Positions 1 to 61,249 of a stretch of 61,249 nt of DNA are shown here, piece after piece. How positions within the stretch are numbered: the stretch's first letter is position 1; each line of letters opens with the position of its first letter. The notes beneath the pieces were generated by a model. That model saw nothing but the letters and a program-made list of their open reading frames with translations, searched no databases and was not told where the DNA came from. Position numbers and translations under genes: made by a program. Source of the DNA: Prevotella sp. (GTDB lineage: Bacteria > Bacteroidota > Bacteroidia > Bacteroidales > Bacteroidaceae); the NCBI GenBank assembly GCA_017475265.1, contig JAFVFY010000042.1, positions 1 to 61,249 of the forward strand. The letters run 5' to 3'.

Positions 1-49
1 ATTCGCGGATGGTGTGACCTTCAATCTGTGGGGTTGTTGAGAGTATCAT
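1..49 (-). CDS. YbjQ/DUF74 family protein, N-terminal fragment
   Basis: Only the first 16 codons are in the window; the gene runs off the left edge. Reading leftward from ATG at 49 gives MILSTTPQIEGHTIRE, which fits the conserved start of the YbjQ (DUF74, putative heavy-metal-binding) family of small pentameric cytoplasmic proteins. It lies 78 bases downstream of the MmcQ/YjbR gene on the same strand and may be the last gene of that operon. The function of the family is not firmly established. Confidence 0.65.
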   Translation of the reverse strand, partial: MILSTTPQIEGHTIRE

Positions 50-126
50 AATCGTTATCTTTTAAAAGTTTCTATCTATTAGACGTAAGAACGATGCGAA
101 AAGTTGCATATACAGAAACAGTCATA

Positions 127-471
127 TCATTTCTTCGTATATTTCGCCTTGACTATTTCGTATGAGTTCCGTGTCAGCTCCTGCAGCAAGTCATTAGACG
201 CGGTCTTTGGATTGATGCCAATCCAGTGTTTGGGTGATTCATTGTATGGATTGCCGATACAGTCATGCTGGGCTTTTAATTCCTCAATACGCTCGGGTTG
301 GCATTTCAGCGAAATAACAGAAAAGTCATTGCAGTCGAAGAATGAGAACATGTGCCCCATGACATAGAATACCAATACTCCTTCGCCGCTTTTGAACTTC
401 TGGAAAGGTAGCTTCTCTTCCACCTCTGTACCTAATGACAGGCAATATTCGCGATAGTCTTCTATGTTCAT
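127..471 (-). CDS. MmcQ/YjbR family protein
   Basis: A 114-residue protein of the MmcQ/YjbR (DUF419) family, small cytoplasmic proteins with a CyaY-like fold, often annotated as DNA-binding although the role is not well defined. Seen features: N-terminal MNIEDYREYCLSLG, a central VLVFYVMGHMFSFFD strand pair, KCQPERIEEL, and the family-typical HWIGI segment near residue 83. It is the seventh or eighth gene of a compact minus-strand run and starts 7 bases after the esterase gene ends. A paralogue lies at 7526-7915. Length is normal for the family. Confidence 0.85.
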   Translation of the reverse strand: MNIEDYREYCLSLGTEVEEKLPFQKFKSGEGVLVFYVMGHMFSFFDCNDFSVISLKCQPERIEELKAQHDCIGNPYNESPKHWIGINPKTASNDLLQELTRNSYEIVKAKYTKK

Positions 472-478
472 ATACTTT

Positions 479-1165
479 TTAGATGTGATTCATAATCCAT
501 GCGAATCCCTTAGCGGTTCTTTCGTCGGAATGCTGGAAGTGATTGCCGGGATTCCATTCAAGAATGGTGTTGACACCTTGTGTCGTCAACAGTTCCTGTT
601 GCTTGCGAATGCAGTTGCCAACCTGTGCCATTATGGGGTTCTTCGTCTTCTCTTCCTTATCACCGAGGCTAAGATAAACGGAAGTTGCCAATGGCTTGTT
701 GATCTCTGCATACTCCATCCATTGAGGGTACCAGACAGATGGCGATACGGCTGCGATACCATCAAATAATTCAGTCTGGTAAGCTGACCATAAGGCAAAG
801 AAGCCTGCCAAAGAGTAGCCACCTAACACGCATCGCATCTTATCTTTATTAAACAATTGCATTTGCTCCAACTGAGGAATCTGTATTTCCTTGATGAAAG
901 AAAGAGTCGCTACTGCTCCTTCTCCACAGGGAATCTTCCCAAAGACAGCTGGAGCCGTCCAAGGTGTCAGTTCGCTCTGCCAATCTTTAATCTTAAACGC
1001 TACGAGCGTAAAGGGCTTATTGGCCAAGGACTCAATCGTTGCCACCTCATTGTCCAATACCTCCAAATCATGCTCATCAATTGGCTGAATCAGCAGGTAT
1101 TCAGGATGCTCAGACTTGTATATGATACAAGTTCTATCTGAGATTTGAACGGTCTCTTTCTTCAT
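479..1165 (-). CDS. Alpha/beta hydrolase, esterase-like
   Basis: A 228-residue cytoplasmic alpha/beta hydrolase resembling the esterase D/Fes-type group. The nucleophile elbow G-G-Y-S-L-A-G lies near residue 114; a likely acid is in the Asp-Lys-Glu-Glu stretch near 170, and the catalytic His is probably the one in GNHFQHSD near 208. There is no signal peptide. The gene begins 1 base after the DUF1294 gene ends, so the two are almost certainly co-transcribed. The substrate is unknown; acyl esters or siderophore-type esters are possible by family resemblance only. Confidence 0.8.
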   Translation of the reverse strand: MKKETVQISDRTCIIYKSEHPEYLLIQPIDEHDLEVLDNEVATIESLANKPFTLVAFKIKDWQSELTPWTAPAVFGKIPCGEGAVATLSFIKEIQIPQLEQMQLFNKDKMRCVLGGYSLAGFFALWSAYQTELFDGIAAVSPSVWYPQWMEYAEINKPLATSVYLSLGDKEEKTKNPIMAQVGNCIRKQQELLTTQGVNTILEWNPGNHFQHSDERTAKGFAWIMNHI

Positions 1166-1166
1166 C

Positions 1167-1436
1167 TTAACAATCTAATATAAGGTATATAAGTGCTATC
1201 TGTACCAACAGAATCAGCGGGAGGCCATACCTAAACTTCTTGTGCATCGTCTTGTGATGCCATATCTTCATTCCAAGTAAAGCTCCGATGCTGCCACCGA
1301 TGACTGCTAATATCAGCAACGTGCCTTCGGATATGCGCCAGCTGCCTTGCTTGGCCTTCCATTTATCAATGCCATAGACCAGAAAGGTCACGACATTGAT
1401 TACTATCAGATAATATAGCAGAGAATTTGCCATCAC
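1167..1436 (-). CDS. DUF1294 domain-containing membrane protein
   Basis: An 89-residue integral membrane protein matching DUF1294. The diagnostic pattern is visible: a first helix (YYLIVINVVTFLVYGID), then KWKAKQGSWRISE, a second helix with the GGSIGALLGM motif, a charged HHKTMHKKFRYG turn and a third helix. Function is unknown for the family. It overlaps the upstream gene by 4 bases (ATGA), the junction style used through this operon. Confidence 0.88.
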   Translation of the reverse strand: MMANSLLYYLIVINVVTFLVYGIDKWKAKQGSWRISEGTLLILAVIGGSIGALLGMKIWHHKTMHKKFRYGLPLILLVQIALIYLILDC

Positions 1437-1633
1437 TTTTTTTCTTTTGTAAATGTGTAAACTGCAAGTGTTGGAAGAAAAACTAATAGCAGCAATGCTA
1501 CCTCTACAACTGCATACGACCCGAAATAGTCAACCAATGTCTGGAACTTCAAGACCCCATCCACCAATAAGACTAAAAGGGCAAACCAGCAGAGGAAGAA
1601 TATTGCCGAATACTTGATTTTTCGTTTCTTCAT
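1433..1633 (-). CDS. Small two-helix membrane protein
   Basis: A 66-residue hypothetical protein with a basic N terminus (MKKRKIKYS), one hydrophobic helix at about residues 10-26, a second at about 42-60 and a basic tail. It overlaps both neighbours by 4 bases, which supports translation. I do not recognise a family; its layout resembles small inner-membrane helper proteins. Confidence 0.65.
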   Translation of the reverse strand: MKKRKIKYSAIFFLCWFALLVLLVDGVLKFQTLVDYFGSYAVVEVALLLLVFLPTLAVYTFTKEKK

Positions 1634-2127
1634 TGCTTCTTCTTTTGAATATCACGATAGTCAGAGAGCAGATTCCAAATACCATCTTCTGATAGTACTC
1701 CACGTTTGAGGTCTGGAGGAAGATTCCCTGCTTCATCAGCAGCAAAGTCCAGTTTCCACAACTCACTGCCATAGTATTTGCTGAGTTCGGCAACATCCTC
1801 TTTGATAGCCTTCAGTGAATCAGCAGATCCATCCTTGATGGCAGCCATGGCATTATTGAAGCGTTGCTCCATCCACTTGATTCGCTCAATTTGTAAAAGC
1901 TCACTAATCGGGTCCTCCTTGATAATCTTTGGTGCAGACTTGCCTGCTAGTACCAATACCTTAATTCCATTGCGGTAGATATGTAGCTGGCGAGAGCGGA
2001 CTACTGCTGTCAGTTCCGGGTCATCCTGCATGGCTATCCACAGAGAATGATATATGCCATCCTTTTCGAATAGCTTGCGTTGCAGGTGCGAACACATGAT
2101 TGTGGTGTCAATCGTCAGCATACTCAA
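1630..2127 (-). CDS. DUF4298 domain-containing protein with extra N-terminal part
   Basis: A 165-residue soluble protein. The C-terminal half, from about residue 78, matches DUF4298: IERIKWMEQRF, then YYGSELW, DFAADEAGNLPPDLKRGVLSED and a WNLL segment. DUF4298 proteins are usually about 90-110 residues, so the first 75 residues are an extension I do not recognise; it contains a SRQLHIYRNGIKVLVLAG strand-rich stretch. Start choice is uncertain because ATGs lie at residues 1, 3 and 11. It overlaps neighbours by 4 bases at both ends. Confidence 0.75.
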   Translation of the reverse strand: MSMLTIDTTIMCSHLQRKLFEKDGIYHSLWIAMQDDPELTAVVRSRQLHIYRNGIKVLVLAGKSAPKIIKEDPISELLQIERIKWMEQRFNNAMAAIKDGSADSLKAIKEDVAELSKYYGSELWKLDFAADEAGNLPPDLKRGVLSEDGIWNLLSDYRDIQKKKQ

Positions 2128-2387
2128 TCAAACAGCTTTTTCCAAATCCACAATACTGTTACAGCACCAATGACGCAGAACACGAAGTTGGTGAGATATC
2201 CTTTGCCAAGTAGTTCTATGTTCAGCAGATGGCTGATGAAAGTACCAGCATAGCTGCCAATGATACCGATGATAAGGTTCATGCAGCATCCTTTCCCCTC
2301 ACCACTCATAATGCGGTTGGCGATATAGCCTACCAAGATGCCTGTCAGTATAGGCCAGGCCGTGAAGTCTGCAATGTGTTCTAACAT
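2124..2387 (-). CDS. GlsB/YeaQ/YmgE family membrane protein
   Basis: An 87-residue protein of the transglycosylase-associated GlsB/YeaQ/YmgE family, small inner-membrane proteins linked to stress responses. Three hydrophobic helices are visible: WPILTGILVGYIANRIM, CMNLIIGIIGSYAGTFIS and NFVFCVIGAVTVLWIW. The GIIGSYAG segment is the family hallmark. It starts 1 base before the preceding gene's stop region and overlaps the DUF4298 gene by 4 bases. Confidence 0.88.
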   Translation of the reverse strand: MLEHIADFTAWPILTGILVGYIANRIMSGEGKGCCMNLIIGIIGSYAGTFISHLLNIELLGKGYLTNFVFCVIGAVTVLWIWKKLFD

Positions 2388-2388
2388 A

Positions 2389-2919
2389 TCAGTTCATCTT
2401 TGTCATGTGATACCCCATACGCTTCAACTGCATGGCTGCTCCAAACAGGTAGAGCTGGTGCAGGCAGGCCACATAGCCGTTGAAAGCCTCCATCGTGCCG
2501 GGTTCTAGGCGTTGGTGCATCAGAGCATTATAGACCCGCGAGGCACACTCGCCAGTCACCTTTTCTAGAACGGTGTAGTCCACGCCCTGCAACAGCAGCA
2601 CCTCCTCGCGGATGTATTCGTCCATCGCGTCGTAGCCCCGTTTATCGCGCATATGGGCATAGAGGTCTTCAATCTTCGAATATATCTCCCACTCCGTGTC
2701 CCACATCTTCGCTACGGCCATGCCGATATACATCATCCAACCGAGTGAGGCCGACGGAAAGTCATTGAACTCCTTGATGCCGTCGGGAATGTAGGCTTTC
2801 GCCATCTGTTCCCATTTCTCTTCGCCATCTGAACATTCTGGCAACCGCGCATCAACCTCATTCATTGACTGAAGGAACTGGTAGAAGTCCTGGTGTAGTT
2901 GTTTTTCAAATTGTTCCAT
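2389..2919 (-). CDS. Hypothetical protein, helical
   Basis: A 176-residue, mainly helical, acidic soluble protein. It has no signal peptide and no motif I can assign. It contains a SLGWMMYIGMAVAKMWD segment and an ARVYNALMHQRLEPG region and looks like a conserved Bacteroidales protein of unknown function. It shares one base with the flavodoxin gene upstream and is followed after 1 base by the GlsB gene, so it belongs to the same operon. Confidence 0.7.
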   Translation of the reverse strand: MEQFEKQLHQDFYQFLQSMNEVDARLPECSDGEEKWEQMAKAYIPDGIKEFNDFPSASLGWMMYIGMAVAKMWDTEWEIYSKIEDLYAHMRDKRGYDAMDEYIREEVLLLQGVDYTVLEKVTGECASRVYNALMHQRLEPGTMEAFNGYVACLHQLYLFGAAMQLKRMGYHMTKMN

Positions 2920-3557
2920 TATCCCAATATCTTTTCTGACATCTGCTTACCAGCGTCATAAGCTTTCTGCAAGTCCTCTTCCCAATGCTCATCGCGCCAC
3001 TGACGCTTTGCTTCTTCGGAGAATCCCGCAAGCTCGTAACGCTCATAATTCTTCACCTGATAGGTGTTGTATGCGATGAGGTGTTCGGGCTGACCAAGTG
3101 CTGCCGATATACAAAACTCCATAGAACCATATCCCTGACTGTTGTTTCGTTCAGGTGTTCCGTTCATCGTTTCTATCAGCAGTACAGGCATTTTCTTTGG
3201 AGCGGTCATACTGTAGTCATTGTAAGAGAGCCAAGGAAATGCAAGTCGCTCCAAGAAGGTACGCATCTGTCCTGTCACGTCGCCAAAGTATATCGGTGAA
3301 CCAAATACCAGACCATCAGCTTGGGCAATCTCTTCCAAAATCGGAGTCAAAGCATCCTTGAACTTGCAGATATTTGATGCTTTCCCCTTAATCTTACAGG
3401 CCATACACGACATGCAGCCCTTGTAGTCCATATCGTAGAGACGTGCAATTTCTGCTTCGACCCCAACAGAACGGACACCTTCAGCAACTTTCTCACACAT
3501 AGCAGCCGTATTGAAGTTCTTTCTTGGGCCACCGTCGATAATCATAATTTTCTTCAT
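2919..3557 (-). CDS. Flavodoxin family / NADPH-dependent FMN reductase-like protein
   Basis: A 212-residue flavoprotein of the NAD(P)H-dependent FMN reductase type. The phosphate-binding start (IMIIDGGPRKNFNTA), a CMSCMACKIKG cluster of Cys residues near 50-56, and the GLVFGSPIYFGDVTGQMRTF motif that covers the flavin ring are all visible. The Cys-rich segment is typical of iron-sulfur flavoprotein relatives, although the cluster ligands here are not certain. It is the first gene of the compact minus-strand operon that runs down to 127. Confidence 0.85.
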   Translation of the reverse strand: MKKIMIIDGGPRKNFNTAAMCEKVAEGVRSVGVEAEIARLYDMDYKGCMSCMACKIKGKASNICKFKDALTPILEEIAQADGLVFGSPIYFGDVTGQMRTFLERLAFPWLSYNDYSMTAPKKMPVLLIETMNGTPERNNSQGYGSMEFCISAALGQPEHLIAYNTYQVKNYERYELAGFSEEAKRQWRDEHWEEDLQKAYDAGKQMSEKILG

Positions 3558-3574
3558 AATATAACCAGTTTAGT

Positions 3575-3680
3575 TTATAGCATATTTTCAATTTCTTCCT
3601 TTGATGCCGTATTATACCCAGCTATAAGCATGTCTCCTTTACCCGCTAGCACGATTATTCCAAATACGAATAGAAATGGG
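3575..3680 (-). pseudogene. DUF3784 family remnant
   Basis: Between the flavodoxin and thioesterase genes, the minus strand reads FGIIVLAGKGDMLIAGYNTA followed by SKEEIENML and a stop at 3575. The GKGDMLIAGYNT-SKEE pattern is the core of DUF3784 small membrane proteins. No start codon, and only about 35 codons remain, so this is a relic whose upstream part is lost into the thioesterase 3' end. Confidence 0.5.
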
Positions 3681-3686
3681 CATAGT

Positions 3687-4388
3687 TTATGTAAACTCAA
3701 TGATGGCACTCACCTCACTCCCGATAGCCAGGGAAACGATGATGCCATCAGCCATTTTGTATATAATAGGAGTCAGACAATCACCAAGTTTGGCTGCAAC
3801 CCGGTATTCTACCCGCAAGCCGCTTACAACGAAATTCTCTGGCAACAGTTCCATTGCCATACGAACATAGTTTGAATTGTTCAGATGCTTATTGTAGTCG
3901 ATGTCGGCACGAAGCACCTTGAGAGGCTCCAGCACTTCACCTTCCGTCTTGGGCAGAATAATGCGGCGGTCTTTGTAGTTCATCTCCAGCTGTGGCCCCA
4001 GCTTCATTGATTGTATGGTCGCATCGTCCATACGTTTCAGTTTGCCAGCAACTTTGTCAACGAATGCTCCCATGCTCCATGTCTTGTAGCACGGATTTCC
4101 CTGCGCATCGTAGATGAACGTATTGCGGAATCCGAACATGGGCTTCATGCCATAGACGGAGGTCGTTACTGTTAACTCCTCTTTGTAGTCAGGTACACGG
4201 ATAATCTCTACCTGGCGTGTAGCCAAGAGTTGCGCCATGTTCTGCTGCAGGAAGTAGTCTTTGACTTCCGGCTCGCTGTCAATCCACATCTCTGAGCAAT
4301 CCTGCATCATCTGGAGAGCTGAATAGAGTTTCAGCTTTCCTTCGCTGTCGCAGGTGCTTGTCGTTACTTTATATGTTAAGCTGTACAT
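3687..4388 (-). CDS. Acyl-ACP thioesterase
   Basis: A 233-residue protein of the bacterial acyl-ACP thioesterase family (FatA/FatB related), which releases fatty acids from acyl carrier protein. It has a double hot-dog layout: the first half carries MMQDCSEMWIDS and a TTSVYGMKPMFGFRN strand; the second half begins around residue 165 with VLRADIDYNKHLNNSNYVRM, where the Asp-x-Asn-x-His-x-x-Asn pattern holds the catalytic residues. The C terminus overlaps DUF3784 relic sequence, and the last residues may be altered. The 300-bp gene desert on neither side suggests its own transcription unit. Confidence 0.82.
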   Translation of the reverse strand: MYSLTYKVTTSTCDSEGKLKLYSALQMMQDCSEMWIDSEPEVKDYFLQQNMAQLLATRQVEIIRVPDYKEELTVTTSVYGMKPMFGFRNTFIYDAQGNPCYKTWSMGAFVDKVAGKLKRMDDATIQSMKLGPQLEMNYKDRRIILPKTEGEVLEPLKVLRADIDYNKHLNNSNYVRMAMELLPENFVVSGLRVEYRVAAKLGDCLTPIIYKMADGIIVSLAIGSEVSAIIEFT

Positions 4389-4389
4389 A

Positions 4390-4545
4390 TTACTTTTTCA
4401 CCCAATCCTCCAAATCCTTCTTAGTTGCCCGATTCAGCAGTTTTCCTTCTTTCCAGTTCACATCAGGATAAGCGGCTTTCAGGTCTTCGCAGGCCTTCTT
4501 GATACTGCTGCCACCAGAGGTAGCGAAGGGGAAGAATGTTTTACT
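4390..4545 (-). pseudogene. Flavodoxin C-terminal remnant
   Basis: Reading leftward from about 4545, the minus strand gives KTFFPFATSGGSSIKKACED, then LKAAYPDVNWKEGKLLN and a tail ending at a stop at 4390. FPFATSGGS with a following WKEGKLLN is the C-terminal end of Bacteroidales flavodoxins. The N-terminal two thirds are absent, so the gene is broken. It directly abuts the GPx-nitroreductase gene. Confidence 0.65.
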
Positions 4546-4555
4546 TTATGATTGT

Positions 4556-5611
4556 TTACTTGATGTACTTCACCTTAGAGGCATCGCGTGGCTTTGCATC
4601 GGGCTGTTCGTCGGGGTAGCCGATGGCTAGGATGTAGTTCAGCTTGTAGTCAGCGGGGATGTCGAGACGGTCGAGGAAGAATTTACACTTCTCGTTTGAC
4701 AGCAGGAAGCGTACAGGCCCACCAAGACAACAGGTCCCAAGTCCCATCGACTGTGCTGCGAGCATCATGTTCTCGCCAAGCAGTCCGGCATCCAATTCGC
4801 CGCCACCATTGGCAGGGGTGCAGACGCAGATAAGGTTTGGTGCATTTCGGAACATATTCTTGAAGTCCTTGTCGCGGGCGACCTGCTCAGTATTCTCCTG
4901 CTTGAACACTTCCGTCACATCGGCAATCAGTTTCTGGTCTTCCACCACGCGGACAATCCACGGCTGGCGGTTCATTCCGCTGGGGGCATTGATGCCGCAC
5001 TTTACAATCACCTCCAGCTTTTCGTGTTCAACGGGCTTGTCAAGGTACTTGCGGATAGAGCGACGCGCCATGATGTTACTCAGCACGGGATTCACCTCCA
5101 TCTGCATGTCAGTCTCGATGGTTGCAATCTGATCACGAGACTCATAGCGTTTGATGACCTTGCCGTCGCGACCGACGAGGAATTTGGTGAAGTTCCACTT
5201 GATGTCGCCGCCACCGGCTTGCGCTTTCAGCCAGGTGTAGAGCGGATTGGCATTCTCGCCGTTCACATCAATCTTGTCGAACTGCGGGAAATGGATGTCG
5301 AAGTTGGCCGTGCAGAACGAGTGAATCTCCTGAATCGTACCAGGCGCCTGCTGGCCGAACTGGTTGCATGGGAAGTCGAGAATCTCGAAGCCCTGAGCGT
5401 GATACTTCTGGTAGAGCGGCTCCAAGTCTTTGTACTGAGGCGTGAATCCGCATCGGGTAGCAGTATTCACAATCAGCAACACTTTCCCCTTGTAGTCCGA
5501 GAGCGAAACCTCCTGTCCTACATCGTCCTTCACTTTGAAATCATAAACACTCTGTGCCGAAAGGGTCAGCACGCCCATCATTGCCATAAGGCTTACAATC
5601 ATTCTTTTCAT
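4556..5611 (-). CDS. Secreted glutathione peroxidase-nitroreductase fusion
   Basis: A 351-residue two-domain protein. Residues 1-19 form a signal peptide ending LTLSAQ. Residues 20 to about 175 are a thiol peroxidase of the glutathione peroxidase family: NTATRCGFTPQY with a Cys in place of selenocysteine, LDFPCNQFGQQAPGT and KWNFTKFLV. From about 178 a nitroreductase domain follows: NIMARRSIRKYLDKPVEH, INAPSGMNRQPW, and a GLGTCCLGG segment. Both domains look complete. Likely periplasmic peroxide or electrophile detoxification; FMN and NAD(P)H supply in that compartment would be unclear. I infer one polypeptide because no stop or start break is seen between the domains. Confidence 0.85.
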   Translation of the reverse strand: MKRMIVSLMAMMGVLTLSAQSVYDFKVKDDVGQEVSLSDYKGKVLLIVNTATRCGFTPQYKDLEPLYQKYHAQGFEILDFPCNQFGQQAPGTIQEIHSFCTANFDIHFPQFDKIDVNGENANPLYTWLKAQAGGGDIKWNFTKFLVGRDGKVIKRYESRDQIATIETDMQMEVNPVLSNIMARRSIRKYLDKPVEHEKLEVIVKCGINAPSGMNRQPWIVRVVEDQKLIADVTEVFKQENTEQVARDKDFKNMFRNAPNLICVCTPANGGGELDAGLLGENMMLAAQSMGLGTCCLGGPVRFLLSNEKCKFFLDRLDIPADYKLNYILAIGYPDEQPDAKPRDASKVKYIK

Positions 5612-5691
5612 ATTCGTATTGTTTTTGTTAATAATTATTTATGTTTGTCGTTCCTACTTACACCCTCCGTTTGGCTTTAGCTACCAATTCA

Positions 5692-6813
5692 CTAAATCCA
5701 TGTCAGTTTTCGCCATAAGCCCTCCAAAGGTCCTCGTTGGTGGCCACTGAACCAATAGCAGCAAAAAAGATATTGGAAGATGACCATTCCTAATCCAATG
5801 AGGACAGCGTATGTAATTCCAACGAGGCGATAACAAGCCAGGCCGTAGCCGCAAAAGATAAAACTGCCAATGACAGACTGGAGCAGATAGTTCGTGAGAC
5901 TCATGCGGCCAAAGACGCAAAGGTGATGCAGCAAACGGCGCACACCCTCGAAAGCATACCAGGCAGAGACTGTAGCCGAGACAATCATCAGCAGGATGAT
6001 AAGATTGTAGATAGGTTTGAGCCAAGATTCCAATGAACCGAAATCCACGAAACTTAATACGATAACAACGGAGGCAGTTATTCCAAAGATGCCATGCCAT
6101 ATCTTCAAATTGTGCCTTTCATTGTAAAAAAGCCTCTGTCTTCCTAACTGCATCCCAAGAATAAAAAGACAAAGCAACTGTGTCAGTCGTCCACTGAACA
6201 CGTTATATCTGAAATTCAACTCGAAACCATATCGCATGTTGTTCACGGCATTCTCCCAAAACGTTCCGTGTTCGTGAAGGGCTATGGCCTGATTGTAAAT
6301 ACCAAAAAGCCTGGTGTGGTCGAAGGTTATTCCCGTAAGCAAGCAAAACAATTCTATAGGCTGAATGGCCAGCAAGCCAATAATGCACCACACGACTTTC
6401 GATGGCAGACAACTGACAGGTATAAGTAGCAAACCATAGACCGCATAAAGCATCAAGATGTCACCATCGTAAAAGGCCACGTTGATAACACCAAAGAGGA
6501 ACAACAGACACATGCGCCAGGCAAAACGACCCAAAAAAGAGCGACCTTTCTGCTGCTGGTTATCGTTCATTATGAAGAAACTCAAACCGAAAAGCTTTGC
6601 AAAAATCCCATACATCTTGCCGCTCAATATCCAAGCCAGCACGTCACCCACCGCCTGGTCGCATGGCAATGTAAAAGCTATCGGCTCTTGTGTGAAAATG
6701 TCGAAATGCTCCACCGAATGATAAAGTATGATACCAGCTACAGCGATACCCCGCAAGGCATCGGCAACATCAATTCTGGTGTTTGGCAAACTACGAGTTT
6801 TGTACGACAACAT
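5692..6813 (-). CDS. DUF418 domain-containing membrane protein
   Basis: A 373-residue polytopic membrane protein of the YeiB-like DUF418 family. The start R-I-D-V-A-D-A-L-R-G-I-A-V-A-G-I is the family signature, and the C-terminal half carries GRMSLTNYLLQSVIGSFIF and GYGLACYR followed by a GPLEGLWRKLTW tail, the DUF418 hallmark. About nine to ten helices are expected. Function is unknown. Its last 83 codons are duplicated almost exactly at 11911-12162. Confidence 0.88.
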   Translation of the reverse strand: MLSYKTRSLPNTRIDVADALRGIAVAGIILYHSVEHFDIFTQEPIAFTLPCDQAVGDVLAWILSGKMYGIFAKLFGLSFFIMNDNQQQKGRSFLGRFAWRMCLLFLFGVINVAFYDGDILMLYAVYGLLLIPVSCLPSKVVWCIIGLLAIQPIELFCLLTGITFDHTRLFGIYNQAIALHEHGTFWENAVNNMRYGFELNFRYNVFSGRLTQLLCLFILGMQLGRQRLFYNERHNLKIWHGIFGITASVVIVLSFVDFGSLESWLKPIYNLIILLMIVSATVSAWYAFEGVRRLLHHLCVFGRMSLTNYLLQSVIGSFIFCGYGLACYRLVGITYAVLIGLGMVIFQYLFCCYWFSGHQRGPLEGLWRKLTWI

Positions 6814-6816
6814 CTT

Positions 6817-6998
6817 TTATATTCGTGAATTCTTGTTTTTCGTTATTCTTGCTAAGTAATCGTAATGCTCACCTTCAGCAACCACTTCAACGGAATATCC
6901 ATTCTTTGCTGCTTACTCTCTCAGGGTTTCAGCGTCGATATAGAGCCAGTCAAATGGTTCGCCAATGGTGTCCTTATATTGCATCTGGAAGCTCATAC
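6817..6998 (-). pseudogene. SAM-dependent methyltransferase C-terminal remnant
   Basis: The minus strand reads FQMQYKDTIGEPFDWLYIDA, then ETLRE, an in-frame TAA, then AAKNGYSVEVVAEGEHYDYL and a stop at 6817. This is the C-terminal end of a class I SAM-dependent methyltransferase with an internal stop and no N-terminal SAM-binding part. It overlaps the 3' end of the flavodoxin gene by a few bases, so the relic was probably created by the same junction. Confidence 0.6.
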
Positions 6999-7529
6999 GT
7001 TCTTTCCCAGTTCAAATGCTTCTTGAAGTTTTTGATTTCCTTCTATCGCACGGGCATCATTTACGCCACCACAGAAGAGAGCACCTGCCAAACGACTCTC
7101 AGGATAGCAATCTATCCATCCTGTCAAACCTGTCTCGGCACGCTTAGGTGTCTGTTCATCATCATCGGCAGCTGTAGTCAGAAGATAGACATCACGGAAG
7201 GTATACTCACGTCCGTACATGGCATTCATGCGGTCTATGAGGGTCTTCATCTGACCACTCATCTCATAATAATAGATGGGGGTAGCCCAGCAAACGACGT
7301 CGGCATTGATGACCTTTGACATGATGGCGTTCACATCATCGTTGATGACACAACGCCCCAACTTATGACAACCCAAGCAGCCCTTGCAGAACTGAATGTT
7401 CTTGCCAACAAGCGAAATCTTCTCCACATCGTTTCCGGCTGACTTTGCACCTTCTACGAACTGGTCAGCGAGCATATCGCTGTTTGAGCCATGACGCAGG
7501 CTCGTTGAAATGACGATTACTTTCTTCAT
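6993..7529 (-). CDS. Flavodoxin family / NADPH-dependent FMN reductase-like protein
   Basis: A 178-residue flavoprotein. The FMN phosphate loop (STSLRHGSNSDMLAD), a CKGCLGCHKLGRC cluster near residues 50-60 and VVCWATPIYYYEMSGQMKTL mark it as an iron-sulfur flavoprotein-like NADPH-dependent reductase. The C-terminal end may be slightly altered by the abutting methyltransferase relic. Overlaps the MmcQ/YjbR gene upstream by 4 bases. Its first bases (7471-7602) were copied into the mosaic at 12172-12303. Confidence 0.82.
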   Translation of the reverse strand: MKKVIVISTSLRHGSNSDMLADQFVEGAKSAGNDVEKISLVGKNIQFCKGCLGCHKLGRCVINDDVNAIMSKVINADVVCWATPIYYYEMSGQMKTLIDRMNAMYGREYTFRDVYLLTTAADDDEQTPKRAETGLTGWIDCYPESRLAGALFCGGVNDARAIEGNQKLQEAFELGKNV

Positions 7530-7915
7530 ATTGATGTTTGATTTATATACTTCTGTCGTATTGCTTTCGGAAGTTTCGATACAACCAATTGATAAGATTC
7601 ACTAATCCATTCTTGAACCAGTTTGTCTTCCAATTGTCCGTAATACACGTCGCTCCAGTGCTTCTTGTTCCAATGCCAGGCAGGTCTCACATCCGAGTAC
7701 TTCTCTCGAAGTTCCTCATTCTTCTCAGGACTCAACTTCAAAGCAAATCTTGGTTCAGAGTTCTTCATATCGTGCTTGCCACCGCCTAACCAAAGACAAA
7801 CGAATATCTTTCCCTCCAGGCGGAAGGTAATAATGTCATCGCCAAACGGCTGGTCTTCTGTTACGCCGTAGAGTGACAAAGTGTATTTTCGAACTTGCTC
7901 GATGTTCATATCCAC
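7526..7915 (-). CDS. MmcQ/YjbR family protein
   Basis: A 129-residue paralogue of the protein encoded at 127-471. Visible: MNIEQVRKYTLSLYG, FGDDIITFRLEGKIFVCLWL, FALKLSPEKNEEL and KHWSDVYY, all in family order. MmcQ/YjbR proteins have a CyaY-like fold and an unclear cellular role. It overlaps the miniature nitroreductase upstream by 10 bases and the flavodoxin downstream by 4. Confidence 0.85.
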   Translation of the reverse strand: MDMNIEQVRKYTLSLYGVTEDQPFGDDIITFRLEGKIFVCLWLGGGKHDMKNSEPRFALKLSPEKNEELREKYSDVRPAWHWNKKHWSDVYYGQLEDKLVQEWISESYQLVVSKLPKAIRQKYINQTSI

Positions 7916-8103
7916 TCGAAGTTTTCTTTTTCGGCTCCAATCTCAAAGTGATATTTTGCAATGCCCAATTCCATTTGAGTATATCCAATCATAGAGGAAC
8001 CCATCTTTGCATGAACTAGCACCTTGACAACATCTTCAGCCAGTGATTGGTCCTTGTATACCCATACACTGTGGCGGGCTTCTATTGCTTCTTGGAGTGT
8101 CAT
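7906..8103 (-). pseudogene. Miniature nitroreductase with internal deletion
   Basis: An open frame of 65 codons. The first 30 residues (MTLQEAIEARHSVWVYKDQS) are the N terminus of a nitroreductase and the last 30 (SMIGYTQMELGIAKYHFEIG and AEKENFEW) are the C terminus of the same family, so roughly 100-130 residues from the middle are missing while the frame is kept. FMN-binding residues of the middle are gone, so reductase activity is unlikely. Whether the short product is made is unknown. A promoter region shared with 8249 lies upstream. Confidence 0.7.
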
Positions 8104-8159
8104 TTCACAAAACTTATTAAAACTACGGGCAAAGTTACGGATAATTCTCCACTTTTTCG

Positions 8160-8167
8160 TATTTTTG
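8160..8167 (+). promoter_or_regulatory. Bacteroidetes-type -7 element for the 8249 operon
   Basis: TATTTTTG matches the -7 consensus TAnnTTTG, 82 bases upstream of the nitroreductase start. The surrounding 8104-8198 sequence is copied at 12299-12393 in front of the MATE gene. A 15-base leader (TTACAATACTTTATG-like) is also shared with the second RidA cassette at 44.4 kb. Confidence 0.55.
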
Positions 8168-8248
8168 CACCAACTATTACAATACTTTATGATTTAAGGA
8201 GCGTTTATTATGGCTCATCATTGCGAAAACTTCACAAAACATTAGACT

Positions 8249-8746
8249 ATGAATTTATTGGAATTAGTAAAAGCAAGATATAGTTGTAGGAGCTATCAGC
8301 CTACGAGTGTTGAACAGGAAAAGCTGGACTACATCATGGAGTGTGTCCGGTTTGCTCCTTCTGCCGTGAACAAGCAGCCGTGGAGATTCCGTATAGTCAA
8401 AAACGAGACTGACAAGGCGAAGCTTCAGGAGTGTTACAACCGCGAGTGGTTCCAGACAGCTCCGATGTATATCATCTGTTCCATTCTCCACGACGAGGAA
8501 TGGGTACGCTCTGACGGCAAACATCATGGTGATATCGACATTGCCATTGCTGTAGAGCATCTGTGTCTGGCTGCCACAGAGCAAGGACTTGGCACATGCT
8601 GGGTTTGCAACTTCGATGCTGAACTGTGCAAACAGTCCTTTGGTTTGGGAGATAATGAGGAAGCAGCAGTGTTGATTCCTATTGGCTATCCCGCTGACGA
8701 GCCGAAAGAAAAGAAACGTAAGGCTATTGAAGAAATATGTAAATAA
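8249..8746 (+). CDS. Nitroreductase family protein
   Basis: A 165-residue FMN-dependent nitroreductase. The RYSCRSYQPTSV start, FAPSAVNKQPWRFRIV, a central DIDIAIAVEHLCLAATEQGL helix, GTCWVCNFD and IGYPADEPKEKKRK follow the family order. Length fits the short oxygen-insensitive type. First gene of a plus-strand operon with RidA, thioredoxin-like and further small genes; the set suggests detoxification of reactive compounds. Confidence 0.88.
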   Translation: MNLLELVKARYSCRSYQPTSVEQEKLDYIMECVRFAPSAVNKQPWRFRIVKNETDKAKLQECYNREWFQTAPMYIICSILHDEEWVRSDGKHHGDIDIAIAVEHLCLAATEQGLGTCWVCNFDAELCKQSFGLGDNEEAAVLIPIGYPADEPKEKKRKAIEEICK

Positions 8747-8759
8747 AACGATATAGAAT

Positions 8760-9137
8760 ATGAAAAAGGTTATAAGCACAACAAAAGCTCCTTCAGCAAT
8801 AGGACCTTACAGTCAGGCCATCCAAGTGGGAAATCTTGTCTATACCTCCGGCCAGATTCCCATTGACCCTGCTACTGGAGTATTTGTAGAGGGAGATATC
8901 AAGGAACAAACACGTCAGTCATTGCTCAACGTGAAGGCTGTTCTGGAAGAAGCCGGGCTGACGATGGGTGATGTGGTAAAGACGACGGTGTTCATGGCCG
9001 ACATGAATGACTTCGTGGATATGAACGCTGTCTATGCAGAATTCTTTTCAGAACCATACCCTGCGCGTTCTGCTGTCGCCGTAAAGACGCTTCCGAAGGG
9101 TGCATTGGTCGAGATTGAAGTGGTTGCTGGATTATGA
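8760..9137 (+). CDS. ridA: RidA family enamine/imine deaminase
   Basis: A 125-residue RidA (YjgF/YER057c) protein, which hydrolyses reactive enamine and imine intermediates from PLP enzymes. Seen: [51 protein letters not shown], and the C-terminal [20 protein letters not shown] with the catalytic-site Arg and Glu. It is followed by a 4-base overlap with the thioredoxin-like gene. A close second copy lies at 44457-44834. Confidence 0.95.
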
Positions 9138-9637
9138 GGAGAGCGATTGTTATATCACTATTTACAGCACTCTTTGCTCTGGCTATAAATGCTCAGACTG
9201 CGGTAAAGAAAGTCTATAATGAGGACATCAACCCCATTGAGCAGATAGACCAGGCATTAGTGAAAGCTAAGTCTGAAGGAAAGTTCGTCATCTGTCAGGT
9301 TGGTGGCAACTGGTGTCCCTGGTGCCTGCTGTTTGCTGACTTCATAACGAATGACACGACCATCAGCAATGTCATTGACGAGAACTTTGTTTATATCCAT
9401 GTGAATTACAATCCACGGAAGTCTGAGGGAGAGGAAAAGATGCAGTTGGCAATGGCTATGCTGGAACGTCTGAACAATCCAGCCCGCTTCGGATTCCCTG
9501 TATTTGTCGTACTTGATGAAGAAGGGAAGGTCGTCCATATACAGGATTCGAGCTTCCTTGAAGAGGGTCAGGGCTGCAACCAAGAGAAGGTGCTGCGTTT
9601 CTTCAAGAACTGGACTCCAAAAGCCGTGAAGCAATGA
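9134..9637 (+). CDS. Secreted thioredoxin-like protein
   Basis: A 167-residue thioredoxin-fold protein with a cleavable signal (residues 1-20, ending NAQT). The active site reads [10 protein letters not shown] near residue 58, giving Cys-Pro-Trp-Cys, an oxidoreductase-type CXXC. The cis-Pro region GFPVFVVLD is at about 120. Likely a periplasmic disulfide reductase. ATGA overlaps at both ends couple it to RidA and the next gene. A longer copy is at 44831-45373. Confidence 0.88.
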
Positions 9638-9951
9638 TACTAAACTACAAGGTCATCACCCTTTGTGGAAGCACTCGTTTCAAGGATCAGTTCATCGAGA
9701 CCCAGAAACGATTGACACTTGAAGGCTACATTGTCATTAGTGTCGGCCTATTCGGACATTCTGGTGATGAAGAGGTGTGGAAACCCGGCACTAAGGAAAT
9801 GCTCGACGATATGCACAAACGGAAGATCGACATGGCAGATGAAATCTTTGTCATCAATGTGGGCGGCTATATCGGAGAGAGTACCAGGAGTGAAATCGCA
9901 TACGCTGAGAAAACTGGAAAGAAAGTAAACTATCTGGAGCCAATAGTATGA
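9634..9951 (+). CDS. Nucleoside 2-deoxyribosyltransferase-like protein
   Basis: A 105-residue protein. It opens with VITLCGSTRFKDQFIET, the nucleotide-binding start of the nucleoside 2-deoxyribosyltransferase/DUF4406 superfamily, and later has MADEIFVINVGGYIGESTRS, matching the family's Glu/Ser region near the active site. Substrate is not predictable. Overlaps neighbours by 4 bases on both sides. Confidence 0.75.
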   Translation: MILNYKVITLCGSTRFKDQFIETQKRLTLEGYIVISVGLFGHSGDEEVWKPGTKEMLDDMHKRKIDMADEIFVINVGGYIGESTRSEIAYAEKTGKKVNYLEPIV

Positions 9952-10502
9952 CTGAAAAAGAGAAGATGCTGGCAGGAGAGACATACTCCGCCGTTGACCC
10001 TCAGTTACTTGAAGAATTGACGGAAGTGAAGGAAATCATTCACGACTATAATCTGCTTAGTCCGTCGGAGATTCAGAAGGGAAAAGAAATACTTAGAGGA
10101 CTATTGGGGCATATTGCTGATGATGAATTCCTAATTGTTCAGCCGTTTTACTGCGACTACGGTAAGCAAATCAGCGTGGGCAAGCGGTTCTTTGCGAACT
10201 TCAACTTCACCGTATTGGACGAAGCACGAGTCACTATCGGCGACGGCTGCTTTATTGGTCCGAACGTCAGCATCTACACGGCCTGCCATAGTACAGACCC
10301 CATGGAGCGCAACAGTCGTAGGGAGTGGGCAGAGCCAGTCACCATCGGTAACAATGTTTGGATTGGTGGCAGCGTCACCATCTTGCCAGGCGTGAAGATT
10401 GGTGATAACGTAACTATCGGGGCTGGTTCAGTTGTGACAAAAGATATTCCCTCGAACTGTGTGGCCATCAGTAATCCCTGTAAAGTAGTAAAGAGTATCT
10501 GA
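9948..10502 (+). CDS. maa: Maltose O-acetyltransferase-like sugar acetyltransferase
   Basis: A 184-residue left-handed beta-helix acetyltransferase of the Maa/NodL group, which acetylates sugars with acetyl-CoA. Seen: EKEKMLAGETYSAVDPQLLE, DYGKQISVGKRFFANFNFTV, the catalytic His in YTACHSTDP near residue 113, and the hexapeptide repeats VWIGGSVTILPGVKIGDNVT. Length is normal. Starts inside the preceding gene by 4 bases; the next gene begins 3 bases after its stop. Confidence 0.9.
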   Translation: MTEKEKMLAGETYSAVDPQLLEELTEVKEIIHDYNLLSPSEIQKGKEILRGLLGHIADDEFLIVQPFYCDYGKQISVGKRFFANFNFTVLDEARVTIGDGCFIGPNVSIYTACHSTDPMERNSRREWAEPVTIGNNVWIGGSVTILPGVKIGDNVTIGAGSVVTKDIPSNCVAISNPCKVVKSI

Positions 10503-10505
10503 GCC

Positions 10506-10814
10506 ATGATGCTACCAAAGTTCATAATCACTCTCAATGGCATGTTCCGTCTGGGCATGGTCAACCAGCATAAGGACTTGCTAAAGCCGGGCGACCAGTG
10601 CATTGGTGGCGGTTATTATCGTTTTGATTATACCTCTAACCGCATCATCCTCGACCATTCATCATACGACTTTGGTAAGCCCAAATGGCATCTTCTGGAA
10701 ACGCTGAAAGTCCCTTCTGTCTATCGTGGTTTGCGACTGGTGTATCAATACGATGACCGATGCCACGAAGATTTTAATGTCAGCGAAGAATTGAAGATAG
10801 AATACTATGACTGA
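10506..10814 (+). CDS. Conserved hypothetical protein
   Basis: A 102-residue soluble protein of unknown function: PKFIITLNGMFRLGMVNQHK at the start, a GGGYYRFDYTSNRIILDHSS beta region and an acidic C terminus. Two damaged copies of its 5' end or of its operon partner occur at 45370 and 25171, always next to the thioredoxin-like gene or its remains, so it is a regular partner of that cassette. No domain recognised. Confidence 0.65.
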   Translation: MMLPKFIITLNGMFRLGMVNQHKDLLKPGDQCIGGGYYRFDYTSNRIILDHSSYDFGKPKWHLLETLKVPSVYRGLRLVYQYDDRCHEDFNVSEELKIEYYD

Positions 10815-11043
10815 CTTCGATACTATATGGCGCACTCAGGACGAGATTCGGACAGTAGTCAATGCTGTTCTAGGCGAATGTATCTGGAATCTCAGTTATA
10901 GCGAGCGACGCATGGCTATTGAACTGGAGCTGACTGTCACTCTCAATGACGATTCCATTGGCGATCTCTGCAGCCAGTTTCCAATCACAGCTGATTACGA
11001 TGGGGTGGGGGTGAAAGGCTCAAAGTTCGCATCCTGTCTCTGA
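10807..11043 (+). CDS. Hypothetical protein, possibly truncated
   Basis: A 78-residue frame overlapping the previous gene by 8 bases. Its central stretch VVNAVLGECIWNLSYSERRM also appears as DNA fragments at 25210-25270 and 45470-45500. The C terminus (GVGVKGSKFASCL) looks like run-on sequence, so the gene may be cut at its 3' end. No family recognised. Confidence 0.5.
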   Translation: MTDFDTIWRTQDEIRTVVNAVLGECIWNLSYSERRMAIELELTVTLNDDSIGDLCSQFPITADYDGVGVKGSKFASCL

Positions 11044-11171
11044 TACACTTCTTCCATAAGAAAGATGATACTCATCTTCCTTCGGAATATTTCCTCGTAT
11101 TCATGCTAATATTATGAAGGTTCGCGAGTGTGTAATCGCTAAAAAAGTATAAGACTTCACGAAAAAAGGGA
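11044..11171. other. Short intergenic region
   Basis: I see no gene here. The stretch lies between the last hypothetical gene of the 8249 operon and the promoter of the YqeY gene. Confidence 0.5.
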
Positions 11172-11199
11172 TTGATAAGAAAAAAAATCTGTATCTTTG
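11172..11199 (+). promoter_or_regulatory. Promoter of the YqeY gene
   Basis: TTG at 11172 is followed 17 bases later by TATCTTTG at 11192-11199, the Bacteroidetes -33/-7 pair (TTTG, TAnnTTTG). It lies 30 bases upstream of the start codon. Confidence 0.7.
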
Positions 11200-11228
11200 C
11201 ATCATGTTAAGGTTTAAATAATAGCATT

Positions 11229-11678
11229 ATGACTTTATTCGATCAGATTAGCGAGGACATCAAGTCCGCAATGAAGGCTCGCGACAAGGTGCGTTTGGAG
11301 ACGCTTCGTAACATTAAGAAAGTATTTCTGGAAGCAAAAACTGCTCCTGGAGCGAACGACACGTTGGCTGATGCTGATGCCTTGAAGATTATCTCAAAAC
11401 TGGCCAAGCAGGGCAAGGAAACTGCAACGACCTACACACAAGCAGGGCGTCAAGACCTGGCTGATGCTGAGTTGGCACAGGTGGAGGTTCTTGAGAGTTA
11501 TTTGCCGAAACAACTTTCCCATGAGGAGATAGAGGCAGAGTTGAAGAAGATTATTGCTGAGGTTGGAGCCACAAGTATGAAGGAGATGGGAAAGGTAATG
11601 GGCACTGCCAGCAAGCAGTTGGCAGGAAAGGCTGACGGCCGAGTCATCTCTGAGATTGTGAAGAAACTCTTGGCATAA
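11229..11678 (+). CDS. GatB/YqeY domain-containing protein
   Basis: A 149-residue protein of the YqeY family, whose fold is related to the C-terminal tRNA-recognition domain of GatB. Seen: DIKSAMKARDKVRLETLRNI, QGKETATTYTQAGRQDLADA, ESYLPKQLSHEEIEAEL and the family-typical KEMGKVMG and LAGKADGRVIS end. Length is standard. It has its own promoter and is followed by twin hairpins. Confidence 0.93.
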   Translation: MTLFDQISEDIKSAMKARDKVRLETLRNIKKVFLEAKTAPGANDTLADADALKIISKLAKQGKETATTYTQAGRQDLADAELAQVEVLESYLPKQLSHEEIEAELKKIIAEVGATSMKEMGKVMGTASKQLAGKADGRVISEIVKKLLA

Positions 11679-11694
11679 ACTTTAATTCCAAAAA

Positions 11695-11782
11695 GTTAAA
11701 TCGTCGACGATGAATTAACGTTCATCGTCGACGATTTAACGTTCAACGACGGTGAATTACCGTTCATCGTCGGCGAATTAAC
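11695..11782. repeat. Twin inverted repeats after YqeY
   Basis: Two adjacent hairpins. The first is perfect: a 20-base arm at 11695-11714 and its complement at 11721-11740 around the loop TTAACG. The second, 11741-11782, has the same layout with shorter, imperfect arms and loop TTACCG. Both are built on ATCGTCG(A/G)CGA-type cores. There is no U-run, so they look more like a REP-type or mRNA-stabilising element than a simple terminator. Confidence 0.7.
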
Positions 11783-11826
11783 TCTTGCTCCGGGCAAAAC
11801 CAAAGAAAGATTACGGCAAAGTACAT

Positions 11827-12393
11827 TCATATCCGTATTGTTTTTGTGAATAATTATTTGTGTCTGCCGTTCCTACCCACACCGTCCGTTTGGCTTTAGC
11901 TACCAATTCACTAAATCCATGTCAGTTTTCGCCATAAGCCCTCTAAAGGTCCTCGTTGGTGGCCATTGAACCAATAGCAGCAAAAAAGATATTGGAAGAT
12001 TACCATTCCTAATCCAATGAGGACAGCGTATGTAATTCCAACGAGGCGATAACAAGCCAGGCCGTAGCCGCAAAAGATAAAACTGCCAATGACAGACTGG
12101 AGCAGATAGTTTGTGAGACTCATGCGGCCAAAGACGCAAAGGTGATGCAGCACACGGCGCACACCCTCGAAAGCATATCGCTGTTTGAACTATGACGCAG
12201 GCTCGTTGAAATGCCAATAACTTTCTTCATATTGATGTTTGATTTATATACTTCTGCCGTATTGCTCTCGGAAGTTTCGATACAACTAATTGATAAGATT
12301 CACAAAACTTATTAAAACTACGGGCAAAGTTACGCATATTTCTCCACTTTTTCGTATTTTTGCACCAACTATTACAATACTTTATGATTTAAG
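11827..12393. pseudogene. Mosaic of three duplicated fragments from 5.6-8.2 kb
   Basis: Three joined near-identical copies: 11827-12176 matches 5608-5957 (3' end of the DUF418 gene, giving a dead 83-codon frame at 11911-12162, minus strand); 12172-12303 matches 7471-7602 (5' end of the flavodoxin gene and its leader); 12299-12393 matches 8104-8198 (promoter region of the 8249 operon). The joins fall in the shared strings AGCATA and TTCAC. About 4-5 percent of positions differ, so the copy is not recent or is under no selection. Confidence 0.85.
12355..12362 (+). promoter_or_regulatory. Copied -7 element in front of the MATE gene
   Basis: TATTTTTG at 12355-12362 is the duplicate of the element at 8160. 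It is 37 bases upstream of the ATG at 12399, so the MATE-NRPS operon appears to use a promoter acquired by duplication from the nitroreductase operon. Confidence 0.55.
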
Positions 12394-12398
12394 TCGAT

Positions 12399-14234
12399 AT
12401 GAAGGTACTTTTGATTAACGGAAGCCCCAGGGAGAATGGCAATACGTTCACAGTGAACAAACGGAATGGTTATCTGATATCGAAGGCCCTGCATACATTT
12501 ATGTGGGCTTCTATTCTGTCATCGGTGGCTCAACTGCTATCTACGTTGATTGATGCCATTGTGGTGAGTAACTTGATTGGCCCTGATGCAATCTCGGCTG
12601 TTAATGTGTCGGTGCCTGTCTTGTCTATGGTGGGCTGTTTCGGCATCCTGCTCGGAATCGGAGGGTCGATCGTGGCAGCTAAAGCGATGGGACTTCGTAA
12701 CATGGAGGAAGCTAACCGTGTATTCTCCATATCATTGAAGGCGACGCTGATCTTCGGCCTGTTTGTTTCGATTGCGGGTTATTTGCTTGCTCCAACCATT
12801 GTGGGACTGGTATGTCCTCCAGAGAGTCGTATATATCCATTGGCGGCCAGCTATCTGCAAATCATTCTTATAGGTATGGTCTTTATGTTGGGAGCCTTTA
12901 CGTTGCAATCGTTTGTGAAGACGGATGGCAATCCCAAACTGGTGATGAGAGCCGTGGTCATAGGATGTATGGTAAATCTGGTCTTCGACATGATCTTTAT
13001 CAAGGTCTTCGACATGGGTATCGCAGGTTCGGCATGGGCTTCGGTCTTGTCATATATGGCGGCTTTTGCGGTTTGCCTGTTGCATTTCAAAAGGCCTCAC
13101 TGTTCGTTGCGTTTTCACCTGAATGCCCCCATCACGAATGGACTTGGCAACATTGCGAAGGAGGGTGCGCCGCTAAGTATGAACTCGCTGCTGCTGGGTG
13201 TCTGCACGTATTTGATGAATACGATAGTGCTGCGTATGGCGGGCGATAACGGCATGTATGTATGGTCACTCTGCCTGCAGTTATTCACGATCATGCAACT
13301 GGTGCTTGGTGGTATCTCGACGAGTATTTATGCTATCGGAGGTTTGTTGGCGGGTGAACGTGACATGGAGGGCCTGGGAATGCTGACACGGAGGGTTCTG
13401 TTGTACGTCTGCAGTGTGTTGGCGTTTATAATGGTTGTGATGTTGTTATGGCCTGAGATGCTTGCCAGTCTGTTTGGAGGCAGCCGTTTGGCTGACAACA
13501 CGACGGACGTGGCTTGGCCGATACGTATTTACGCCTTGCTGCTCGTGCCATACGCCGTGGTAGCGGTCCTGCGTTCACTTTACCAGATTATCGGGTTCCG
13601 AGGCATGAGTATGATACTGAGCATCACACAGTTGGTGGCGATGGTGGTCTGTGTATGGCTACTTGCCTTGGTGAGTCCCGATATGCTGTGGTGGGGATTC
13701 CCCTTGTCAGGCATCATCTTATTGTTGGTGACTATGGCTTTCAGTTGGCAGAAAAAAACCTACCCCCGACCCCTCCCGAAGGGAGGGGAGATGGGAGGCG
13801 GAAAGTCGCTCAATTCCTCTGTCAGACTGACTCGGGAGGACGTGAGGAGTGCGCTGGCTGAGATCAAGTCGTTTCTGAAGGAGAGCCAAGTGTCGGAATC
13901 TACGGTCTTTCAGATCCGGCTCTGTTGCGAGGAACTATTGTATAACATCGTCGACTATGCCGTAGAGAAGTACAAGGAGAAACACTTTGCTGATATTCAT
14001 ATCCACCTGACGGAGACACAGGTGAATGTGTTGCTGAAAGATGACGGACGACCCTTTAATCCCGTTTTCAAGAAAAAACCCACCCCCAGCCCCTCCCCAG
14101 GGGAGGGGAGCTTAATAGATACTGAACACTTGGGCTTGTTGCTGGTTGCAGGCGAAAGCTCTTCGATCAACTATAAATATATGTACGACCAGAACATGGT
14201 ATTCCTGACTTTTACAATAACCAATAAACAATAA
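12399..14234 (+). CDS. MATE efflux transporter fused to an ATPase-like domain, chimeric start
   Basis: A 611-residue protein in three parts. Residues 1-18 (MKVLLINGSPRENGNTFT) are the FMN-binding start of a flavodoxin-family reductase and do not belong to a transporter. Residues 20 to about 450 are a MATE exporter with about 12 helices (SILSSVAQLLSTLIDAIVVS; GLNMEEA-type loops). Residues from about 480 to 611 form a GHKL/HATPase_c_2-like domain: LCCEELLYNIVDYAVE with the N-box Glu and Asn, and LKDDGRPFNP. Two GC-palindrome inserts lie at residues 453-467 and near 560. It precedes the NRPS and probably exports its product. The native MATE start may be lost. Confidence 0.85.
   Translation: MKVLLINGSPRENGNTFTVNKRNGYLISKALHTFMWASILSSVAQLLSTLIDAIVVSNLIGPDAISAVNVSVPVLSMVGCFGILLGIGGSIVAAKAMGLRNMEEANRVFSISLKATLIFGLFVSIAGYLLAPTIVGLVCPPESRIYPLAASYLQIILIGMVFMLGAFTLQSFVKTDGNPKLVMRAVVIGCMVNLVFDMIFIKVFDMGIAGSAWASVLSYMAAFAVCLLHFKRPHCSLRFHLNAPITNGLGNIAKEGAPLSMNSLLLGVCTYLMNTIVLRMAGDNGMYVWSLCLQLFTIMQLVLGGISTSIYAIGGLLAGERDMEGLGMLTRRVLLYVCSVLAFIMVVMLLWPEMLASLFGGSRLADNTTDVAWPIRIYALLLVPYAVVAVLRSLYQIIGFRGMSMILSITQLVAMVVCVWLLALVSPDMLWWGFPLSGIILLLVTMAFSWQKKTYPRPLPKGGEMGGGKSLNSSVRLTREDVRSALAEIKSFLKESQVSESTVFQIRLCCEELLYNIVDYAVEKYKEKHFADIHIHLTETQVNVLLKDDGRPFNPVFKKKPTPSPSPGEGSLIDTEHLGLLLVAGESSSINYKYMYDQNMVFLTFTITNKQ
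13757..13800. repeat. GC-rich palindromic insert in the MATE gene (first)
   Basis: Arms CCCCTCCC (13770-13777) and GGGAGGGG (13781-13788) around GAA, preceded by a run of A and CC(T)ACCCCC. It codes for YPRPLPKGGEMGGG in the linker between exporter and ATPase-like domain, in frame. A second copy of the same type is at 14078-14108. Confidence 0.65.
14078..14108. repeat. GC-rich palindromic insert in the MATE gene (second)
   Basis: Same element type as at 13757: an A-run, CCCACCCCCAGC, then arms around AG (14090-14108). It codes for KKKPTPSPSPGEGS within the ATPase-like domain without breaking the frame. Confidence 0.65.
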
Positions 14235-14303
14235 CCAATAAACGATAAACAATAAACAATAAACAATAACCAATAAACGTTGAACAATAAACAATAACCA
14301 ATA
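14214..14303. repeat. Heptamer tandem repeat spanning the MATE-NRPS junction
   Basis: About 12.8 units of a 7-bp repeat (ACAATAA, CCAATAA and variants such as ACGATAA and ACGTTGA). The array includes the MATE stop codon (14232-14234) and reaches the NRPS ATG at 14303, so it fills the entire intergenic and ribosome-binding region. No Shine-Dalgarno sequence remains. Confidence 0.85.
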
Positions 14304-17300
14304 TGAAGACAAACGAATATCTACAGCCATTATGGGACGCTTTTGAGCGTTACGCAGATCTGCCTGCCGTCGTTGATAACGGCGGGCGAGTAACCACCTA
14401 TCGTCAATTGGGCGAACTGACACGCAGGATAGCGGGAGGACTGGCAAGCCTCGATTTGCCGGAAAACTCCTTTATCCCCATTCTGCTGCCTACCTCGATG
14501 GAGTATATTGCTACAGAGATGGGCGTCTGGATGGCTGGTCATGCCGTCGTGCCGATGGGTACCACCTTCCCTGAAGGTCGTATAGAATATATTAAAGAAC
14601 ACTGTGAGGCACCGCTTGTGATCGATGCCGAGAGGCTGAAGGTGCTGGCAGAAGCTGACGAACTGGGGGACGAGGTGACGCGATTTGAACTTGAGCAGAG
14701 GGCCCTGCTGATCTATACCAGCGGATCGACGGGTGAGCCCAAGGGTATCCTGCATTGCTTTGACAGTCTGCGCGCGCATGTTCACACTGGTTCACTTGGG
14801 GAGGAGCATACTGACATGGTATGGGGGACGTCGTCGCCATTCTATTTTGTGGCATCCTTGTCGAACTTCGCTGTGCTGAAGGGCGGCGGTGAGTTGCATT
14901 TCTATACGGGGGATGTGCGGCTTGATGTGAGGAAGCTGGAAGAGTATATCGAAGCGCATGGCGTGACGCATACCTTTATCAGTCCGGCGGTGTTGGCGAA
15001 TTTCCACAACCGTTCGAGCTCTCTGAAGGAGGTATATACGGGGAGCGAGAAGCTGGTGAACGAGTGTTCGCGGGACGGCTATGTGCTCTACAACAATTAC
15101 GGGATGTCGGAGACGGCGGGTACGCTGCTGAGCTTCAAGGTGGACAAGCGCTACGAGAGTACGCCCGTGGGTGTGCCTAACAATGAAAGTGGCACGGAAC
15201 TGATGCTTGTGGACGAGGAGGGGAAGCCCGTTGCGGAGGGCGAAGAGGGGGAGCTGGTGGTGAAGGGTTGCTTCTGTAAAGGTTACTACAAGGATGCGGA
15301 GCGTACTGCCCAACTCTATAGGGAGGGGTGGCTGCATACGAACGACATCATGCGACGGCTGCCTGACGGCAACCTTGTCTATGTGAACCGTAAGGACTGG
15401 ATGGTGAAGATCAACGGCCAGCGGGTGGAGCCGGGGGAGGTGGAAGGGACGATGGAACGCATAGAGGGGGTGAAGAAGGCCATCGTGAAGGGCTTCGACG
15501 GGAAGACGGGCAGTCAGTATCTGTGTGGCTACTACACGAGCGACGGGGACATCACTCCCGAGGAAATGAGGAACAGGCTTGAGGAGCGTCTGCCGCCTTA
15601 CATGGTGCCGCTGCACATTGTGAAGGTGGACAGGTTCTCTTTCCTGCCCAACGGTAAGATAAACCGCAGGGCTCTGCTGCCGCCAGACAGTTCGGAACTC
15701 CTTTCTAATTACGTAGCGCCTGGGAACGAGGTGGAGCGCAGGCTCTGCGAGGCTTTTGCCCAGGCACTTGGGATGGAACAGGTGGGTATCGACGATGATT
15801 TCTTCATGCTTGGCGGCGACAGTATCAAGGTGATGCGCCTGCAACAGGCGTGCGAAAACCTGAGCCTGACATCGAAGATGATCTATAAGGGCAAGACGGC
15901 ACGGCGGATTGCTGAACTCTGTGACGTGGCGGGTGGTGAGACGGGCTGGCCGGAATTTCCCGTGGCCCTCTCACAGACTCAGCTGGGTATCTATGCCGAG
16001 AGCATGGCCCGGCGGGGTGAGGCTGCCTATAACAATCCCATTCTGTTGAAGATTGGTGCAGAGATCGACGAGCAGAGGTTGGCCCGGGCTATCGAACAGG
16101 TGGTGAGTGCGCATGCCTTTATCAAGACCCGTATTGAGGAAGACGCCGAGGGTAATCCGGTGATGATGCCTTCCGATGCCAGTCAATTGAAAATTGACAA
16201 TTTACAATTGACAATTGAACAGATGAGCGAGGCTGAGCTGGAGGCGTTGAAGCCCCAGCTTATCCAGCCTTTCGACCTGCTGAAAGACCAGCTGTTCCGT
16301 ATCCGCATCATTCGTACGGAGGGTGGTTTGTATCTGTTCACAGATTTCCACCATATTATATACGATGGCACCTCTATGCGTATCTTCATGGCCGATGTCG
16401 ATCGTGCCTACGCAGGGGAGGCCGTTGCCCCCGAGCAGTGGACGGGCTGGCACGTGGCGGAGGAGGAGGCTGCGCTGCGCCAGACGGAAGCCTATACTGA
16501 GGCCAAGGCATGGTACGAGGAGACCTTCAGCGGCTTGGACATTGAGAACAAGCCCATCCCCGATGTGATTGGTGAAAAGACCGTGACCTTTGGCAGTCAG
16601 GATCTGCTGCTTGGCGTGAGCAATGAGGCCATCAATGTTTTCTGCCGTCGTCAGGGTGTCACACCCAATATCCTCGCTATTGCTACATTCGCCAAGCTGA
16701 TGGGAGCGTATACCAATCAGGAGGCTGCGCTTTTTTCCACCATCTACAATGGGCGTAACAGTCTGCGCACAGCCCGTACCATTGGCATGATGGTGAAGAC
16801 ACTGCCGGTGTATAGTCATTGGACAGCCGACACACGTATCAAGGACTTCCTGGGGGATGTGAAGGAGCAATTGCTTGGCGCGATGAACAACGACATCTAC
16901 TCGTTTGCTGAGGTGGCAGCCAACTTAGGTATGAGCAGCGACGTGCTCTTTGCTTACCAAGGCGACTACCTGACACTGGGTACCGTCTGTGGACAGCCTT
17001 ACCAGGTCATCCCCTTGGAGAAGAATGCCACGGGCAGTCCGCTCAGCGTAGAGGTCTTCAACACAGCCGATGGCCCGTCGCTCCACGTGGAGTATCAGAA
17101 GAATATGTACTCTGATGCGTTCATCAGCGAACTGATGCAGTGCTATGCCAATGTGCTTCGCTCGATGTTGACGGTAGAACGTCTGTCGGATATTGAATTT
17201 CTCAATGCTGATCAGTTACAGGAACTCGACAGTTTCAATGATACTGATGTAGAATATGATGACACGCAGACCATCGTCTCGCTGTTCCGCCGGCAAGCCA

Positions 17301-20300
17301 ATGCTACGCCAGATGCTGATGCCGTGGTGTTCAAGGACAAACGCTATACTTATCAGGAGGTGGATGAGATCAGCGATCGTATCGCAGGTTACATCGCCTC
17401 AAAAGGATTAGGACTTGAGGATGTTGTAGCCGTTCTGATAGCCCGCTCGGAATGGATGGTTATCGCATCACTGGGTGTACTGAAAGCAGGCTGTGCTTAT
17501 CAACCGTTGGATCCCACCTATCCAAAGGAGCGTCTGAACTTCATGATGCAAGACACAGCTTCCAGACTGCTAATAGCCGACGAAGAACTCTGTTCCATCG
17601 TGGATGAATACAAGGGAGAAGTATTGCTCACTAAAGACATCCCGCAAATTGATGCCGCTGGTTCAGACCCCCAACCCCCTAACTTAGGGGGCTTAGGACC
17701 CAAGCCCGAGAGCCTATTTACGCTCATCTACACCAGTGGTTCTACTGGAGTACCCAAGGGATGTCAACTCGAGCATCGCAATATGGTAGCTTTCTGCAAC
17801 ATGCACAAACATGCAATGCATATCGAAGCTGACAGTAGGGTGGGAGCATACGCCAGTTTCGGTTTCGATGCTTGTTTGCAAGAATTATGGGTAACGCTCA
17901 TAGTGGGTGCTACTGTCTATATCATTCCTGAGGAGATCCGTCTTGATCTCCTTGCCCTGAACGACTATTTTGAACAGAACGGCATCACCCATACGTTTAT
18001 GACGACACAGGTGGCACGTTCTTTTGTCAACGATATCGCCAATCACTCCCTGAAGGCCTTTATCACAGGCGGTGAGAAACTGGCAGATGTCACTCCTCCT
18101 CCCTATTTGCTCCTGAACGGCTATGGTCCTTCAGAGAGTATCTGTTATGTAACGGCATTTGCTGTGAAAGAGAAGCTGCAGAACATCCCCATAGGAAAGG
18201 CTGTGGAGAATATGCATCTGTATATCATAGATGCATACGGACATAGATTGCCTGTAGGCGCTGCCGGTGAACTATGGGTCAATGGTCCTCAAGTGGGACG
18301 AGGGTATCTGAATCGTCCAGAGAAGACTGCCGAGGCGTTTATAGAGACACCTTGGGGCCGTTGCTACCGTACTGGCGACATCGTTCGCTATATGGCTGAT
18401 GGCAACATTGAGTTTGTGGGTCGTCGCGACGGACAGGTGAAGATCCGTGGTTTCCGCGTTGAGTTGAAAGAGGTGGAGGCTGTCATCCGTGAGTTCCCCG
18501 GCATCAAGGATGCCACCGTGCAGGCCTTCGACGCTGAAAGTGGCGGCAAGTTTATCGCAGCCTATATCGTCAGCGATGAGCAGATCAACATCGAAGCCCT
18601 GAACAACTTCATCCGGGAGCAGAAGCCTCCCTATATGGTGCCTGCTGTGACGATGCAGATAGATGTCATTCCCCTGAACCAGAATCAGAAGGTGGACAAG
18701 CGTGCCCTGCCGAAGCCGGAGTTCAAGAAGATGGAAGCGGAGGAGAGTGGTAACAGACCATTGAATGTGCTGGAGCAGGAACTGCTTGAAATAGCCGCCG
18801 GGGTGATAGGCAATAAAGAGTTCGGTGTCACCACACCTCTCCTCTATGCAGGTCTGACCTCTATTCTCAGTATCAAACTCTCCGTACAGCTATACAAGCG
18901 TTTTGGTATTGAAATCAAGTCAAACCAACTCACCGGTGGTGCATCCATCGAGACCATAGAGAATGTCATTCTCGAACGATGGATGAATCCGAGTGAGTCG
19001 GGGATTGCAAATCCCCTCCAACAAGAAACTCTCAACTCTCAACCCTCAACTCTCAACTCAACTCAGGCCTCACCTCTGACCTTCGCCCAGACCGGCGTCT
19101 ACTTCGAGTGCGTCAAGAATCCGTTGAACGTCACTTACAGCATGCCTTCTTTGTATCGGTTTGACAAGAATGTGGTCAGTGCTGAGTTCTTGGAAAAAGT
19201 CTTGTCGGAGTTTATCGGCATCCATCCAGCCCTGTCTACCCATTTCGAAATGACTGAAGAGGGCGTGATGCAGGTTCCTAACGAGAATCAGGCTCCTGTT
19301 ATCGAACAGTTGACCATGACACCTTCCGAATTCGAGGAGTATAAGCAGCAGTTCCTACAGCCCTTCCGTCTGTCGAGTGGTCCGCTCTATCGTCTGGTCA
19401 TCATCACAGTTGAGGATAACGCAATGGTCAATGGTCAATGGTCAATGTTCAATGATCTCTACCTCTTGGCCGACTTCCACCACCTCGTGATGGATGGTGA
19501 CTCGATGAACACCTTCACCATACAGCTGGGAGAAGCCCTGCGTGGTGAGAAGTTGGAGGCAGAGGCGCTCAGTTATGCCAAGTTCGCAGTAGATGAGAAA
19601 CGTTTCGAGGCTTCCGAGGGCTTCGAGGCTAACAAGACTTACTTTGCCCAGATGTTGGCAGACTATGAGAGTTCCAGTGAGATACCAGCGGATATCAGGG
19701 GACAGGAAGCCAACGGCTTGATGCAAACGGTGGCAAGCCCCTTCAATCTGGATGCCGTCGACGGTTTTGCCAAGCAACAGGGTGTGACCCCAGCCTCCGT
19801 GATGCTTGCTGCTACTTTCTACACCGTATCGCGCTATATCAACAGCCGTAACGTCTATCTCTCTACCATCAGCAGTGGGCGTAGTGATGTACGTACGGCA
19901 GGTACGGTGGGTATGTTCGTCAATACCCTTCCTTTGGGTATCACGGTGGCAGACACGACCGTTTCAGAGTTTGTCAAGGCCAGCGCCGATGTGTTCAAGG
20001 GTGTCATCGAACATGAGAAATATCCGTTTGCCCGTATCGCCGCTGACTATGGCTATCAGCCGCATATCGTCTTTGAGTATCAGATTGGTGTTGTTGGAAA
20101 AGCCGATATCCCTGGACTGAAGTCGAGAGAGGCGCTGAACAATGACAGTGCCAAGTTTAAGTTGGCTGTCCACATAGAGTACAGGGACGGTAAACCTGCC
20201 GTTGTGCTTTACTACAACGATGCCCTCTACAGTCGTCCGTTGATGGAAGGTTTGGCGGGTAGTATCGTGGCCGTTGTTGAAAGAATGATGGCTTCACAGA

Positions 20301-23300
20301 ATAACAAGGTGCGCCAGCTCTCTATCATCAGTGAAGCTCAAGAAGCAGAACTGGCAGGCTTGCGCCAAACTGCTACAGGCGAAGCACCATTTAAACTCTT
20401 CCATGAATGTATTGGCCATTTTGCCAAGACACAACCCGAACATGAGGCCTTGGTAGCTATTGATGGTACGTTCACCTATCAGCAGATGGACGAACTGACC
20501 AATCGTATTGCCAATGCTTTGCGCGAGCGTGGCGTTCAGGAGCGGGATCGTGTGGCGCTACTGCTGCCCCGCACAAGCCGTCTTATCCTCTCACTCTTCG
20601 GTGTGCTGAAGGCCGGAGCCGCCTATATCCCCTGTGATCCTGAGTATCCCGCCGACCGCATCAAACTCATCTTGGAGGACAGTGAAGCGAAATACATCAT
20701 CACTACCGCCGACCGCCTCGACACTGTGCCTGCCGACAAGGCCATTGATGTTGAAGAATTGCTTAATTGTCAATTCTCAATTCTCAATTCTCAATTCTCA
20801 ATTACCCCAGATGATCTCGCGTACCTTATATATACTAGTGGCTCTACAGGTCGTCCGAAGGGTGTGATGCTGCGCCATGAGGGTATTTGTAATTACCTCT
20901 ACGGTCATCCCGCCAATGTCTTTGCCAACGCTGTGCTGACAGATGCCAAGCGCATTCTCAGCGTCACAACCATCTCGTTCGATGCGGCGCTGCAGGATAT
21001 TGGCATGGCTTACTTCAACGGTAAGACGCTCATCCTTGCTACAGAGGAGCAGGCTAACAACCCGCTCGAATTAGCACAGATTATTGAAAGAGAGCATATC
21101 AATATGGTCAGCGGTACACCATCGCGCTGGGGAGCATGGCTCACCAGCCCCGACTTCTGCAAGGCCATTGCCAACCTCGCCATCTGCCGAGCCGGCGGTG
21201 AGAAGTTCAGCGATCAGTTGCTCTCCCAGATGCGTGAGACTACGAAGGCCCGTATCTTCAACTGCTACGGTCCGACGGAGATCACGGTGGCATCGAACAA
21301 TGCCGAATTGACCACTGCCAAGATGGTCACAGTGGGTAAGCCGCAGTTGAACGTCAAGGAGTTCATCGTTGACAGCGATGGCAACGAACTACCTGTAGGC
21401 GTTGTCGGCGAACTCTACATCGGCGGTCGCGGCGTGGCTCGTGGTTACAATAACCTCGACGAGATGACACGCGAGAGATTTGTGGACTACAAGGGTGAGC
21501 GCATTTATAAATCAGGCGACTACGCCAAGTGGCTGCCAGATGGCAATGTGGTTATCCTCGGACGTACTGACCACCAGATTAAACTGCGCGGCCTGCGTAT
21601 CGAACTGGGTGAGATAGAGAATGTGATGCTAAAGGTTGAGGGCATGAAGAAGGTGGTCATCCTGATCCGTAAGATCAACGACCGCGAACACCTCTGTGCC
21701 TACTATACCGCCGACCGTGAGATTGCTGCGGAGGACTTGAAGGCTGAGATCTCCAAGAGCCTGACGCAATATATGGTGCCCACGGCCTATCTCCAGTTGA
21801 AGGAGATGCCGATGACACCTAACGGCAAGACGGACGTGAAGGCATTGCCCAACCCGGAACTGGCCGGCGTAGGAGAATATGTTGCCCCGGCAAATGATAC
21901 TGAACAGATCATCTGTGACATCTTTGCAGGCATCCTGAAGATGGATAAGGTGGGAGCCACCGACAGCTTCTTCGAACTTGGCGGTACATCGTTGGCTGTG
22001 ATGCAGATTGTAGTACAGGCGGAGAAGGCCGGCCTGCATGTGGCTTATCGCGATGTATTCGACAATCCCTCGCCACGACAGTTGGCGCGCTTTGTCACAG
22101 GAGAGGTGGTTGAGGCCAGTCACGACGAGGTGAGCGACTTCGACTATACTGCCATCAACAACCTGCTGCAGCGCAACACCCTCAAGAATTTCCTCAAGGG
22201 AGAGCGTCGTCAACTTGGAAATGTCCTGTTGACGGGTGCCACAGGCTACTTAGGCATTCACATACTGCGCGAACTCATTGATTCTGATGCAGAAAAGATT
22301 TACTGTCTGGTACGTGGTAAGACCCAAGAGAAAGCAGAAAATCGTCTGCGCACGCTGCTCTATTACTACTTCGGCCAATCATTCAAGGAACTCTTTGGTA
22401 AGCGCCTCCATGTTATCCTCGGCGACGTCACAGAAGACCTGACGGAGAAATGTTCAATGGTCAATGTTCAATGGTCAATGGTATTCAACTGTGCTGCCAT
22501 TGTGAAGCACTTCTCAGAAGGTACAGAGATAGAGGATGTGAACATTGGCGGTGCCCAGCGATGCGTCGACTACTGCATCAAGACCGGAGCACGGCTCATC
22601 CATATCTCTACCGCCAGCACCCGTGGCATCTGGACTGGCGAACCGAAGGACGAGGTGTTCACGGAACAGAGACTCTATATCGGTCAGGACCTGAACAACA
22701 AGTATATCTACTCGAAGTTCATGGCCGAACGCCTCATCCTCGAGGCAGTCGCCCTACACGGACTCGATGCCAAGATCATGCGTGTGGGCAATCTGGCAGC
22801 ACGCTCTACCGATGGTGAGTTCCAGGCCAACTTCTCCACCAACTCCTTCATGGGTCGCATACGTGTCTTCAATATGCTTGGCTGTTGTTCTTACGCCATG
22901 GCTGCCAGCAAGGTCGAGTTCTCGCCCATCAACGAAGTGAGCCGCGCCATCGTCTCCCTCGCCACAGCCCCGAAGGAGTGTACCGTCTTCCATCCCTACA
23001 ACAACCACGTCCAGTTCCTCGGCGATGTGTTGAAAGGCCTGTCTTCAGTAGGTGAGGGCGTACGCTTCGTGGAACTCGAAGAGTTCAATGAAACGATGAA
23101 CCGTGCCAAGGACGATCCACAGAAGGCCAGTCAGTTGGCTTCGCTGTTGGCATACGCCGATGCTGCCCACGGACAGAGGGTGACCGATGTCACACGTAAC
23201 AACGACTACACCACCCAGGTGCTTCTCCGTCTTGGCTCTTCCTTCTCGCCCACCTCCTGGGACTACGTGGAGCGCATGCTCACCGCCATCGGAGGCTTCG

Positions 23301-23314
23301 GCTTCTTTGAATAA
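14303..23314 (+). CDS. Trimodular non-ribosomal peptide synthetase with terminal reductase
   Basis: A 3003-residue NRPS, order A-T-C-A-T-C-A-T-R. A1 about 1-470 (YTSGSTGEPKG near 136); T1 Ser507 in LGGDSI; C1 with HHIIYDG at 683-689; A2 P-loop from 1143; T2 atypical, Ser1520 in AGLTSI without the usual LGG; C2 HHLVMDG at 1726-1732; A3 P-loop from 2177; T3 Ser2563 in LGGTSL; R from about 2635 with LLTGATGYLG and catalytic YIYSK at 2801-2805. A2 and A3 have the substrate Asp (1189, 2227), but A1 has Phe-Tyr-Phe at 180-182, so a carboxylic acid starter lacking an alpha-amino group is plausible. The R domain predicts release as an aldehyde or alcohol, which may cyclise. No phosphopantetheinyl transferase is in the window. 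Five in-frame heptamer arrays and one GC palindrome lie in linkers and domain edges. Confidence 0.95.
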   Translation: MKTNEYLQPLWDAFERYADLPAVVDNGGRVTTYRQLGELTRRIAGGLASLDLPENSFIPILLPTSMEYIATEMGVWMAGHAVVPMGTTFPEGRIEYIKEHCEAPLVIDAERLKVLAEADELGDEVTRFELEQRALLIYTSGSTGEPKGILHCFDSLRAHVHTGSLGEEHTDMVWGTSSPFYFVASLSNFAVLKGGGELHFYTGDVRLDVRKLEEYIEAHGVTHTFISPAVLANFHNRSSSLKEVYTGSEKLVNECSRDGYVLYNNYGMSETAGTLLSFKVDKRYESTPVGVPNNESGTELMLVDEEGKPVAEGEEGELVVKGCFCKGYYKDAERTAQLYREGWLHTNDIMRRLPDGNLVYVNRKDWMVKINGQRVEPGEVEGTMERIEGVKKAIVKGFDGKTGSQYLCGYYTSDGDITPEEMRNRLEERLPPYMVPLHIVKVDRFSFLPNGKINRRALLPPDSSELLSNYVAPGNEVERRLCEAFAQALGMEQVGIDDDFFMLGGDSIKVMRLQQACENLSLTSKMIYKGKTARRIAELCDVAGGETGWPEFPVALSQTQLGIYAESMARRGEAAYNNPILLKIGAEIDEQRLARAIEQVVSAHAFIKTRIEEDAEGNPVMMPSDASQLKIDNLQLTIEQMSEAELEALKPQLIQPFDLLKDQLFRIRIIRTEGGLYLFTDFHHIIYDGTSMRIFMADVDRAYAGEAVAPEQWTGWHVAEEEAALRQTEAYTEAKAWYEETFSGLDIENKPIPDVIGEKTVTFGSQDLLLGVSNEAINVFCRRQGVTPNILAIATFAKLMGAYTNQEAALFSTIYNGRNSLRTARTIGMMVKTLPVYSHWTADTRIKDFLGDVKEQLLGAMNNDIYSFAEVAANLGMSSDVLFAYQGDYLTLGTVCGQPYQVIPLEKNATGSPLSVEVFNTADGPSLHVEYQKNMYSDAFISELMQCYANVLRSMLTVERLSDIEFLNADQLQELDSFNDTDVEYDDTQTIVSLFRRQANATPDADAVVFKDKRYTYQEVDEISDRIAGYIASKGLGLEDVVAVLIARSEWMVIASLGVLKAGCAYQPLDPTYPKERLNFMMQDTASRLLIADEELCSIVDEYKGEVLLTKDIPQIDAAGSDPQPPNLGGLGPKPESLFTLIYTSGSTGVPKGCQLEHRNMVAFCNMHKHAMHIEADSRVGAYASFGFDACLQELWVTLIVGATVYIIPEEIRLDLLALNDYFEQNGITHTFMTTQVARSFVNDIANHSLKAFITGGEKLADVTPPPYLLLNGYGPSESICYVTAFAVKEKLQNIPIGKAVENMHLYIIDAYGHRLPVGAAGELWVNGPQVGRGYLNRPEKTAEAFIETPWGRCYRTGDIVRYMADGNIEFVGRRDGQVKIRGFRVELKEVEAVIREFPGIKDATVQAFDAESGGKFIAAYIVSDEQINIEALNNFIREQKPPYMVPAVTMQIDVIPLNQNQKVDKRALPKPEFKKMEAEESGNRPLNVLEQELLEIAAGVIGNKEFGVTTPLLYAGLTSILSIKLSVQLYKRFGIEIKSNQLTGGASIETIENVILERWMNPSESGIANPLQQETLNSQPSTLNSTQASPLTFAQTGVYFECVKNPLNVTYSMPSLYRFDKNVVSAEFLEKVLSEFIGIHPALSTHFEMTEEGVMQVPNENQAPVIEQLTMTPSEFEEYKQQFLQPFRLSSGPLYRLVIITVEDNAMVNGQWSMFNDLYLLADFHHLVMDGDSMNTFTIQLGEALRGEKLEAEALSYAKFAVDEKRFEASEGFEANKTYFAQMLADYESSSEIPADIRGQEANGLMQTVASPFNLDAVDGFAKQQGVTPASVMLAATFYTVSRYINSRNVYLSTISSGRSDVRTAGTVGMFVNTLPLGITVADTTVSEFVKASADVFKGVIEHEKYPFARIAADYGYQPHIVFEYQIGVVGKADIPGLKSREALNNDSAKFKLAVHIEYRDGKPAVVLYYNDALYSRPLMEGLAGSIVAVVERMMASQNNKVRQLSIISEAQEAELAGLRQTATGEAPFKLFHECIGHFAKTQPEHEALVAIDGTFTYQQMDELTNRIANALRERGVQERDRVALLLPRTSRLILSLFGVLKAGAAYIPCDPEYPADRIKLILEDSEAKYIITTADRLDTVPADKAIDVEELLNCQFSILNSQFSITPDDLAYLIYTSGSTGRPKGVMLRHEGICNYLYGHPANVFANAVLTDAKRILSVTTISFDAALQDIGMAYFNGKTLILATEEQANNPLELAQIIEREHINMVSGTPSRWGAWLTSPDFCKAIANLAICRAGGEKFSDQLLSQMRETTKARIFNCYGPTEITVASNNAELTTAKMVTVGKPQLNVKEFIVDSDGNELPVGVVGELYIGGRGVARGYNNLDEMTRERFVDYKGERIYKSGDYAKWLPDGNVVILGRTDHQIKLRGLRIELGEIENVMLKVEGMKKVVILIRKINDREHLCAYYTADREIAAEDLKAEISKSLTQYMVPTAYLQLKEMPMTPNGKTDVKALPNPELAGVGEYVAPANDTEQIICDIFAGILKMDKVGATDSFFELGGTSLAVMQIVVQAEKAGLHVAYRDVFDNPSPRQLARFVTGEVVEASHDEVSDFDYTAINNLLQRNTLKNFLKGERRQLGNVLLTGATGYLGIHILRELIDSDAEKIYCLVRGKTQEKAENRLRTLLYYYFGQSFKELFGKRLHVILGDVTEDLTEKCSMVNVQWSMVFNCAAIVKHFSEGTEIEDVNIGGAQRCVDYCIKTGARLIHISTASTRGIWTGEPKDEVFTEQRLYIGQDLNNKYIYSKFMAERLILEAVALHGLDAKIMRVGNLAARSTDGEFQANFSTNSFMGRIRVFNMLGCCSYAMAASKVEFSPINEVSRAIVSLATAPKECTVFHPYNNHVQFLGDVLKGLSSVGEGVRFVELEEFNETMNRAKDDPQKASQLASLLAYADAAHGQRVTDVTRNNDYTTQVLLRLGSSFSPTSWDYVERMLTAIGGFGFFE
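16183..16217. repeat. Heptamer array in the NRPS (C1 N-terminal part)
   Basis: Five 7-bp units of the AATTG type (TCAATTG, AAAATTG, ACAATTT, ACAATTG, ACAATTG). It encodes QLKIDNLQLTIEQ around residues 627-639 and keeps the frame. Confidence 0.75.
17665..17700. repeat. GC-rich palindrome in the NRPS A2 domain
   Basis: Arms CCCCCTAA and TTAGGGGG with a short loop, flanked by CCCAA and GCTTAGG. It encodes DPQPPNLGGLGPKP just before the A2 P-loop, a loop region that tolerates insertion. Same idea as the MATE inserts but a different sequence. Confidence 0.6.
19028..19065. repeat. Heptamer array in the NRPS T2-C2 linker
   Basis: Four 7-bp units of ACTCTCA (one ACCCTCA variant) followed by two 5-bp ACTCA units. 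It encodes ETLNSQPSTLNSTQA near residue 1576, between T2 and C2. Confidence 0.75.
19423..19454. repeat. Heptamer array in the NRPS C2 domain
   Basis: Four 7-bp units of AATGGTC (last one AATGTTC) plus AATG. It encodes MVNGQWSMFND shortly before the HHLVMDG motif. Confidence 0.75.
20771..20803. repeat. Heptamer array in the NRPS A3 domain
   Basis: Four full CAATTCT units plus CAATT, preceded by a degenerate unit. It encodes CQFSILNSQFSI about 15 residues before the A3 P-loop. The unit is the same as in the frameshifted ligase gene at 24386 (TCTCAAT in another phase). Confidence 0.8.
22451..22481. repeat. Heptamer array in the NRPS R domain
   Basis: Alternating TGTTCAA and TGGTCAA units, 31 bases, encoding CSMVNVQWSMV near residue 2717. 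The same 31 bases recur exactly at 23316-23346 between genes. Confidence 0.85.
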
Positions 23315-23315
23315 A

Positions 23316-23346
23316 TGTTCAATGGTCAATGTTCAATGGTCAATGG
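23316..23346. repeat. Intergenic heptamer array after the NRPS
   Basis: Identical over 31 bases to 22451-22481 inside the NRPS R domain. It starts 2 bases after the NRPS stop codon and ends 30 bases before the next ATG. Confidence 0.85.
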
Positions 23347-23375
23347 TATAAATCCGTTATTCCGCAAATTATATT

Positions 23376-24446
23376 ATGAAAACAATAGAAATCAAAGAGG
23401 CCGCGCGCCTCGTAGCAGAAGGCGACAAGCTGTCGTCTGCAGAAAGGTTGAAACTACAGCAGCAGCGTCTGCATGAGTTGGTCACATACGCCCGTGAGCA
23501 TTCCCCCTGGCTGGCTAAACACTATGCCAACCTGCCCGAGAACTTCACACTTACAGACCTGCCCATCGTCTATAAGAAGGACATGCTCGAGAACTACGAC
23601 GACTATGTGACCGATCGCAACATTCATATACAGGATGTGCTCAAATATGTCGATCGCCCCACCGATGACACCAGCCTCTTCTTAGGCCAGTACACCGCCT
23701 TGAAGACCTCGGGCTCAACGGGCAATCCATTGCCGATGGTACGCGACGACTATCACAACAAGATTCATGGCCAGATGATGGCCCAGCGCCTCATGGGCGG
23801 CATCCCTCCCGAGGTACTCTCGCTGAAGCATAATCACATTGCCACGGTCATCCATCTCGCCAATGGCGCTTCCAGTTACTCTGCCTTCCTCAGGACAAAG
23901 AATGCCGTGCCAGAGGCGGCACACAACCTGATGGGCCTGTCGTGCCTGGACAGCGTCAATCATTTGGTCCAGCAGTTGAATCAGTTCCAACCCACCACAA
24001 TTACCGGTTATCCCTCCATGCTCGTTCCCCTCGCTGTAGAGCAGATGAAGGGCAACCTTCGTCTTCATGTCAAGCTCATTGTTACCTCTGCTGAGATGCT
24101 CACCGAAAAAGACTATAATGTGCTCCGCCAGGCCTTCCATTGTCCAGTGCTCAACAACTACTGCATGACAGAGGGAGGCGAAATCGCTATGACGCGCGGC
24201 AGCTCCCGCCTCCACATCAATGAGGACTGGGTCATCGTCGAGCCCGTAGACAAGGATATGAATCCGTTGGGCCAGAGTGACCAATGGTCTGCAGGACTGC
24301 TCATCACCGACCTCACAAACTTTGTGCAGCCCATCATCCGCTATTATGTCTCCGATGTCGTCCGCATCACCCGCAAGCCTGAAACTCTCAATTCTCAATT
24401 CTCAATTCTCAAATGCCATGCCTCGAAATCAATGGGCGCATGTTAG
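23376..24446 (+). CDS. PaaK-like AMP-forming ligase, N-terminal part, out of frame with its C terminus
   Basis: The first 340 residues are a phenylacetate-CoA ligase-like adenylate-forming enzyme: LHELVTYAREHSPWLAKHYA, KTSGSTGNPLPMVRDDYHNK (ATP loop), FQPTTITGYPSMLVPLA, LIVTSAEMLTEKDYNVLRQA, NNYCMTEGGEI and PIIRYYVSDVVRI. After that the frame enters a TCTCAAT tract and ends in an unrelated tail (HASKSMGAC). The true C-terminal subdomain continues at 24413 in another frame. It is 61 bases downstream of the NRPS and may supply or activate a starter acid, perhaps for the Asp-less A1; this is inference. Confidence 0.8.
   Translation: MKTIEIKEAARLVAEGDKLSSAERLKLQQQRLHELVTYAREHSPWLAKHYANLPENFTLTDLPIVYKKDMLENYDDYVTDRNIHIQDVLKYVDRPTDDTSLFLGQYTALKTSGSTGNPLPMVRDDYHNKIHGQMMAQRLMGGIPPEVLSLKHNHIATVIHLANGASSYSAFLRTKNAVPEAAHNLMGLSCLDSVNHLVQQLNQFQPTTITGYPSMLVPLAVEQMKGNLRLHVKLIVTSAEMLTEKDYNVLRQAFHCPVLNNYCMTEGGEIAMTRGSSRLHINEDWVIVEPVDKDMNPLGQSDQWSAGLLITDLTNFVQPIIRYYVSDVVRITRKPETLNSQFSILKCHASKSMGAC
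24386..24412. repeat. TCTCAAT tract at the ligase frameshift
   Basis: Three full TCTCAAT units and six bases of a fourth (27 bases). The upstream frame and the downstream frame differ by 2 modulo 3 (start codons 1037 bases apart). Adding one 7-bp unit (1044) or removing two (1023) makes them continuous. Confidence 0.9.
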
Positions 24447-24748
24447 ATAACTACACCATTTGTGGCAAGACCTTCGGAGTTGTCGGCCTCGTCACCGAGT
24501 CAGAAGTCTGGCCTCATCTCGTAAAATACCAGTTTGTGCAGACTGCCCACGATACCATTCAACTTCGAGGCCTGTGCAGTGCCGATTCTGATCCCGCCGA
24601 GGTGTTAGACGGTCTTAGCAAGCACTTGAAACAATTCCTCGACCAGCATGGCTGTCCCCAAGCCAAGGTCGAATGGTCTCTGGAACCCTTCATACCCAAT
24701 AAGCGCGGAGGTAAGATACCTGTTTATGTAAATCGCCAGAGGCAATGA
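24413..24748 (+). CDS. PaaK-like ligase, C-terminal subdomain
   Basis: A 111-residue frame beginning MPCLEINGRMLDNYTI, the start of the C-terminal subdomain of PaaK-type ligases (normally preceded by a CPCG-like hinge). It continues with VEWSLEPFIPNKRGGKIPVY to a normal family end. It does not have its own ribosome-binding site and is best read as the detached 3' part of the gene starting at 23376. The ATG may allow weak separate translation. Confidence 0.75.
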   Translation: MPCLEINGRMLDNYTICGKTFGVVGLVTESEVWPHLVKYQFVQTAHDTIQLRGLCSADSDPAEVLDGLSKHLKQFLDQHGCPQAKVEWSLEPFIPNKRGGKIPVYVNRQRQ

Positions 24749-24768
24749 CGAAACTGGGGGCTATGACA

Positions 24769-25077
24769 TTATTCCTCATCTATCACTTCTATATAAAAAC
24801 TGAATGGACGAAAGCCGTCATTACAGCTAATCATGGCACTCATAGGGTTCTTCATCCACCCATCATAAAAGTTCCCCACACCTCTGGCTAAAGACTCTAC
24901 GAACTCACACATGGATGACCAAGCAGAAGTACAGAATCCTTCAGGACACTGCCCATCCACTGAAATCCATTGCTGCCCTTCGATTACGTCACAGGTATGT
25001 TCAATCGGGTTCTCATATTTCACCATCAAGTCGTGGTAGATGCTTTGGCGTATAGCTTTAATCCTCACTTTTCTCAT
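24769..25077 (-). CDS. TIGR04076 family protein
   Basis: A 102-residue protein of the TIGR04076 family, function unknown. I place the start at 25077 (MRKVRIKAIRQSIYHDLMV) because homologues begin there; an earlier in-frame ATG at 25167 would add 30 unusual residues. The conserved ENPIEHTCDV, CPEGFCTSAW, and GWMKNPMSAMISCNDGFRPF segments with several Cys residues are present. It is convergent with the ligase gene. Confidence 0.85.
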   Translation of the reverse strand: MRKVRIKAIRQSIYHDLMVKYENPIEHTCDVIEGQQWISVDGQCPEGFCTSAWSSMCEFVESLARGVGNFYDGWMKNPMSAMISCNDGFRPFSFYIEVIDEE

Positions 25078-25170
25078 AAATACTCTAAAATCTGCAACAA
25101 AATTACTCATATTTCCGATATTATCACTATTATTGTCGAAACATTTATAGAACTTTATGAAGGACAACTC

Positions 25171-25271
25171 ATTTCAACCCCATCAAGCAGATGGACCTGG
25201 CATTAATGAAGAATGCTGTTCTGGGAGAATGCATCTTGAATCTTAGCTACGACGAGAGACGTATGGCTGGA
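25171..25271 (+). pseudogene. Scar of the thioredoxin-hypothetical cassette
   Basis: Two joined fragments. 25171-25209 aligns with the [14 protein letters not shown] region of the thioredoxin-like gene (9228-9266), and 25210-25270 aligns with the AVLGECIWNLSYSERRMA region of the hypothetical gene at 10807. The genes that lie between them in the intact cassette are absent. This is a third, decayed copy of the 8.7-11.0 kb cassette. Confidence 0.7.
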
Positions 25272-25280
25272 TTTCTTTCT

Positions 25281-25368
25281 TAAGTATCATACTTACGTAT
25301 GCTAAGTATCATGTTTTCAGGCGATAAGTGCCATACTTACGAGGTCTAAACACCATACTTCCGGGGGT
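25281..25368. repeat. Four degenerate 22-bp tandem repeats
   Basis: Units begin at 25281, 25303, 25325 and 25347. The consensus is TAAGTATCATACTTACG plus five variable bases; each unit starts TAA and has an internal near-palindrome (AAGTAT.ATACTT). Spaced direct repeats of this type often bind a replication or regulatory protein, but no such gene is adjacent. Confidence 0.75.
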
Positions 25369-25382
25369 CGTTGCTGATCGTT

Positions 25383-25498
25383 TATGAAGGATATGAAGGA
25401 TAGAAACCAAACTTTTATATATAGGAAAACATTTAGAGTAGGGGGTAAATAATTTCCTATAAGGGAAAGTTGCAAAATGTTCCTTCATATCCTTCATA
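25383..25498. repeat. 18-bp perfect inverted repeat, 80-bp spacer
   Basis: TATGAAGGATATGAAGGA at 25383-25400 and its exact complement at 25481-25498, each itself a doubled ATGAAGGA. The spacer has no gene. It sits beside the 22-bp repeats at the left edge of the restriction-modification island and could be an old element end or a protein-binding region. Confidence 0.75.
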
Positions 25499-25696
25499 CG
25501 CCATGGGTTCATCGACCCGTCGCCCCGTCGTCAGAACGGCAAGAAAGAGTTTGACAGCAAGCGTTACATCAAGATATAAGAAGCGACTGCCCCGAAAAAT
25601 CATAACTTTCTTAGTTTCATACCTCCCTTTAGGCTGTTCGTTGCAATTTTTTCCTAAAAAAGTTTTTAAAACATAAGCTGTTTGCAAAAAAATATG
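25499..25696. other. Gene-free stretch upstream of the structured RNAs
   Basis: I see no gene. The sequence is ordinary and ends in the A/T-rich region that precedes the -7 element at 25697. Confidence 0.4.
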
Positions 25697-25704
25697 TACC
25701 TTTG
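25697..25704 (+). promoter_or_regulatory. -7 element before the structured RNAs
   Basis: TACCTTTG matches TAnnTTTG. The -33 box is weak. There is no open gene for the next 670 bases, so transcription from here would produce a long leader or separate RNAs. Confidence 0.5.
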
Positions 25705-26068
25705 TAGCCGCTATCTGCCCATAGTGGCTGTGATGTCCTTTGAGAAAGGCTACGGGTAGGCGACCCATGGTCGGGAATGGGATGGAGCCGCAGGGTGGAG
25801 CACTACTTACTGAAAGGCGTTATCGCGCTTTGTTTTTGTGTATTCGAACTACCACAATCGAAAGAGGACAAGAACATTGCAGGGGTAACTGCCACGGGGT
25901 GTGTATATCAGACTCCGTAGTGTGCTGCGAGGCTCATGTAGCCTCAACGCACACTTTACGGTGTATCTATATACTCCAACGTGGGTGTTTCTCTGTCTGT
26001 TTTCCTCAATGGCTGTGGTAGGCCAGAATACAGAACAGGCAGATGCAAACACCCACGTTTTTTGTTTG
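25705..26068 (+). ncRNA. Structured RNA, copy 1, with terminator stem
   Basis: Visible helices: AGCCGCTAT/ATAGTGGCT near its start; GTATTC (25840-25845) then GAA then CTACCAC (25849-25855) pairing with GTGGTAG (26015-26021), GCCA, GAATAC (26026-26031); hairpin around GAGGCT/AGCCTC near 25930; and a 13-bp stem AACGTGGGTGTTT (25978-25990) with AAACACCCACGTT (26047-26059) followed by a T-run. The terminator stem crosses the CTACCAC helix, giving a pseudoknot or two alternative folds. I do not recognise the RNA class. Copy 2 at 26195 has the same plan. Confidence 0.6.
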
Positions 26069-26136
26069 TAGTCATCACACGATGTTGAACCCGTTCGTAC
26101 TGGGTGTTTACGGACAACACTTGAATGTGATGACTA
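26069..26136 (+). other. Hairpin between the two RNAs
   Basis: TAGTCATCACA (26069-26079) pairs perfectly with TGTGATGACTA (26126-26136); inside, further pairing (TGTTG with CAACA, AACCC with GGGTGTT) is possible. It may be a domain of either RNA. Confidence 0.5.
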
Positions 26137-26194
26137 AGCAATCACATCGAAAGAAAATGAAGTAAAGGAATTGTAGCGTCTTTGACATCCTTGA

Positions 26195-26374
26195 TTTGAC
26201 TGGTTAAGCAGAACTACCACTATACCTGAACACATCAGTCGGACAAACAATTGGATGTTTGCGCTCGATATGGGCGTGGACAGTTAGATTGTTGTCTGAT
26301 GTGGGCTGTGGTAGGCCTTGCTTAAACACATCTCTTCCACGCCCCCTTTTCGAAAACGATAAGAGGGCTTTTTC
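26195..26374 (+). ncRNA. Structured RNA, copy 2, in the methyltransferase leader
   Basis: Same plan as copy 1: TTAAGCA (26204-26210), GAA, CTACCAC (26214-26220) pair with GTGGTAG (26308-26314), GCCT, TGCTTAA (26319-26325). The outer helix differs in sequence from copy 1 but stays paired, a compensatory change, while the internal loop GAA/GCCN and the 14-base GGCTGTGGTAGGCC are kept. An inner helix CACATCAG/CTGATGTG (26231-26238, 26296-26303) is added. A crossing stem GGGCGTGGA (26272-26280) with TCCACGCCC (26336-26344) mirrors the terminator stem of copy 1. Confidence 0.6.
26341..26373 (+). terminator. Terminator-like hairpin just before the methyltransferase ATG
   Basis: GCCCCCTT (26341-26348) can pair with AAGAGGGC (26361-26368), one mismatch, followed by TTTTT and then ATG at 26375. 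The GCCC also takes part in the stem with 26272-26280, so the two folds exclude each other; this is an attenuator-like arrangement. Confidence 0.5.
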
Positions 26375-27508
26375 ATGTCAAAGAAGAAACAATATAAAAT
26401 GGTTGACTTGTTTGCAGGTTGTGGAGGGCTTAGTCTCGGCTTGGAACAAGCAGGCTTTACGCCTTGGTTCGTCAATGAAATTGTTGAGCAGTTTGCAAAT
26501 ACGTACAAGTTCAACCATAAACTATCTGATGAACATTACTACATAGGCGACATCGCTAAACTCAATGAGCATATTGAAGAATACAAAGATATGTTCGAGG
26601 GAATAACACTTGTTTGTGGCGGGCCACCTTGTCAAGGATTCTCGATGGCTAACAGGCAAAGAATTCTTGATGACCCAAGGAATGGACTCTATAAGCAGTA
26701 CTTAATATTCTTACGGAATGTTCGCCCCCAATTCTTCATAATGGAGAACGTCAAGGGCATGATGAATAAGATTGGGGAAATCATTCAGAATTTCAAGGAA
26801 TATCTTGGTGACGATTACCAGTATGACTACGCTGTTTTGAAGGCACAAGACTTTGGTGTGCCTCAGAACAGAGAGCGATTCATCATGATTGGCAATCGCA
26901 TGGGCGTTTCACCGAAGGCAATCTTTGCGGAGATAGACAAGAATAAGCGTGAAGCATTTGTCTTACGAGATGCGCTATATGGACTACCTCATCTTGAATC
27001 AAAGAAAGAGAAAGGACAAAGTGGTATAGAAGACATTCGCTCTGGTTTGACAGAACGTGATTTCGATTATCCTCAGACAGAATTCTATCGCTTCATCAAT
27101 GGTGAAAGGATTATCACTAAACTTTATAACCACAAGAATCGCTACAATAATGAGAGGGATATAGAGATATACAGAAGGCTCCCACAAGGCGCTAACTCAT
27201 TGCACGAATCTATTGCCGACATCATGCCTTACAAAAGGCGTAATGAAATCTTCAAGGACAAGTATTTCAAGTTGGATGAAAGCCAAATCTGCAAGACGAT
27301 TACTTCACACATGAAGTTCGATTGCAATATGTATATCCATCCTTGGGAAGCAAGAGGTCTTAGCCCCAGAGAGGCAGCTCGCATCCAAACATTCCCTGAT
27401 GACTACATTATCACGGGTTCACAAAACATGTGGTATGCCCAAGTGGGTAATGCAGTTCCTGTGAAACTGGCAAAGGCTATAGGAGACGGCATAATGAAGT
27501 TTGTATGA
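26375..27508 (+). CDS. DNA (cytosine-5) methyltransferase, M1 of a LlaJI-like system
   Basis: A 377-residue m5C methyltransferase. Motif I DLFAGCGGLSLGLEQAG, motif IV GGPPCQGFS with catalytic Cys86, motif VI MENVKGM, motif VIII QNRERFIMIG and C-terminal motif X QVGNAVPVKLA are all present. The target-recognition region lies about 200-310. It overlaps the second methyltransferase by 4 bases. The start lies just after a terminator-like hairpin with no obvious Shine-Dalgarno sequence. Confidence 0.95.
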   Translation: MSKKKQYKMVDLFAGCGGLSLGLEQAGFTPWFVNEIVEQFANTYKFNHKLSDEHYYIGDIAKLNEHIEEYKDMFEGITLVCGGPPCQGFSMANRQRILDDPRNGLYKQYLIFLRNVRPQFFIMENVKGMMNKIGEIIQNFKEYLGDDYQYDYAVLKAQDFGVPQNRERFIMIGNRMGVSPKAIFAEIDKNKREAFVLRDALYGLPHLESKKEKGQSGIEDIRSGLTERDFDYPQTEFYRFINGERIITKLYNHKNRYNNERDIEIYRRLPQGANSLHESIADIMPYKRRNEIFKDKYFKLDESQICKTITSHMKFDCNMYIHPWEARGLSPREAARIQTFPDDYIITGSQNMWYAQVGNAVPVKLAKAIGDGIMKFV

Positions 27509-28569
27509 ACCACGTAGAGTTGTTTGCTGGTGTTGGCGGTTTTCGCAGGGCAATGGATTTGATAACTCATGACCTTGGCTTTATCATTCTTACTATCGCT
27601 TATTCAGAAATTGACAAGAACGCTATTACCACATACAATGCAAATTACGACACTACAGGTGAAGTGGCAATGGGGAATATAGTTGAATTCGTCAAAGACA
27701 CAAGAGCGATGGGAACACTTCCTCGTTATGAATTGCTTTCTGGTGGATTCCCATGTCAGACATTCAGTATGATGGGAGGTCAAGAGGGATTTGAAGAAGA
27801 ACGAGGACAGATGTTTTTCCGTATTATGGATATGATTAATGCCAGACATCCGCGATATGTGCTCTTGGAAAATGTCAAGAACCTTATGCGTCATGATGGA
27901 GGAAATACTATCGCTGTTATCAGAAGAGAGCTGGAGCAGGCTGGATATATTGTAAAGATGGACGTTTTCAACTCCAATGACTTTGGCTTACCTCAGAAAC
28001 GCAACAGAGCTATCATCTTTGCAAGACGCAGACATTTGGGTAACTTTGAGTTTAATGCTGACCTTGTTAGAAATGCATTTGCTCAGATAGACAGGGATAA
28101 TTGTTCATTGAACTTTTACGACTCAACAATAGATGTTCTCGACAGACAAGTTGATGAGAAATACTATTTGTCAGAACGAATCAAGCCGACTTTATTGAGT
28201 GACGGTAGTGCTGGTTTTAGGTCAAATTCAGAGATAGACCAAGTCGTGGCAAGGCCATTAACGGCAACAATGCACAAGATGCATCGCGCTTGCCAAGACA
28301 ACTATTATAGTGATTTGTTCATTCAGTCAAATGGCGAAGACAGGCCATCGGAAAGGATGACCAAAGAAGAACTCGCAAGAATACCTATACGCAAGCTGAC
28401 ACCTAAAGAGGCATTTTTGCTTCAAGGTTTTCCCAATAACTTCGCAGATAATGCAGGTCTTGCAAGAGTGGCAGATGGAGCGATGTACAAGCAAGCCGGT
28501 AATGCTGTTAGCGTCAATACTATTTATGCAGTTCTATATTACTTGATTACTAACCGAATAATACGATAA
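27505..28569 (+). CDS. DNA (cytosine-5) methyltransferase, M2 of a LlaJI-like system
   Basis: A 354-residue m5C methyltransferase distinct from the first. Motif I VELFAGVGGFRRAMD, motif IV GGFPCQTFSMMGG with catalytic Cys84, LENVKNLMRHDGG, and GLPQKRNRAIIFARR are visible, and the C terminus has QAGNAVSVNTI. Two different m5C enzymes in one operon suit an asymmetric recognition site, each modifying one strand, as in LlaJI. It ends 2 bases before the ATPase gene. Confidence 0.95.
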   Translation: MNHVELFAGVGGFRRAMDLITHDLGFIILTIAYSEIDKNAITTYNANYDTTGEVAMGNIVEFVKDTRAMGTLPRYELLSGGFPCQTFSMMGGQEGFEEERGQMFFRIMDMINARHPRYVLLENVKNLMRHDGGNTIAVIRRELEQAGYIVKMDVFNSNDFGLPQKRNRAIIFARRRHLGNFEFNADLVRNAFAQIDRDNCSLNFYDSTIDVLDRQVDEKYYLSERIKPTLLSDGSAGFRSNSEIDQVVARPLTATMHKMHRACQDNYYSDLFIQSNGEDRPSERMTKEELARIPIRKLTPKEAFLLQGFPNNFADNAGLARVADGAMYKQAGNAVSVNTIYAVLYYLITNRIIR

Positions 28570-28571
28570 TT

Positions 28572-30047
28572 ATGCCTAATAATAAAATAGAAAAAATTGT
28601 GTGGTCGCAAGACTCACATTTCAAGACAGAAAGAAGGAACTCTGGAGAAACGAGTCTAAATTTATCCTATGAAATATATGAGTTTCTTGGAGGAAATGAT
28701 AACCTTGAAATAGAATTCATCCTTTATAAAGAAGATTTCATAAAGGCTTTGGGGGCATTAGTAAATATGCTTCCTCTCTACACTAGCACATCAAGTAGTT
28801 CTACCCTTTGTAATTATAGTAATTTGCTTTATACGTCATACAGTAATATGATTGAAGCAAAGTTTGCCAATATGGACTGTGCATCATATATTGTGCACAT
28901 GTTTAAACGCGATGATGGTAGAATATATTTAAAGAATCTCACGGATAATACAGGCTTCAATATTAGGAAATTTTTAATACAAGCTCATTCGAAACTTGTT
29001 TTTAGTAAGAATGAAGAGGGGAACTACGTTATTCGTCTATGCACAAATAATAATGAGTTCCCCAAAGAGGCTTCTTACCAATTATACAAGCCTATCGAAG
29101 GTTATGAAATAGAACAGAAAATATACTTTGGTACTCCTGGCTCTGGTAAGTCATGGACTATTAAGAAACAATATGAGATGAGGAAGGATAGAGAAAAGTA
29201 TGTTGAAGATGAAGAAATGAAAAAGAGAGCTATCAGAACCACATTCCATCCTGATACCGACTATGCCTCGTTTGTTGGATGCTATAAGCCTGTGAAGGAC
29301 AAGGAAGATAGTAAGAAGATTATCTATGAGTTCGTGCCGCAAGCATTTACAGATGCATACGTAGCAGCATGGAGTGACTTGGAACATCCTTATTATCTGA
29401 TAATTGAAGAAATCAACCGTGGTAACTGTGCCCAGATATTTGGCGACTTGTTCCAATTGTTAGACAGAAATAAGGATGGATATTCGGAATACCCCATCAA
29501 GGCCGACCATGATTTGAAGGATTATTTATTGGATCATCTACCAGAGGATAGCGAGGGCATCAGAGATGGCAAACTTTGCCTGCCTCCTAATCTGAGCATC
29601 ATCGCTTCAATGAATACAAGTGACCAAAGTCTGTTCCCAATGGACTCTGCCTTTAAGCGTCGTTGGAGTTGGGAATATGTGCCCATTGACTATGAGAATG
29701 CTGAATCTGGAGCATTCACGATAACTATTGGGGGCGAGTCTCATAACTGGCATAAGTTCTTAGAGAAAGTCAACAAGAAGATAAAAACCGTAACATCTTC
29801 TGAGGACAAGCAGATGGGCAACTTCTTCATCAAAGCCAGCGTAGACGAAAAGGAGTTTTGCGACAAAGTGATGTTCTATCTGTGGAGTGAGGTCGGCAAG
29901 GACAACTACCAAACGAACGACGCCATCTTCCGCTACTATGCAGAAGAGGACAAACTGAAGGAGTTCTCGTTCAACGAGCTTTATGACCAGACAAAGAGGA
30001 ATACTATTTTGAAAGGCTTTATCCGCTATATAGAAGAAGAGAAATGA
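28572..30047 (+). CDS. McrB-like AAA+ GTPase/ATPase subunit
   Basis: A 491-residue AAA+ protein of the McrB/LlaJI R1 type. The N-terminal 180 residues are an uncharacterised, probably DNA-binding part. The motor has Walker A GTPGSGKS at 187-194, a TTFHPDTDYASFVGCY segment, Walker B YLIIEEINRGN, a sensor ASMNTSDQSLFPMDSAFKRR with the arginine finger, and the McrB-type layout. It drives DNA translocation by the partner nuclease. ATGA overlap couples it to the nuclease gene. Confidence 0.9.
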   Translation: MPNNKIEKIVWSQDSHFKTERRNSGETSLNLSYEIYEFLGGNDNLEIEFILYKEDFIKALGALVNMLPLYTSTSSSSTLCNYSNLLYTSYSNMIEAKFANMDCASYIVHMFKRDDGRIYLKNLTDNTGFNIRKFLIQAHSKLVFSKNEEGNYVIRLCTNNNEFPKEASYQLYKPIEGYEIEQKIYFGTPGSGKSWTIKKQYEMRKDREKYVEDEEMKKRAIRTTFHPDTDYASFVGCYKPVKDKEDSKKIIYEFVPQAFTDAYVAAWSDLEHPYYLIIEEINRGNCAQIFGDLFQLLDRNKDGYSEYPIKADHDLKDYLLDHLPEDSEGIRDGKLCLPPNLSIIASMNTSDQSLFPMDSAFKRRWSWEYVPIDYENAESGAFTITIGGESHNWHKFLEKVNKKIKTVTSSEDKQMGNFFIKASVDEKEFCDKVMFYLWSEVGKDNYQTNDAIFRYYAEEDKLKEFSFNELYDQTKRNTILKGFIRYIEEEK

Positions 30048-32068
30048 AGATATTCTTTGAGGAATACGTCTATAACTGGGATGTCGTGAAGGAGTTTCTG
30101 CACGACCACTATGTGATGTACCTCAAAGACAATCGGGTGACGATTCCATACGTTGGGTATTACTACTCTTCGAAGGCAGAGGACTCTGTGTTCATTTTGC
30201 CCAAGGTGTTTATAAACATCGATGGGAACAAAAGGGAAAAAGCCTTTGGTATGTTCGAACCTGAGGAGATCATCGATACAAAGGATGTGAAGAATCCCTT
30301 ATTGAAGTCTGAGTATTTCAACGAGGTGTTTAATCTCTCCGCTTGGATTTACAGAGCTATTGCACGCTATCGGGAAAGGCACAGTCCTGAGAATATCACT
30401 GAGTCTGTTGAGGTTCAGAATGTGGAGTCGGTGAATGGTGACAACAGTGAGACTTGGATAAACATCATTCTCCAGTTAATACGCTTCAACAATGAGCACA
30501 GGAACCTCTTCACCTATATAGCCCGTATCAACTCGCAGGGGCATCACAAAATAAACTGGCAAAAGACTATCAGTAAGGTACGCCCTTGGTTGCAGGACGA
30601 TAATCCTGTCTATATGAAGTTCCGAAATAAGTCGAAAGTCATCAACTACGATGAAGAACTGATAGTGCTGTTCTACTCTGTGCTTGACTATCTGCATGAC
30701 AAGTATCACTTCTGCATCCTGAGAAATGTGAACTATCCTACCTACCCCAAGGATATTGAGAAACTGATAGAGTCAGGTAGAGGAACGCGTTTACTTAAAA
30801 GCATAAGAAGGAAATACTTTAAGGATGAATTGGTGAAGTTGTGGCAACTGCTTAACGTGTTCTTCGAAAAAGCTCAGACAATGAGGAGCAAGCAGATGCA
30901 TGAAGAGTCGCTGATGGTAAGGAACTTCAATATGGTGTTCGAAGATATGATAGACTCGTTGGTTAGCGATGACACAAAGGTCAAAAACGAGAAATTGAAG
31001 GACCAGCCAGACGGGAAGATAGTAGACCACATCTATCATTACGGTTCCATAGTCCGCGATGACGACATCTACTATATAGGTGATAGCAAATATTATAAGG
31101 AAGGGCACGACCCGGGAGAGAACTCTATCCATAAGCAGTTTACTTACGCCAAGAATGTTATCCAAATGAATATGGACGTGACGGCACCAAACGGTCAGAT
31201 AGGGCGTGGAAATTATTACGATGACTTGACGGAGGGATATAACATCACGCCAAACTTCTTTATTCGTGGGATGGTGAATCCGCTACACCTGAATTATATT
31301 GAGGCGGAACTGGAACAACAAACAGACAGAAAGGGGAAGCCAGATGTAGAAAGACGATGGCATCACAAGAATCGTCTCTTTGACCGCGATACGCTCTTTG
31401 TGCTGAAGTACAGTATTAATTTCCTGTTTGTGCTGTCTGCATACGCTACAGGTCGAGTTGATGAGGCATACAAGAACCACATTCGAAAGAAGTTCAAGCG
31501 AAATGTGACAGAAGAATTAAAGAGGAACTACCATTTCTATTTGCTGTTGTCGAAAGGCAACAGGGAAGGTGCTGTCGACAAGCATTTCCGGCTGCTGAAT
31601 GGAAAAGTATTCAATTCATTTAAGGACGGAAGGATTCTCCTTTGTGCATACGAAAAGGGGAAACGCGGAGCAATACAATTCTTCGACCAGATAAAGGATG
31701 ACTTCAAGATTATCCGATATGATTTGGGTCAGGATATACATGAGGCTATTCAGAATCAGCCGAAAGTCTCATTGGAGCCTCGCCACCAGCCTGTTCAAGC
31801 AACGCTATTCCCAATGATGGGCGCAAAACTTGAAGATATCCGCGATGACCAAGATGTGTATAATCTTGTCTGGAGAACAATGATCTTGGAGGATATGGCT
31901 GCTGACCCAGGGCAAATCATAGCAGAATGTCATACGAACTATAAATTCCTTGATAGGTACCCAGGAATGACTCATCGCGATTGGAACAAGGTTATAATGG
32001 ATTTCATTCACGACGTTCAGGCTTGCTATGACTTAGAGTTGCCAGAGATATTCAGAATGGCGGCGTAA
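30044..32068 (+). CDS. LlaJI-family restriction endonuclease subunit (McrC-like)
   Basis: A 674-residue nuclease subunit. The central region has NFNMVFEDMIDSLV and then the PD-(D/E)xK-type site: Asp in PDGKIVDHIYHYG near residue 333 and the IGDSKYYK segment near 350, where Asp-Ser-Lys forms the DxK part. The flanking N-terminal and C-terminal parts lack a motif I can assign. With the McrB-like ATPase it forms a McrBC-type restriction complex. It is the last gene of the four-gene operon. Assignment to the LlaJI family rests on gene order and the nuclease site. Confidence 0.82.
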   Translation: MKIFFEEYVYNWDVVKEFLHDHYVMYLKDNRVTIPYVGYYYSSKAEDSVFILPKVFINIDGNKREKAFGMFEPEEIIDTKDVKNPLLKSEYFNEVFNLSAWIYRAIARYRERHSPENITESVEVQNVESVNGDNSETWINIILQLIRFNNEHRNLFTYIARINSQGHHKINWQKTISKVRPWLQDDNPVYMKFRNKSKVINYDEELIVLFYSVLDYLHDKYHFCILRNVNYPTYPKDIEKLIESGRGTRLLKSIRRKYFKDELVKLWQLLNVFFEKAQTMRSKQMHEESLMVRNFNMVFEDMIDSLVSDDTKVKNEKLKDQPDGKIVDHIYHYGSIVRDDDIYYIGDSKYYKEGHDPGENSIHKQFTYAKNVIQMNMDVTAPNGQIGRGNYYDDLTEGYNITPNFFIRGMVNPLHLNYIEAELEQQTDRKGKPDVERRWHHKNRLFDRDTLFVLKYSINFLFVLSAYATGRVDEAYKNHIRKKFKRNVTEELKRNYHFYLLLSKGNREGAVDKHFRLLNGKVFNSFKDGRILLCAYEKGKRGAIQFFDQIKDDFKIIRYDLGQDIHEAIQNQPKVSLEPRHQPVQATLFPMMGAKLEDIRDDQDVYNLVWRTMILEDMAADPGQIIAECHTNYKFLDRYPGMTHRDWNKVIMDFIHDVQACYDLELPEIFRMAA

Positions 32069-32281
32069 CATATATTAATAATGGAATAAAAAGAGGCCCC
32101 GCCAATAACTGAACATCTTTACAGCCTTATTTTATAGTGCAGACGGGAGTGTTGGGAAATAGTAGGTCTAAAGAACAGCACTCGACTAAATTCATCGTTT
32201 GAGCCGATGATTAAATGATTAGCTGATTATGCCGATGGAGTAACTTCTGAGGTGTTAGGTATTCAAAAAATCGGCTTAAAG
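32069..32281. other. Gene-free region with dispersed-repeat pieces
   Basis: No gene seen. 32170-32213 matches 35188-35230 (CATCGTTTGAGCCGATGATTA-type core), and 32231-32316 matches 33208-33294 upstream of the second toxin-antitoxin pair. The piece carrying SMIKPME at its end recurs downstream at several places. Confidence 0.55.
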
Positions 32282-32313
32282 TTTGGACACTTCATAGAAA
32301 ATGTCTATCTTTG
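32282..32313 (+). promoter_or_regulatory. Promoter of the first PIN toxin-antitoxin pair
   Basis: TTTG at 32282-32285 and TATCTTTG at 32306-32313 with 20 bases between, a full -33/-7 pair. The same 86-base upstream region precedes the second pair. Confidence 0.75.
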
Positions 32314-32340
32314 CACCGAATAACAAATAAAGAAGCAAAT

Positions 32341-32607
32341 ATGACAGTAAGGGAAATGCAACAGGATGCCGTGAGACGGATTTCGCATCTTGGCGATGGC
32401 GATGCCCAGACTATGCAGTCTATCTGGCTGTTTGTGTCCTCAGCTTTACCAGCCCATGAGGAAGAAAACAAAGCCGAAAGTGAGCGAGCCAAGGCTAAAA
32501 GACTGGCCCACTCCTTTTTGGGCGCTTTCTCTGCAAGCAGAACCGACGAGGACTGGAAAAAGGTAAAAGAGGACTATCTGGTTAGTAAATATGCCACAAA
32601 TGAATAA
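32341..32607 (+). CDS. Antitoxin of a PIN toxin-antitoxin pair
   Basis: An 88-residue protein, start chosen at 32341 (MTVREMQQDAVRRISHLGDG), 27 bases after the -7 element; an in-frame ATG at 32311 lies inside the promoter. Helical, with a charged KRLAHSFLGAFSASRTDEDW C-terminal part typical of antitoxin tails. It overlaps the PIN gene by 8 bases. Role inferred from position. Confidence 0.75.
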   Translation: MTVREMQQDAVRRISHLGDGDAQTMQSIWLFVSSALPAHEEENKAESERAKAKRLAHSFLGAFSASRTDEDWKKVKEDYLVSKYATNE

Positions 32608-33028
32608 AGTATTTATTGACACCAATATCTTCCTCGACTACATACAACAGCGTCCAGAAGGTTGGCGTGAGGCGGAGATAATCTTTTTCTTGGCCATTCA
32701 TGGTGACATAGAGATGCTCGTATCTGACTTGACAATAGCCAATATGAGGTATGTGACAAGGAAAGACATTCCTTTGGAGCAGTTCTATGCCGTAATGAAA
32801 GGCTTGCGCCCATACTATACCATAGTGAAGGTAGGAGGAAAGGCAGTGGATGCGGCCTATGACTTGGAGACGAAGGATTTTGAAGATGCACTACAGTATT
32901 ATTCTGCCGAACAGGCAGAAGCCGACTGTATCGTGACAAGAAACCTGAAGGACTTCGATTTCCCAAGAGCGGTTGAGACTCTTGAACCAAAAGCGTTTCT
33001 TAAGAAATATTTCCCAGAAGAATTATAA
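32600..33028 (+). CDS. PIN domain ribonuclease toxin
   Basis: A 142-residue PIN-domain protein starting MNKVFIDTNIFLDYIQQRP. The conserved acidic residues of the PIN active site are seen: Asp in FIDTN, Glu in the EAEIIF region, Asp in KDFEDALQYYSAEQ and Asp in DCIVTRNLKDF. Such toxins cleave RNA, often tRNA. An ATG at 32591 gives 3 more residues. Translation is coupled to the antitoxin gene. Confidence 0.88.
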   Translation: MNKVFIDTNIFLDYIQQRPEGWREAEIIFFLAIHGDIEMLVSDLTIANMRYVTRKDIPLEQFYAVMKGLRPYYTIVKVGGKAVDAAYDLETKDFEDALQYYSAEQAEADCIVTRNLKDFDFPRAVETLEPKAFLKKYFPEEL

Positions 33029-33260
33029 AACAGACTTCCCACGTCCTTGGACTGACGCCGACCTTTACGCAAAGTACGGCCTGACAGAAGATGCTCCGAG
33101 CTTCTTGCGCTCCATTGGTGCTCAGGCGCTTCGCGGAGGTCTCGCCTGAGTACCTATAAAAAGAAAGAGACGTGCGAAGAAATTGCCTTCATCGAGCTGA
33201 TTATTAAGCCGATGGAGTGACCTCTGAGGTGTTGGGTATTCAAAAAAAAAGGCTTAAAGT
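33029..33260. pseudogene. Relic repeat after the first toxin-antitoxin pair
   Basis: A degenerate copy of a gene 3' end: the plus strand reads DFPRPWTDADLYAKYGLTED, then frame breaks, then a tail close to AFIE-MIKPME. The same piece recurs at 34025-34222. It could be the end of an N6-DNA methylase or helicase gene, but that is only a guess. Confidence 0.55.
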
Positions 33261-33291
33261 TTTGATACTTCATAGAAAATGTCTATCTTTG
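33261..33291 (+). promoter_or_regulatory. Promoter of the second PIN pair
   Basis: TTTG at 33261-33264 and TATCTTTG at 33284-33291, 19 bases apart. The sequence is nearly the same as the promoter at 32282. Confidence 0.75.
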
Positions 33292-33319
33292 CACTGTCAA
33301 ATCAAAAAGCTACGAAATT

Positions 33320-33589
33320 ATGGCAACAATCGTACTTAATCCGTCGTTGTATTCTCAGGCTCAGAGCTATGCTAAGGCTGACGGCATGAGCGTGGAGGAA
33401 TGGGTGGCTATGCTAATCACACGTTTCACCCCCGCCAAGAAAAAGAAGTATAAAATGAAAAAGATAGAAGAACTCTCGCCTGAACTACAAGCCTTAATCG
33501 GTTTTGCAAAGCCAGCAGTGGCCAGTGACGATGACATAAATGGCGACAGAGCCAGGACGGAATACCTGAATGAGAAATATGCTTTATGA
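33320..33589 (+). CDS. Antitoxin of the second PIN pair
   Basis: An 89-residue protein with an N-terminal MATIVLNPSLYSQAQSYAKA strand and helix, reminiscent of ribbon-helix-helix antitoxins, a Lys-rich stretch (KKKKYKMKK) and a toxin-binding-like C terminus. It is unlike the first antitoxin. It overlaps the toxin gene by 4 bases. Confidence 0.75.
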   Translation: MATIVLNPSLYSQAQSYAKADGMSVEEWVAMLITRFTPAKKKKYKMKKIEELSPELQALIGFAKPAVASDDDINGDRARTEYLNEKYAL

Positions 33590-34008
33590 TGAGAGTATTT
33601 CTTGATACCAACATTCTTCTTGACATCATTGAAGCCCGGCAGAAATTCCTGTTGGCCTCATCGAATGTTTTTGACTTAGGCATAAAAAGACGCATAGAAT
33701 TGTTTGCCACTCCTTTGACCTTTGCTAATTGTGTGTACACTGCACGCAAGAACGTAGGGTACGAAAATGCTATACATGGTCTAAAAGCCTTGAAAGCATA
33801 CGTGAAGACTACTACGATGGACGACAACCAAGTAATGGATGCCCTTTGTTCGGATATGCCAGATTTTGAAGATATGCTTCAGTATAAGGCAGCTGAAGCA
33901 GCCGGATGTGATGCCATCGTTACAAGAGACAAAAAACGTCACTTCCCACAAAAAGGAATCCCAGTCCTGTCACCAGAAGCATTTTTAAACGAGTATTTCA
34001 AAGATTGA
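33586..34008 (+). CDS. PIN domain ribonuclease toxin, second pair
   Basis: A 140-residue PIN protein: MMRVFLDTNILLDIIEARQK, ANCVYTARKNVGYENAIHGL, a DFEDMLQYKAAEAAGCDAIV acidic cluster and TRDKKRHF. All four acidic positions are present. It resembles the first toxin only in the core motifs. Confidence 0.88.
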   Translation: MMRVFLDTNILLDIIEARQKFLLASSNVFDLGIKRRIELFATPLTFANCVYTARKNVGYENAIHGLKALKAYVKTTTMDDNQVMDALCSDMPDFEDMLQYKAAEAAGCDAIVTRDKKRHFPQKGIPVLSPEAFLNEYFKD

Positions 34009-34024
34009 GTAATCTTGCCTCATA

Positions 34025-34360
34025 CACCTCCAAGACTTCACCCGTCCTTGGACTGATGCCGACCTTTACGCAAAGTACGGTCTGACAGAAGATGCCCCGA
34101 GCTTCTTGCGCTCCGTTGGTGCTCAGGCGCATCGCGCAGGTCTCCCTGAGTACCTATAAAAAGAAAGAGACGTGCGAAGAAATTGCTTTCATCGAGTCGA
34201 TGATTAAGCCGATGGAATGAAATAGCCTGACCTATGATGAGATGCTCATCATCGACCCCGTCCCGCCATTCTTGTGTCCTTTCAGAGGCAATTGGCAGGG
34301 GCCGAGCGCACGCGAGAAGAGTACGAAAATGAAGTAAAATGAAGGCGCATGAAAAGAAAA
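34025..34360. pseudogene. Relic repeat after the second toxin-antitoxin pair
   Basis: 34025-34222 matches 33029-33225. It reads DFTRPWTDADLYAKYGLTED and, in another frame, KETCEEIAFIESMIKPME before a stop. Downstream (34223-34340) a further frame reads FQRQLAGAERTREEYENEVK, another gene tail. No complete gene. The same tail occurs as ATTAAGCCGATGGAGT at 38213. Confidence 0.55.
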
Positions 34361-34371
34361 ACGCCAAAACA

Positions 34372-34403
34372 TTTGGTGGTTTGAGAAAATCTTCCTACCT
34401 TTG
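34372..34403 (+). promoter_or_regulatory. Promoter of the NYN gene
   Basis: TTTG at 34372-34375 and TACCTTTG at 34396-34403, 20 bases apart. A leader of about 130 bases follows before the ATG. Confidence 0.7.
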
Positions 34404-34439
34404 CAGCAGAATCCCCCTTGTATGATAAATACTTGGGTC

Positions 34440-34524
34440 AGTTGCTGAAAAGCAGCTTACAAAGTTAATCCCGCTCGGATGAGATATGCCGAAGCTCAAG
34501 CCTCCGAAAGGAGGCTTTATTTTT
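34440..34524 (+). terminator. Leader hairpins with intrinsic terminator before the NYN gene
   Basis: Stem AGTTGCT/AGCAGCT (34440-34457), a weaker stem around CTCGG/CCGAAG (34474-34494), and a terminator: AAGCCTCC (34498-34505), loop GAAA, GGAGGCTT (34510-34517), T-run to 34524. The ATG is only 12 bases later, so expression needs read-through or another start. Confidence 0.65.
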
Positions 34525-34535
34525 AACGATCAACT

Positions 34536-35105
34536 ATGGAGAAGAAGAAAGTTATAGTGTATGTTGATGGCTACAATTTCTATTATGGCCTAAAGAATGG
34601 TGGCGCCAGGTGGAAACGTTTCTACTGGCTTGACATTGTGAAGTTCTTTGAGCGCATGATGCTGCCTGACCAGGAACTGGTAGAAGTGAACTATTATTCA
34701 GCTGTACCTCTCGACGACCAACAGGCCGCTGATAATCAAGACGTTCTTTTCAGTGCCAATCTGCTTAACCCCAAATTCAAGTTGCATTTGGGAAGATATA
34801 AGAAAAAGAAATTCAAGTGCCAGAACTGCGGTTTCAAAAACAAGACCTACGAGGAGAAAGAGTCAGACGTAAGGGTTGCTACAGGTATGCTTGTTGATAT
34901 GTTTACCAAGCGCTGTGACATCACTATCATTGTTTCTGCCGATAGCGATATGATTCCCTCTGTTGAGATTATTAAGGGCTTCGCTCCTGAGCATCCTGTT
35001 CATGTGTTTGTGCCACCTACACAGAATACGTATGCCTTGGCCAGCAAGTGCGATCATGTCGTATGGTTAGAGCATTATCGAGCCAGATTTGTCCAGTCTA
35101 CCTGA
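34536..35105 (+). CDS. NYN domain-containing protein (PIN-like RNase)
   Basis: A 189-residue protein of the NYN family: VIVYVDGYNFYYGLKNGGAR with the first catalytic Asp, KSD-type segment KESDVRVATGMLVDMFTKRC, and TIIVSADSDMIPSVEIIKGF with two more acidic residues. A CQNCGFKNKTYEEK stretch near 90 has two Cys of a possible half zinc ribbon. NYN proteins are divalent-metal RNases, often found in defence or RNA decay. No partner gene in the operon. Confidence 0.88.
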   Translation: MEKKKVIVYVDGYNFYYGLKNGGARWKRFYWLDIVKFFERMMLPDQELVEVNYYSAVPLDDQQAADNQDVLFSANLLNPKFKLHLGRYKKKKFKCQNCGFKNKTYEEKESDVRVATGMLVDMFTKRCDITIIVSADSDMIPSVEIIKGFAPEHPVHVFVPPTQNTYALASKCDHVVWLEHYRARFVQST

Positions 35106-35302
35106 TGATGTAACGCTTGCTAATGGGCATATTGTTAGCAGGCCCGCCAACTGGCATTAATTTGGCCGTCTCGTCTGTCATAAAAAGCGGCACTCGACTT
35201 GATTCATCGTTTGAGCCGATGATTAGATGAAGAAGTGGAAGAAGTGGAAAGGACGTAAAACAAAAAAATCTACAAAAACTTGCACTTGTGGGATTCTTTT
35301 TG
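35106..35302. other. Intergenic region with repeat pieces
   Basis: No gene. 35188-35230 repeats 32170-32213. The rest appears unremarkable. Confidence 0.45.
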
Positions 35303-35310
35303 TAATTTTG
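35303..35310 (+). promoter_or_regulatory. -7 element of the large secreted protein
   Basis: TAATTTTG, with TTG at 35280 about 20 bases upstream as a partial -33 box, 53 bases before the ATG. Confidence 0.6.
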
Positions 35311-35362
35311 CACGCAATATTGAATAAAATGTCACTTTTTGTTCATTTAAATACTGTTTGTT

Positions 35363-38197
35363 ATGAAGAAAATTTTATCTCTCTTGTGTGCCATCATGGT
35401 AGTAATTGGCACAAGTGCACAACCGCAACGCTTGCATAAGCCGTTGAACAAGGACGCGCAACGATTGGAGCAGCGTCTCAAGAACGCCAAGACTGTTCAA
35501 GAGCGTGACGAAATGATGCTCAAGTACAAACTGACTCATCGTTCTGTTATCGCACAGAAGAATGTAGCAAAAGCCCCGAAAGCGCGTCGCGTCGAAGCGG
35601 CAAAAGTCTCTGTTGACCGCATCTCGAGCTTGGTAATGCATGATGAAGAGAAAGGCTTCTATGTTTATTACGGTCTGCATCAAGAGGAAGAGAATGGCAA
35701 CAAGCATTTCTATTTTCATTTCCCGTTGGCTGAGGGTCAACACGACGTGGTGTTAAATAAGACCTACACACTCGCAGACATGGACGCTGAAGACTGCACA
35801 TGGGATCAAGGTGAAGAAGACGAGGATTGGAATACGATTTCCTACGCCTACAAATCGGCAACCTTTGTTAAGACCGTTGGTTCGGGCTTCGACACCCATA
35901 TCCAGGCAACCGTAACGGATATCAACGACCAGGTTTTCGAAATCAGTTATGACGAGGCAGCCGTGGTTCCGACGGATGAAGTAGTGGATGTGACGTTCAA
36001 CAAAGTGATGGACGCATCTCGCGATTTCAAGGGACAATGGCTGGTTCGTTCACAAGACAGCCAATACTTCGTGCAGCTGGCTTTCTACGGTCCGGAAACA
36101 ATCGCAGGAACCTACACCGGCGAAGCTATCGCGCTCAGCGAGAGTTATGTGCAATTCCCGACCGACGAAGTCGATGAATGGGACGAACCGGTGTATAAAA
36201 CCGTTTACGTAAAGGATGGTAGTATTACCGTCACAGAAGGAGATGGACGTACCGATGTGTCGGCAAGAATTCTTTGTGAGGATGGCGTGACGTACAACGT
36301 GACGATGTTCTACGAGATTCCGAAAGCCAAGAGCCATGAGACGATTGAGGCAAAGAACCTGTATATCGACACTTGGTCGTTTGAGTATTTTGGTGAGTTG
36401 TCTGTCTACGGCGGTGATGTCGAAGGCACGAATATCGGTCTCTCGCTCTACAAGGAGAACACCGAAGACGGATTCTTGGGCACGTACGTGATTGATGGCG
36501 AAGGACGTAACAGCGGCCATGTGACCGTCGACCACGAGACGTATGATCTCTATTCGGGCACCGTGACGGTGGCTCAGGAGAACGGTCAGTATGTCGTTAC
36601 CGGAACCGTGCTGGCATGGAACAACGTCGAATACACCATTCGCATAACCGAGCCAGACGTAGTGGTAACGCCCATGAACTTCAGTTCAGACCAGATGGTG
36701 ATCGATTTGTATACGTATCAAGACGAATCATGGTTCGAAGTGGCCGGTTTCGATGCTGCGCACGAGCAATATCTGTTGCTGACCGTGTTGTCTGAGAATG
36801 TGGCAGGTACATACACCGAAGCCAACCTGGATCAAGACTATACCTATTTCGCTATTGGAGAAACGACGTATTCGGTATTGAGTGCTAATCTTACCGTCGA
36901 ATATACCGCGCCGCAAGCGAAAGTAACCGGTACAATCCTGCTCGTCAATATAGAGAATGAGTACGACCACGTGGAACTGACCGTGGATGTAACCGCTAAA
37001 CCTTACGAACCGTCAGAACGCAACGTCACCATCGGTGCGTTCTCACGCGAGTATGTAGAGGCTGAGACGGAAGATGGCGAAACAGTATATGCCCTCTATT
37101 ATCAATTGCTCTCGGAGGATCGTCAACAGCTGTTCGGATTCCTGTTCGGGACCACCCAATGGGTAGCGGACATCGAGTTCGGCAAGACCTATACTACGGC
37201 TGATATGTACAACGGTTCACAAGGTCAAAACGCGTACGAGCGTGAGTACATTATGTATTCTACTGTTCAGTTCACCAAGACGGCAACTGCTAATGGCGTG
37301 AAGATCGTAGCTAAGGTTGCTGACACCCGAGGCAATGTTTGGAACTTGACCTACGAAGGCGATGAAGTAGCACCAGCTACGCCGTTTGACGTACGTCTGG
37401 GGCAAGCCAACAAGATACCACATGGCGCGGACGCTTTCGAGTACGAGATGGTGGATGTGGACAACACCTTCAAGTGCGTGCTCGTGATTCCTGTGGAAGA
37501 GGGCGCAGAGGACGTGGATAACGACCGCACCTATACCTCGTCGGCTGATGAGATCAACCTCGTGGATAGCTATTTGTCTATCCTTGGCGAGGAGCATCAG
37601 GTGACCGCTGCTTCCTTCCATAAAGAATGGTATGGTGATAACGTGCAGGTCGACGCTACCGTGTACGACGAACGCGGATACAGCTATCGTCTCTTCTTCT
37701 ACGACGATGGTTTCCATCCGACAGGAGAAACTGTGCAAGTGGTGATCGAAGCAACACCGTCTGTATACTATGACGAGGAGGAGGCATCCTGGCACGTTTA
37801 TGCGGAAGATGACGCACATGTCGTTTCCCTCCAACTCCTGGATACAGAAGGCGAGACGCCGGTGGGTGAGTACGATGCATCGAAGATCATCACCTGGTCT
37901 TCGCACATCGAGACCGTTACCGGCCAAGACGATGACGGCTATCCTATCTCCGATTATATCGGTATCAAAGAGGCTTACAGTGTCACCATCTCAGGTGAAG
38001 CAGGCAACTACACTATTCACGCACTCTTCATGGGCGAGGATGGTAATGAATACGATGTCTATGTCAATACGTTACCGGTAGGAATTGATCAAATTGTCAA
38101 CTGTCAATCGTCCAATCGTAAATATATGCTTGGTGGCGTGTTGTACATCGTTCGTGACGGCAAGATCTTCAACGCACAAGGTGTACAAGTGCGTTAA
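35363..38197 (+). CDS. Large secreted beta-rich repeat protein
   Basis: A 944-residue protein. Residues 1-20 form a signal peptide (LLCAIMVVIGTSAQ), then a charged helical linker, then from about 85 repeated 100-120-residue beta-rich modules. Each ends in a pattern like the VNVTATVTD or VTGTILLVN strand and carries an acidic Y-x-Y-D/E turn and a TYTxADM motif (at about 132 and 610). The C terminus MLGGVLYIVRDGKIFNAQGV is a common end tag of secreted Prevotella proteins. Function unknown; cell-surface display is plausible. A 4-unit TCAACTG-like heptamer tract lies just before the tag. Confidence 0.75.
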   Translation: MKKILSLLCAIMVVIGTSAQPQRLHKPLNKDAQRLEQRLKNAKTVQERDEMMLKYKLTHRSVIAQKNVAKAPKARRVEAAKVSVDRISSLVMHDEEKGFYVYYGLHQEEENGNKHFYFHFPLAEGQHDVVLNKTYTLADMDAEDCTWDQGEEDEDWNTISYAYKSATFVKTVGSGFDTHIQATVTDINDQVFEISYDEAAVVPTDEVVDVTFNKVMDASRDFKGQWLVRSQDSQYFVQLAFYGPETIAGTYTGEAIALSESYVQFPTDEVDEWDEPVYKTVYVKDGSITVTEGDGRTDVSARILCEDGVTYNVTMFYEIPKAKSHETIEAKNLYIDTWSFEYFGELSVYGGDVEGTNIGLSLYKENTEDGFLGTYVIDGEGRNSGHVTVDHETYDLYSGTVTVAQENGQYVVTGTVLAWNNVEYTIRITEPDVVVTPMNFSSDQMVIDLYTYQDESWFEVAGFDAAHEQYLLLTVLSENVAGTYTEANLDQDYTYFAIGETTYSVLSANLTVEYTAPQAKVTGTILLVNIENEYDHVELTVDVTAKPYEPSERNVTIGAFSREYVEAETEDGETVYALYYQLLSEDRQQLFGFLFGTTQWVADIEFGKTYTTADMYNGSQGQNAYEREYIMYSTVQFTKTATANGVKIVAKVADTRGNVWNLTYEGDEVAPATPFDVRLGQANKIPHGADAFEYEMVDVDNTFKCVLVIPVEEGAEDVDNDRTYTSSADEINLVDSYLSILGEEHQVTAASFHKEWYGDNVQVDATVYDERGYSYRLFFYDDGFHPTGETVQVVIEATPSVYYDEEEASWHVYAEDDAHVVSLQLLDTEGETPVGEYDASKIITWSSHIETVTGQDDDGYPISDYIGIKEAYSVTISGEAGNYTIHALFMGEDGNEYDVYVNTLPVGIDQIVNCQSSNRKYMLGGVLYIVRDGKIFNAQGVQVR

Positions 38198-38257
38198 ATC
38201 GGTAAACGGTTAAGATGATTAAGCCGATGGAGTAAAAGAGTAGCGAGAATATTTGGA

Positions 38258-38290
38258 TAAAACCATCCTTAACAGGGTGGTTTTATCTTT
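38258..38290 (+). terminator. Terminator of the large secreted protein gene
   Basis: AAAACCATCC pairs with GGGTGGTTTT (one G-T pair), followed by a T-rich run. It lies 60 bases after the stop codon. Confidence 0.75.
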
Positions 38291-38292
38291 TA

Positions 38293-38465
38293 TTTAACCT
38301 TCTGAAAGTAAGAAAGAAATCAGGCTTTGTAGCCATACTCCGGTTAACAGCTACTTGTTTATGTCCCTTGAAAACAAGAACCTCAATAGCTTTTGGGTTT
38401 ACTTCAAAGTATTTGTTTATAGCGAAAGCAAGTGAACGCGTGTTAATAAGAATTGTGAAATGACG
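38293..38465 (-). pseudogene. Open fragment of unknown gene
   Basis: The minus strand is open for about 57 codons without a start (ILINTRSLAFAINKYFEVNP and on to DFFLTFRRLNK). I do not recognise a family; it may be a gene relic. Confidence 0.3.
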
Positions 38466-38477
38466 GAGCAGTGAGAG

Positions 38478-39359
38478 TCACCCCGAACTTGCTCGAAGAT
38501 GGCCGAGTCGCGACGGGAAAAAATTCACGTTTTTCTGCAAGGCTGCGTCGGGCATGGGGGCGTTGAAGATCATGTCGAACATGTAGGGGACTTTGGTTGC
38601 GTAGTAGGGTAGGAGGCGCCTGGTGGCCTCGTCGATGGCTTGAGGGTCGGACGTGCCGAGATAGGCTGGGAAAAAGATGTCCCAGTGGGTTTTCATTTGT
38701 TCGTGCGTAATATGGAATATGTGCTGTACCCGGTCGTCAGGCATATTGTGACACATGGTCCATAACTGCGCCAGGTCCCACTCTGGTGCGCCGTAAGCAA
38801 ATTCGCCCAAGTCAATCCACAGGTCGCGCTCGCCGTCGGTGATGATGTTGCCGATGTGCAGGTCGCCATGCAAGCAGCGGGGCGTGTCGGGCACGGTCTC
38901 CAGGAACTTCAGGGCACGCTGTTTGTAATCCTCCGGCACCCGGTTCTTCTCACGATAGAAGTGCTCTATTCTCTGCTTATACGAGCAAAGCCGCGTGGTG
39001 TCAGCCTCCTTGGCGTGCAGCTCTGTAGCCATGCGTGCAAACTTGAGTGATATTTCCTCCAGTCTCTCTGGCTCTTGCGAGATGATGCGGGTATAGGAGC
39101 GTTTGTTCTTTATCAGTTCGTACTCGGCTCCGCTTCTTTCGCCATCGGTAATCATTCGGTAGAGTTTCGGCGACGGGATACCCAGCTGGTACACTGTGCG
39201 GGCGGTCATGAACTCGGCCTTGGCCCTGTCTGCCTCGAAACCGGGTTTATAAAGTTTAGCCAACGAGAGACCGTCCTTTTTAGTATAGGTAATAGCCGTC
39301 CCGCCCTCGCCAGTCTGGATGTAGTCATTCAGATTGATTCTCTGTATTTCTTCGCTCAT
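38478..39359 (-). CDS. Aminoglycoside phosphotransferase-like kinase (TIGR02172)
   Basis: A 293-residue APH/choline kinase-fold protein. Seen: an N-terminal GEGGTAITYTKKDGLSLAKL glycine loop with Lys, RCLHGDLHIGNIITDGERDL with the catalytic Asp in HGDxHxxN, and LWIDLGEFAYGAPEWDLAQL with the metal-binding Asp. It matches the TIGR02172 family. Substrate unknown; no evidence that it confers drug resistance. Confidence 0.85.
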   Translation of the reverse strand: MSEEIQRINLNDYIQTGEGGTAITYTKKDGLSLAKLYKPGFEADRAKAEFMTARTVYQLGIPSPKLYRMITDGERSGAEYELIKNKRSYTRIISQEPERLEEISLKFARMATELHAKEADTTRLCSYKQRIEHFYREKNRVPEDYKQRALKFLETVPDTPRCLHGDLHIGNIITDGERDLWIDLGEFAYGAPEWDLAQLWTMCHNMPDDRVQHIFHITHEQMKTHWDIFFPAYLGTSDPQAIDEATRRLLPYYATKVPYMFDMIFNAPMPDAALQKNVNFFPSRLGHLRASSG

Positions 39360-39544
39360 CTTCTCGCATTTTTACCATTCACGATGTCGCCTGAACTGCC
39401 ATTGCCGACAGGAACAATGCAATAGTAAATAGTATGTTTTTCATTGCTGGATGATTTTTAATATTTTTCGACCGCAAAATTAGCGAAAAGAAACGAGAAC
39501 AACAAGAAAAATGGAAAAAAATGCATTGTTTCGATTATATTTCG

Positions 39545-39552
39545 TAATTTTG
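39545..39552 (+). promoter_or_regulatory. -7 element of a broken gene
   Basis: TAATTTTG 29 bases upstream of the ATG at 39581, with TTG at 39526 as a weak -33 box. Confidence 0.5.
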
Positions 39553-39580
39553 CAGTCAAGTTATACAACAAAACAGAAAC

Positions 39581-39751
39581 ATGATGAAAGACAAGGCAGA
39601 TGTATTTATTCCCTCATAATACGTTATCCCTACAGACTTCAAAGTTACAAATGGCTGTGTGCCTGACCAAGAAGTGCTCCGCAAGGACTACAACGGCGAC
39701 TTCAAACCCCAGCTGGATGCCGCCATCGAATACATCAAAAACAAGCATTAA
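39581..39751 (+). pseudogene. Remnant with a start, a stop and a peptidase-like tail
   Basis: ATG at 39581 opens 12 codons that end in TAA. The following bases read VIPTDFKVTNGCVPDQEVLR, then KDYNGDFKPQLDAAIEYIKN and a stop at 39751, resembling the C-terminal end of a tail-specific (S41) peptidase. The middle is missing. Family call is tentative. Confidence 0.45.
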
Positions 39752-39773
39752 GAAGCTCTAAACATCATTCATT

Positions 39774-40482
39774 ATGAAAACATCTTACCTGAGAATTATA
39801 ACCTTCATTCTTTTGTGCTGGATGGTGATGGAGGCCACCGCCCAAGAGAAACCCAGTTGGATCATTGGCGTGAAAGGAGGCTGGAGCTATACCAGCATAG
39901 CCAGCTCAAACATGGGACGTGTGGATGAGACTTATTCTCCACTCAGCGGCTATGACGTCGGCGTGCAGGCGCTGCCGTCTGCTGGATTGGCTGGCCGTAC
40001 GCGCCGATTTGGAGTTCATGTCCCGTTCACACAAAATGGACCGCAACCTCCATTACATTGACCTGGTTTACACAAAGTATTCCAATGATTACCTCGTTCT
40101 GCCCGTGATGGCCGACTTCTCTTTTGGCGGGAAGAAACTGCGCGGACATGCCTATGGCGGTGTGTATGGCGCTTTCTGGATGAAAGCCCGGACAGAAGGA
40201 ACCACCTTCTGGATGACGGATTATTATGTCTATTTCGACGATTTCAAGGAGAGTCGCCAGTTTAATAGTGAAGACCAACGACTTACCGCAGGAGGCGTTG
40301 GTGGATTGGGATTAAGCTATGCCTTCCCGGATGTATGGAAAAACGGGGGCGGTCCTGTTATTACCCTCGACGCGTTGTACTACCACGACTTCGTCAGCCA
40401 TCACAAAGGCTATTCGCATCTGAGCGACTCACGCTATCTGGGCACCCTTTCCATCACTCTCGGCTTGGCGTTTTGTTTTTAA
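39774..40482 (+). pseudogene. Outer membrane beta-barrel protein, frameshifted
   Basis: A signal peptide (residues 1-23, MEATAQE) and IIGVKGGWSYTSIASSNMGR begin in one frame (39774-). From about 39970 the homologous sequence continues one frame over: DWLAVRADLEFMSRSHKMDR, LVLPVMADFSFGGKKLRGHA, and a C-terminal GTLSITLGLAFCF, an outer-membrane porin-like barrel ending in Phe. A 1-base insertion or 2-base deletion between codons for GVQA and LLDWLAV explains it. The last strand and terminal Phe are intact. Could be sequencing error or real decay. Confidence 0.75.
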
Positions 40483-40489
40483 ACATGGG

Positions 40490-40545
40490 CTACCTTCTTT
40501 GTCGTAAGTGCCGATAATCAGCACGGGTTCATGCAAGTGTGCAAG
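40490..40545 (-). pseudogene. Possible flavin reductase fragment
   Basis: The minus strand reads HEPVLIIGTYDKEGSP, which resembles the start of the flavin reductase-like domain. No more of the gene remains. It is next to a REP-like string at 40549-40572. Confidence 0.35.
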
Positions 40546-40591
40546 CGTCCTTCGGCCGAGCGGTGGCAGCGCACTATTACTATCAATTTTA

Positions 40592-42091
40592 TTATTTGCC
40601 AATTACGTATGTGTTGAACGAATGAGGAGCAGCAGCAACATTCAGGAACTTGCCTTTCACCTTAACACTCAGGCTGGCATCAGCATCGGTGAAGTTACCA
40701 ACTGTGATGATGAACTGCTGACCGTTGCGGAATACTACAACGGGAGTCTTGCTGTAGTCACGGCCAGCGTAGGCAATCGTCTCGGTGCCTGGGGCTACGA
40801 ACTGACAGAAATGCTTGTAGGCATAATACTCGGCAGTGTATCGCTTCAGGCGTGTCTTGCTGTCCACCTGAATGAGGGCATTCTGCGTCCAGCCCCATGT
40901 TGACTGGCCATTGTCGGCGAGGATGAAGTTCCAGTTGTAGTATTCGTCGCAGCCGTTGCCGAGGTTGTCGCTGAGAAGGAAGAAGGTGTGCTCGCCAGCC
41001 TTCCAGTCCATCGAGCCGTTACCGCACTCACTCTCGCTCATCATCAGGCGCAGTTGCGGGTAGCGGGCTTTGAGCTGTGGCAGGTTTTCGCGACACTCCC
41101 ACTGGGTGGCAATACCCTTGACATTGGCCTGTAGCGTCGCGTTGTCGATAATCTTTTGCACATAGTCCAGACGGTTGGTGTTGAACGTGCCAATCCACAA
41201 CTCCACCTCGGGATGCTTCTGCTTCAGCGTGGGCGCCAGATACTCGTTGTTGAAGCGTAGCGTACCCTCGGCAGTCCAGGCGCAGCCGGGGTAGGGGGTG
41301 TAGCTGTAGGCCTCGTTCTGATACATCACCTTCGTGATGGGCAACCCTTGCTCGGCATAGAGGTCGATGAAGCGGCAGAACATATCGGCGTAGCTCTGCA
41401 GATAGCGCGGGTCCTGAATGAAGTAGTCCTGCGTGGCCAAACGGCGTGGGAACACACCATTGCGCTCCCCCATGAGTTTCATTTCATCGGGGTCAACGAC
41501 TCCGTCATACAACAGATAGTCCTTCTCCTTTGGCTGCGTGTTGTACGGACTGCTCAGCACGCAGTAGTCCTGATTGATCTTCATCCATGCTGGCGGACTC
41601 CACGGACTCATAAACAACTGCAATTGCGGACAATACTTCTGCGCAGCGCGGGCCAGCGGGATGATGTTCCGTTTGTCGCGTTCGATGTTGAAGTGCTTCA
41701 ATCCGAGGTCGCCCACCACATCGTCACACTGATACCACGAGCGGGCATAGTCGTTGGCGTTCATCGACACACGGCCATGCGTGAACCTCAGGTCGCCGTC
41801 CTTGGCAAACAGGTTGTGCATCACCTCGTCCTGGTCGTCACGGCTAAGCAGGTTGAAGGCATCCCAGTCCAGTTCGTTGAACGTCGTTCCCCAGGCACGG
41901 AATGTCGTCCCCTTCTCCGTTCCGTCCACCGTTGCCACCACCGTTCCATCGGCCTTCGTGGCGAGTGCCGCCTTCGACATTACCCAAGGGGCGTTCTCGG
42001 TGGTGGTGTACTTTGTCACTTTCTGCGCATTCAGCGCAAGCGTTCCCGTCAGAAGGACGGCTCCAGCTAATAAAACCTTTATCTTTTTCAT
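40592..42091 (-). CDS. Glycoside hydrolase family 30
   Basis: A 499-residue secreted GH30. Signal peptide at 1-22 (GTLALNAQ). Catalytic acid/base Glu260 in MYQNEAYS and nucleophile Glu353 or Glu355 in MSESECGNG; a GYRDGRVSM-like strand FTHGRVSMNANDY and SPWSPPAWMK are typical of the barrel. The C-terminal beta-domain runs from about 420. GH30 enzymes act on glucosylceramide, beta-1,6-glucan or xylan; substrate not predictable. Its leader repeats the CACAAA-CTTATTAAAA string seen at 8104. Confidence 0.9.
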   Translation of the reverse strand: MKKIKVLLAGAVLLTGTLALNAQKVTKYTTTENAPWVMSKAALATKADGTVVATVDGTEKGTTFRAWGTTFNELDWDAFNLLSRDDQDEVMHNLFAKDGDLRFTHGRVSMNANDYARSWYQCDDVVGDLGLKHFNIERDKRNIIPLARAAQKYCPQLQLFMSPWSPPAWMKINQDYCVLSSPYNTQPKEKDYLLYDGVVDPDEMKLMGERNGVFPRRLATQDYFIQDPRYLQSYADMFCRFIDLYAEQGLPITKVMYQNEAYSYTPYPGCAWTAEGTLRFNNEYLAPTLKQKHPEVELWIGTFNTNRLDYVQKIIDNATLQANVKGIATQWECRENLPQLKARYPQLRLMMSESECGNGSMDWKAGEHTFFLLSDNLGNGCDEYYNWNFILADNGQSTWGWTQNALIQVDSKTRLKRYTAEYYAYKHFCQFVAPGTETIAYAGRDYSKTPVVVFRNGQQFIITVGNFTDADASLSVKVKGKFLNVAAAPHSFNTYVIGK

Positions 42092-42164
42092 ATAATCTAA
42101 TCTATCATTTCACAAATCTTATTAAAATCATTGGCAAAAGTACATAATAATAGCGAGATTTCGC

Positions 42165-42172
42165 TATATTTG
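42165..42172 (+). promoter_or_regulatory. -7 element of the 42223 hydrolase gene
   Basis: TATATTTG, 51 bases before the ATG at 42223. The AGCGA-GATT-TCGCT hairpin at 42152-42165 overlaps it. Confidence 0.55.
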
Positions 42173-42222
42173 CAGTCACAATTAACAAATGTTGGTTTTA
42201 ATATATGACAAAAATGATAGAA

Positions 42223-43275
42223 ATGAGAAAATTGTTCATGACAGCGATGATGGTCGCTATGAGTATGGGAATGAATGCCCAGACAGTTCAGAGACAAGTA
42301 GTGGAAGAGGGTGGTACAGGCCCGTTCAAGTCGGAAGTAGTGGGTGACTCCTCCTGCCCAGGTTTTACAGTTTATCGTCCACAAAACCTAAAAGAAGTGG
42401 TAGCGAAACAGGGCGCCCTGCCTGTGATTGTCTATGCCAACGGAGCTTGTTTCAACAACAATGTGGAGATGCGTCTGCTGCTGAGCGAGGTGGCTTCTTA
42501 CGGATATGTGGCAGCCGCCATCGGCCCGTATGACGAAGAGGATGTGATGGCACAATGGCGGGGTGTGCTTAGGTCGGCCTATCCCGAAACCAAGGGTGAA
42601 GTGGTCATGGCCAATGGCGAAAAGATTCTGCCGATGACGGCTGAAGAGAAGAAGGCTCAGCAGGAACAGCAGGCCAAACAACGCGAGGAGGCCGCCAAAA
42701 ACGCCAAGAAAAACAAGAAAAAACAGCCTGAGACACCACCATTCCGCACATATCCCAAGATGCTGTTGGAGGTGCTCGACTGGCTGACTGAGCAGAATGC
42801 CATGCAGGGTTCTGAATATTACCACTGTCTTGCCCTCGACCATGTGGCTGCAATGGGACAGTCATGCGGTGGCGCACAGGTTTTAGGCATAGCCTACGAC
42901 CCACGTATCAAGACCTGCGTGATGCTGAACTCAGGTATCGGCGATATGGAGATGATGGGTACTACGAAAGAGGCGCTGAAGAACCTGCACACGCCAATGT
43001 TCTATATGATTGGCGGCCCTGGCGACATTGCCTACGCCAATGCTCAGAAGGACTACGAGCGCATAGCCGACAACATCCCTATAGTCATGCTCAATTCGAA
43101 AGATGGTCACAGCGGCACCTATTACGAGAAGTATGGCGGCAACTACGCCAAGGCTGTTCTAAAATGGCTCGACTGGCAGTTGAAAGGAAAGGTTGGGCAA
43201 TCTGCTCTCTTCCTCGACGATGAATACTTGAAGATGAAATTCCCTGAATGGCAGGGTGTCCGCAAAAACTTCTAA
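42223..43275 (+). CDS. Secreted alpha/beta hydrolase with Lys/Glu-rich linker
   Basis: I choose ATG at 42223 (MRKLFMTAMMVAMSMGMNAQ) because it begins a good signal peptide; an earlier ATG at 42205 adds 6 residues. An alpha/beta hydrolase of the dienelactone hydrolase-like group: YANGACFNN oxyanion region near 77 and nucleophile elbow MGQSCGGAQ near 213. A 25-residue Lys/Glu/Gln helix (EEKKAQQEQQAKQREEAAKN) interrupts the domain at about 143-170. C-terminal His is in KDGHSGTYYEKYG. Substrate unknown. Confidence 0.8.
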   Translation: MRKLFMTAMMVAMSMGMNAQTVQRQVVEEGGTGPFKSEVVGDSSCPGFTVYRPQNLKEVVAKQGALPVIVYANGACFNNNVEMRLLLSEVASYGYVAAAIGPYDEEDVMAQWRGVLRSAYPETKGEVVMANGEKILPMTAEEKKAQQEQQAKQREEAAKNAKKNKKKQPETPPFRTYPKMLLEVLDWLTEQNAMQGSEYYHCLALDHVAAMGQSCGGAQVLGIAYDPRIKTCVMLNSGIGDMEMMGTTKEALKNLHTPMFYMIGGPGDIAYANAQKDYERIADNIPIVMLNSKDGHSGTYYEKYGGNYAKAVLKWLDWQLKGKVGQSALFLDDEYLKMKFPEWQGVRKNF

Positions 43276-43472
43276 AAAAAGCTCTGGATGGCTCTCACGG
43301 ATGTCGATGCGGTCTATCCTGGCGGTCACGAATGCAGGGGCTAAATCGCCTCGGCGAGCGACTTCTTCCAACTGTGGCAGGAACTGCTTGATGCGGCCTT
43401 GAAACCCGCCAACAACACATTAGCGGCGATGCCTATCCAACTGGTGCGAATGATTTGGGAACTACGGTCCAT
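43276..43472 (-). pseudogene. Fused fragments: cation diffusion facilitator start and unknown tail
   Basis: From ATG at 43472 the minus strand reads MDRSSQIIRTSWIGIAANVL and LAGFKA, the start of a CDF transporter, then becomes unrelated and stops. In another frame, RIKQFLPQLEEVARRGDLAP and FVTARIDRIDIRESHPEL continue to about 43276; I do not recognise that family. Two different gene ends appear to have been joined. Confidence 0.5.
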
Positions 43473-43490
43473 ACTTTTATTATTTGTAAC

Positions 43491-44219
43491 TTACCTGATA
43501 AAGTTCATGAACGCAGGGCGCTCGTCGCGATGTGGAGCGGGATGGCCGTCGGCATGGATCTTCTGAAGCAGGAAGGCCATGTTGGTGGCCAGCGTTCGCA
43601 TGGTCTGCATACCCTCGGTGTCGAGCTTCACCTCGCCCTTGCCGGCTCCGTAGGCGATGTTCCAGTACTGCGAGGTCACCACGGGCATGTTCATCATTTC
43701 GAACATCATGTTCATAGTCTGAAGCGTGGCCGTAGCACCGCCACGACGGCAGACGGCCAGAGCTGCTGCGGGCTTGTTTTGCACCAGATGGCCTGCCGAG
43801 AAGAATAGCCGTTGCATCAGCGAGAGGATGCCGCCGTTCGGCTGGCCGTAATAGACGGGAGTGCCGACGATGAGCGCATCAGACTCTTTCATCTTCTCAG
43901 TAATCACACTGCACATGTCATCATCGAACACACAACCTGCGCCGCCGTTCTGTCGGCAACCGCCGCAGTTGATGCACATGCGGACGGGTTTACGGCCAAT
44001 CTGAACAATCTCCGACTCCACGCCGTGCTTCTGCAGTGTCGCCTCGATTTCCTTCAGGCAACAGAACGTGTTGCCGTCTGTTCGTGGACTGCCGTTAATC
44101 AGTAATACTTTAGGAGTCTTGCCACCAGTTACGTTGTTCAACATCGCCGACACGGGCGAAACGACCGCCGCTCCCGCAGCTGCCATCGTTGCTTTCTTGA
44201 TAAAATCTCTTCTTTCCAT
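43491..44219 (-). CDS. Tat-exported flavodoxin family protein
   Basis: A 242-residue flavoprotein. N-terminal MERRDFIKKATMAAAGAAVV is a twin-Arg signal (RRDFIK), so it is exported folded with its FMN. Then KVLLINGSPRTDGNTFCCLK (phosphate loop), an MCINCGGCRQNGGAGC Cys cluster, and ALIVGTPVYYGQPNGGILSL. The family start KVLLINGSPR is the piece fused onto the MATE gene at 12399. Likely an NAD(P)H-dependent FMN reductase or quinone reductase; periplasmic electron donor unclear. Confidence 0.85.
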   Translation of the reverse strand: MERRDFIKKATMAAAGAAVVSPVSAMLNNVTGGKTPKVLLINGSPRTDGNTFCCLKEIEATLQKHGVESEIVQIGRKPVRMCINCGGCRQNGGAGCVFDDDMCSVITEKMKESDALIVGTPVYYGQPNGGILSLMQRLFFSAGHLVQNKPAAALAVCRRGGATATLQTMNMMFEMMNMPVVTSQYWNIAYGAGKGEVKLDTEGMQTMRTLATNMAFLLQKIHADGHPAPHRDERPAFMNFIR

Positions 44220-44239
44220 AAGTCTAGTTTGCTATTGTG

Positions 44240-44359
44240 TTATTTGATTTCTTCTAGTGCTCCAGTTTCAGAATCAATGATAAACCCACGAACAACAATA
44301 TCCTTAGGCACCAACGGATGGGTCTTGATGCTATTGAAGTCGATAATTTGGTCAATCAT
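44240..44359 (-). pseudogene. Miniature carbonic anhydrase with internal deletion
   Basis: A 39-codon frame from ATG at 44359. MIDQIIDFN matches the first residues of beta-carbonic anhydrases and SIKTHPLVPKDIVVRGFIID with SETGALEEIK matches their last 30 residues. The zinc-binding Cys-Asp-His-Cys core is missing. Same pattern as the nitroreductase at 7906. Leader contains TAAAACTTATTAAAAC. Confidence 0.6.
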
Positions 44360-44413
44360 ACTAAAACTTATTAAAACAGATGACAAAATTAAACAAAATC
44401 GTGGAATTATTAC

Positions 44414-44421
44414 TAACTTTG
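44414..44421 (+). promoter_or_regulatory. -7 element of the second RidA cassette
   Basis: TAACTTTG, 36 bases upstream of the ATG at 44457. Followed by ATTACAATACTTTAATG-type leader shared with 8169-8190. Confidence 0.55.
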
Positions 44422-44456
44422 CCAACATTATTACAATACTTTAATGTTTTTGCGAT

Positions 44457-44834
44457 ATGAAGAAAGTAATTAGTACAACAAAGGCACCTGCTGCTATCGG
44501 CCCATACAGTCAGGCCATCCAAGTGGGAAATCTGGTATATACCTCCGGACAGTTGCCCATTGACCCCGCTACGGGAAATTTCCCAGAGGGCGGTATCAAG
44601 GAACAGACACGTCAGTCGATCAGCAACATTCAGGCTATCCTTCAGGAGGCCGGGTTGACTATGGGAAGCGTGATAAAGACTACGGTATTCATGGCGGATA
44701 TGAACGACTTTGCCGACATGAGCAGCGTCTATGCAGAATTCTTCAGTGAGCCTTATCCCGCAAGGTCTGCCGTTGCCGTTAAGTCGCTTCCAAAGGGTGC
44801 GCTAGTTGAAATAGAAGTCGTGGCTGAGATATGA
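44457..44834 (+). CDS. ridA: RidA family enamine/imine deaminase, second copy
   Basis: A 125-residue RidA protein close to the one at 8760-9137 along its full length, with [35 protein letters not shown], and the terminal [20 protein letters not shown]. The main differences are in the middle helix (SISNIQAILQEAGL). Overlaps the thioredoxin-like gene by 4 bases, as in the first cassette. Confidence 0.95.
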   Translation: MKKVISTTKAPAAIGPYSQAIQVGNLVYTSGQLPIDPATGNFPEGGIKEQTRQSISNIQAILQEAGLTMGSVIKTTVFMADMNDFADMSSVYAEFFSEPYPARSAVAVKSLPKGALVEIEVVAEI

Positions 44835-45373
44835 ACAAGAAATTAGCAATTCCTGTACTATCCTTGCTGTTCGCTGTGGGATCGCAGGCTCAGACGGCAT
44901 TCTTGCATCCCGATGGTGGCAAGCGACCGGAGGTCGAGCGGAAGAAGGTCTATGACGAGGACATCAACCCCATCGAGCAGATAGGCCAGGCCGTAGCAAA
45001 AGCCAAGTCTGAAGGAAAGTTCGTCATCTGTCAGGTTGGTGGCAACTGGTGTCCCTGGTGCTTGCGGTTTGCTGACTTCATAACGAATGACAGTACCATC
45101 AGCAATGTCATTGACGAGAACTTTGTCTATATCCATGTGAACTATAATCCCCGTAAGTCAGGTGGTGCGGAGAAAGAAGCTCTGGCCAAGGCTATGCTGC
45201 AACGTCTGAATAATCCAGCCCGCTTCGGATTCCCTGTGTTTGTCGTACTTGATGAAGAAGGCAAAGTCATCCATATTCAGGATTCGAGCTTCTTGGAAGA
45301 GGGACAGGGCTATAGCCAGGAAAAAGTGCTGCGTTTCTTCAAGAACTGGACTCCAAAAGCCGTGAAGCAATGA
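44831..45373 (+). CDS. Secreted thioredoxin-like protein, second copy
   Basis: A 180-residue paralogue of the 9134 protein. It has a different, longer N terminus: signal peptide (SLLFAVGSQAQT) and an extra FLHPDGGKRPEVERK stretch, then identical [20 protein letters not shown], active site [10 protein letters not shown] near residue 71 and the same C-terminal third. Likely periplasmic disulfide oxidoreductase. Followed without a gap by a truncated hypothetical gene. Confidence 0.88.
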   Translation: MNKKLAIPVLSLLFAVGSQAQTAFLHPDGGKRPEVERKKVYDEDINPIEQIGQAVAKAKSEGKFVICQVGGNWCPWCLRFADFITNDSTISNVIDENFVYIHVNYNPRKSGGAEKEALAKAMLQRLNNPARFGFPVFVVLDEEGKVIHIQDSSFLEEGQGYSQEKVLRFFKNWTPKAVKQ

Positions 45374-45530
45374 CGCAACCAAAGTTCATAATCACTCTCG
45401 ATGGCGTGTTCCGTCTTGGTATGGTCAATCAGCATAAGGACTTGCTGAAGCCGGGCGACCTGTGCTCAGGATGAGATTCGGACGGTGGTCAATGCCGTTC
45501 GGGCGCGCTCGGCCTTTAGGATGCTCTTAT
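45370..45530 (+). pseudogene. Truncated hypothetical genes at the end of the second cassette
   Basis: ATG at 45370 opens 34 codons (MTQPKFIITLDGVFRLGMVN...) matching the start of the gene at 10506, and then the sequence jumps to a piece of the gene at 10807 (GAGATTCGGACGGTGGTC) and stops. The deoxyribosyltransferase and acetyltransferase genes of the first cassette are absent. A REP-like string (CGCTCGGCC...GGATGCTC) sits at 45496-45516. Confidence 0.75.
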
Positions 45531-45557
45531 TTTTCCAGAGAATTGGCTTTTACATAA

Positions 45558-46466
45558 TCATTTTACCCCATGCACAAGCATTTTTAGAGTATAAACGGAT
45601 TTTGATGCGGTTATGAATAAGATGTTACGCTCTTTGCCGCCGAAGCAAACGTTGGCCGTCCAGTCCTCGGGGATGGGGAAATGGGCTATCTGCTGGCCAT
45701 TCTTATCGAATACGGTCACGCCGTCGCCTGTCAGATAGATGTTCCCACGGTCGTCTATCGTCATCCCGTCCGACCCCATGTCGGCAAACACCTGGCGGTT
45801 CGTTAGGGAGCCGTTCGTCTGAATGTCGTATTTCAGGATTCTGTTTGCCTTTGCCTCTGCGACATACAGATACTTGCCGTCGGGTGTTCCGACAATCCCA
45901 TTAGGTTGGTTAAGCGTTGAGTCGAGCATGACCAATTGTTTGCCTCCGGGTGCAAGATAATACAAGCCTTCCACAGGCTGCTGGCGCTCTGGGTCGCGCG
46001 TCCAGTAGTCGCGCTTGAAATAAGGGTCGGTCAGATAATAGCTGCCATCCTTCGCGATCCATACATCGTTGGGGCCGTTCAGCAACTTTTCGCGGTAGTC
46101 GGTCACAAGTGTATTGTGTTGACCTTTCATGTTGAACGACCAGAGCTGGTTGTCCATATCTGCGCAGGCTATCAGGTTGCCCTGGGCATCAAAGTACATC
46201 CCGTTAGAGCGACCGCTCTGATCAGTGAACAGCGTTATCTCTCCCGATTCGCAGTCCCAACGGTAAATCCTATTGTTAGGCTGGTCTGTGAAGTAGACGT
46301 TACCCCTTGCATCTGTCGCAGGCCCTTCTGTAAAGCTATACGAATCAGCGAGTCTTACAGGTACTTCACCTTCTGCAACGATATCATTTGAGTGAGCTGA
46401 AGCACATGCAGCCATAAGAATGGTGCTTGCCAAAAATATTAGTGAGTTTGATAACCTTTTTTTCAT
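45558..46466 (-). CDS. SMP-30/gluconolactonase-type lipoprotein
   Basis: About 302 residues. A lipoprotein signal (MKKRLSNSLIFLASTILMAACAS, lipobox LMAACA) supports starting at 46466; ATGs at 46472 and 46496 are earlier. The beta-propeller has Glu in FTEGPATDARGNVYFTD, Asn in LLNGPNDVWIAKDG and Asp in MGSDGMTIDDRGNIYL, the metal ligands of SMP-30/gluconolactonase enzymes. It may hydrolyse sugar lactones in the periplasm. Last gene of the operon from 49898. Confidence 0.87.
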   Translation of the reverse strand: MKKRLSNSLIFLASTILMAACASAHSNDIVAEGEVPVRLADSYSFTEGPATDARGNVYFTDQPNNRIYRWDCESGEITLFTDQSGRSNGMYFDAQGNLIACADMDNQLWSFNMKGQHNTLVTDYREKLLNGPNDVWIAKDGSYYLTDPYFKRDYWTRDPERQQPVEGLYYLAPGGKQLVMLDSTLNQPNGIVGTPDGKYLYVAEAKANRILKYDIQTNGSLTNRQVFADMGSDGMTIDDRGNIYLTGDGVTVFDKNGQQIAHFPIPEDWTANVCFGGKERNILFITASKSVYTLKMLVHGVK

Positions 46467-46477
46467 ATTCATCCTAT

Positions 46478-47302
46478 TTATAATTCCAATTTCCAACCGT
46501 TGTCCCCGTGGTATATCATCTGGTGGGTCATGCCACCGTCAATGCAGATGTTCTCTCCCGTGATGAAACCCGCCTTATCGGAACATAGGAAGAGCACCAT
46601 GTTGGCGATGTCCAGAGGATTGCCGACACGACCGACGGGCTGCTGAACGACATCGGGGCTTGACCTACGGTCGAGCCGCCTCCCGCTCGGCAGAGTTGAT
46701 GCGAGCATCACTCTGCTCTCGCTTACTCGGTCGCCTTCATAGACGGTGTAGGCAGTGTCTATCCAACCTGGTGAGATAGAGTTGACACGGACACGTCCGG
46801 CAAGGCTGACGGCCAGCGCATGCGTCAGTGCTGCGATGCCTCCTTTGGCAGCTGTGTAGCTCTCCGTCTGGGGTTGGCTCATACGATCGCGTGACGAAGA
46901 AATATTCACGATAGCAGCTCCTTCGGCGAAATGCGGGGCGAAGAGCTTAGCGAGGTAGAACGGGGCGGTGACTCCAACGCTCATGGCATACTGGAACTCC
47001 TCGTAGCTGCACTCGTCGATGCCTTTCATCAGCGGCAGGGCATTGTTGATGAGATAGTCCACATGGCCGTGCCTCGCAATGACCTCCTGGGCAAACTGTT
47101 CCAAAGTATGTTTGTCGGCAATGTCGCTCACAAAGTGGTCGCCCTCCTGCTTGGCTTCGCCGAGCCTGCTCCCGCTCGGCCAATCAAGCGAACTTGTTGG
47201 CTCTCGCTTAATCGCAGCTTTGTCAATCACACAGACCTGCGCTCCAGCCTTCAGGAACTCTTCGGCAATGCAACGGCCTATACCCTGTGCGCCACCCGTC
47301 AC
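46478..47302 (-). CDS. SDR oxidoreductase with two in-frame repeat inserts
   Basis: A 274-residue short-chain dehydrogenase. Seen: TGGAQGIGRCIAEEF (NAD loop), NINNAL-like DYLINNALPLM, Ser in NISSSRDRM, YTAAKGG with Tyr and Lys, NSISPGWIDTAY, and IDGGMTHQM. Normal size would be about 225. Two extra pieces are seen at residues about 29-53 and 191-214, encoded by related GC-rich palindromic DNA. The start is odd: GTG at 47302; an upstream ATG at 47328 is out of frame by one base, so the N terminus may be damaged. The operon with an esterase and SMP-30 suggests sugar oxidation. Confidence 0.82.
   Translation of the reverse strand: MTGGAQGIGRCIAEEFLKAGAQVCVIDKAAIKREPTSSLDWPSGSRLGEAKQEGDHFVSDIADKHTLEQFAQEVIARHGHVDYLINNALPLMKGIDECSYEEFQYAMSVGVTAPFYLAKLFAPHFAEGAAIVNISSSRDRMSQPQTESYTAAKGGIAALTHALAVSLAGRVRVNSISPGWIDTAYTVYEGDRVSESRVMLASTLPSGRRLDRRSSPDVVQQPVGRVGNPLDIANMVLFLCSDKAGFITGENICIDGGMTHQMIYHGDNGWKLEL
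46661..46731. repeat. REP-like element inside the SDR gene (insert 2)
   Basis: Contains CCCGCTCGGC and CTCTCGCTTA at its ends and two small hairpins (GATGC/GCATC; CGAGC/GCTCG). It encodes SESRVMLASTLPSGRRLDRR. Related to the element at 47155. Confidence 0.7.
47155..47212. repeat. REP-like element inside the SDR gene (insert 1)
   Basis: Shares CCCGCTCGGC and CTCTCGCTTA with 46661-46731 and has a CCGAGC/GCTCGG stem. It encodes KREPTSSLDWPSGSRLGEAK. Confidence 0.7.
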
Positions 47303-47333
47303 GACGGCAACAAATATTCCATATCTTCCATAG

Positions 47334-48785
47334 CTATTTTGCTTGCTTCATCAATTGACGCATGTCCTTATCGCTGACGGCATAGGTGTAGATGCGGAAG
47401 TCGGCGATATCAGTCTGCGTAAGGTATTTGTCACCGCGGAAGGGGGCACGGCCTATCCAGCAATTAGCGGGAGCATCCTTGAAGATTTCGGCAAGGATGG
47501 GCATGCGGTCGTTGCGCCCGATGAGTTTGCCATCGATGAAGAGTTCACCCTTGTGGACCTGCTGGCGGTAGATGGCATGATGCCAGACGTCGCGCTTGGG
47601 CTTGTCGCCAGTCATGATGATTTCCTCGTGTTCATAGCCACCGGTTGAGGTCTCGAAACGTTGTTCGTTCAGGCGCATGGCCATATAGGGGCCTTCGTGG
47701 GCACTGTTCTCGGCCAGTGCGGAGAAGGCAAAGAGGAAATGGCCGTAGCCGTCGAGTTCGTTCTCGGAACTGACCTTGTAATGGACGGATACCGTAAAGT
47801 CGCGGAGCTGACTGATCATTGCGCCAGTCTCTGCCGTGAGGTCGTAATAGCCGTTGTTCGTTCCCAGATGGAGGACGCCATCATCGATGCGAACGTCGCG
47901 ACGCACGTATTCTTTCTGCCAGGCAAATCGGTACTCGGCCTGTTGTTCGGACTTGATGGTCGGCACAGGCAAGGCAGAAGTCATCTTGGCGGTAATCCTG
48001 CGGATGTGATCCTTCAGAATCTTGTAGGCCGGGAACGGCATGGCGCCGTGGTCGTAGCCCTGCATCTCGTAGAGCGTCACGTCCTTGTGATCCGCGAGCT
48101 TCAGCATGCGCCAGAAGTAGGCCTGCTCCTCATAGCGTCCGTAGAGTTCCAGTTCGCGGTCGCCGGAGATGATGACGATGGGAGGGGCGTCGGCACGGAC
48201 GTAGGTGAGCGGGGCGTACTGGTCGATGGTGGCCTGCAAGGGACCGATGCCCTGCTGCTTACGTATATTATAATGTGTAACACACTGGCCGCTGAACGGC
48301 ACGAGGGCCGCGAGTGAGTCAGCATCAACGCCGTACTTCGCCAGCCAGCGCTTGTCGAGTCCGATCATGTCGAGCAGATAGCCACCCGCTGAGTGTCCGG
48401 CCACGAATATCTTGCGACGGCTGCCATTGTACTTCGCGATGTTCTTGTACGTCCAGGCCACGGCTGCCGCGGCGTCATCGAGGATGTCGTCAATGGGAGC
48501 CTTTGGCAGCAGACGGTAGTTCGCCGCGACGACCACGAGACCGCTGTTCCTGAGCTGCGGGTCTATGTGCTTCTCGCCGCCCTCGATGCCGCCGCCGTGG
48601 AACCAGACGACCACGGGCGCGTCCTGGGCATTCGTAGGATAATACACGTCGAGCTTGCAGCGCTCCAGGGCATAGCCCTGCGCCGCATCGCGATACGGGA
48701 TGTCGTTCACTTGATTGTACTGCGCCCGTGCAGTTCCAGCAAAGAGCAGCACTATGAGGATGAGAGTTAAACTTTTCATGTTCAT
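47334..48785 (-). CDS. Secreted alpha/beta hydrolase with C-terminal LamG domain
   Basis: A 483-residue protein. Signal peptide (LILIVLLFAGTARAQ); an acetyl esterase-like domain with HGGG oxyanion motif WFHGGGIEGGE near 62, GHSAGGYLLDM near 131 and the acid/His in DRELELYG and GYDHGAMPF; from about 290 a concanavalin-like LamG/LAM_G_3 domain with WHHAIYRQQVHKGELFIDGK. Likely deacylates glycan side chains, using the lectin-like part to bind carbohydrate. Starts 28 bases after the serine hydrolase stop. Confidence 0.85.
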   Translation of the reverse strand: MNMKSLTLILIVLLFAGTARAQYNQVNDIPYRDAAQGYALERCKLDVYYPTNAQDAPVVVWFHGGGIEGGEKHIDPQLRNSGLVVVAANYRLLPKAPIDDILDDAAAAVAWTYKNIAKYNGSRRKIFVAGHSAGGYLLDMIGLDKRWLAKYGVDADSLAALVPFSGQCVTHYNIRKQQGIGPLQATIDQYAPLTYVRADAPPIVIISGDRELELYGRYEEQAYFWRMLKLADHKDVTLYEMQGYDHGAMPFPAYKILKDHIRRITAKMTSALPVPTIKSEQQAEYRFAWQKEYVRRDVRIDDGVLHLGTNNGYYDLTAETGAMISQLRDFTVSVHYKVSSENELDGYGHFLFAFSALAENSAHEGPYMAMRLNEQRFETSTGGYEHEEIIMTGDKPKRDVWHHAIYRQQVHKGELFIDGKLIGRNDRMPILAEIFKDAPANCWIGRAPFRGDKYLTQTDIADFRIYTYAVSDKDMRQLMKQAK

Positions 48786-48812
48786 CGTTTTCAGATTTTG
48801 CTTTGTGACTAA

Positions 48813-49877
48813 TTACAATACGGGCAGGATAACCTCCCACACGAGGTTGAGCTCGCCCTGCAGGTCAGCGTTATCGGAGGTGATGGCGATGACGGCGTTC
48901 TTGTCGGGCACGACGATGATGTACTGACCGCGGGCACCGTCGGCACGGAAGCAGCCGGGGCGGCAGCGCCACATCTGGTAGCCGTAGCCTTGCATCCAGT
49001 CGCTGGTCTCTGGGGTCATGCCCTTGGCCGCGGCATCCTCCATGCGCGTGCCGGGATTGACACTCTCTACCTGCTTCTTCGACATCTCAGTCACCCATTC
49101 GGCGGGGATCAACTGCTGGCCGTTCCATTCGCCATTCTGCAAGAGCAGCTGGCCCATCTTCGCCAGATCCTCGGTTTTCAGGTAGAGGCCCCAGCCGCCG
49201 CAGTTGATGCCCTGCGGACTCTCCTCCCACTTGGGCTTGTCGATGTGGAGGGGCTGGAAGAGGCGTGTATCGAGATAATCCACGACTTTCTCGCCTGTGA
49301 CTTTCTGCACGATGGCGGAGCACATATAAGTGCCAAGGCTGTTGTAGAGATAGAACGTGCCAGGTTCATGCACCACGGGGTGAGCGAGGAATGCCGTTAC
49401 CCAGTCTGCACCCTCCTCGCGCTGTCCTGTCGGTTCTTCGTCATGTCCGCACGACATCGTCAGCAGGTCGCGCACGGTCATCGCCTTCAGATTATCGCTC
49501 ACGTCGGCGGGCAGTTTGTCGGGGAAGAAGTCGATGACCTTGTCCGTCAGCGCCAGCTTCCCGTCGGCTATGGCGAGCCCCACGGCGGTGGCGGTAAATG
49601 TCTTGCTGACAGAGTGGAGCACATGCGGTACGGTGTCCAAACCCTCGCTCTGCCAGCGACTGTAGATGACGCTACCGTCGCGTACAATCATCACGCTGTG
49701 TATGTCCATCGAGTCGGCTGCCGTCTGCTCGAAGAAGCCGTCCATGGCCTTCGTCACGCTGTCAGGGGTTTCAGCACGGGGCAGGTCAATAATCTCTGCC
49801 GTTTCCTTCACGTTGTTCTTACATGCCGTCAGTGCCATCAGCACAAGGGCGGCGAAAAAAGTCTTTCTCATTTTCAT
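48813..49877 (-). CDS. Serine hydrolase of the class C beta-lactamase/EstB type, lipoprotein
   Basis: About 354 residues from 49877; ATGs at 49898 and 49871 are alternatives. Lipobox ALTACK near the start. The fold is a penicillin-binding/beta-lactamase type: SxxK motif SVSK, Y-x-N motif YLYNSLG, and a C-terminal HxG-like region DGARGQYI, which here lacks the usual His-Thr-Gly. More likely an esterase or peptidase than a drug-degrading enzyme. First gene of the minus-strand operon. Confidence 0.85.
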   Translation of the reverse strand: MKMRKTFFAALVLMALTACKNNVKETAEIIDLPRAETPDSVTKAMDGFFEQTAADSMDIHSVMIVRDGSVIYSRWQSEGLDTVPHVLHSVSKTFTATAVGLAIADGKLALTDKVIDFFPDKLPADVSDNLKAMTVRDLLTMSCGHDEEPTGQREEGADWVTAFLAHPVVHEPGTFYLYNSLGTYMCSAIVQKVTGEKVVDYLDTRLFQPLHIDKPKWEESPQGINCGGWGLYLKTEDLAKMGQLLLQNGEWNGQQLIPAEWVTEMSKKQVESVNPGTRMEDAAAKGMTPETSDWMQGYGYQMWRCRPGCFRADGARGQYIIVVPDKNAVIAITSDNADLQGELNLVWEVILPVL

Positions 49878-49928
49878 TAAGCCATTGTTTAGTTTCATTG
49901 TTGGTGACTTTTATAATAAATCACAAAA

Positions 49929-49980
49929 CTTGGGGCAAATATAACGAATATTCGGCAATAATTCGTATATTTGCCCCAAG
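49929..49980. promoter_or_regulatory. Palindromic divergent promoter region
   Basis: A 21-base arm at 49929-49949 and its near-exact complement at 49961-49980, one base shorter. Each arm carries a -7 box: CAAATATA (TATATTTG read on the minus strand) at 49936-49943, and TATATTTG at 49966-49973 on the plus strand. The two divergent operons (49877 leftward and 50017 rightward) appear to be controlled from one symmetric site. Confidence 0.7.
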
Positions 49981-50016
49981 GTTTAAGAAGAATTGTGAAT
50001 ATACAAAACTAAACGT

Positions 50017-52239
50017 ATGGACAGAAGAAATTTTATCAAGTTTGTATTATTGAGCGTGAGCATGGTGGCGACTCTCAGTTGGGGACAGAATCAAAGCAGG
50101 TTACTCAGTCACGAGGCTGAGATCGACAACATCATCAAAGGCATGACGCTTGAAGAGAAGATCGACATGCTTCACGGTAAGAACATGTTTTCCTCGGCTG
50201 GCATCCCACGGCTGGGCATTGCCGACGTGGAATACGCTGACGGACCGTTCGGCATCCGTGAGGAGATGGAACCGCACTCATGGAACTCCGCACACCTGAC
50301 AACGGACTCGGCGACCTTCTTCCCTACAGGGTCGGCACTGGCCGCAACGTGGAGCACGGAGTGGGCCTACGCCTACGGACGGGGCATGAGCCGTGAGGCC
50401 AGATTGCGCGGCAAAGATATGATTCTCGGTCCCGCTATCAATATACAGCGCATCCCCACTGGTGGACGAACATACGAGTATCTGAGTGAGGACCCGCTGC
50501 TGAGCGGCATGCTCGCTGTAGCTTATACCAAGGGAGCACAGGACGACGGTACGGCGGTGTGCCTGAAACATTACGCGCTGAACAACCAAGAGGACTATCG
50601 TGGTTTTGTCGATGTGCGCATCTCTGACCGCGCCATGCACGAGATATACCTTCGTCCCTTCGAGATGGCCGTGCGCGAGGCCGATGCATGGGGCGTCATG
50701 GCGGCATATAACAAGGTAAACGGTCGCTGGTGCTCGGAGAACGAGCCTTTGCTCACAACCATCCTGCGCAAGCAGTGGGGCTTCCCCGGTATGGTCATCA
50801 GTGACTGGGGTGGTGTCCATTCCACCGTCGATGCCGTGACGGCTGGCATGAACGTCGAGATGCCTGGCAGCCGGTTTATGGGTCAGGCACTACTCGACTC
50901 TGTGAAAGCCGGAAAGGTAAGCGAGACTGTCATCAACCAGCGTGTTAGGGAGATCCTTCGCGTCCGTCTGACGGTGAGACCGATAGCCCGAGACGTTGCC
51001 AACACCAAGCCCGTAGGCAATGCTGAGGAGATGACGACCGCCCTGGAGGTGGCGCGTCGCAGCATCGTACTGCTTAAGAACGAAAAGCTGTTGCCGATAG
51101 ACACGAAAAAAGTGAAGCGTATCGCTGTCATCGGCGAGAATGCTGTTACCAAGATGGCTCTTGGCGGCGTGGGGGCCGGAGTGAAAACCCGCTGTGAGAT
51201 CACACCACTCGAAGGCCTACAGACCATCCTTGGCAACCAAGTGGAGATCACCTATGTTCCGGGTTATAAGAGCTTCGACCGTGAGAGTCGTAATAAACGT
51301 CTCCGCTCGGCCGAAGGACGCTCGCAAGGCGAGAACCCCATTCAACCTGCCGACCGCGAACTAATGGCCGAGGCTGTGGAAGCTGCCAGGAATGCCGACC
51401 TCGTCATCTTCTTTGCTGGTGATAACCGTGAAGTAGAGACTGAGGGTTCTGATCGTAAGACAATCACCTTGCCCTCCGGACAGGACGAGCTGGCAGTTGC
51501 CCTCGCAAAGGCGAACAAAAGATTAGTGACTGTCATCGTCTCTGGCGGACCTGTGGATGTCTCGACAGTGAGCGAGGTTTCTAAGGCATTGATTGCCTCA
51601 TGGTTCAATGGTTCCATGGGCGGTCAGGCTCTAGCCGAAATCCTTACAGGTAAGATTTCTCCTTCGGGCAAACTGCCAATGACCTGGCCCAAGAAACTGG
51701 AGGATGTGTCGGCTTACGCCACGGGTACCTATCCACAGACCATTGAGAACAATAGCCAAGGCGATATCTTTGTCGATCTCACTCGTAATCGCAGTAATGA
51801 ACGTCGTCAGCAACTCATCGCCGACTATGCAGAACAAGATCTTGTAGGTTACCGTTGGTATGATCAGAAGCACGTCGCTCCAGCCTATCCTTTCGGCTAC
51901 GGTCTCTCTTATGCCACCTTCGCATATAGCGACCTGAACGTTAAATCCACAACCGATGGCTTCGATGTCAGCTTTACACTCACCAATATTTCCGACCACG
52001 ATGCCGAAGAGGTGGCGCAGGTCTATGTCTCCCGCTCCATCAAGGAACTGAAGGGTTTCCGTCGTGAGGCACTGAAGGCAGGTGAACGCAAGACTGTGAC
52101 CATCCCCATCCGCCGCTCAGATCTCTGCTTTTGGGATGAGGCTACCCAAACCTGGAGAATAGAACCAGACGATATCACCATCCTCGTTGGTGGATCTTCT
52201 GACAACTTAACTTTAACGAGCAAAAACAAAATCAAATAA
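50017..52239 (+). CDS. Glycoside hydrolase family 3 beta-glucosidase-like
   Basis: A 740-residue GH3. A Tat-like start (MDRRNFIKF) with signal through residue 23. Domain 1 has DGPFGIREEM and the nucleophile Asp263 in VISDWGGVHS; domain 2 has ALGGVGAGVKTR; the C-terminal fibronectin-like domain (from about 640) has AYPFGYGLSYATFAYSDL. Acid/base Glu is probably in FAGDNREVETEGSDR. A REP-like piece (51303-51326) sits inside the gene. Ends 0 bases before the GH9 start. Confidence 0.92.
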   Translation: MDRRNFIKFVLLSVSMVATLSWGQNQSRLLSHEAEIDNIIKGMTLEEKIDMLHGKNMFSSAGIPRLGIADVEYADGPFGIREEMEPHSWNSAHLTTDSATFFPTGSALAATWSTEWAYAYGRGMSREARLRGKDMILGPAINIQRIPTGGRTYEYLSEDPLLSGMLAVAYTKGAQDDGTAVCLKHYALNNQEDYRGFVDVRISDRAMHEIYLRPFEMAVREADAWGVMAAYNKVNGRWCSENEPLLTTILRKQWGFPGMVISDWGGVHSTVDAVTAGMNVEMPGSRFMGQALLDSVKAGKVSETVINQRVREILRVRLTVRPIARDVANTKPVGNAEEMTTALEVARRSIVLLKNEKLLPIDTKKVKRIAVIGENAVTKMALGGVGAGVKTRCEITPLEGLQTILGNQVEITYVPGYKSFDRESRNKRLRSAEGRSQGENPIQPADRELMAEAVEAARNADLVIFFAGDNREVETEGSDRKTITLPSGQDELAVALAKANKRLVTVIVSGGPVDVSTVSEVSKALIASWFNGSMGGQALAEILTGKISPSGKLPMTWPKKLEDVSAYATGTYPQTIENNSQGDIFVDLTRNRSNERRQQLIADYAEQDLVGYRWYDQKHVAPAYPFGYGLSYATFAYSDLNVKSTTDGFDVSFTLTNISDHDAEEVAQVYVSRSIKELKGFRREALKAGERKTVTIPIRRSDLCFWDEATQTWRIEPDDITILVGGSSDNLTLTSKNKIK
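51303..51326. repeat. REP-like string inside the GH3 gene
   Basis: CCGCTCGGCCGAAGGACGCT here matches the minus strand at 40549-40572. It encodes RSAEGRS in the GH3 loop. Confidence 0.6.
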
Positions 52240-54777
52240 ATGAAAAAGAACATCCTATTGATAGCCTTGTCCGTGATAAGTCTCACGGCCTCGGCACAGA
52301 CATTCCAGCTAAACAGCGACGGTTATTTTAATGCCGGTGGTACGGACGTGATGGCATTCAGCGATTTCTATCCCGAGGGACATCAGGGCGGTGTCTGCGT
52401 AATAATGAACGGGCGGCGCATCGCCACCAATGGCGACATCCGGCTGGAAGCGACGCCCGGCCAGTGGCAGCCCGTGCCGAAGCAGCTGAGCCGACGCGTC
52501 GAAGGCGGGAAGATTGTCACCACACTCTGCTATCCCGACTCCTCACGCCACATGACGGGCTTCAACCCGATGGTCTATCCTGATTGGCATGTCAACTACA
52601 CCGTCACTGTCGAACCACAAGGTAAGAGTATTCTCGTGACCGTGGACCTCGACACGCCCGTGCCCGACTTCCTGCTGGGGAAGGCTGGTTTCAACCTGGA
52701 GTTCTTCCCTGGCGAACTTTTTGGAAAGCCCTGGCTAATGGACGGTCAGAGCGGCATCTATCCTCAACAGCCGAACACCCCGCTACTTCAAGTGCCCACA
52801 AACCGAGACCACGATGGTAACTACTTCGCTGGCCGTGGACAGAAGGCTGACCTCGCACAGTTGGACGGAACTGGCTACAGCCCTCTTCGTGCCGACGACA
52901 TCATCGCTGCGCCTTACGCCATCGGTCGCAAGTTCACCTCCCGCCCTGATGACCGTAGCCAGAGACTGACGGTGGAGTCGCTGACCGGCGACCTGAAGCT
53001 CTACGACGGCCGCATGAACCATAACAACGGCTGGTTCGTGCTGCGCAGCGAGATAGCGCAGGGGGCTACGAAGGGCGCCGTCCGCTGGCTCATCACGCCC
53101 GCAGTCGATGAGACGTGGCGATACCCCGCCGTCATCCAGACCTCGCAGGTGGGCTACCTACCGCAACAGCCGAAGCGCGTCGTCATCGAGACCGACAAGC
53201 GCGAGACCTCGGCGGGCAACGTCCAACTTGTCCGTATTGGTGCCGACGGTGAGACCGTCGTCCGCGAGATTTCGGCGAAGGTCTGGGGACAGTTCCTGCG
53301 CTACCGCTACCTCACGGCCGATTTCAGCGACGTCACGGAGCCCGGGCTCTATCAGGTGCGCTACGGCGACAGCCAGTCGAGCGTGTTCCGCATCGACGAT
53401 GACGTCTACGACCGTGGTGTCTGGCAGCCTGTCGTCGAGTACTTCCTGCCCGTTCAGATGTGCCATGTGCGGGTGGCCGAGAAATACCGCATCTGGCATG
53501 ACGCCTGCCACTTGGACGATGCTCTGATGGCGCGTGTCGGCAACCACATCGACGGCTACGACCAGCGACCGGGACTCTCGAAATACAACGAGGGCGAGCG
53601 CGTGCCGGGCGTCAACATCGGCGGCTGGCACGATGCCGGCGACTTCGACCTGCGCGTGGAGTCGCAGGCCGGCGAGGCATACATCCTGGCATTGGCCTAC
53701 GAGCAGTTCCGTCCCGACATCGACGTCACCGCCATCGACCAGGCCCGCCACCGCGTGGAAATCCACGAGCCGGACGGCAAGAACGACATCCTGCAACAGG
53801 TGGAAAACGGTGCGTTCACCGTCGTCCGCACCTATCAGGCCCTGGGCCGGCTCTATCGCGGCATCATCTGCAGCACGCTCCGCCAGTACGCCATGCTGGA
53901 CGATGCCGCTGCTATGACCGACGGCGTGACAGGCAATGACGACGACCGCTGGATATTTACGGAGGAGAATCCCATGCGTGCCCTCTCCACAGCCGCCCAG
54001 CTGGCCGGAGCCGCCCGCGTGCTGCGCGGCTTCAACGACCCGCTGGCCGGCGAGTGTCTCGGCATCGCCGCCGAGCTCTACCGCCAGACGCAAGTGAACG
54101 ACCGCATGGCGGGCATGAAGCTTCAGGCCGCCGTCGAACTGTATCTGACCACGGGCGAGTCCGAGTACCTCGACTTCATCCTTGCTCAGCAGGACGCCAT
54201 CATAAAAAATATCGCCCGCACCGGCTGGTTCACCGCCCGCATCGCCAAACAGCTTGAGGCGAAGAGCCTGGCCAAGGGCATCGGCAGCCGCGACCGCAAG
54301 ACCTACCGCGCTTTCGTCACCGCCTTCCGCACAGCCCTCGCCAACTACAAGGCACAGCTCGACCGTCAGGCCGCCGAGACCCCATACGGTGTGCCCTACC
54401 GCCCCAGCATCTGGGGGGCAGGATGGGATATCCAGCGCTTCGGCTTTGAGTATTACTTCCTGACCGATGCCTATCCCGACATCTTCCCCAAAGAGACCAT
54501 CTATAACGCCTTGAACTTCGTACTGGGCTGTCATCCCGGCAGCAACACCGCCTCGTTTGCCTCTGGCGTCGGAGCCCGTAGCGCGACCGTTGCCTACGGT
54601 CTGAACCGCGCCGACTGGAGCTACATCCCCGGCGGCGTGGTCAGCGGTACCGCCCTTATCCGCCCCGACTTCCCTGAACTCCTCGAGTTCCCCTTCCTCT
54701 GGCAGCAGACCGAGTACGTCCTCGGCGGTGGCTCCTCCCACTACATGTTTCTGGTCCTGGCAGCAAACTCTAATTAA
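52240..54777 (+). CDS. Glycoside hydrolase family 9 endoglucanase-like
   Basis: An 845-residue secreted GH9. Signal peptide (LIALSVISLTASAQT); a first beta-domain, then an N-terminal CelD_N-like Ig domain from about 300 (PAVIQTSQVGYLPQQPKRVV), then the barrel: GGWHDAGDFDL with Asp465 and Asp468 (the base region), and C-terminal WQQTEYVLGGGSS with Glu825 as acid. Length is larger than usual because of the N-terminal 300 residues. Co-transcribed with GH3 and the aldo/keto reductase; together they cut beta-glucan to glucose. Confidence 0.92.
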   Translation: MKKNILLIALSVISLTASAQTFQLNSDGYFNAGGTDVMAFSDFYPEGHQGGVCVIMNGRRIATNGDIRLEATPGQWQPVPKQLSRRVEGGKIVTTLCYPDSSRHMTGFNPMVYPDWHVNYTVTVEPQGKSILVTVDLDTPVPDFLLGKAGFNLEFFPGELFGKPWLMDGQSGIYPQQPNTPLLQVPTNRDHDGNYFAGRGQKADLAQLDGTGYSPLRADDIIAAPYAIGRKFTSRPDDRSQRLTVESLTGDLKLYDGRMNHNNGWFVLRSEIAQGATKGAVRWLITPAVDETWRYPAVIQTSQVGYLPQQPKRVVIETDKRETSAGNVQLVRIGADGETVVREISAKVWGQFLRYRYLTADFSDVTEPGLYQVRYGDSQSSVFRIDDDVYDRGVWQPVVEYFLPVQMCHVRVAEKYRIWHDACHLDDALMARVGNHIDGYDQRPGLSKYNEGERVPGVNIGGWHDAGDFDLRVESQAGEAYILALAYEQFRPDIDVTAIDQARHRVEIHEPDGKNDILQQVENGAFTVVRTYQALGRLYRGIICSTLRQYAMLDDAAAMTDGVTGNDDDRWIFTEENPMRALSTAAQLAGAARVLRGFNDPLAGECLGIAAELYRQTQVNDRMAGMKLQAAVELYLTTGESEYLDFILAQQDAIIKNIARTGWFTARIAKQLEAKSLAKGIGSRDRKTYRAFVTAFRTALANYKAQLDRQAAETPYGVPYRPSIWGAGWDIQRFGFEYYFLTDAYPDIFPKETIYNALNFVLGCHPGSNTASFASGVGARSATVAYGLNRADWSYIPGGVVSGTALIRPDFPELLEFPFLWQQTEYVLGGGSSHYMFLVLAANSN

Positions 54778-54784
54778 ACAATGT

Positions 54785-55906
54785 ATGAATAAACTGATAG
54801 ACGACTGCATGAAACTGGGCTTCGGCATGATGCGACTGCCCAGAGTGGAAGGCACCAACGACATTGACCTGGAGCACACCAAGCGGATGGTGGATGCCTT
54901 CATGGAGGCTGGCGGCAAGTACTTCGATACGGCCTACATCTACGAGGGCTCGGAGGAAGCCACCAAGGCTTCGCTCTGCGACCGCTATCCCCGCGAGAGC
55001 TATTACCTGGCCGACAAGCTGAACGGCTCTGACTTCGCCGCCAAGAGCGAGGAGGAGGCAAAGAATGAGATCCGCGTGAGCCTCGAACGCACGGGGGTCG
55101 GCTATATCGACTTCTATCTGCTGCACGGCATCGACGAGGGAAATATCGGCAACTTCAACCGCTACGGCATTTGGGAATATATGCGGAAGCTGAAGTCCGA
55201 GGGGCTGATCCGGCACTACGGATTCTCGTTCCACTCCACGCCGGAGCATCTCGACCAACTGCTGACCGACCATCCCGACGTGGAGTTCGTGCAGCTCCAG
55301 ATCAACTATGTCGACTGGGAAGATCCGCTGATCTGTTCCCGTCGCTGCTATGAGATTGCCACGCGCCACGGCAAGCCCGTCATCGTGATGGAACCTGTGA
55401 AGGGCGGTAAGCTGGCCAATCCGCCCCAGCCGGTGAAGGACATCCTGCAACAGGCCAATCCCGATGCATCGTTTGCATCGTGGGCCGTCCGATTCACGGC
55501 ATCGCTGCCAAATGTGATGGTGGTGCTCAGCGGTATGTCGAACATGGAGCAGATGGAGGACAACGTTTCGTTCATGCGGGAGTTCCAGCCTTTGACGGAA
55601 GAGGAGCATCGCGTGCTGGAAGAGGCCAACGAGGCCTTGAAGCAGTTTGCCGACATTCCCTGCACGGCCTGCCACTACTGCACACCCGGCTGTCCCATGG
55701 GCATCCACATCCCTGAGATATTCGCCGTGATGAACGTCTATAAGATGTACGGAAATCTCACCGAGGCGCGCAACGAATACCGCTGGCGTCCCGGCGGTGC
55801 ACTGGCTTCGGCCTGCATCGTGTGTGGTCAGTGCCAGGCCACCTGTCCGCAGCATCTGCCCATCATCGGCCTGCTGGCAGAGGTCGCTGATACACTGGAG
55901 AAATAA
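54785..55906 (+). CDS. Aldo/keto reductase with ferredoxin-like 4Fe-4S domain
   Basis: A 373-residue protein. Start chosen at 54785 (MNKLIDDCMKLGFGMMRLPR) over an ATG at 54728 inside the GH9 gene. The barrel has MKLGFGMMRLP, DTAYIYEGSEEATKASL with catalytic Tyr, and GFSFHST; the C-terminal domain has CTACHYCTPGCPMG and CIVCGQCQATCP, ligands for two 4Fe-4S clusters. It may reduce a sugar or aldehyde with electrons from ferredoxin or NADPH. Confidence 0.92.
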   Translation: MNKLIDDCMKLGFGMMRLPRVEGTNDIDLEHTKRMVDAFMEAGGKYFDTAYIYEGSEEATKASLCDRYPRESYYLADKLNGSDFAAKSEEEAKNEIRVSLERTGVGYIDFYLLHGIDEGNIGNFNRYGIWEYMRKLKSEGLIRHYGFSFHSTPEHLDQLLTDHPDVEFVQLQINYVDWEDPLICSRRCYEIATRHGKPVIVMEPVKGGKLANPPQPVKDILQQANPDASFASWAVRFTASLPNVMVVLSGMSNMEQMEDNVSFMREFQPLTEEEHRVLEEANEALKQFADIPCTACHYCTPGCPMGIHIPEIFAVMNVYKMYGNLTEARNEYRWRPGGALASACIVCGQCQATCPQHLPIIGLLAEVADTLEK

Positions 55907-56033
55907 ATCAGTGATGCCCATGATGCGGCGGACGTCGCGATCGTCCAGGCCCATCATTCCCGAGTAAACTCGCCTACCCGCAACCTTTCGTGGAGACTGA
56001 GAAAGAAGGTTTTTCTCAATCGCCAGCTTTTCT
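55907..56033. other. Gene-free region with a short fragment
   Basis: The minus strand at 55913-55968 reads SGMMGLDDRDVRRIMGITD, probably the end of an unknown gene. Nothing else is seen. Confidence 0.4.
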
Positions 56034-56077
56034 CTCGGAAACTTTCTTCCAAGTTTCGCCGAGGGCTTTTTCGTGAC
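56034..56077 (+). terminator. Intrinsic terminator
   Basis: Stem CTCGGAAACTT with AAGTTTCGCCGAG, then GGCTTTTT. It probably ends the GH3-GH9-reductase operon, with a second weaker stem just before. Confidence 0.7.
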
Positions 56078-56202
56078 TTTATGTGTAACCTTGCGCGCAA
56101 GAAGGCATCCTGTCCGGCGCTTCTCATGCAGAATTGTATTATCAAGTAGGTAAAAATGACTAAAAAAAGCATCTTCCGTGACTGTTTTTCATGGAAAGTT
56201 TG

Positions 56203-56210
56203 TATCTTTG
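56203..56210 (+). promoter_or_regulatory. -7 element of the GNAT pair
   Basis: TATCTTTG, 31 bases upstream of the ATG at 56241. Confidence 0.6.
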
Positions 56211-56240
56211 CATCGACATTTCATCATAAAGTTCATAATT

Positions 56241-56399
56241 ATGGCACGACAGATAGCAGAAACACCCATCCTGTTCGGTGAAGACGCAAAGCGATTCCTT
56301 CACGACATGGACCATGTGCAGCCCGCCTCGCAAGAAGAGAAGCAGGAGGCCTGCCAGTCGTATGAGTGGATGAAAAGCATTGCAACGTTCCAAATGTAG
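56241..56399 (+). CDS. Small protein, possible antitoxin of the GNAT pair
   Basis: A 52-residue protein (MARQIAETPILFGEDAKRFL...). I choose 56241, 31 bases after the -7 box; an earlier in-frame ATG at 56178 lies upstream of it. The sequence is unlike a ribbon-helix-helix but has the size and charge of an antitoxin. It lies 9 bases before the GNAT gene. Role inferred from position only. Confidence 0.6.
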   Translation: MARQIAETPILFGEDAKRFLHDMDHVQPASQEEKQEACQSYEWMKSIATFQM

Positions 56400-56408
56400 G
56401 CCAACAAC

Positions 56409-56930
56409 ATGCGACTGACAAAACTTGAAGACATTGAGACGCTGAAGCCATTCGACTGCGGGGACGATGACCTGAATGAGTTCCTCGCGGTCGATGCTAT
56501 GTTCTACAGGAAACAGATGCTGGCCAACACCTTTGTCCTCGAAGACGATGAGCAGACCATTGCCTACTACAGCCTACTGAACGACAAGATTTCCAACTCC
56601 TCCGTTCCCAAGAACCTGTGGCGCAAGCTGCGCAACACTATTCCCCACGAGAAGCATTTCAGCAGCTACCCAGCCGTGAAGATTGGCCGTCTGGCTGTGT
56701 CGCTCGCCTGTAAGCAGGGCGGCTTTGGCACTCGCCTCGTGGCCGGTATCAAGCAGATGTTCGTGGCCCAGCAGTCACAGTCGGCTTGCCGTTTCCTCAC
56801 CGTTGATGCTTATCGCGCTGCTGTCCCGTTCTATGAAAAGAATGGCTTCAAGATGTTGGTCAATGAAATCAGCGACGATGCCCACACCGTTCCCATGTAT
56901 TATGACTTGAAGCAACTCGTAAACGAGTAA
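56409..56930 (+). CDS. GNAT family N-acetyltransferase, TacT-like
   Basis: A 173-residue GNAT. FDCGDDDLNEFLAVDAMFYR at residues 15-35 is the start signature of TacT/AtaT-type toxins, which acetylate the amino group of aminoacyl-tRNA. The acetyl-CoA loop is around KIGRLAVSLACKQGGFGTRL, and YEKNGFKML is the C-terminal strand. Alternatively a general acetyltransferase. Confidence 0.8.
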   Translation: MRLTKLEDIETLKPFDCGDDDLNEFLAVDAMFYRKQMLANTFVLEDDEQTIAYYSLLNDKISNSSVPKNLWRKLRNTIPHEKHFSSYPAVKIGRLAVSLACKQGGFGTRLVAGIKQMFVAQQSQSACRFLTVDAYRAAVPFYEKNGFKMLVNEISDDAHTVPMYYDLKQLVNE

Positions 56931-56934
56931 TACC

Positions 56935-57005
56935 ATTTATACACCAACCCCGACATTAACCGAGACAAGATACGCCGCGACATCACGTTCGACGGCCAAG
57001 AATAA
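56935..57005 (+). pseudogene. Remnant of a Crp-like 3' end
   Basis: The plus strand reads YTNPDINRDKIRRDITFDGQ and a stop at 57005, similar to the SKIRKDITFGKD end of the Crp-like gene at 57206. Only the last codons remain. It is followed by the same type of hairpin element as that gene. Confidence 0.45.
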
Positions 57006-57023
57006 CACCAAAGGACAAAAAAC

Positions 57024-57086
57024 TCTCAACCTAAGTTGAGACTTTCATGCTCGGCAGCCACTTAGTGGCTTTGCCGAGTTTATTTC
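57024..57086 (+). terminator. Twin hairpins after the Crp-like remnant
   Basis: CTCAAC/GTTGAG (57024-57039), then CTCGGCA...TGCCGAG with inner GCCAC/GTGGC (57050-57078), followed by TTTATTT. The sequence from AACTCT to GACTTTCA is repeated at 57795-57820. Confidence 0.65.
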
Positions 57087-57205
57087 GCGCTTTTATTGGT
57101 AACTTTGCATGCTCAAAAACACTTATTGGGGCCTGCGCTTTCTTTATGCCTTTGAGTTAGTGCATTCCCCACAGGATTTAGAGACGAAAGAAAAAAAACG
57201 ATGAT

Positions 57206-57778
57206 ATGGAACAAAAATTCAGTAATAACAGTTTAGACCTTCAGGAGCTGCGTGAGTTTTGCGAGCGTGAGGGTGAGGCGGTGGTGTACCGCAAGGGTGA
57301 TCAGTTGGAGCGCGAGGGCGACCCGGCCCGTTGGTTCGCTTTCGTGGAGAGCGGATGCTTCAAGTATGTGAATCATAGTAGTGACGATAGGGAACATATC
57401 ACGTGGTTCTCGTTCGAGGGCGAATTCGTGGTCGATTACCCGACGTTTCTCTACGACCGTCCGTCGCAGACCACCATTGTGGCGATGATGCCCAGTTGTG
57501 TACTCAGGGTTACAGGTGAACAGTTGAAGCAATACTTCAGTCAAAGCATCAAGACGATGGAGTTGCGTGCAGTCATCGCCGAGCACATCCTCAGCCAGTT
57601 CCGTTCGCGCTATCTTGACCTCCACTGCACCACACCCCGCGAGCGTTACAATCTACTCATGCAGCGTTGTCCAGGCATCGTTGAACACCTCAACTTGCAG
57701 GACATCGCCTCGTTTCTCAGTGTCACCCCTAAAACCATCAGCAAAATCCGCAAAGATATCACTTTCGGCAAAGATTAG
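57206..57778 (+). CDS. Crp/Fnr family transcriptional regulator
   Basis: A 190-residue cNMP-binding-fold protein. The beta-barrel has KGDQLEREGDPARWFAFVES, SFEGEFVVDYPTFLYDRPSQ; the C-terminal HTH is LNLQDIASFLSVTPKTISKI. It lacks a clear set of cAMP-binding residues, as in many Bacteroidetes members, so the ligand is uncertain. No target site is visible nearby except the repeated leader strings. An ATG at 57206 fits a promoter at 57100 (TAACTTTG). Confidence 0.88.
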   Translation: MEQKFSNNSLDLQELREFCEREGEAVVYRKGDQLEREGDPARWFAFVESGCFKYVNHSSDDREHITWFSFEGEFVVDYPTFLYDRPSQTTIVAMMPSCVLRVTGEQLKQYFSQSIKTMELRAVIAEHILSQFRSRYLDLHCTTPRERYNLLMQRCPGIVEHLNLQDIASFLSVTPKTISKIRKDITFGKD

Positions 57779-57790
57779 CCCTAATTTTAG

Positions 57791-57865
57791 CAAAAACTCT
57801 TAACCTGGGTAAAGACTTTCACCCTCGACACTCACTTTCTGGGTTCGCTGAGGGTCATTTTGTGC
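57791..57865 (+). terminator. Hairpin element after the Crp-like gene
   Basis: The AACTCTTAACCTGGGTAAAG start matches 57020-57040 in 3/4 of positions, followed by a stem ACCCTC/GAGGGT with T-run. Same arrangement as after the remnant at 56935. Confidence 0.6.
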
Positions 57866-57874
57866 TGTAAGTTG

Positions 57875-57882
57875 TAATTTTG
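57875..57882 (+). promoter_or_regulatory. -7 element of the 57926 gene
   Basis: TAATTTTG, 44 bases upstream of the ATG at 57926. Confidence 0.6.
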
Positions 57883-57925
57883 CGGATTAAAAAAGGAATA
57901 ATAACCATAAAAGAACAATTAAAAA

Positions 57926-59188
57926 ATGAGAAAGACAAAACGAACATTCAATTGCATCCTCACCCTCGTCCTATTGCTTATGACAGCGCAGACGGCATGG
58001 GCGGAATGTGACTATGCTGTTTATTACACTTACGGCTCGAAAAATTATTATCTTGAACAAGGTGACCAGGTTGTGACTGTCTCGACCGTTTTGCAGCAGC
58101 TTGAACTCTACGGCGTATGCACCGACGTGCAGACCTTTGACGACAGTTTCGTGACTGTGACTGCGGTTCAGAATGACTGGACGCTGCAGGTGAAGAAAGC
58201 TTTTGACTCGAGGAACATCACTTGCACGATCAATGGGCAGGCGTATGATATCAGGGTCACAAGTCTGCAGAACTCCATTTCTGTTGTATTGTATAGTGTT
58301 ATAGTCTTCGACAAACAGGGTGGAACCGGGGAATATAAGACCACTTGGCGGAATACGGTATATACTGACAGGCAACCAGTGCGTGAAAACTCCATGTACG
58401 CACTTCCCGAGTGTCCCTATACTGCGCCCGATGGCTGCACCTTTGCCGGATGGGAGCTTAATGGGAAAATCTACCAAGAGAATGAGCTTTATTTCTTTAC
58501 AGGAAAAACGACTGCGAAAGCGCTGTGGAAGGATGCCAACGAAGTCATCATCAATCGTGCTCCCCTGCATAGCATCTCAATTAGTGAGAACCTGACGCAT
58601 GGTTCTATCGATGTTCAGGCTACTGCAAGAGAAGGAGAAATCGTTCCTGTCAAAATTCTTCCCGATGAAGGATATTTCTTCCGTAATTTGAGCGTCAATG
58701 GTACTCGTATTGACAAGACTTTCAATGGGGATGGGGATTACACTTTCACAATGCCAACCAGCGATGTTACTATTACTGCAGAATCCCAGAAAGCTCTCGC
58801 CGAGGGTACGGAAAATGCGCCTGTTTCTATAAACGCCCCAGATGTTTACTTCCTGAAAGGTGGCTGGTACATAGTGGATCATGATATTACATTTCACCAT
58901 CCTATCACTTACCTAAATGATATTCATATTATCCTTGCGGATGGTTGTACGATGAACTTGGGAGAATCTACATATCCTTTGAATGATCCTTCCGTATATG
59001 TCTTGAATGGTGGTAACGCCGCCACCAACGTCTCCTATGAAAAGTTCAGCATAACGATTCATGGTCAAGCTTCTGGTACAGGTAAGTTGAATATCTATTC
59101 AGATTGTATACGCTATATCTCAGCAAAAAACCTCACTATTAAAGGATTTTTTGTGCCTTTTCAGTCTTTTACCTCTCCCTTCCTTTGA
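57926..59188 (+). CDS. Secreted InlB-type repeat protein, truncated
   Basis: A 420-residue exported protein. Signal peptide (residues 1-27, TAQTAWA). From about 115 an InlB_B-type beta-grasp repeat: VIVFDKQGGTGEYKTTWRNT and GCTFAGWELNGKIYQENELY. Then a GSIDVQATAREGEIVPVKIL domain of the same style, and a C-terminal DIHIILADGCTMNLGES beta-helix-like part. The frame ends in FFVPFQSFTSPFL inside the convergent gene, so its true C terminus is missing. Surface adhesion-like role, unproven. Confidence 0.75.
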   Translation: MRKTKRTFNCILTLVLLLMTAQTAWAECDYAVYYTYGSKNYYLEQGDQVVTVSTVLQQLELYGVCTDVQTFDDSFVTVTAVQNDWTLQVKKAFDSRNITCTINGQAYDIRVTSLQNSISVVLYSVIVFDKQGGTGEYKTTWRNTVYTDRQPVRENSMYALPECPYTAPDGCTFAGWELNGKIYQENELYFFTGKTTAKALWKDANEVIINRAPLHSISISENLTHGSIDVQATAREGEIVPVKILPDEGYFFRNLSVNGTRIDKTFNGDGDYTFTMPTSDVTITAESQKALAEGTENAPVSINAPDVYFLKGGWYIVDHDITFHHPITYLNDIHIILADGCTMNLGESTYPLNDPSVYVLNGGNAATNVSYEKFSITIHGQASGTGKLNIYSDCIRYISAKNLTIKGFFVPFQSFTSPFL

Positions 59189-60734
59189 TCCTTGAGCGGA
59201 GGGTGCGGAGGGAAGCTGGCTTCACATCGAGGATATGGGCGATGGTGTCATCATCGTAGTGGAGATCGTCCTGAAGGATGAGAAAGACATATTGCGAGGG
59301 CGTGAGAGAGTTGTAAGTGCGTTCCCACTCCTGCCAGCGCTTGGGGCGCAACTGGGCAAAGTAGTCTATCAGGCACTGCCGTTCCTCTGCTGTCATGCTT
59401 GCCACCGGCTCCTTGCGCTGCAACTTTACGAACTGCCGCGTACCCGATAGCAGTTTGTTAGCGATACGCTGGCGGTTGGCCTCTATCTGCTTGTTCAACT
59501 CAGCGATGGTCTGTTCATTAGCCTCGCCGCTCTGTTGCAGCCGTTCTATTTCTGCCTGATTCTCTGTAATCCGTCTGGCATGCTCGTCAAGTCGGAATCT
59601 CAGGCTCCTGACTCTTCGCCAATACCACCAGATACCCATCGTCAGCACAAATAGGAAAGATAGAAATGCGATTCCCGCTTTCATCATCTGCCGATGTGAC
59701 CTCTCCTCCCAGCGCTTTTCATCAAACTTCTTTTGCCAGTCGGCTATCTCCAGGCTGTGATTGGCTTTCATAACTGAGTCGGTAAACACATCCTTTTGCC
59801 GTTTCATGTCCAAAGCCGCACTCATATCGCCAATCTTTTCATAGAGCTTGGATAAAACCTCCATCGAATGGCTGCGCACCAAAGGATCTTTTTCTGATAG
59901 GCTTTTCTTCACACTCTCTATAGCCTCCTCATAATGCCCTTGTGCTTCCAGGAGTCTGGCCTCAACAAGATACCCCTTAAAACTGCTGGCTGTTTTATCA
60001 TTCTTCCATTTCTCCAAATACTTCCTGGCATTTTCATCATCCCCCTGTTCCTGATACATCGCCGCAATATTGTGATAGATGTCAGGCCGCAAGATGCTGT
60101 CGGCCAAGTTTATATAGTCCATGCTCCTGAAAATACAGGCATAAGCGCTGTCATTCTGATCCATATACGCATAAGCCGATGCACACATCTGGAGACCTCG
60201 TAACGTCATGACACTGTCGTTCAATTTGAGACTGCTCAACAGAAACTTCTGCGAGTATTCCAGAATAAGCGGATGGGTAAAACAATTATAATTGGCAAAG
60301 GCCAGATTCTCATACACCATGTTCTTCAGCAGTTCGTCATCCGCATCCTCTGCAATCGTCTCGGCAATCTTATAATCCTTGATGCCGTCAAACGTCCTGT
60401 CAAGTAAATGCCTCCTGATACCAGCCCTGTAATAATAGGCCCTGCCTCGATGCCACGCATCGCCGTGCCGGTCATAATAGTCCACACACGTCGTAATGAG
60501 CGAATCGCCGTCAGCCCGATGCAGCACGATATAATCCGTCATGATCTTCAGCAGTCGGTATTCCATTTTGTCTGCCTCGGAAAGTGATGCCGTGTCCACC
60601 TTACTAATTATTGCGCGTGCAGAGTCCGGACGTTGATGGACGATGTCTGCCGCCTCCTTCAACAAAGGATGCCGCGTCTCACTGCACCCTTCTATCATAG
60701 CGATGACTACCAGTATCCAAGCGATTTTCTTCAT
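59169..60734 (-). CDS. TPR and coiled-coil membrane protein
   Basis: About 521 residues. Start chosen at 60734 because MKKIAWILVVIAMIEGCSE is a lipoprotein signal (lipobox MIEGCS); a further upstream ATG adds 27 residues. TPR repeats run about 90-360 (DDENARKYLEKWKND, GHYEEAIESVKKSLSEK), a transmembrane helix at about 375-395 (AFLSFLFVLTMGIWWYWRRV), a coiled coil, and a C-terminal helical part with LTPSQYVFLILQDDLHYDDD ending VKPASLRTLRSRIKGRER, a LuxR-like or DNA-binding tail. Typical of Bacteroidetes membrane sensors. Confidence 0.8.
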   Translation of the reverse strand: MKKIAWILVVIAMIEGCSETRHPLLKEAADIVHQRPDSARAIISKVDTASLSEADKMEYRLLKIMTDYIVLHRADGDSLITTCVDYYDRHGDAWHRGRAYYYRAGIRRHLLDRTFDGIKDYKIAETIAEDADDELLKNMVYENLAFANYNCFTHPLILEYSQKFLLSSLKLNDSVMTLRGLQMCASAYAYMDQNDSAYACIFRSMDYINLADSILRPDIYHNIAAMYQEQGDDENARKYLEKWKNDKTASSFKGYLVEARLLEAQGHYEEAIESVKKSLSEKDPLVRSHSMEVLSKLYEKIGDMSAALDMKRQKDVFTDSVMKANHSLEIADWQKKFDEKRWEERSHRQMMKAGIAFLSFLFVLTMGIWWYWRRVRSLRFRLDEHARRITENQAEIERLQQSGEANEQTIAELNKQIEANRQRIANKLLSGTRQFVKLQRKEPVASMTAEERQCLIDYFAQLRPKRWQEWERTYNSLTPSQYVFLILQDDLHYDDDTIAHILDVKPASLRTLRSRIKGRER

Positions 60735-60855
60735 GCTCAATTCGTTTTGCACGCAAAGGTAAGCATTATCTTTGAGGCAAAACCGACCGATTGGTATTTT
60801 TAAAGAATAATTCAAAGTTTTTAAGCATAATGATGCATATATAAAATAAATAATG

Positions 60856-60863
60856 TACCTTTG
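60856..60863 (+). promoter_or_regulatory. -7 element of the TetR gene
   Basis: TACCTTTG 21 bases before the ATG at 60884. Confidence 0.6.
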
Positions 60864-60883
60864 CAGGCAGAAAGCCAGAGATT

Positions 60884-61249
60884 ATGAGAAAGAGTCACAA
60901 AGAGGAACTGTTCAGTGCTGCGTTTCGCCTGTTCATCCTTCACGGATATGACGGTGTCAGCTTTAGCGATATAGAGAAGGCCACGGGTATGAGTCGGGGA
61001 GCCATCTTCCACTATGTTGACACCAAACAGGATCTGTTTCGTCAGGTTATCAAGATGTTTGTCATTGACAAGCAGAGTATTGACATGAAGATAAAGTATG
61101 GCAAAGACCCCTCGCTTCATGACTTTATTGATGCCTATGTAAAAGGTATTAAGCGAACCATGAAAGAAGTGAAGCAGCTTATTGGCGATGATGTATCGAC
61201 GGCGGTGTGCAGCCGTGCCTATCTCAATATTATCCAGCAGGTGGCATCC
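60884..61249 (+). CDS. TetR/AcrR family regulator, N-terminal part
   Basis: The gene is open to the right edge (122 codons). MRKSHKEELFSAAFRLFILH and GYDGVSFSDIEKATGMSRGA, then IFHYVDTKQDLF form the TetR-type HTH. The ligand-binding domain continues beyond the window. Target and ligand unknown. Confidence 0.9.
   Translation, partial: MRKSHKEELFSAAFRLFILHGYDGVSFSDIEKATGMSRGAIFHYVDTKQDLFRQVIKMFVIDKQSIDMKIKYGKDPSLHDFIDAYVKGIKRTMKEVKQLIGDDVSTAVCSRAYLNIIQQVAS

Follow-up and report, generated by a model that had tools for sequence, protein, structure and literature searches.

The LlaJI-type restriction-modification operon of the Prevotella sp. DNA analysed here (the window, 61,249 nucleotides) is preceded by an RNA of about 400 nt, c1 (~25708-26115), and then by a shorter element, c2 (~26177-26374). 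Comparison with related sequences indicates that this leader is probably a cis-acting attenuator belonging to a new RNA family, which would gate transcription into the genes behind it by means of mutually exclusive helices. The features of the leader and the operon are the following.

25697..25704, + strand: -7 promoter box of the Bacteroidetes type, TACCTTTG (TAnnTTTG), with the transcription start predicted from the sequence a few bases downstream
25708..25799, + strand: 5' hairpin domain of c1, a stem predicted by folding, which varies between loci
25802..26072, + strand: c1 core, closed by PA (ACTAC 25802-25806 with GTAGT 26068-26072), from the alignment of 90 c1 sequences
25813..25831, + strand: PB hairpin, the most conserved part of c1 (95.4% paired, zero two-sided changes)
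25840..26031, + strand: c1 P1 (GTATTC 25840-25845 with GAATAC 26026-26031) and P2 (CTACCAC 25849-25855 with GTGGTAG 26015-26021)
25911..25963, + strand: c1 P4 arm, 93.7% paired (5/11 two-sided) and 79.8% (3/4)
25979..26063, + strand: c1 P3 (25979-25990 with 26048-26059), crossing P1/P2, with P3b inside it and a T-run at 26058-26063
26093..26115, + strand: P6 hairpin, with the loop TGGGTGTTT (26101-26109) complementary to the P3 3' strand, from covariation
26177..26374, + strand: second element, c2, with 32 relatives aligned
26204..26325, + strand: c2 P1 (TTAAGCA 26204-26210 with TGCTTAA 26319-26325) and P2 (CTACCAC 26214-26220 with GTGGTAG 26308-26314)
26272..26344, + strand: c2 P3 (26272-26280 with 26336-26344), a putative antiterminator, 99.3% paired (8/9 pairs invariant)
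26341..26373, + strand: predicted intrinsic terminator of c2, -12.9 kcal/mol, its T-run ending 1 nt before the ATG
26375..27508, + strand: C5 DNA methyltransferase 1 (PF00145, 1.9e-69)
27505..28569, + strand: C5 DNA methyltransferase 2 (PF00145, 1.2e-64)
28572..30047, + strand: AAA_5 ATPase, McrB-like restriction subunit (PF07728; PADLOC REase_II)
30044..32068, + strand: LlaJI-type restriction endonuclease (PF09563 RE_LlaJI, 6.3e-7)

The operon was assigned to the LlaJI type by the presence of PF00145 twice together with PF07728 and PF09563; two C5 methyltransferases, an AAA/McrB-like subunit and an RE_LlaJI subunit make up the LlaJI gene set. TAnnTTTG is the consensus of the Bacteroidetes -7 box. 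Of the related loci, 91/99 have such a box at a constant spacing ahead of c1, versus 17/374 control windows. The leader folds more stably than shuffled sequence, with z-scores of -7.6 (25708-26065) and -4.5 (26060-26374), and the P3 hairpin of c1 has a predicted energy of -43.4 kcal/mol.

The original prediction described two tandem copies of an unrecognised, pseudoknot-like RNA. The pairings proposed for both copies (P1, the GAA/GCCN internal loop, which lies between P1 and P2 of c1, and P2) are found in the sequence where they had been placed, and the 14 bases said to be identical in the two copies, GGCTGTGGTAGGCC, do occur exactly twice in the window. With up to two mismatches this 14-mer has three places in the window; shuffled sequence gave 0.30 on average, and one of 100 shuffles reached three. 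The 4.75-Mb genome has four exact copies of it: besides the two in the window, contigs C127 and C106 carry one each, and there the surrounding ~110 nt are 69-71% identical to the first window copy. Three further places in the genome with one mismatch lie within coding sequence and look like chance. Both predicted structures are therefore present, but they are different elements rather than equivalent copies: an additional P5/P4 arm and the P6 hairpin belong to c1 only, and the terminator to c2. Compared with the earlier description, c1 begins upstream of P1 and runs ~50 nt past its own T-run. The GC-rich stem ending in a T-run and crossing the P1/P2 helices is as predicted in the first copy. 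A crossing stem exists in the second copy as well, but the T-run there belongs to a separate terminator hairpin which overlaps P3.

The search of Bacteroidales with a covariance model, which had been named as a check of the prediction, found relatives in the genus, the family and the order. The model, R1, was built from three copies and covers 150 positions with the P4 and P3 arms. It has matches in 52/150 genomes of the genus at E <= 0.1 (19/69 good ones), in 63/301 genomes of the family at E <= 0.001, representing 15/30 genera, and in 10/393 genomes of the order, the own genome being included; the copy numbers are lower bounds, with a subset of the candidates scored per genome. The exact PB-hairpin pattern occurs in at least 120 stretches of named genomes. 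The 80 of these that were listed come, by title, mostly from Prevotellaceae/Bacteroidaceae of the rumen or other ruminant gut, include the isolates Prevotella communis E15-14 and Prevotella sp. ne3005, and match R1 at E <= 0.01 in 73 cases. As one exact pattern, PB has no occurrence in viral contigs, and a distant DNA search of phages and plasmids gave no match. The description of the RNA as unrecognised holds in that the window has no match in Rfam 15 at gathering scores; seven related loci yielded only a tRNA at these scores, and relaxed thresholds gave matches far below the gathering scores, or, for L066, none up to E 1. Among the papers listed by literature searches, main texts only, none was recognisable as a description of this RNA.

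Sequences were taken from the best 39 R1 matches in other genomes of the genus plus one in the own genome, and from 15/16 matches outside the family. The locus set consists of 47 matches minus four on the opposite strand and of 78 minus five opposite-strand overlaps and the fragment L179, giving 115 c1 stretches, or 102 after removal of identical ones. Counts over these loci do not describe a random sample, 80 of the at least 120 PB stretches having been examined and chosen by the c1 hairpin pattern.

The fold of c1 was examined in an alignment of 90 of the 91 non-redundant full-length sequences (L048 was left out). P1 is paired in 87.1% of the cells with two-sided change in 8/9 pairs, P2 in 94.6% (6/7), P2b in 69.8% (8/8), P3 in 87.4% (8/12) and P3b in 97.3% (5/9). 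A GGY/RCC mini-stem around the 3' strand of P2 is 95.6% paired, with two of its three pairs changed on both sides. In some loci P2 is wholly replaced and nevertheless paired, as in L076, which has GTAGGAAA/TTTCCTAC. PA, the helix that closes the domain, pairs ACTACA close to the 5' end with TGTAGT past the T-run (88.9% and 79.8% paired, 3/7 two-sided), so that the c1 domain reaches beyond the T-run. In 500 shuffles of the P1/P2 helix set four of five measures were never reached and the number of two-sided pairs was reached twice; in 500 of the P3/P3b/P4 set no measure was reached. Slid versions scored lower, and the shuffles ignore the relatedness of the sequences. Structural selection, claimed from the two window copies, is thus borne out by compensation in P1 and P2 of both 90 c1 (87.1%, 94.6%) and 32 c2 sequences (98.2%, 100%). 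Paired positions that change without compensation in homologues had been named beforehand as the finding that would speak against the RNA; on inspection, the main helices were compensated. G-U pairs are common in the c1 helices and often replace Watson-Crick pairs on this strand, which fits an RNA transcribed from it. A coding reading of c1 was set aside in view of the gaps and two-sided changes in the alignment. Readings as a retron, an intron or a tracrRNA were considered; no reverse transcriptase, maturase or cas family is among the 25 of 48 first-downstream families listed.

About 40 nt downstream of P3, the loop of the P6 hairpin offers an alternative partner for the 3' strand of P3. P6 is paired in 86.9% of the cells with two-sided change in 7/8 pairs, and the stem of the P6 hairpin in 60.8% (90 c1). 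In 500 shuffles three measures of P6 were never reached, one was reached 4 times and one 30 times. The longest helix between P3 strand and loop has a mean of 7.6 bp with the own loop, 6.5 bp with loops swapped between loci and 5.2 bp with shuffled ones; the difference between own and swapped loops is modest because the loops are alike between loci. Since P3 and P6 share one strand, the two helices cannot coexist. By its pattern of covariation c1 is a putative two-state switch between P3 and P6, both of which are kept by compensatory change, in agreement with the predicted pseudoknot or pair of exclusive states. A run of four or more T follows P3 in 98/102 c1 sequences, versus 63/1215 control windows, which makes P3 terminator-like. 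The partner of the P3 strand in P6 lies behind this T-run, so that the order of events in c1 would be unlike that of a classical antiterminator, and this order is the weakest step of the switch model. P1 may have an alternative pairing too: a local hairpin competing with it is 82.1% paired, with 4/5 pairs two-sided and mixed shuffle results. An upstream competitor of P3 (CCACG/CGTGG) was discarded, its 97.8% pairing being equalled by shuffles. Three of the four c1 sequences without a T4 run are L009, L010 and L048, and L010 and L048 also lack an ORF of 100 aa in the next 500 nt. These two have lost the T-run, retain little P6 complementarity and may be decaying; in L048 a contig end is only 381 nt away.

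A second element, c2 or c3, stands between c1 and most of the C5 methyltransferase operons. Such a methyltransferase follows 41/47 leaders with a second element versus 4/46 without, the c2/c3 tags being motif patterns that were defined once these loci had been inspected. The c2 alignment contains 32 of the 34 flagged sequences, with L072 (a false flag) and L124 (too short) left out. In it P1 is 98.2% paired with 5/7 pairs two-sided and P2 100% with 4/7; P3 is 99.3% paired, but 8/9 of its pairs are invariant and it is uninformative by covariation. The helix of c3 analogous to c2 P3 has a different sequence. A further possible c2 helix, ACATCC/GGATGT, is nearly invariant. The c2 terminator is 88.6% paired, and 4/12 of its pairs change on both sides, in one sequence each. 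Four nucleotides are common to the 5' strand of this terminator and the 3' strand of P3, and c2 P3 and the complete terminator therefore exclude each other. In c3 the same strand is complementary to both the terminator and an upstream strand in 9/12 loci with a terminator, in two sequence subtypes; seven of the nine stand at a shuffle fraction of 0.05 or less, and the shared strand is absent in the other three. Mutually exclusive pairings of a putative antiterminator and a terminator are thus found in both elements, by overlap in c2 and by a shared strand in c3. A simple terminator scan of the window missed both the c2 terminator and P3. In 30 of the 34 flagged c2 rows at most 2 nt separate the terminator T-run from the start codon (the others are two at 21 and 31 nt, the false flag and one without a terminator); in 12/14 c3 rows the distance is at most 18 nt, the remaining two having no terminator. 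L183 and L137 have a small ORF (~90-105 aa, MAKYT..ESHITTVEEVKDFF) in the interval from c1 to c2, and in L146 and L181 c2 likewise follows ~370-385 nt behind c1.

The position of c1 is that of a 5' leader. An ORF of at least 100 aa starts on the same strand within 500 nt of c1 in 93/102 loci; some of the nine others are at contig ends. The first downstream protein was taken as the longest such ORF, so that the start, or the choice of ORF, may be incorrect in some loci (in L137, trimming to the ATG leaves 90 aa). Where c1 stands alone, the chosen ORF begins 60-100 nt behind the end of the model in 29/46 loci. PF00145 is found in 46/93 first downstream proteins. Other restriction-modification families, partly overlapping this count, are Eco57I (5), D12 (4), N6_N4 (4), TdeIII (3), N6_Mtase (3) and MutH (1). 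Cargo unrelated to restriction comprises Acyl_transf_3 (5), GDSL (3), CotH (3), hexapeptide (2) and one each of MBOAT, glycosyltransferase, sulfatase and radical SAM, all among the 25 of 48 families listed. On the upstream side, the commonest family in the 77 nearest proteins is HTH_3, with three, and PF00145 occurs in at most one of the 77, not being among the 25 of 100 families listed. Outside the family, the 15 first genes comprise five of restriction-modification (C5 in L231, L241 and the near-identical L242, D12 in L236, TdeIII in L237), three of other families and seven without a Pfam match, several of which are, by eye, surface lipoprotein-like. The predicted tie to restriction-modification thus stands in that the RNA is linked to such operons, but c1 also precedes genes for surface-sugar modification, surface proteins and other functions, and it is not specific to restriction-modification. 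C5 methyltransferases occur in 93/150 genomes of the genus, and most are without the RNA. By hand comparison 8/47 homologues of the LlaJI endonuclease in the same 301 genomes, the own one included, have c1 within ~5 kb upstream on the same strand, so the link is not obligatory.

Nearly the same RNA is found before different genes. The c1 cores of L063 and L123 are ~98-99% identical before different cargo, those of L232 and L233 are 97.9% identical between two families, with the identity ending near the closing helix, and c2 modules are shared likewise (L054/L111). These pairs, most of which are on metagenome-assembled contigs, show recent exchange of the RNA between loci, which may have proceeded by gene conversion or true mobility. 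Shared locus ends had suggested a mobile cassette, but in the one close pair examined for this the upstream DNA is related too.

Under the preferred reading, a cis-acting attenuator, transcription would start at the promoter box. By comparison, c1 folds as a closed domain in which P3 crosses P1 and P2. The P3 helix of c1 and the T-run after it would form a first terminator or a pause site, and the form with P6 paired would allow read-through. In c2 and c3 the folded core would keep P3 as the antiterminator and the gene would be on; without P3 the terminator would form and the gene would be off. Expression of phage-facing functions would thereby be gated, in the window that of the whole run of four genes. 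Control of the timing of methyltransferase versus nuclease, which had been proposed earlier, is beyond the RNA alone: the two methyltransferase genes and the two LlaJI-type restriction genes follow it as a single run, so it could only gate the whole run and not separate methylation from cutting. The cargo, restriction together with the surface coat, suggests a cue related to phage or to DNA entry. We tentatively propose, as an idea less likely to be right than wrong, that one exchanged RNA sensor places the restriction-modification and surface-coat genes of Bacteroidales under such a common cue as an RNA-controlled immune regulon, in which the choice between P3 and P6, with the second attenuator in C5 systems, would arm the genes only when needed.

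Several other readings of the same data have to be weighed. c1 could be a processive-antitermination RNA acting on its own RNA polymerase to let it pass c2/c3 and later terminators. Every locus of the set contains c1 (the set was selected for it), and wherever a second element exists, c1 precedes it. Terminators stand behind c1, and its strong conservation across genera suggests a conserved cellular partner. However, 46/93 loci are without a second element by the motif tags and hence without a known terminator for c1 to pass, c2 and c3 have an antiterminator-like P3 of their own, and c1 itself ends in a T-run hairpin; we regard this reading as unlikely. Somewhat less probable is a trans-acting or ribonucleoprotein RNA, placed before the genes by chance and with P3 and the T-run as its 3' end. 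The promoter motif of its own, the strong terminator-like hairpin, the large conserved fold and the absence in L010 of a same-strand gene close behind c1 would all suit such an RNA, whereas PA and P6 use sequence behind the T-run and covary, the gene distance is set in 29/46 c1-only loci, and the second element is tied to the type of cargo.

The exchanged modules (L063/L123, L232/L233, L054/L111) and the occurrence of LlaJI homologues both with (8/47) and without the RNA could also mean that the core is a mobile or often converted module which hitch-hikes in islands with its cargo and has little regulatory role. The constant strand and set spacing before genes, the compensation that keeps the switch helices and the specificity of the second element for C5 operons argue against it, and the flanks are non-homologous between loci, so that identity must stop there anyway; the module reading appears improbable, the more so than either RNA just described. 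Inverted repeats are also present at the level of the DNA, and the element might be a cruciform or a protein-binding site rather than RNA, which is extremely improbable given the G-U pairs in place of Watson-Crick pairs on this strand, the pseudoknot topology and the fixed place behind the promoter box.

Large ornate bacterial RNAs include OLE, GOLLD and ROOL, the last named for its rumen origin. c1 resembles them in size and ornateness; unlike them, it has no Rfam match at gathering thresholds, and we know of no description of them leading defence genes. The put and EAR elements are RNA leaders for processive antitermination which act on downstream termination; they are much smaller and of other structure, and c1, also an RNA leader, has no Rfam match. 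Restriction-modification genes are dangerous when switched on in a new host and, with surface-sugar genes, are first-line barriers to phage. The control known for restriction-modification runs through proteins, methylation or antisense RNA. Passages of two reviews describe control by C proteins, methylation and antisense RNA (PMC3874152, PMC12707154), and in these passages no class of leader-RNA switch was found. Like terminator-based riboswitches and pseudoknot attenuators (PMC11109978), the RNA described here has a leader position and a conserved core, and in c2 and c3 a strand is shared by the putative antiterminator and the terminator; unlike in those systems, the cargo is not a metabolic pathway, and c1 has a second, downstream partner for P3. 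The nearest published parallel encountered is RCd22, which precedes abiF in the Clostridioides difficile phage phi027. According to passages of one report (PMC12373285), this noncoding RNA has a promoter of its own, carries a Rho-independent terminator and lies immediately upstream of the anti-phage gene abiF; read-through co-transcription is suggested, and RCd22 lowers abiF expression in cis. Compared by description, RCd22 has ~100-130 nt, two short motif copies and one type of gene, whereas c1 has ~400 nt, a pseudoknot with two exclusive helices, many unrelated types of cargo, a second attenuator before C5 operons and a distribution in Bacteroidales.

If the attenuator reading is true, many unrelated restriction systems would share a widespread RNA leader as a new layer of control, supplemented by a further attenuator where a C5 methyltransferase gene comes first. 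The leader would also be a means to spot unannotated defence genes, and the fold would be a covariation-backed two-state RNA switch with P3, P6 and the terminator as testable positions.

Several observations were made beside the leader. In L074 (4559-6919) and L084 (5660-8077) the first gene encodes a ~790-aa product without a Pfam match, in L074 also without a PADLOC match, which is a possible candidate for an unnamed defence protein. A 168-aa protein behind c1 at L086:7337-7840 has no Pfam match at 1e-3 and resembles, by eye, the NusG-like antiterminators of capsule operons. In L009, L079 and L081 c1 is followed by a small or DUF2971 ORF, behind which lie genes for surface proteins that contain Big_2 or LRR-like repeats. 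L003 (~1845-2015, + strand) and L006 (~1845-1985, + strand) carry, divergent to the c1 of C127 and C106, a promoter box, a repeated element (GCGGGGAGTAAGRC...TGCTCC) without an Rfam match up to E 5, and a terminator-like hairpin. In the window, behind the restriction operon at 32311-34008, there are two pairs of small ORFs which by eye resemble an antitoxin and a PIN-domain toxin.
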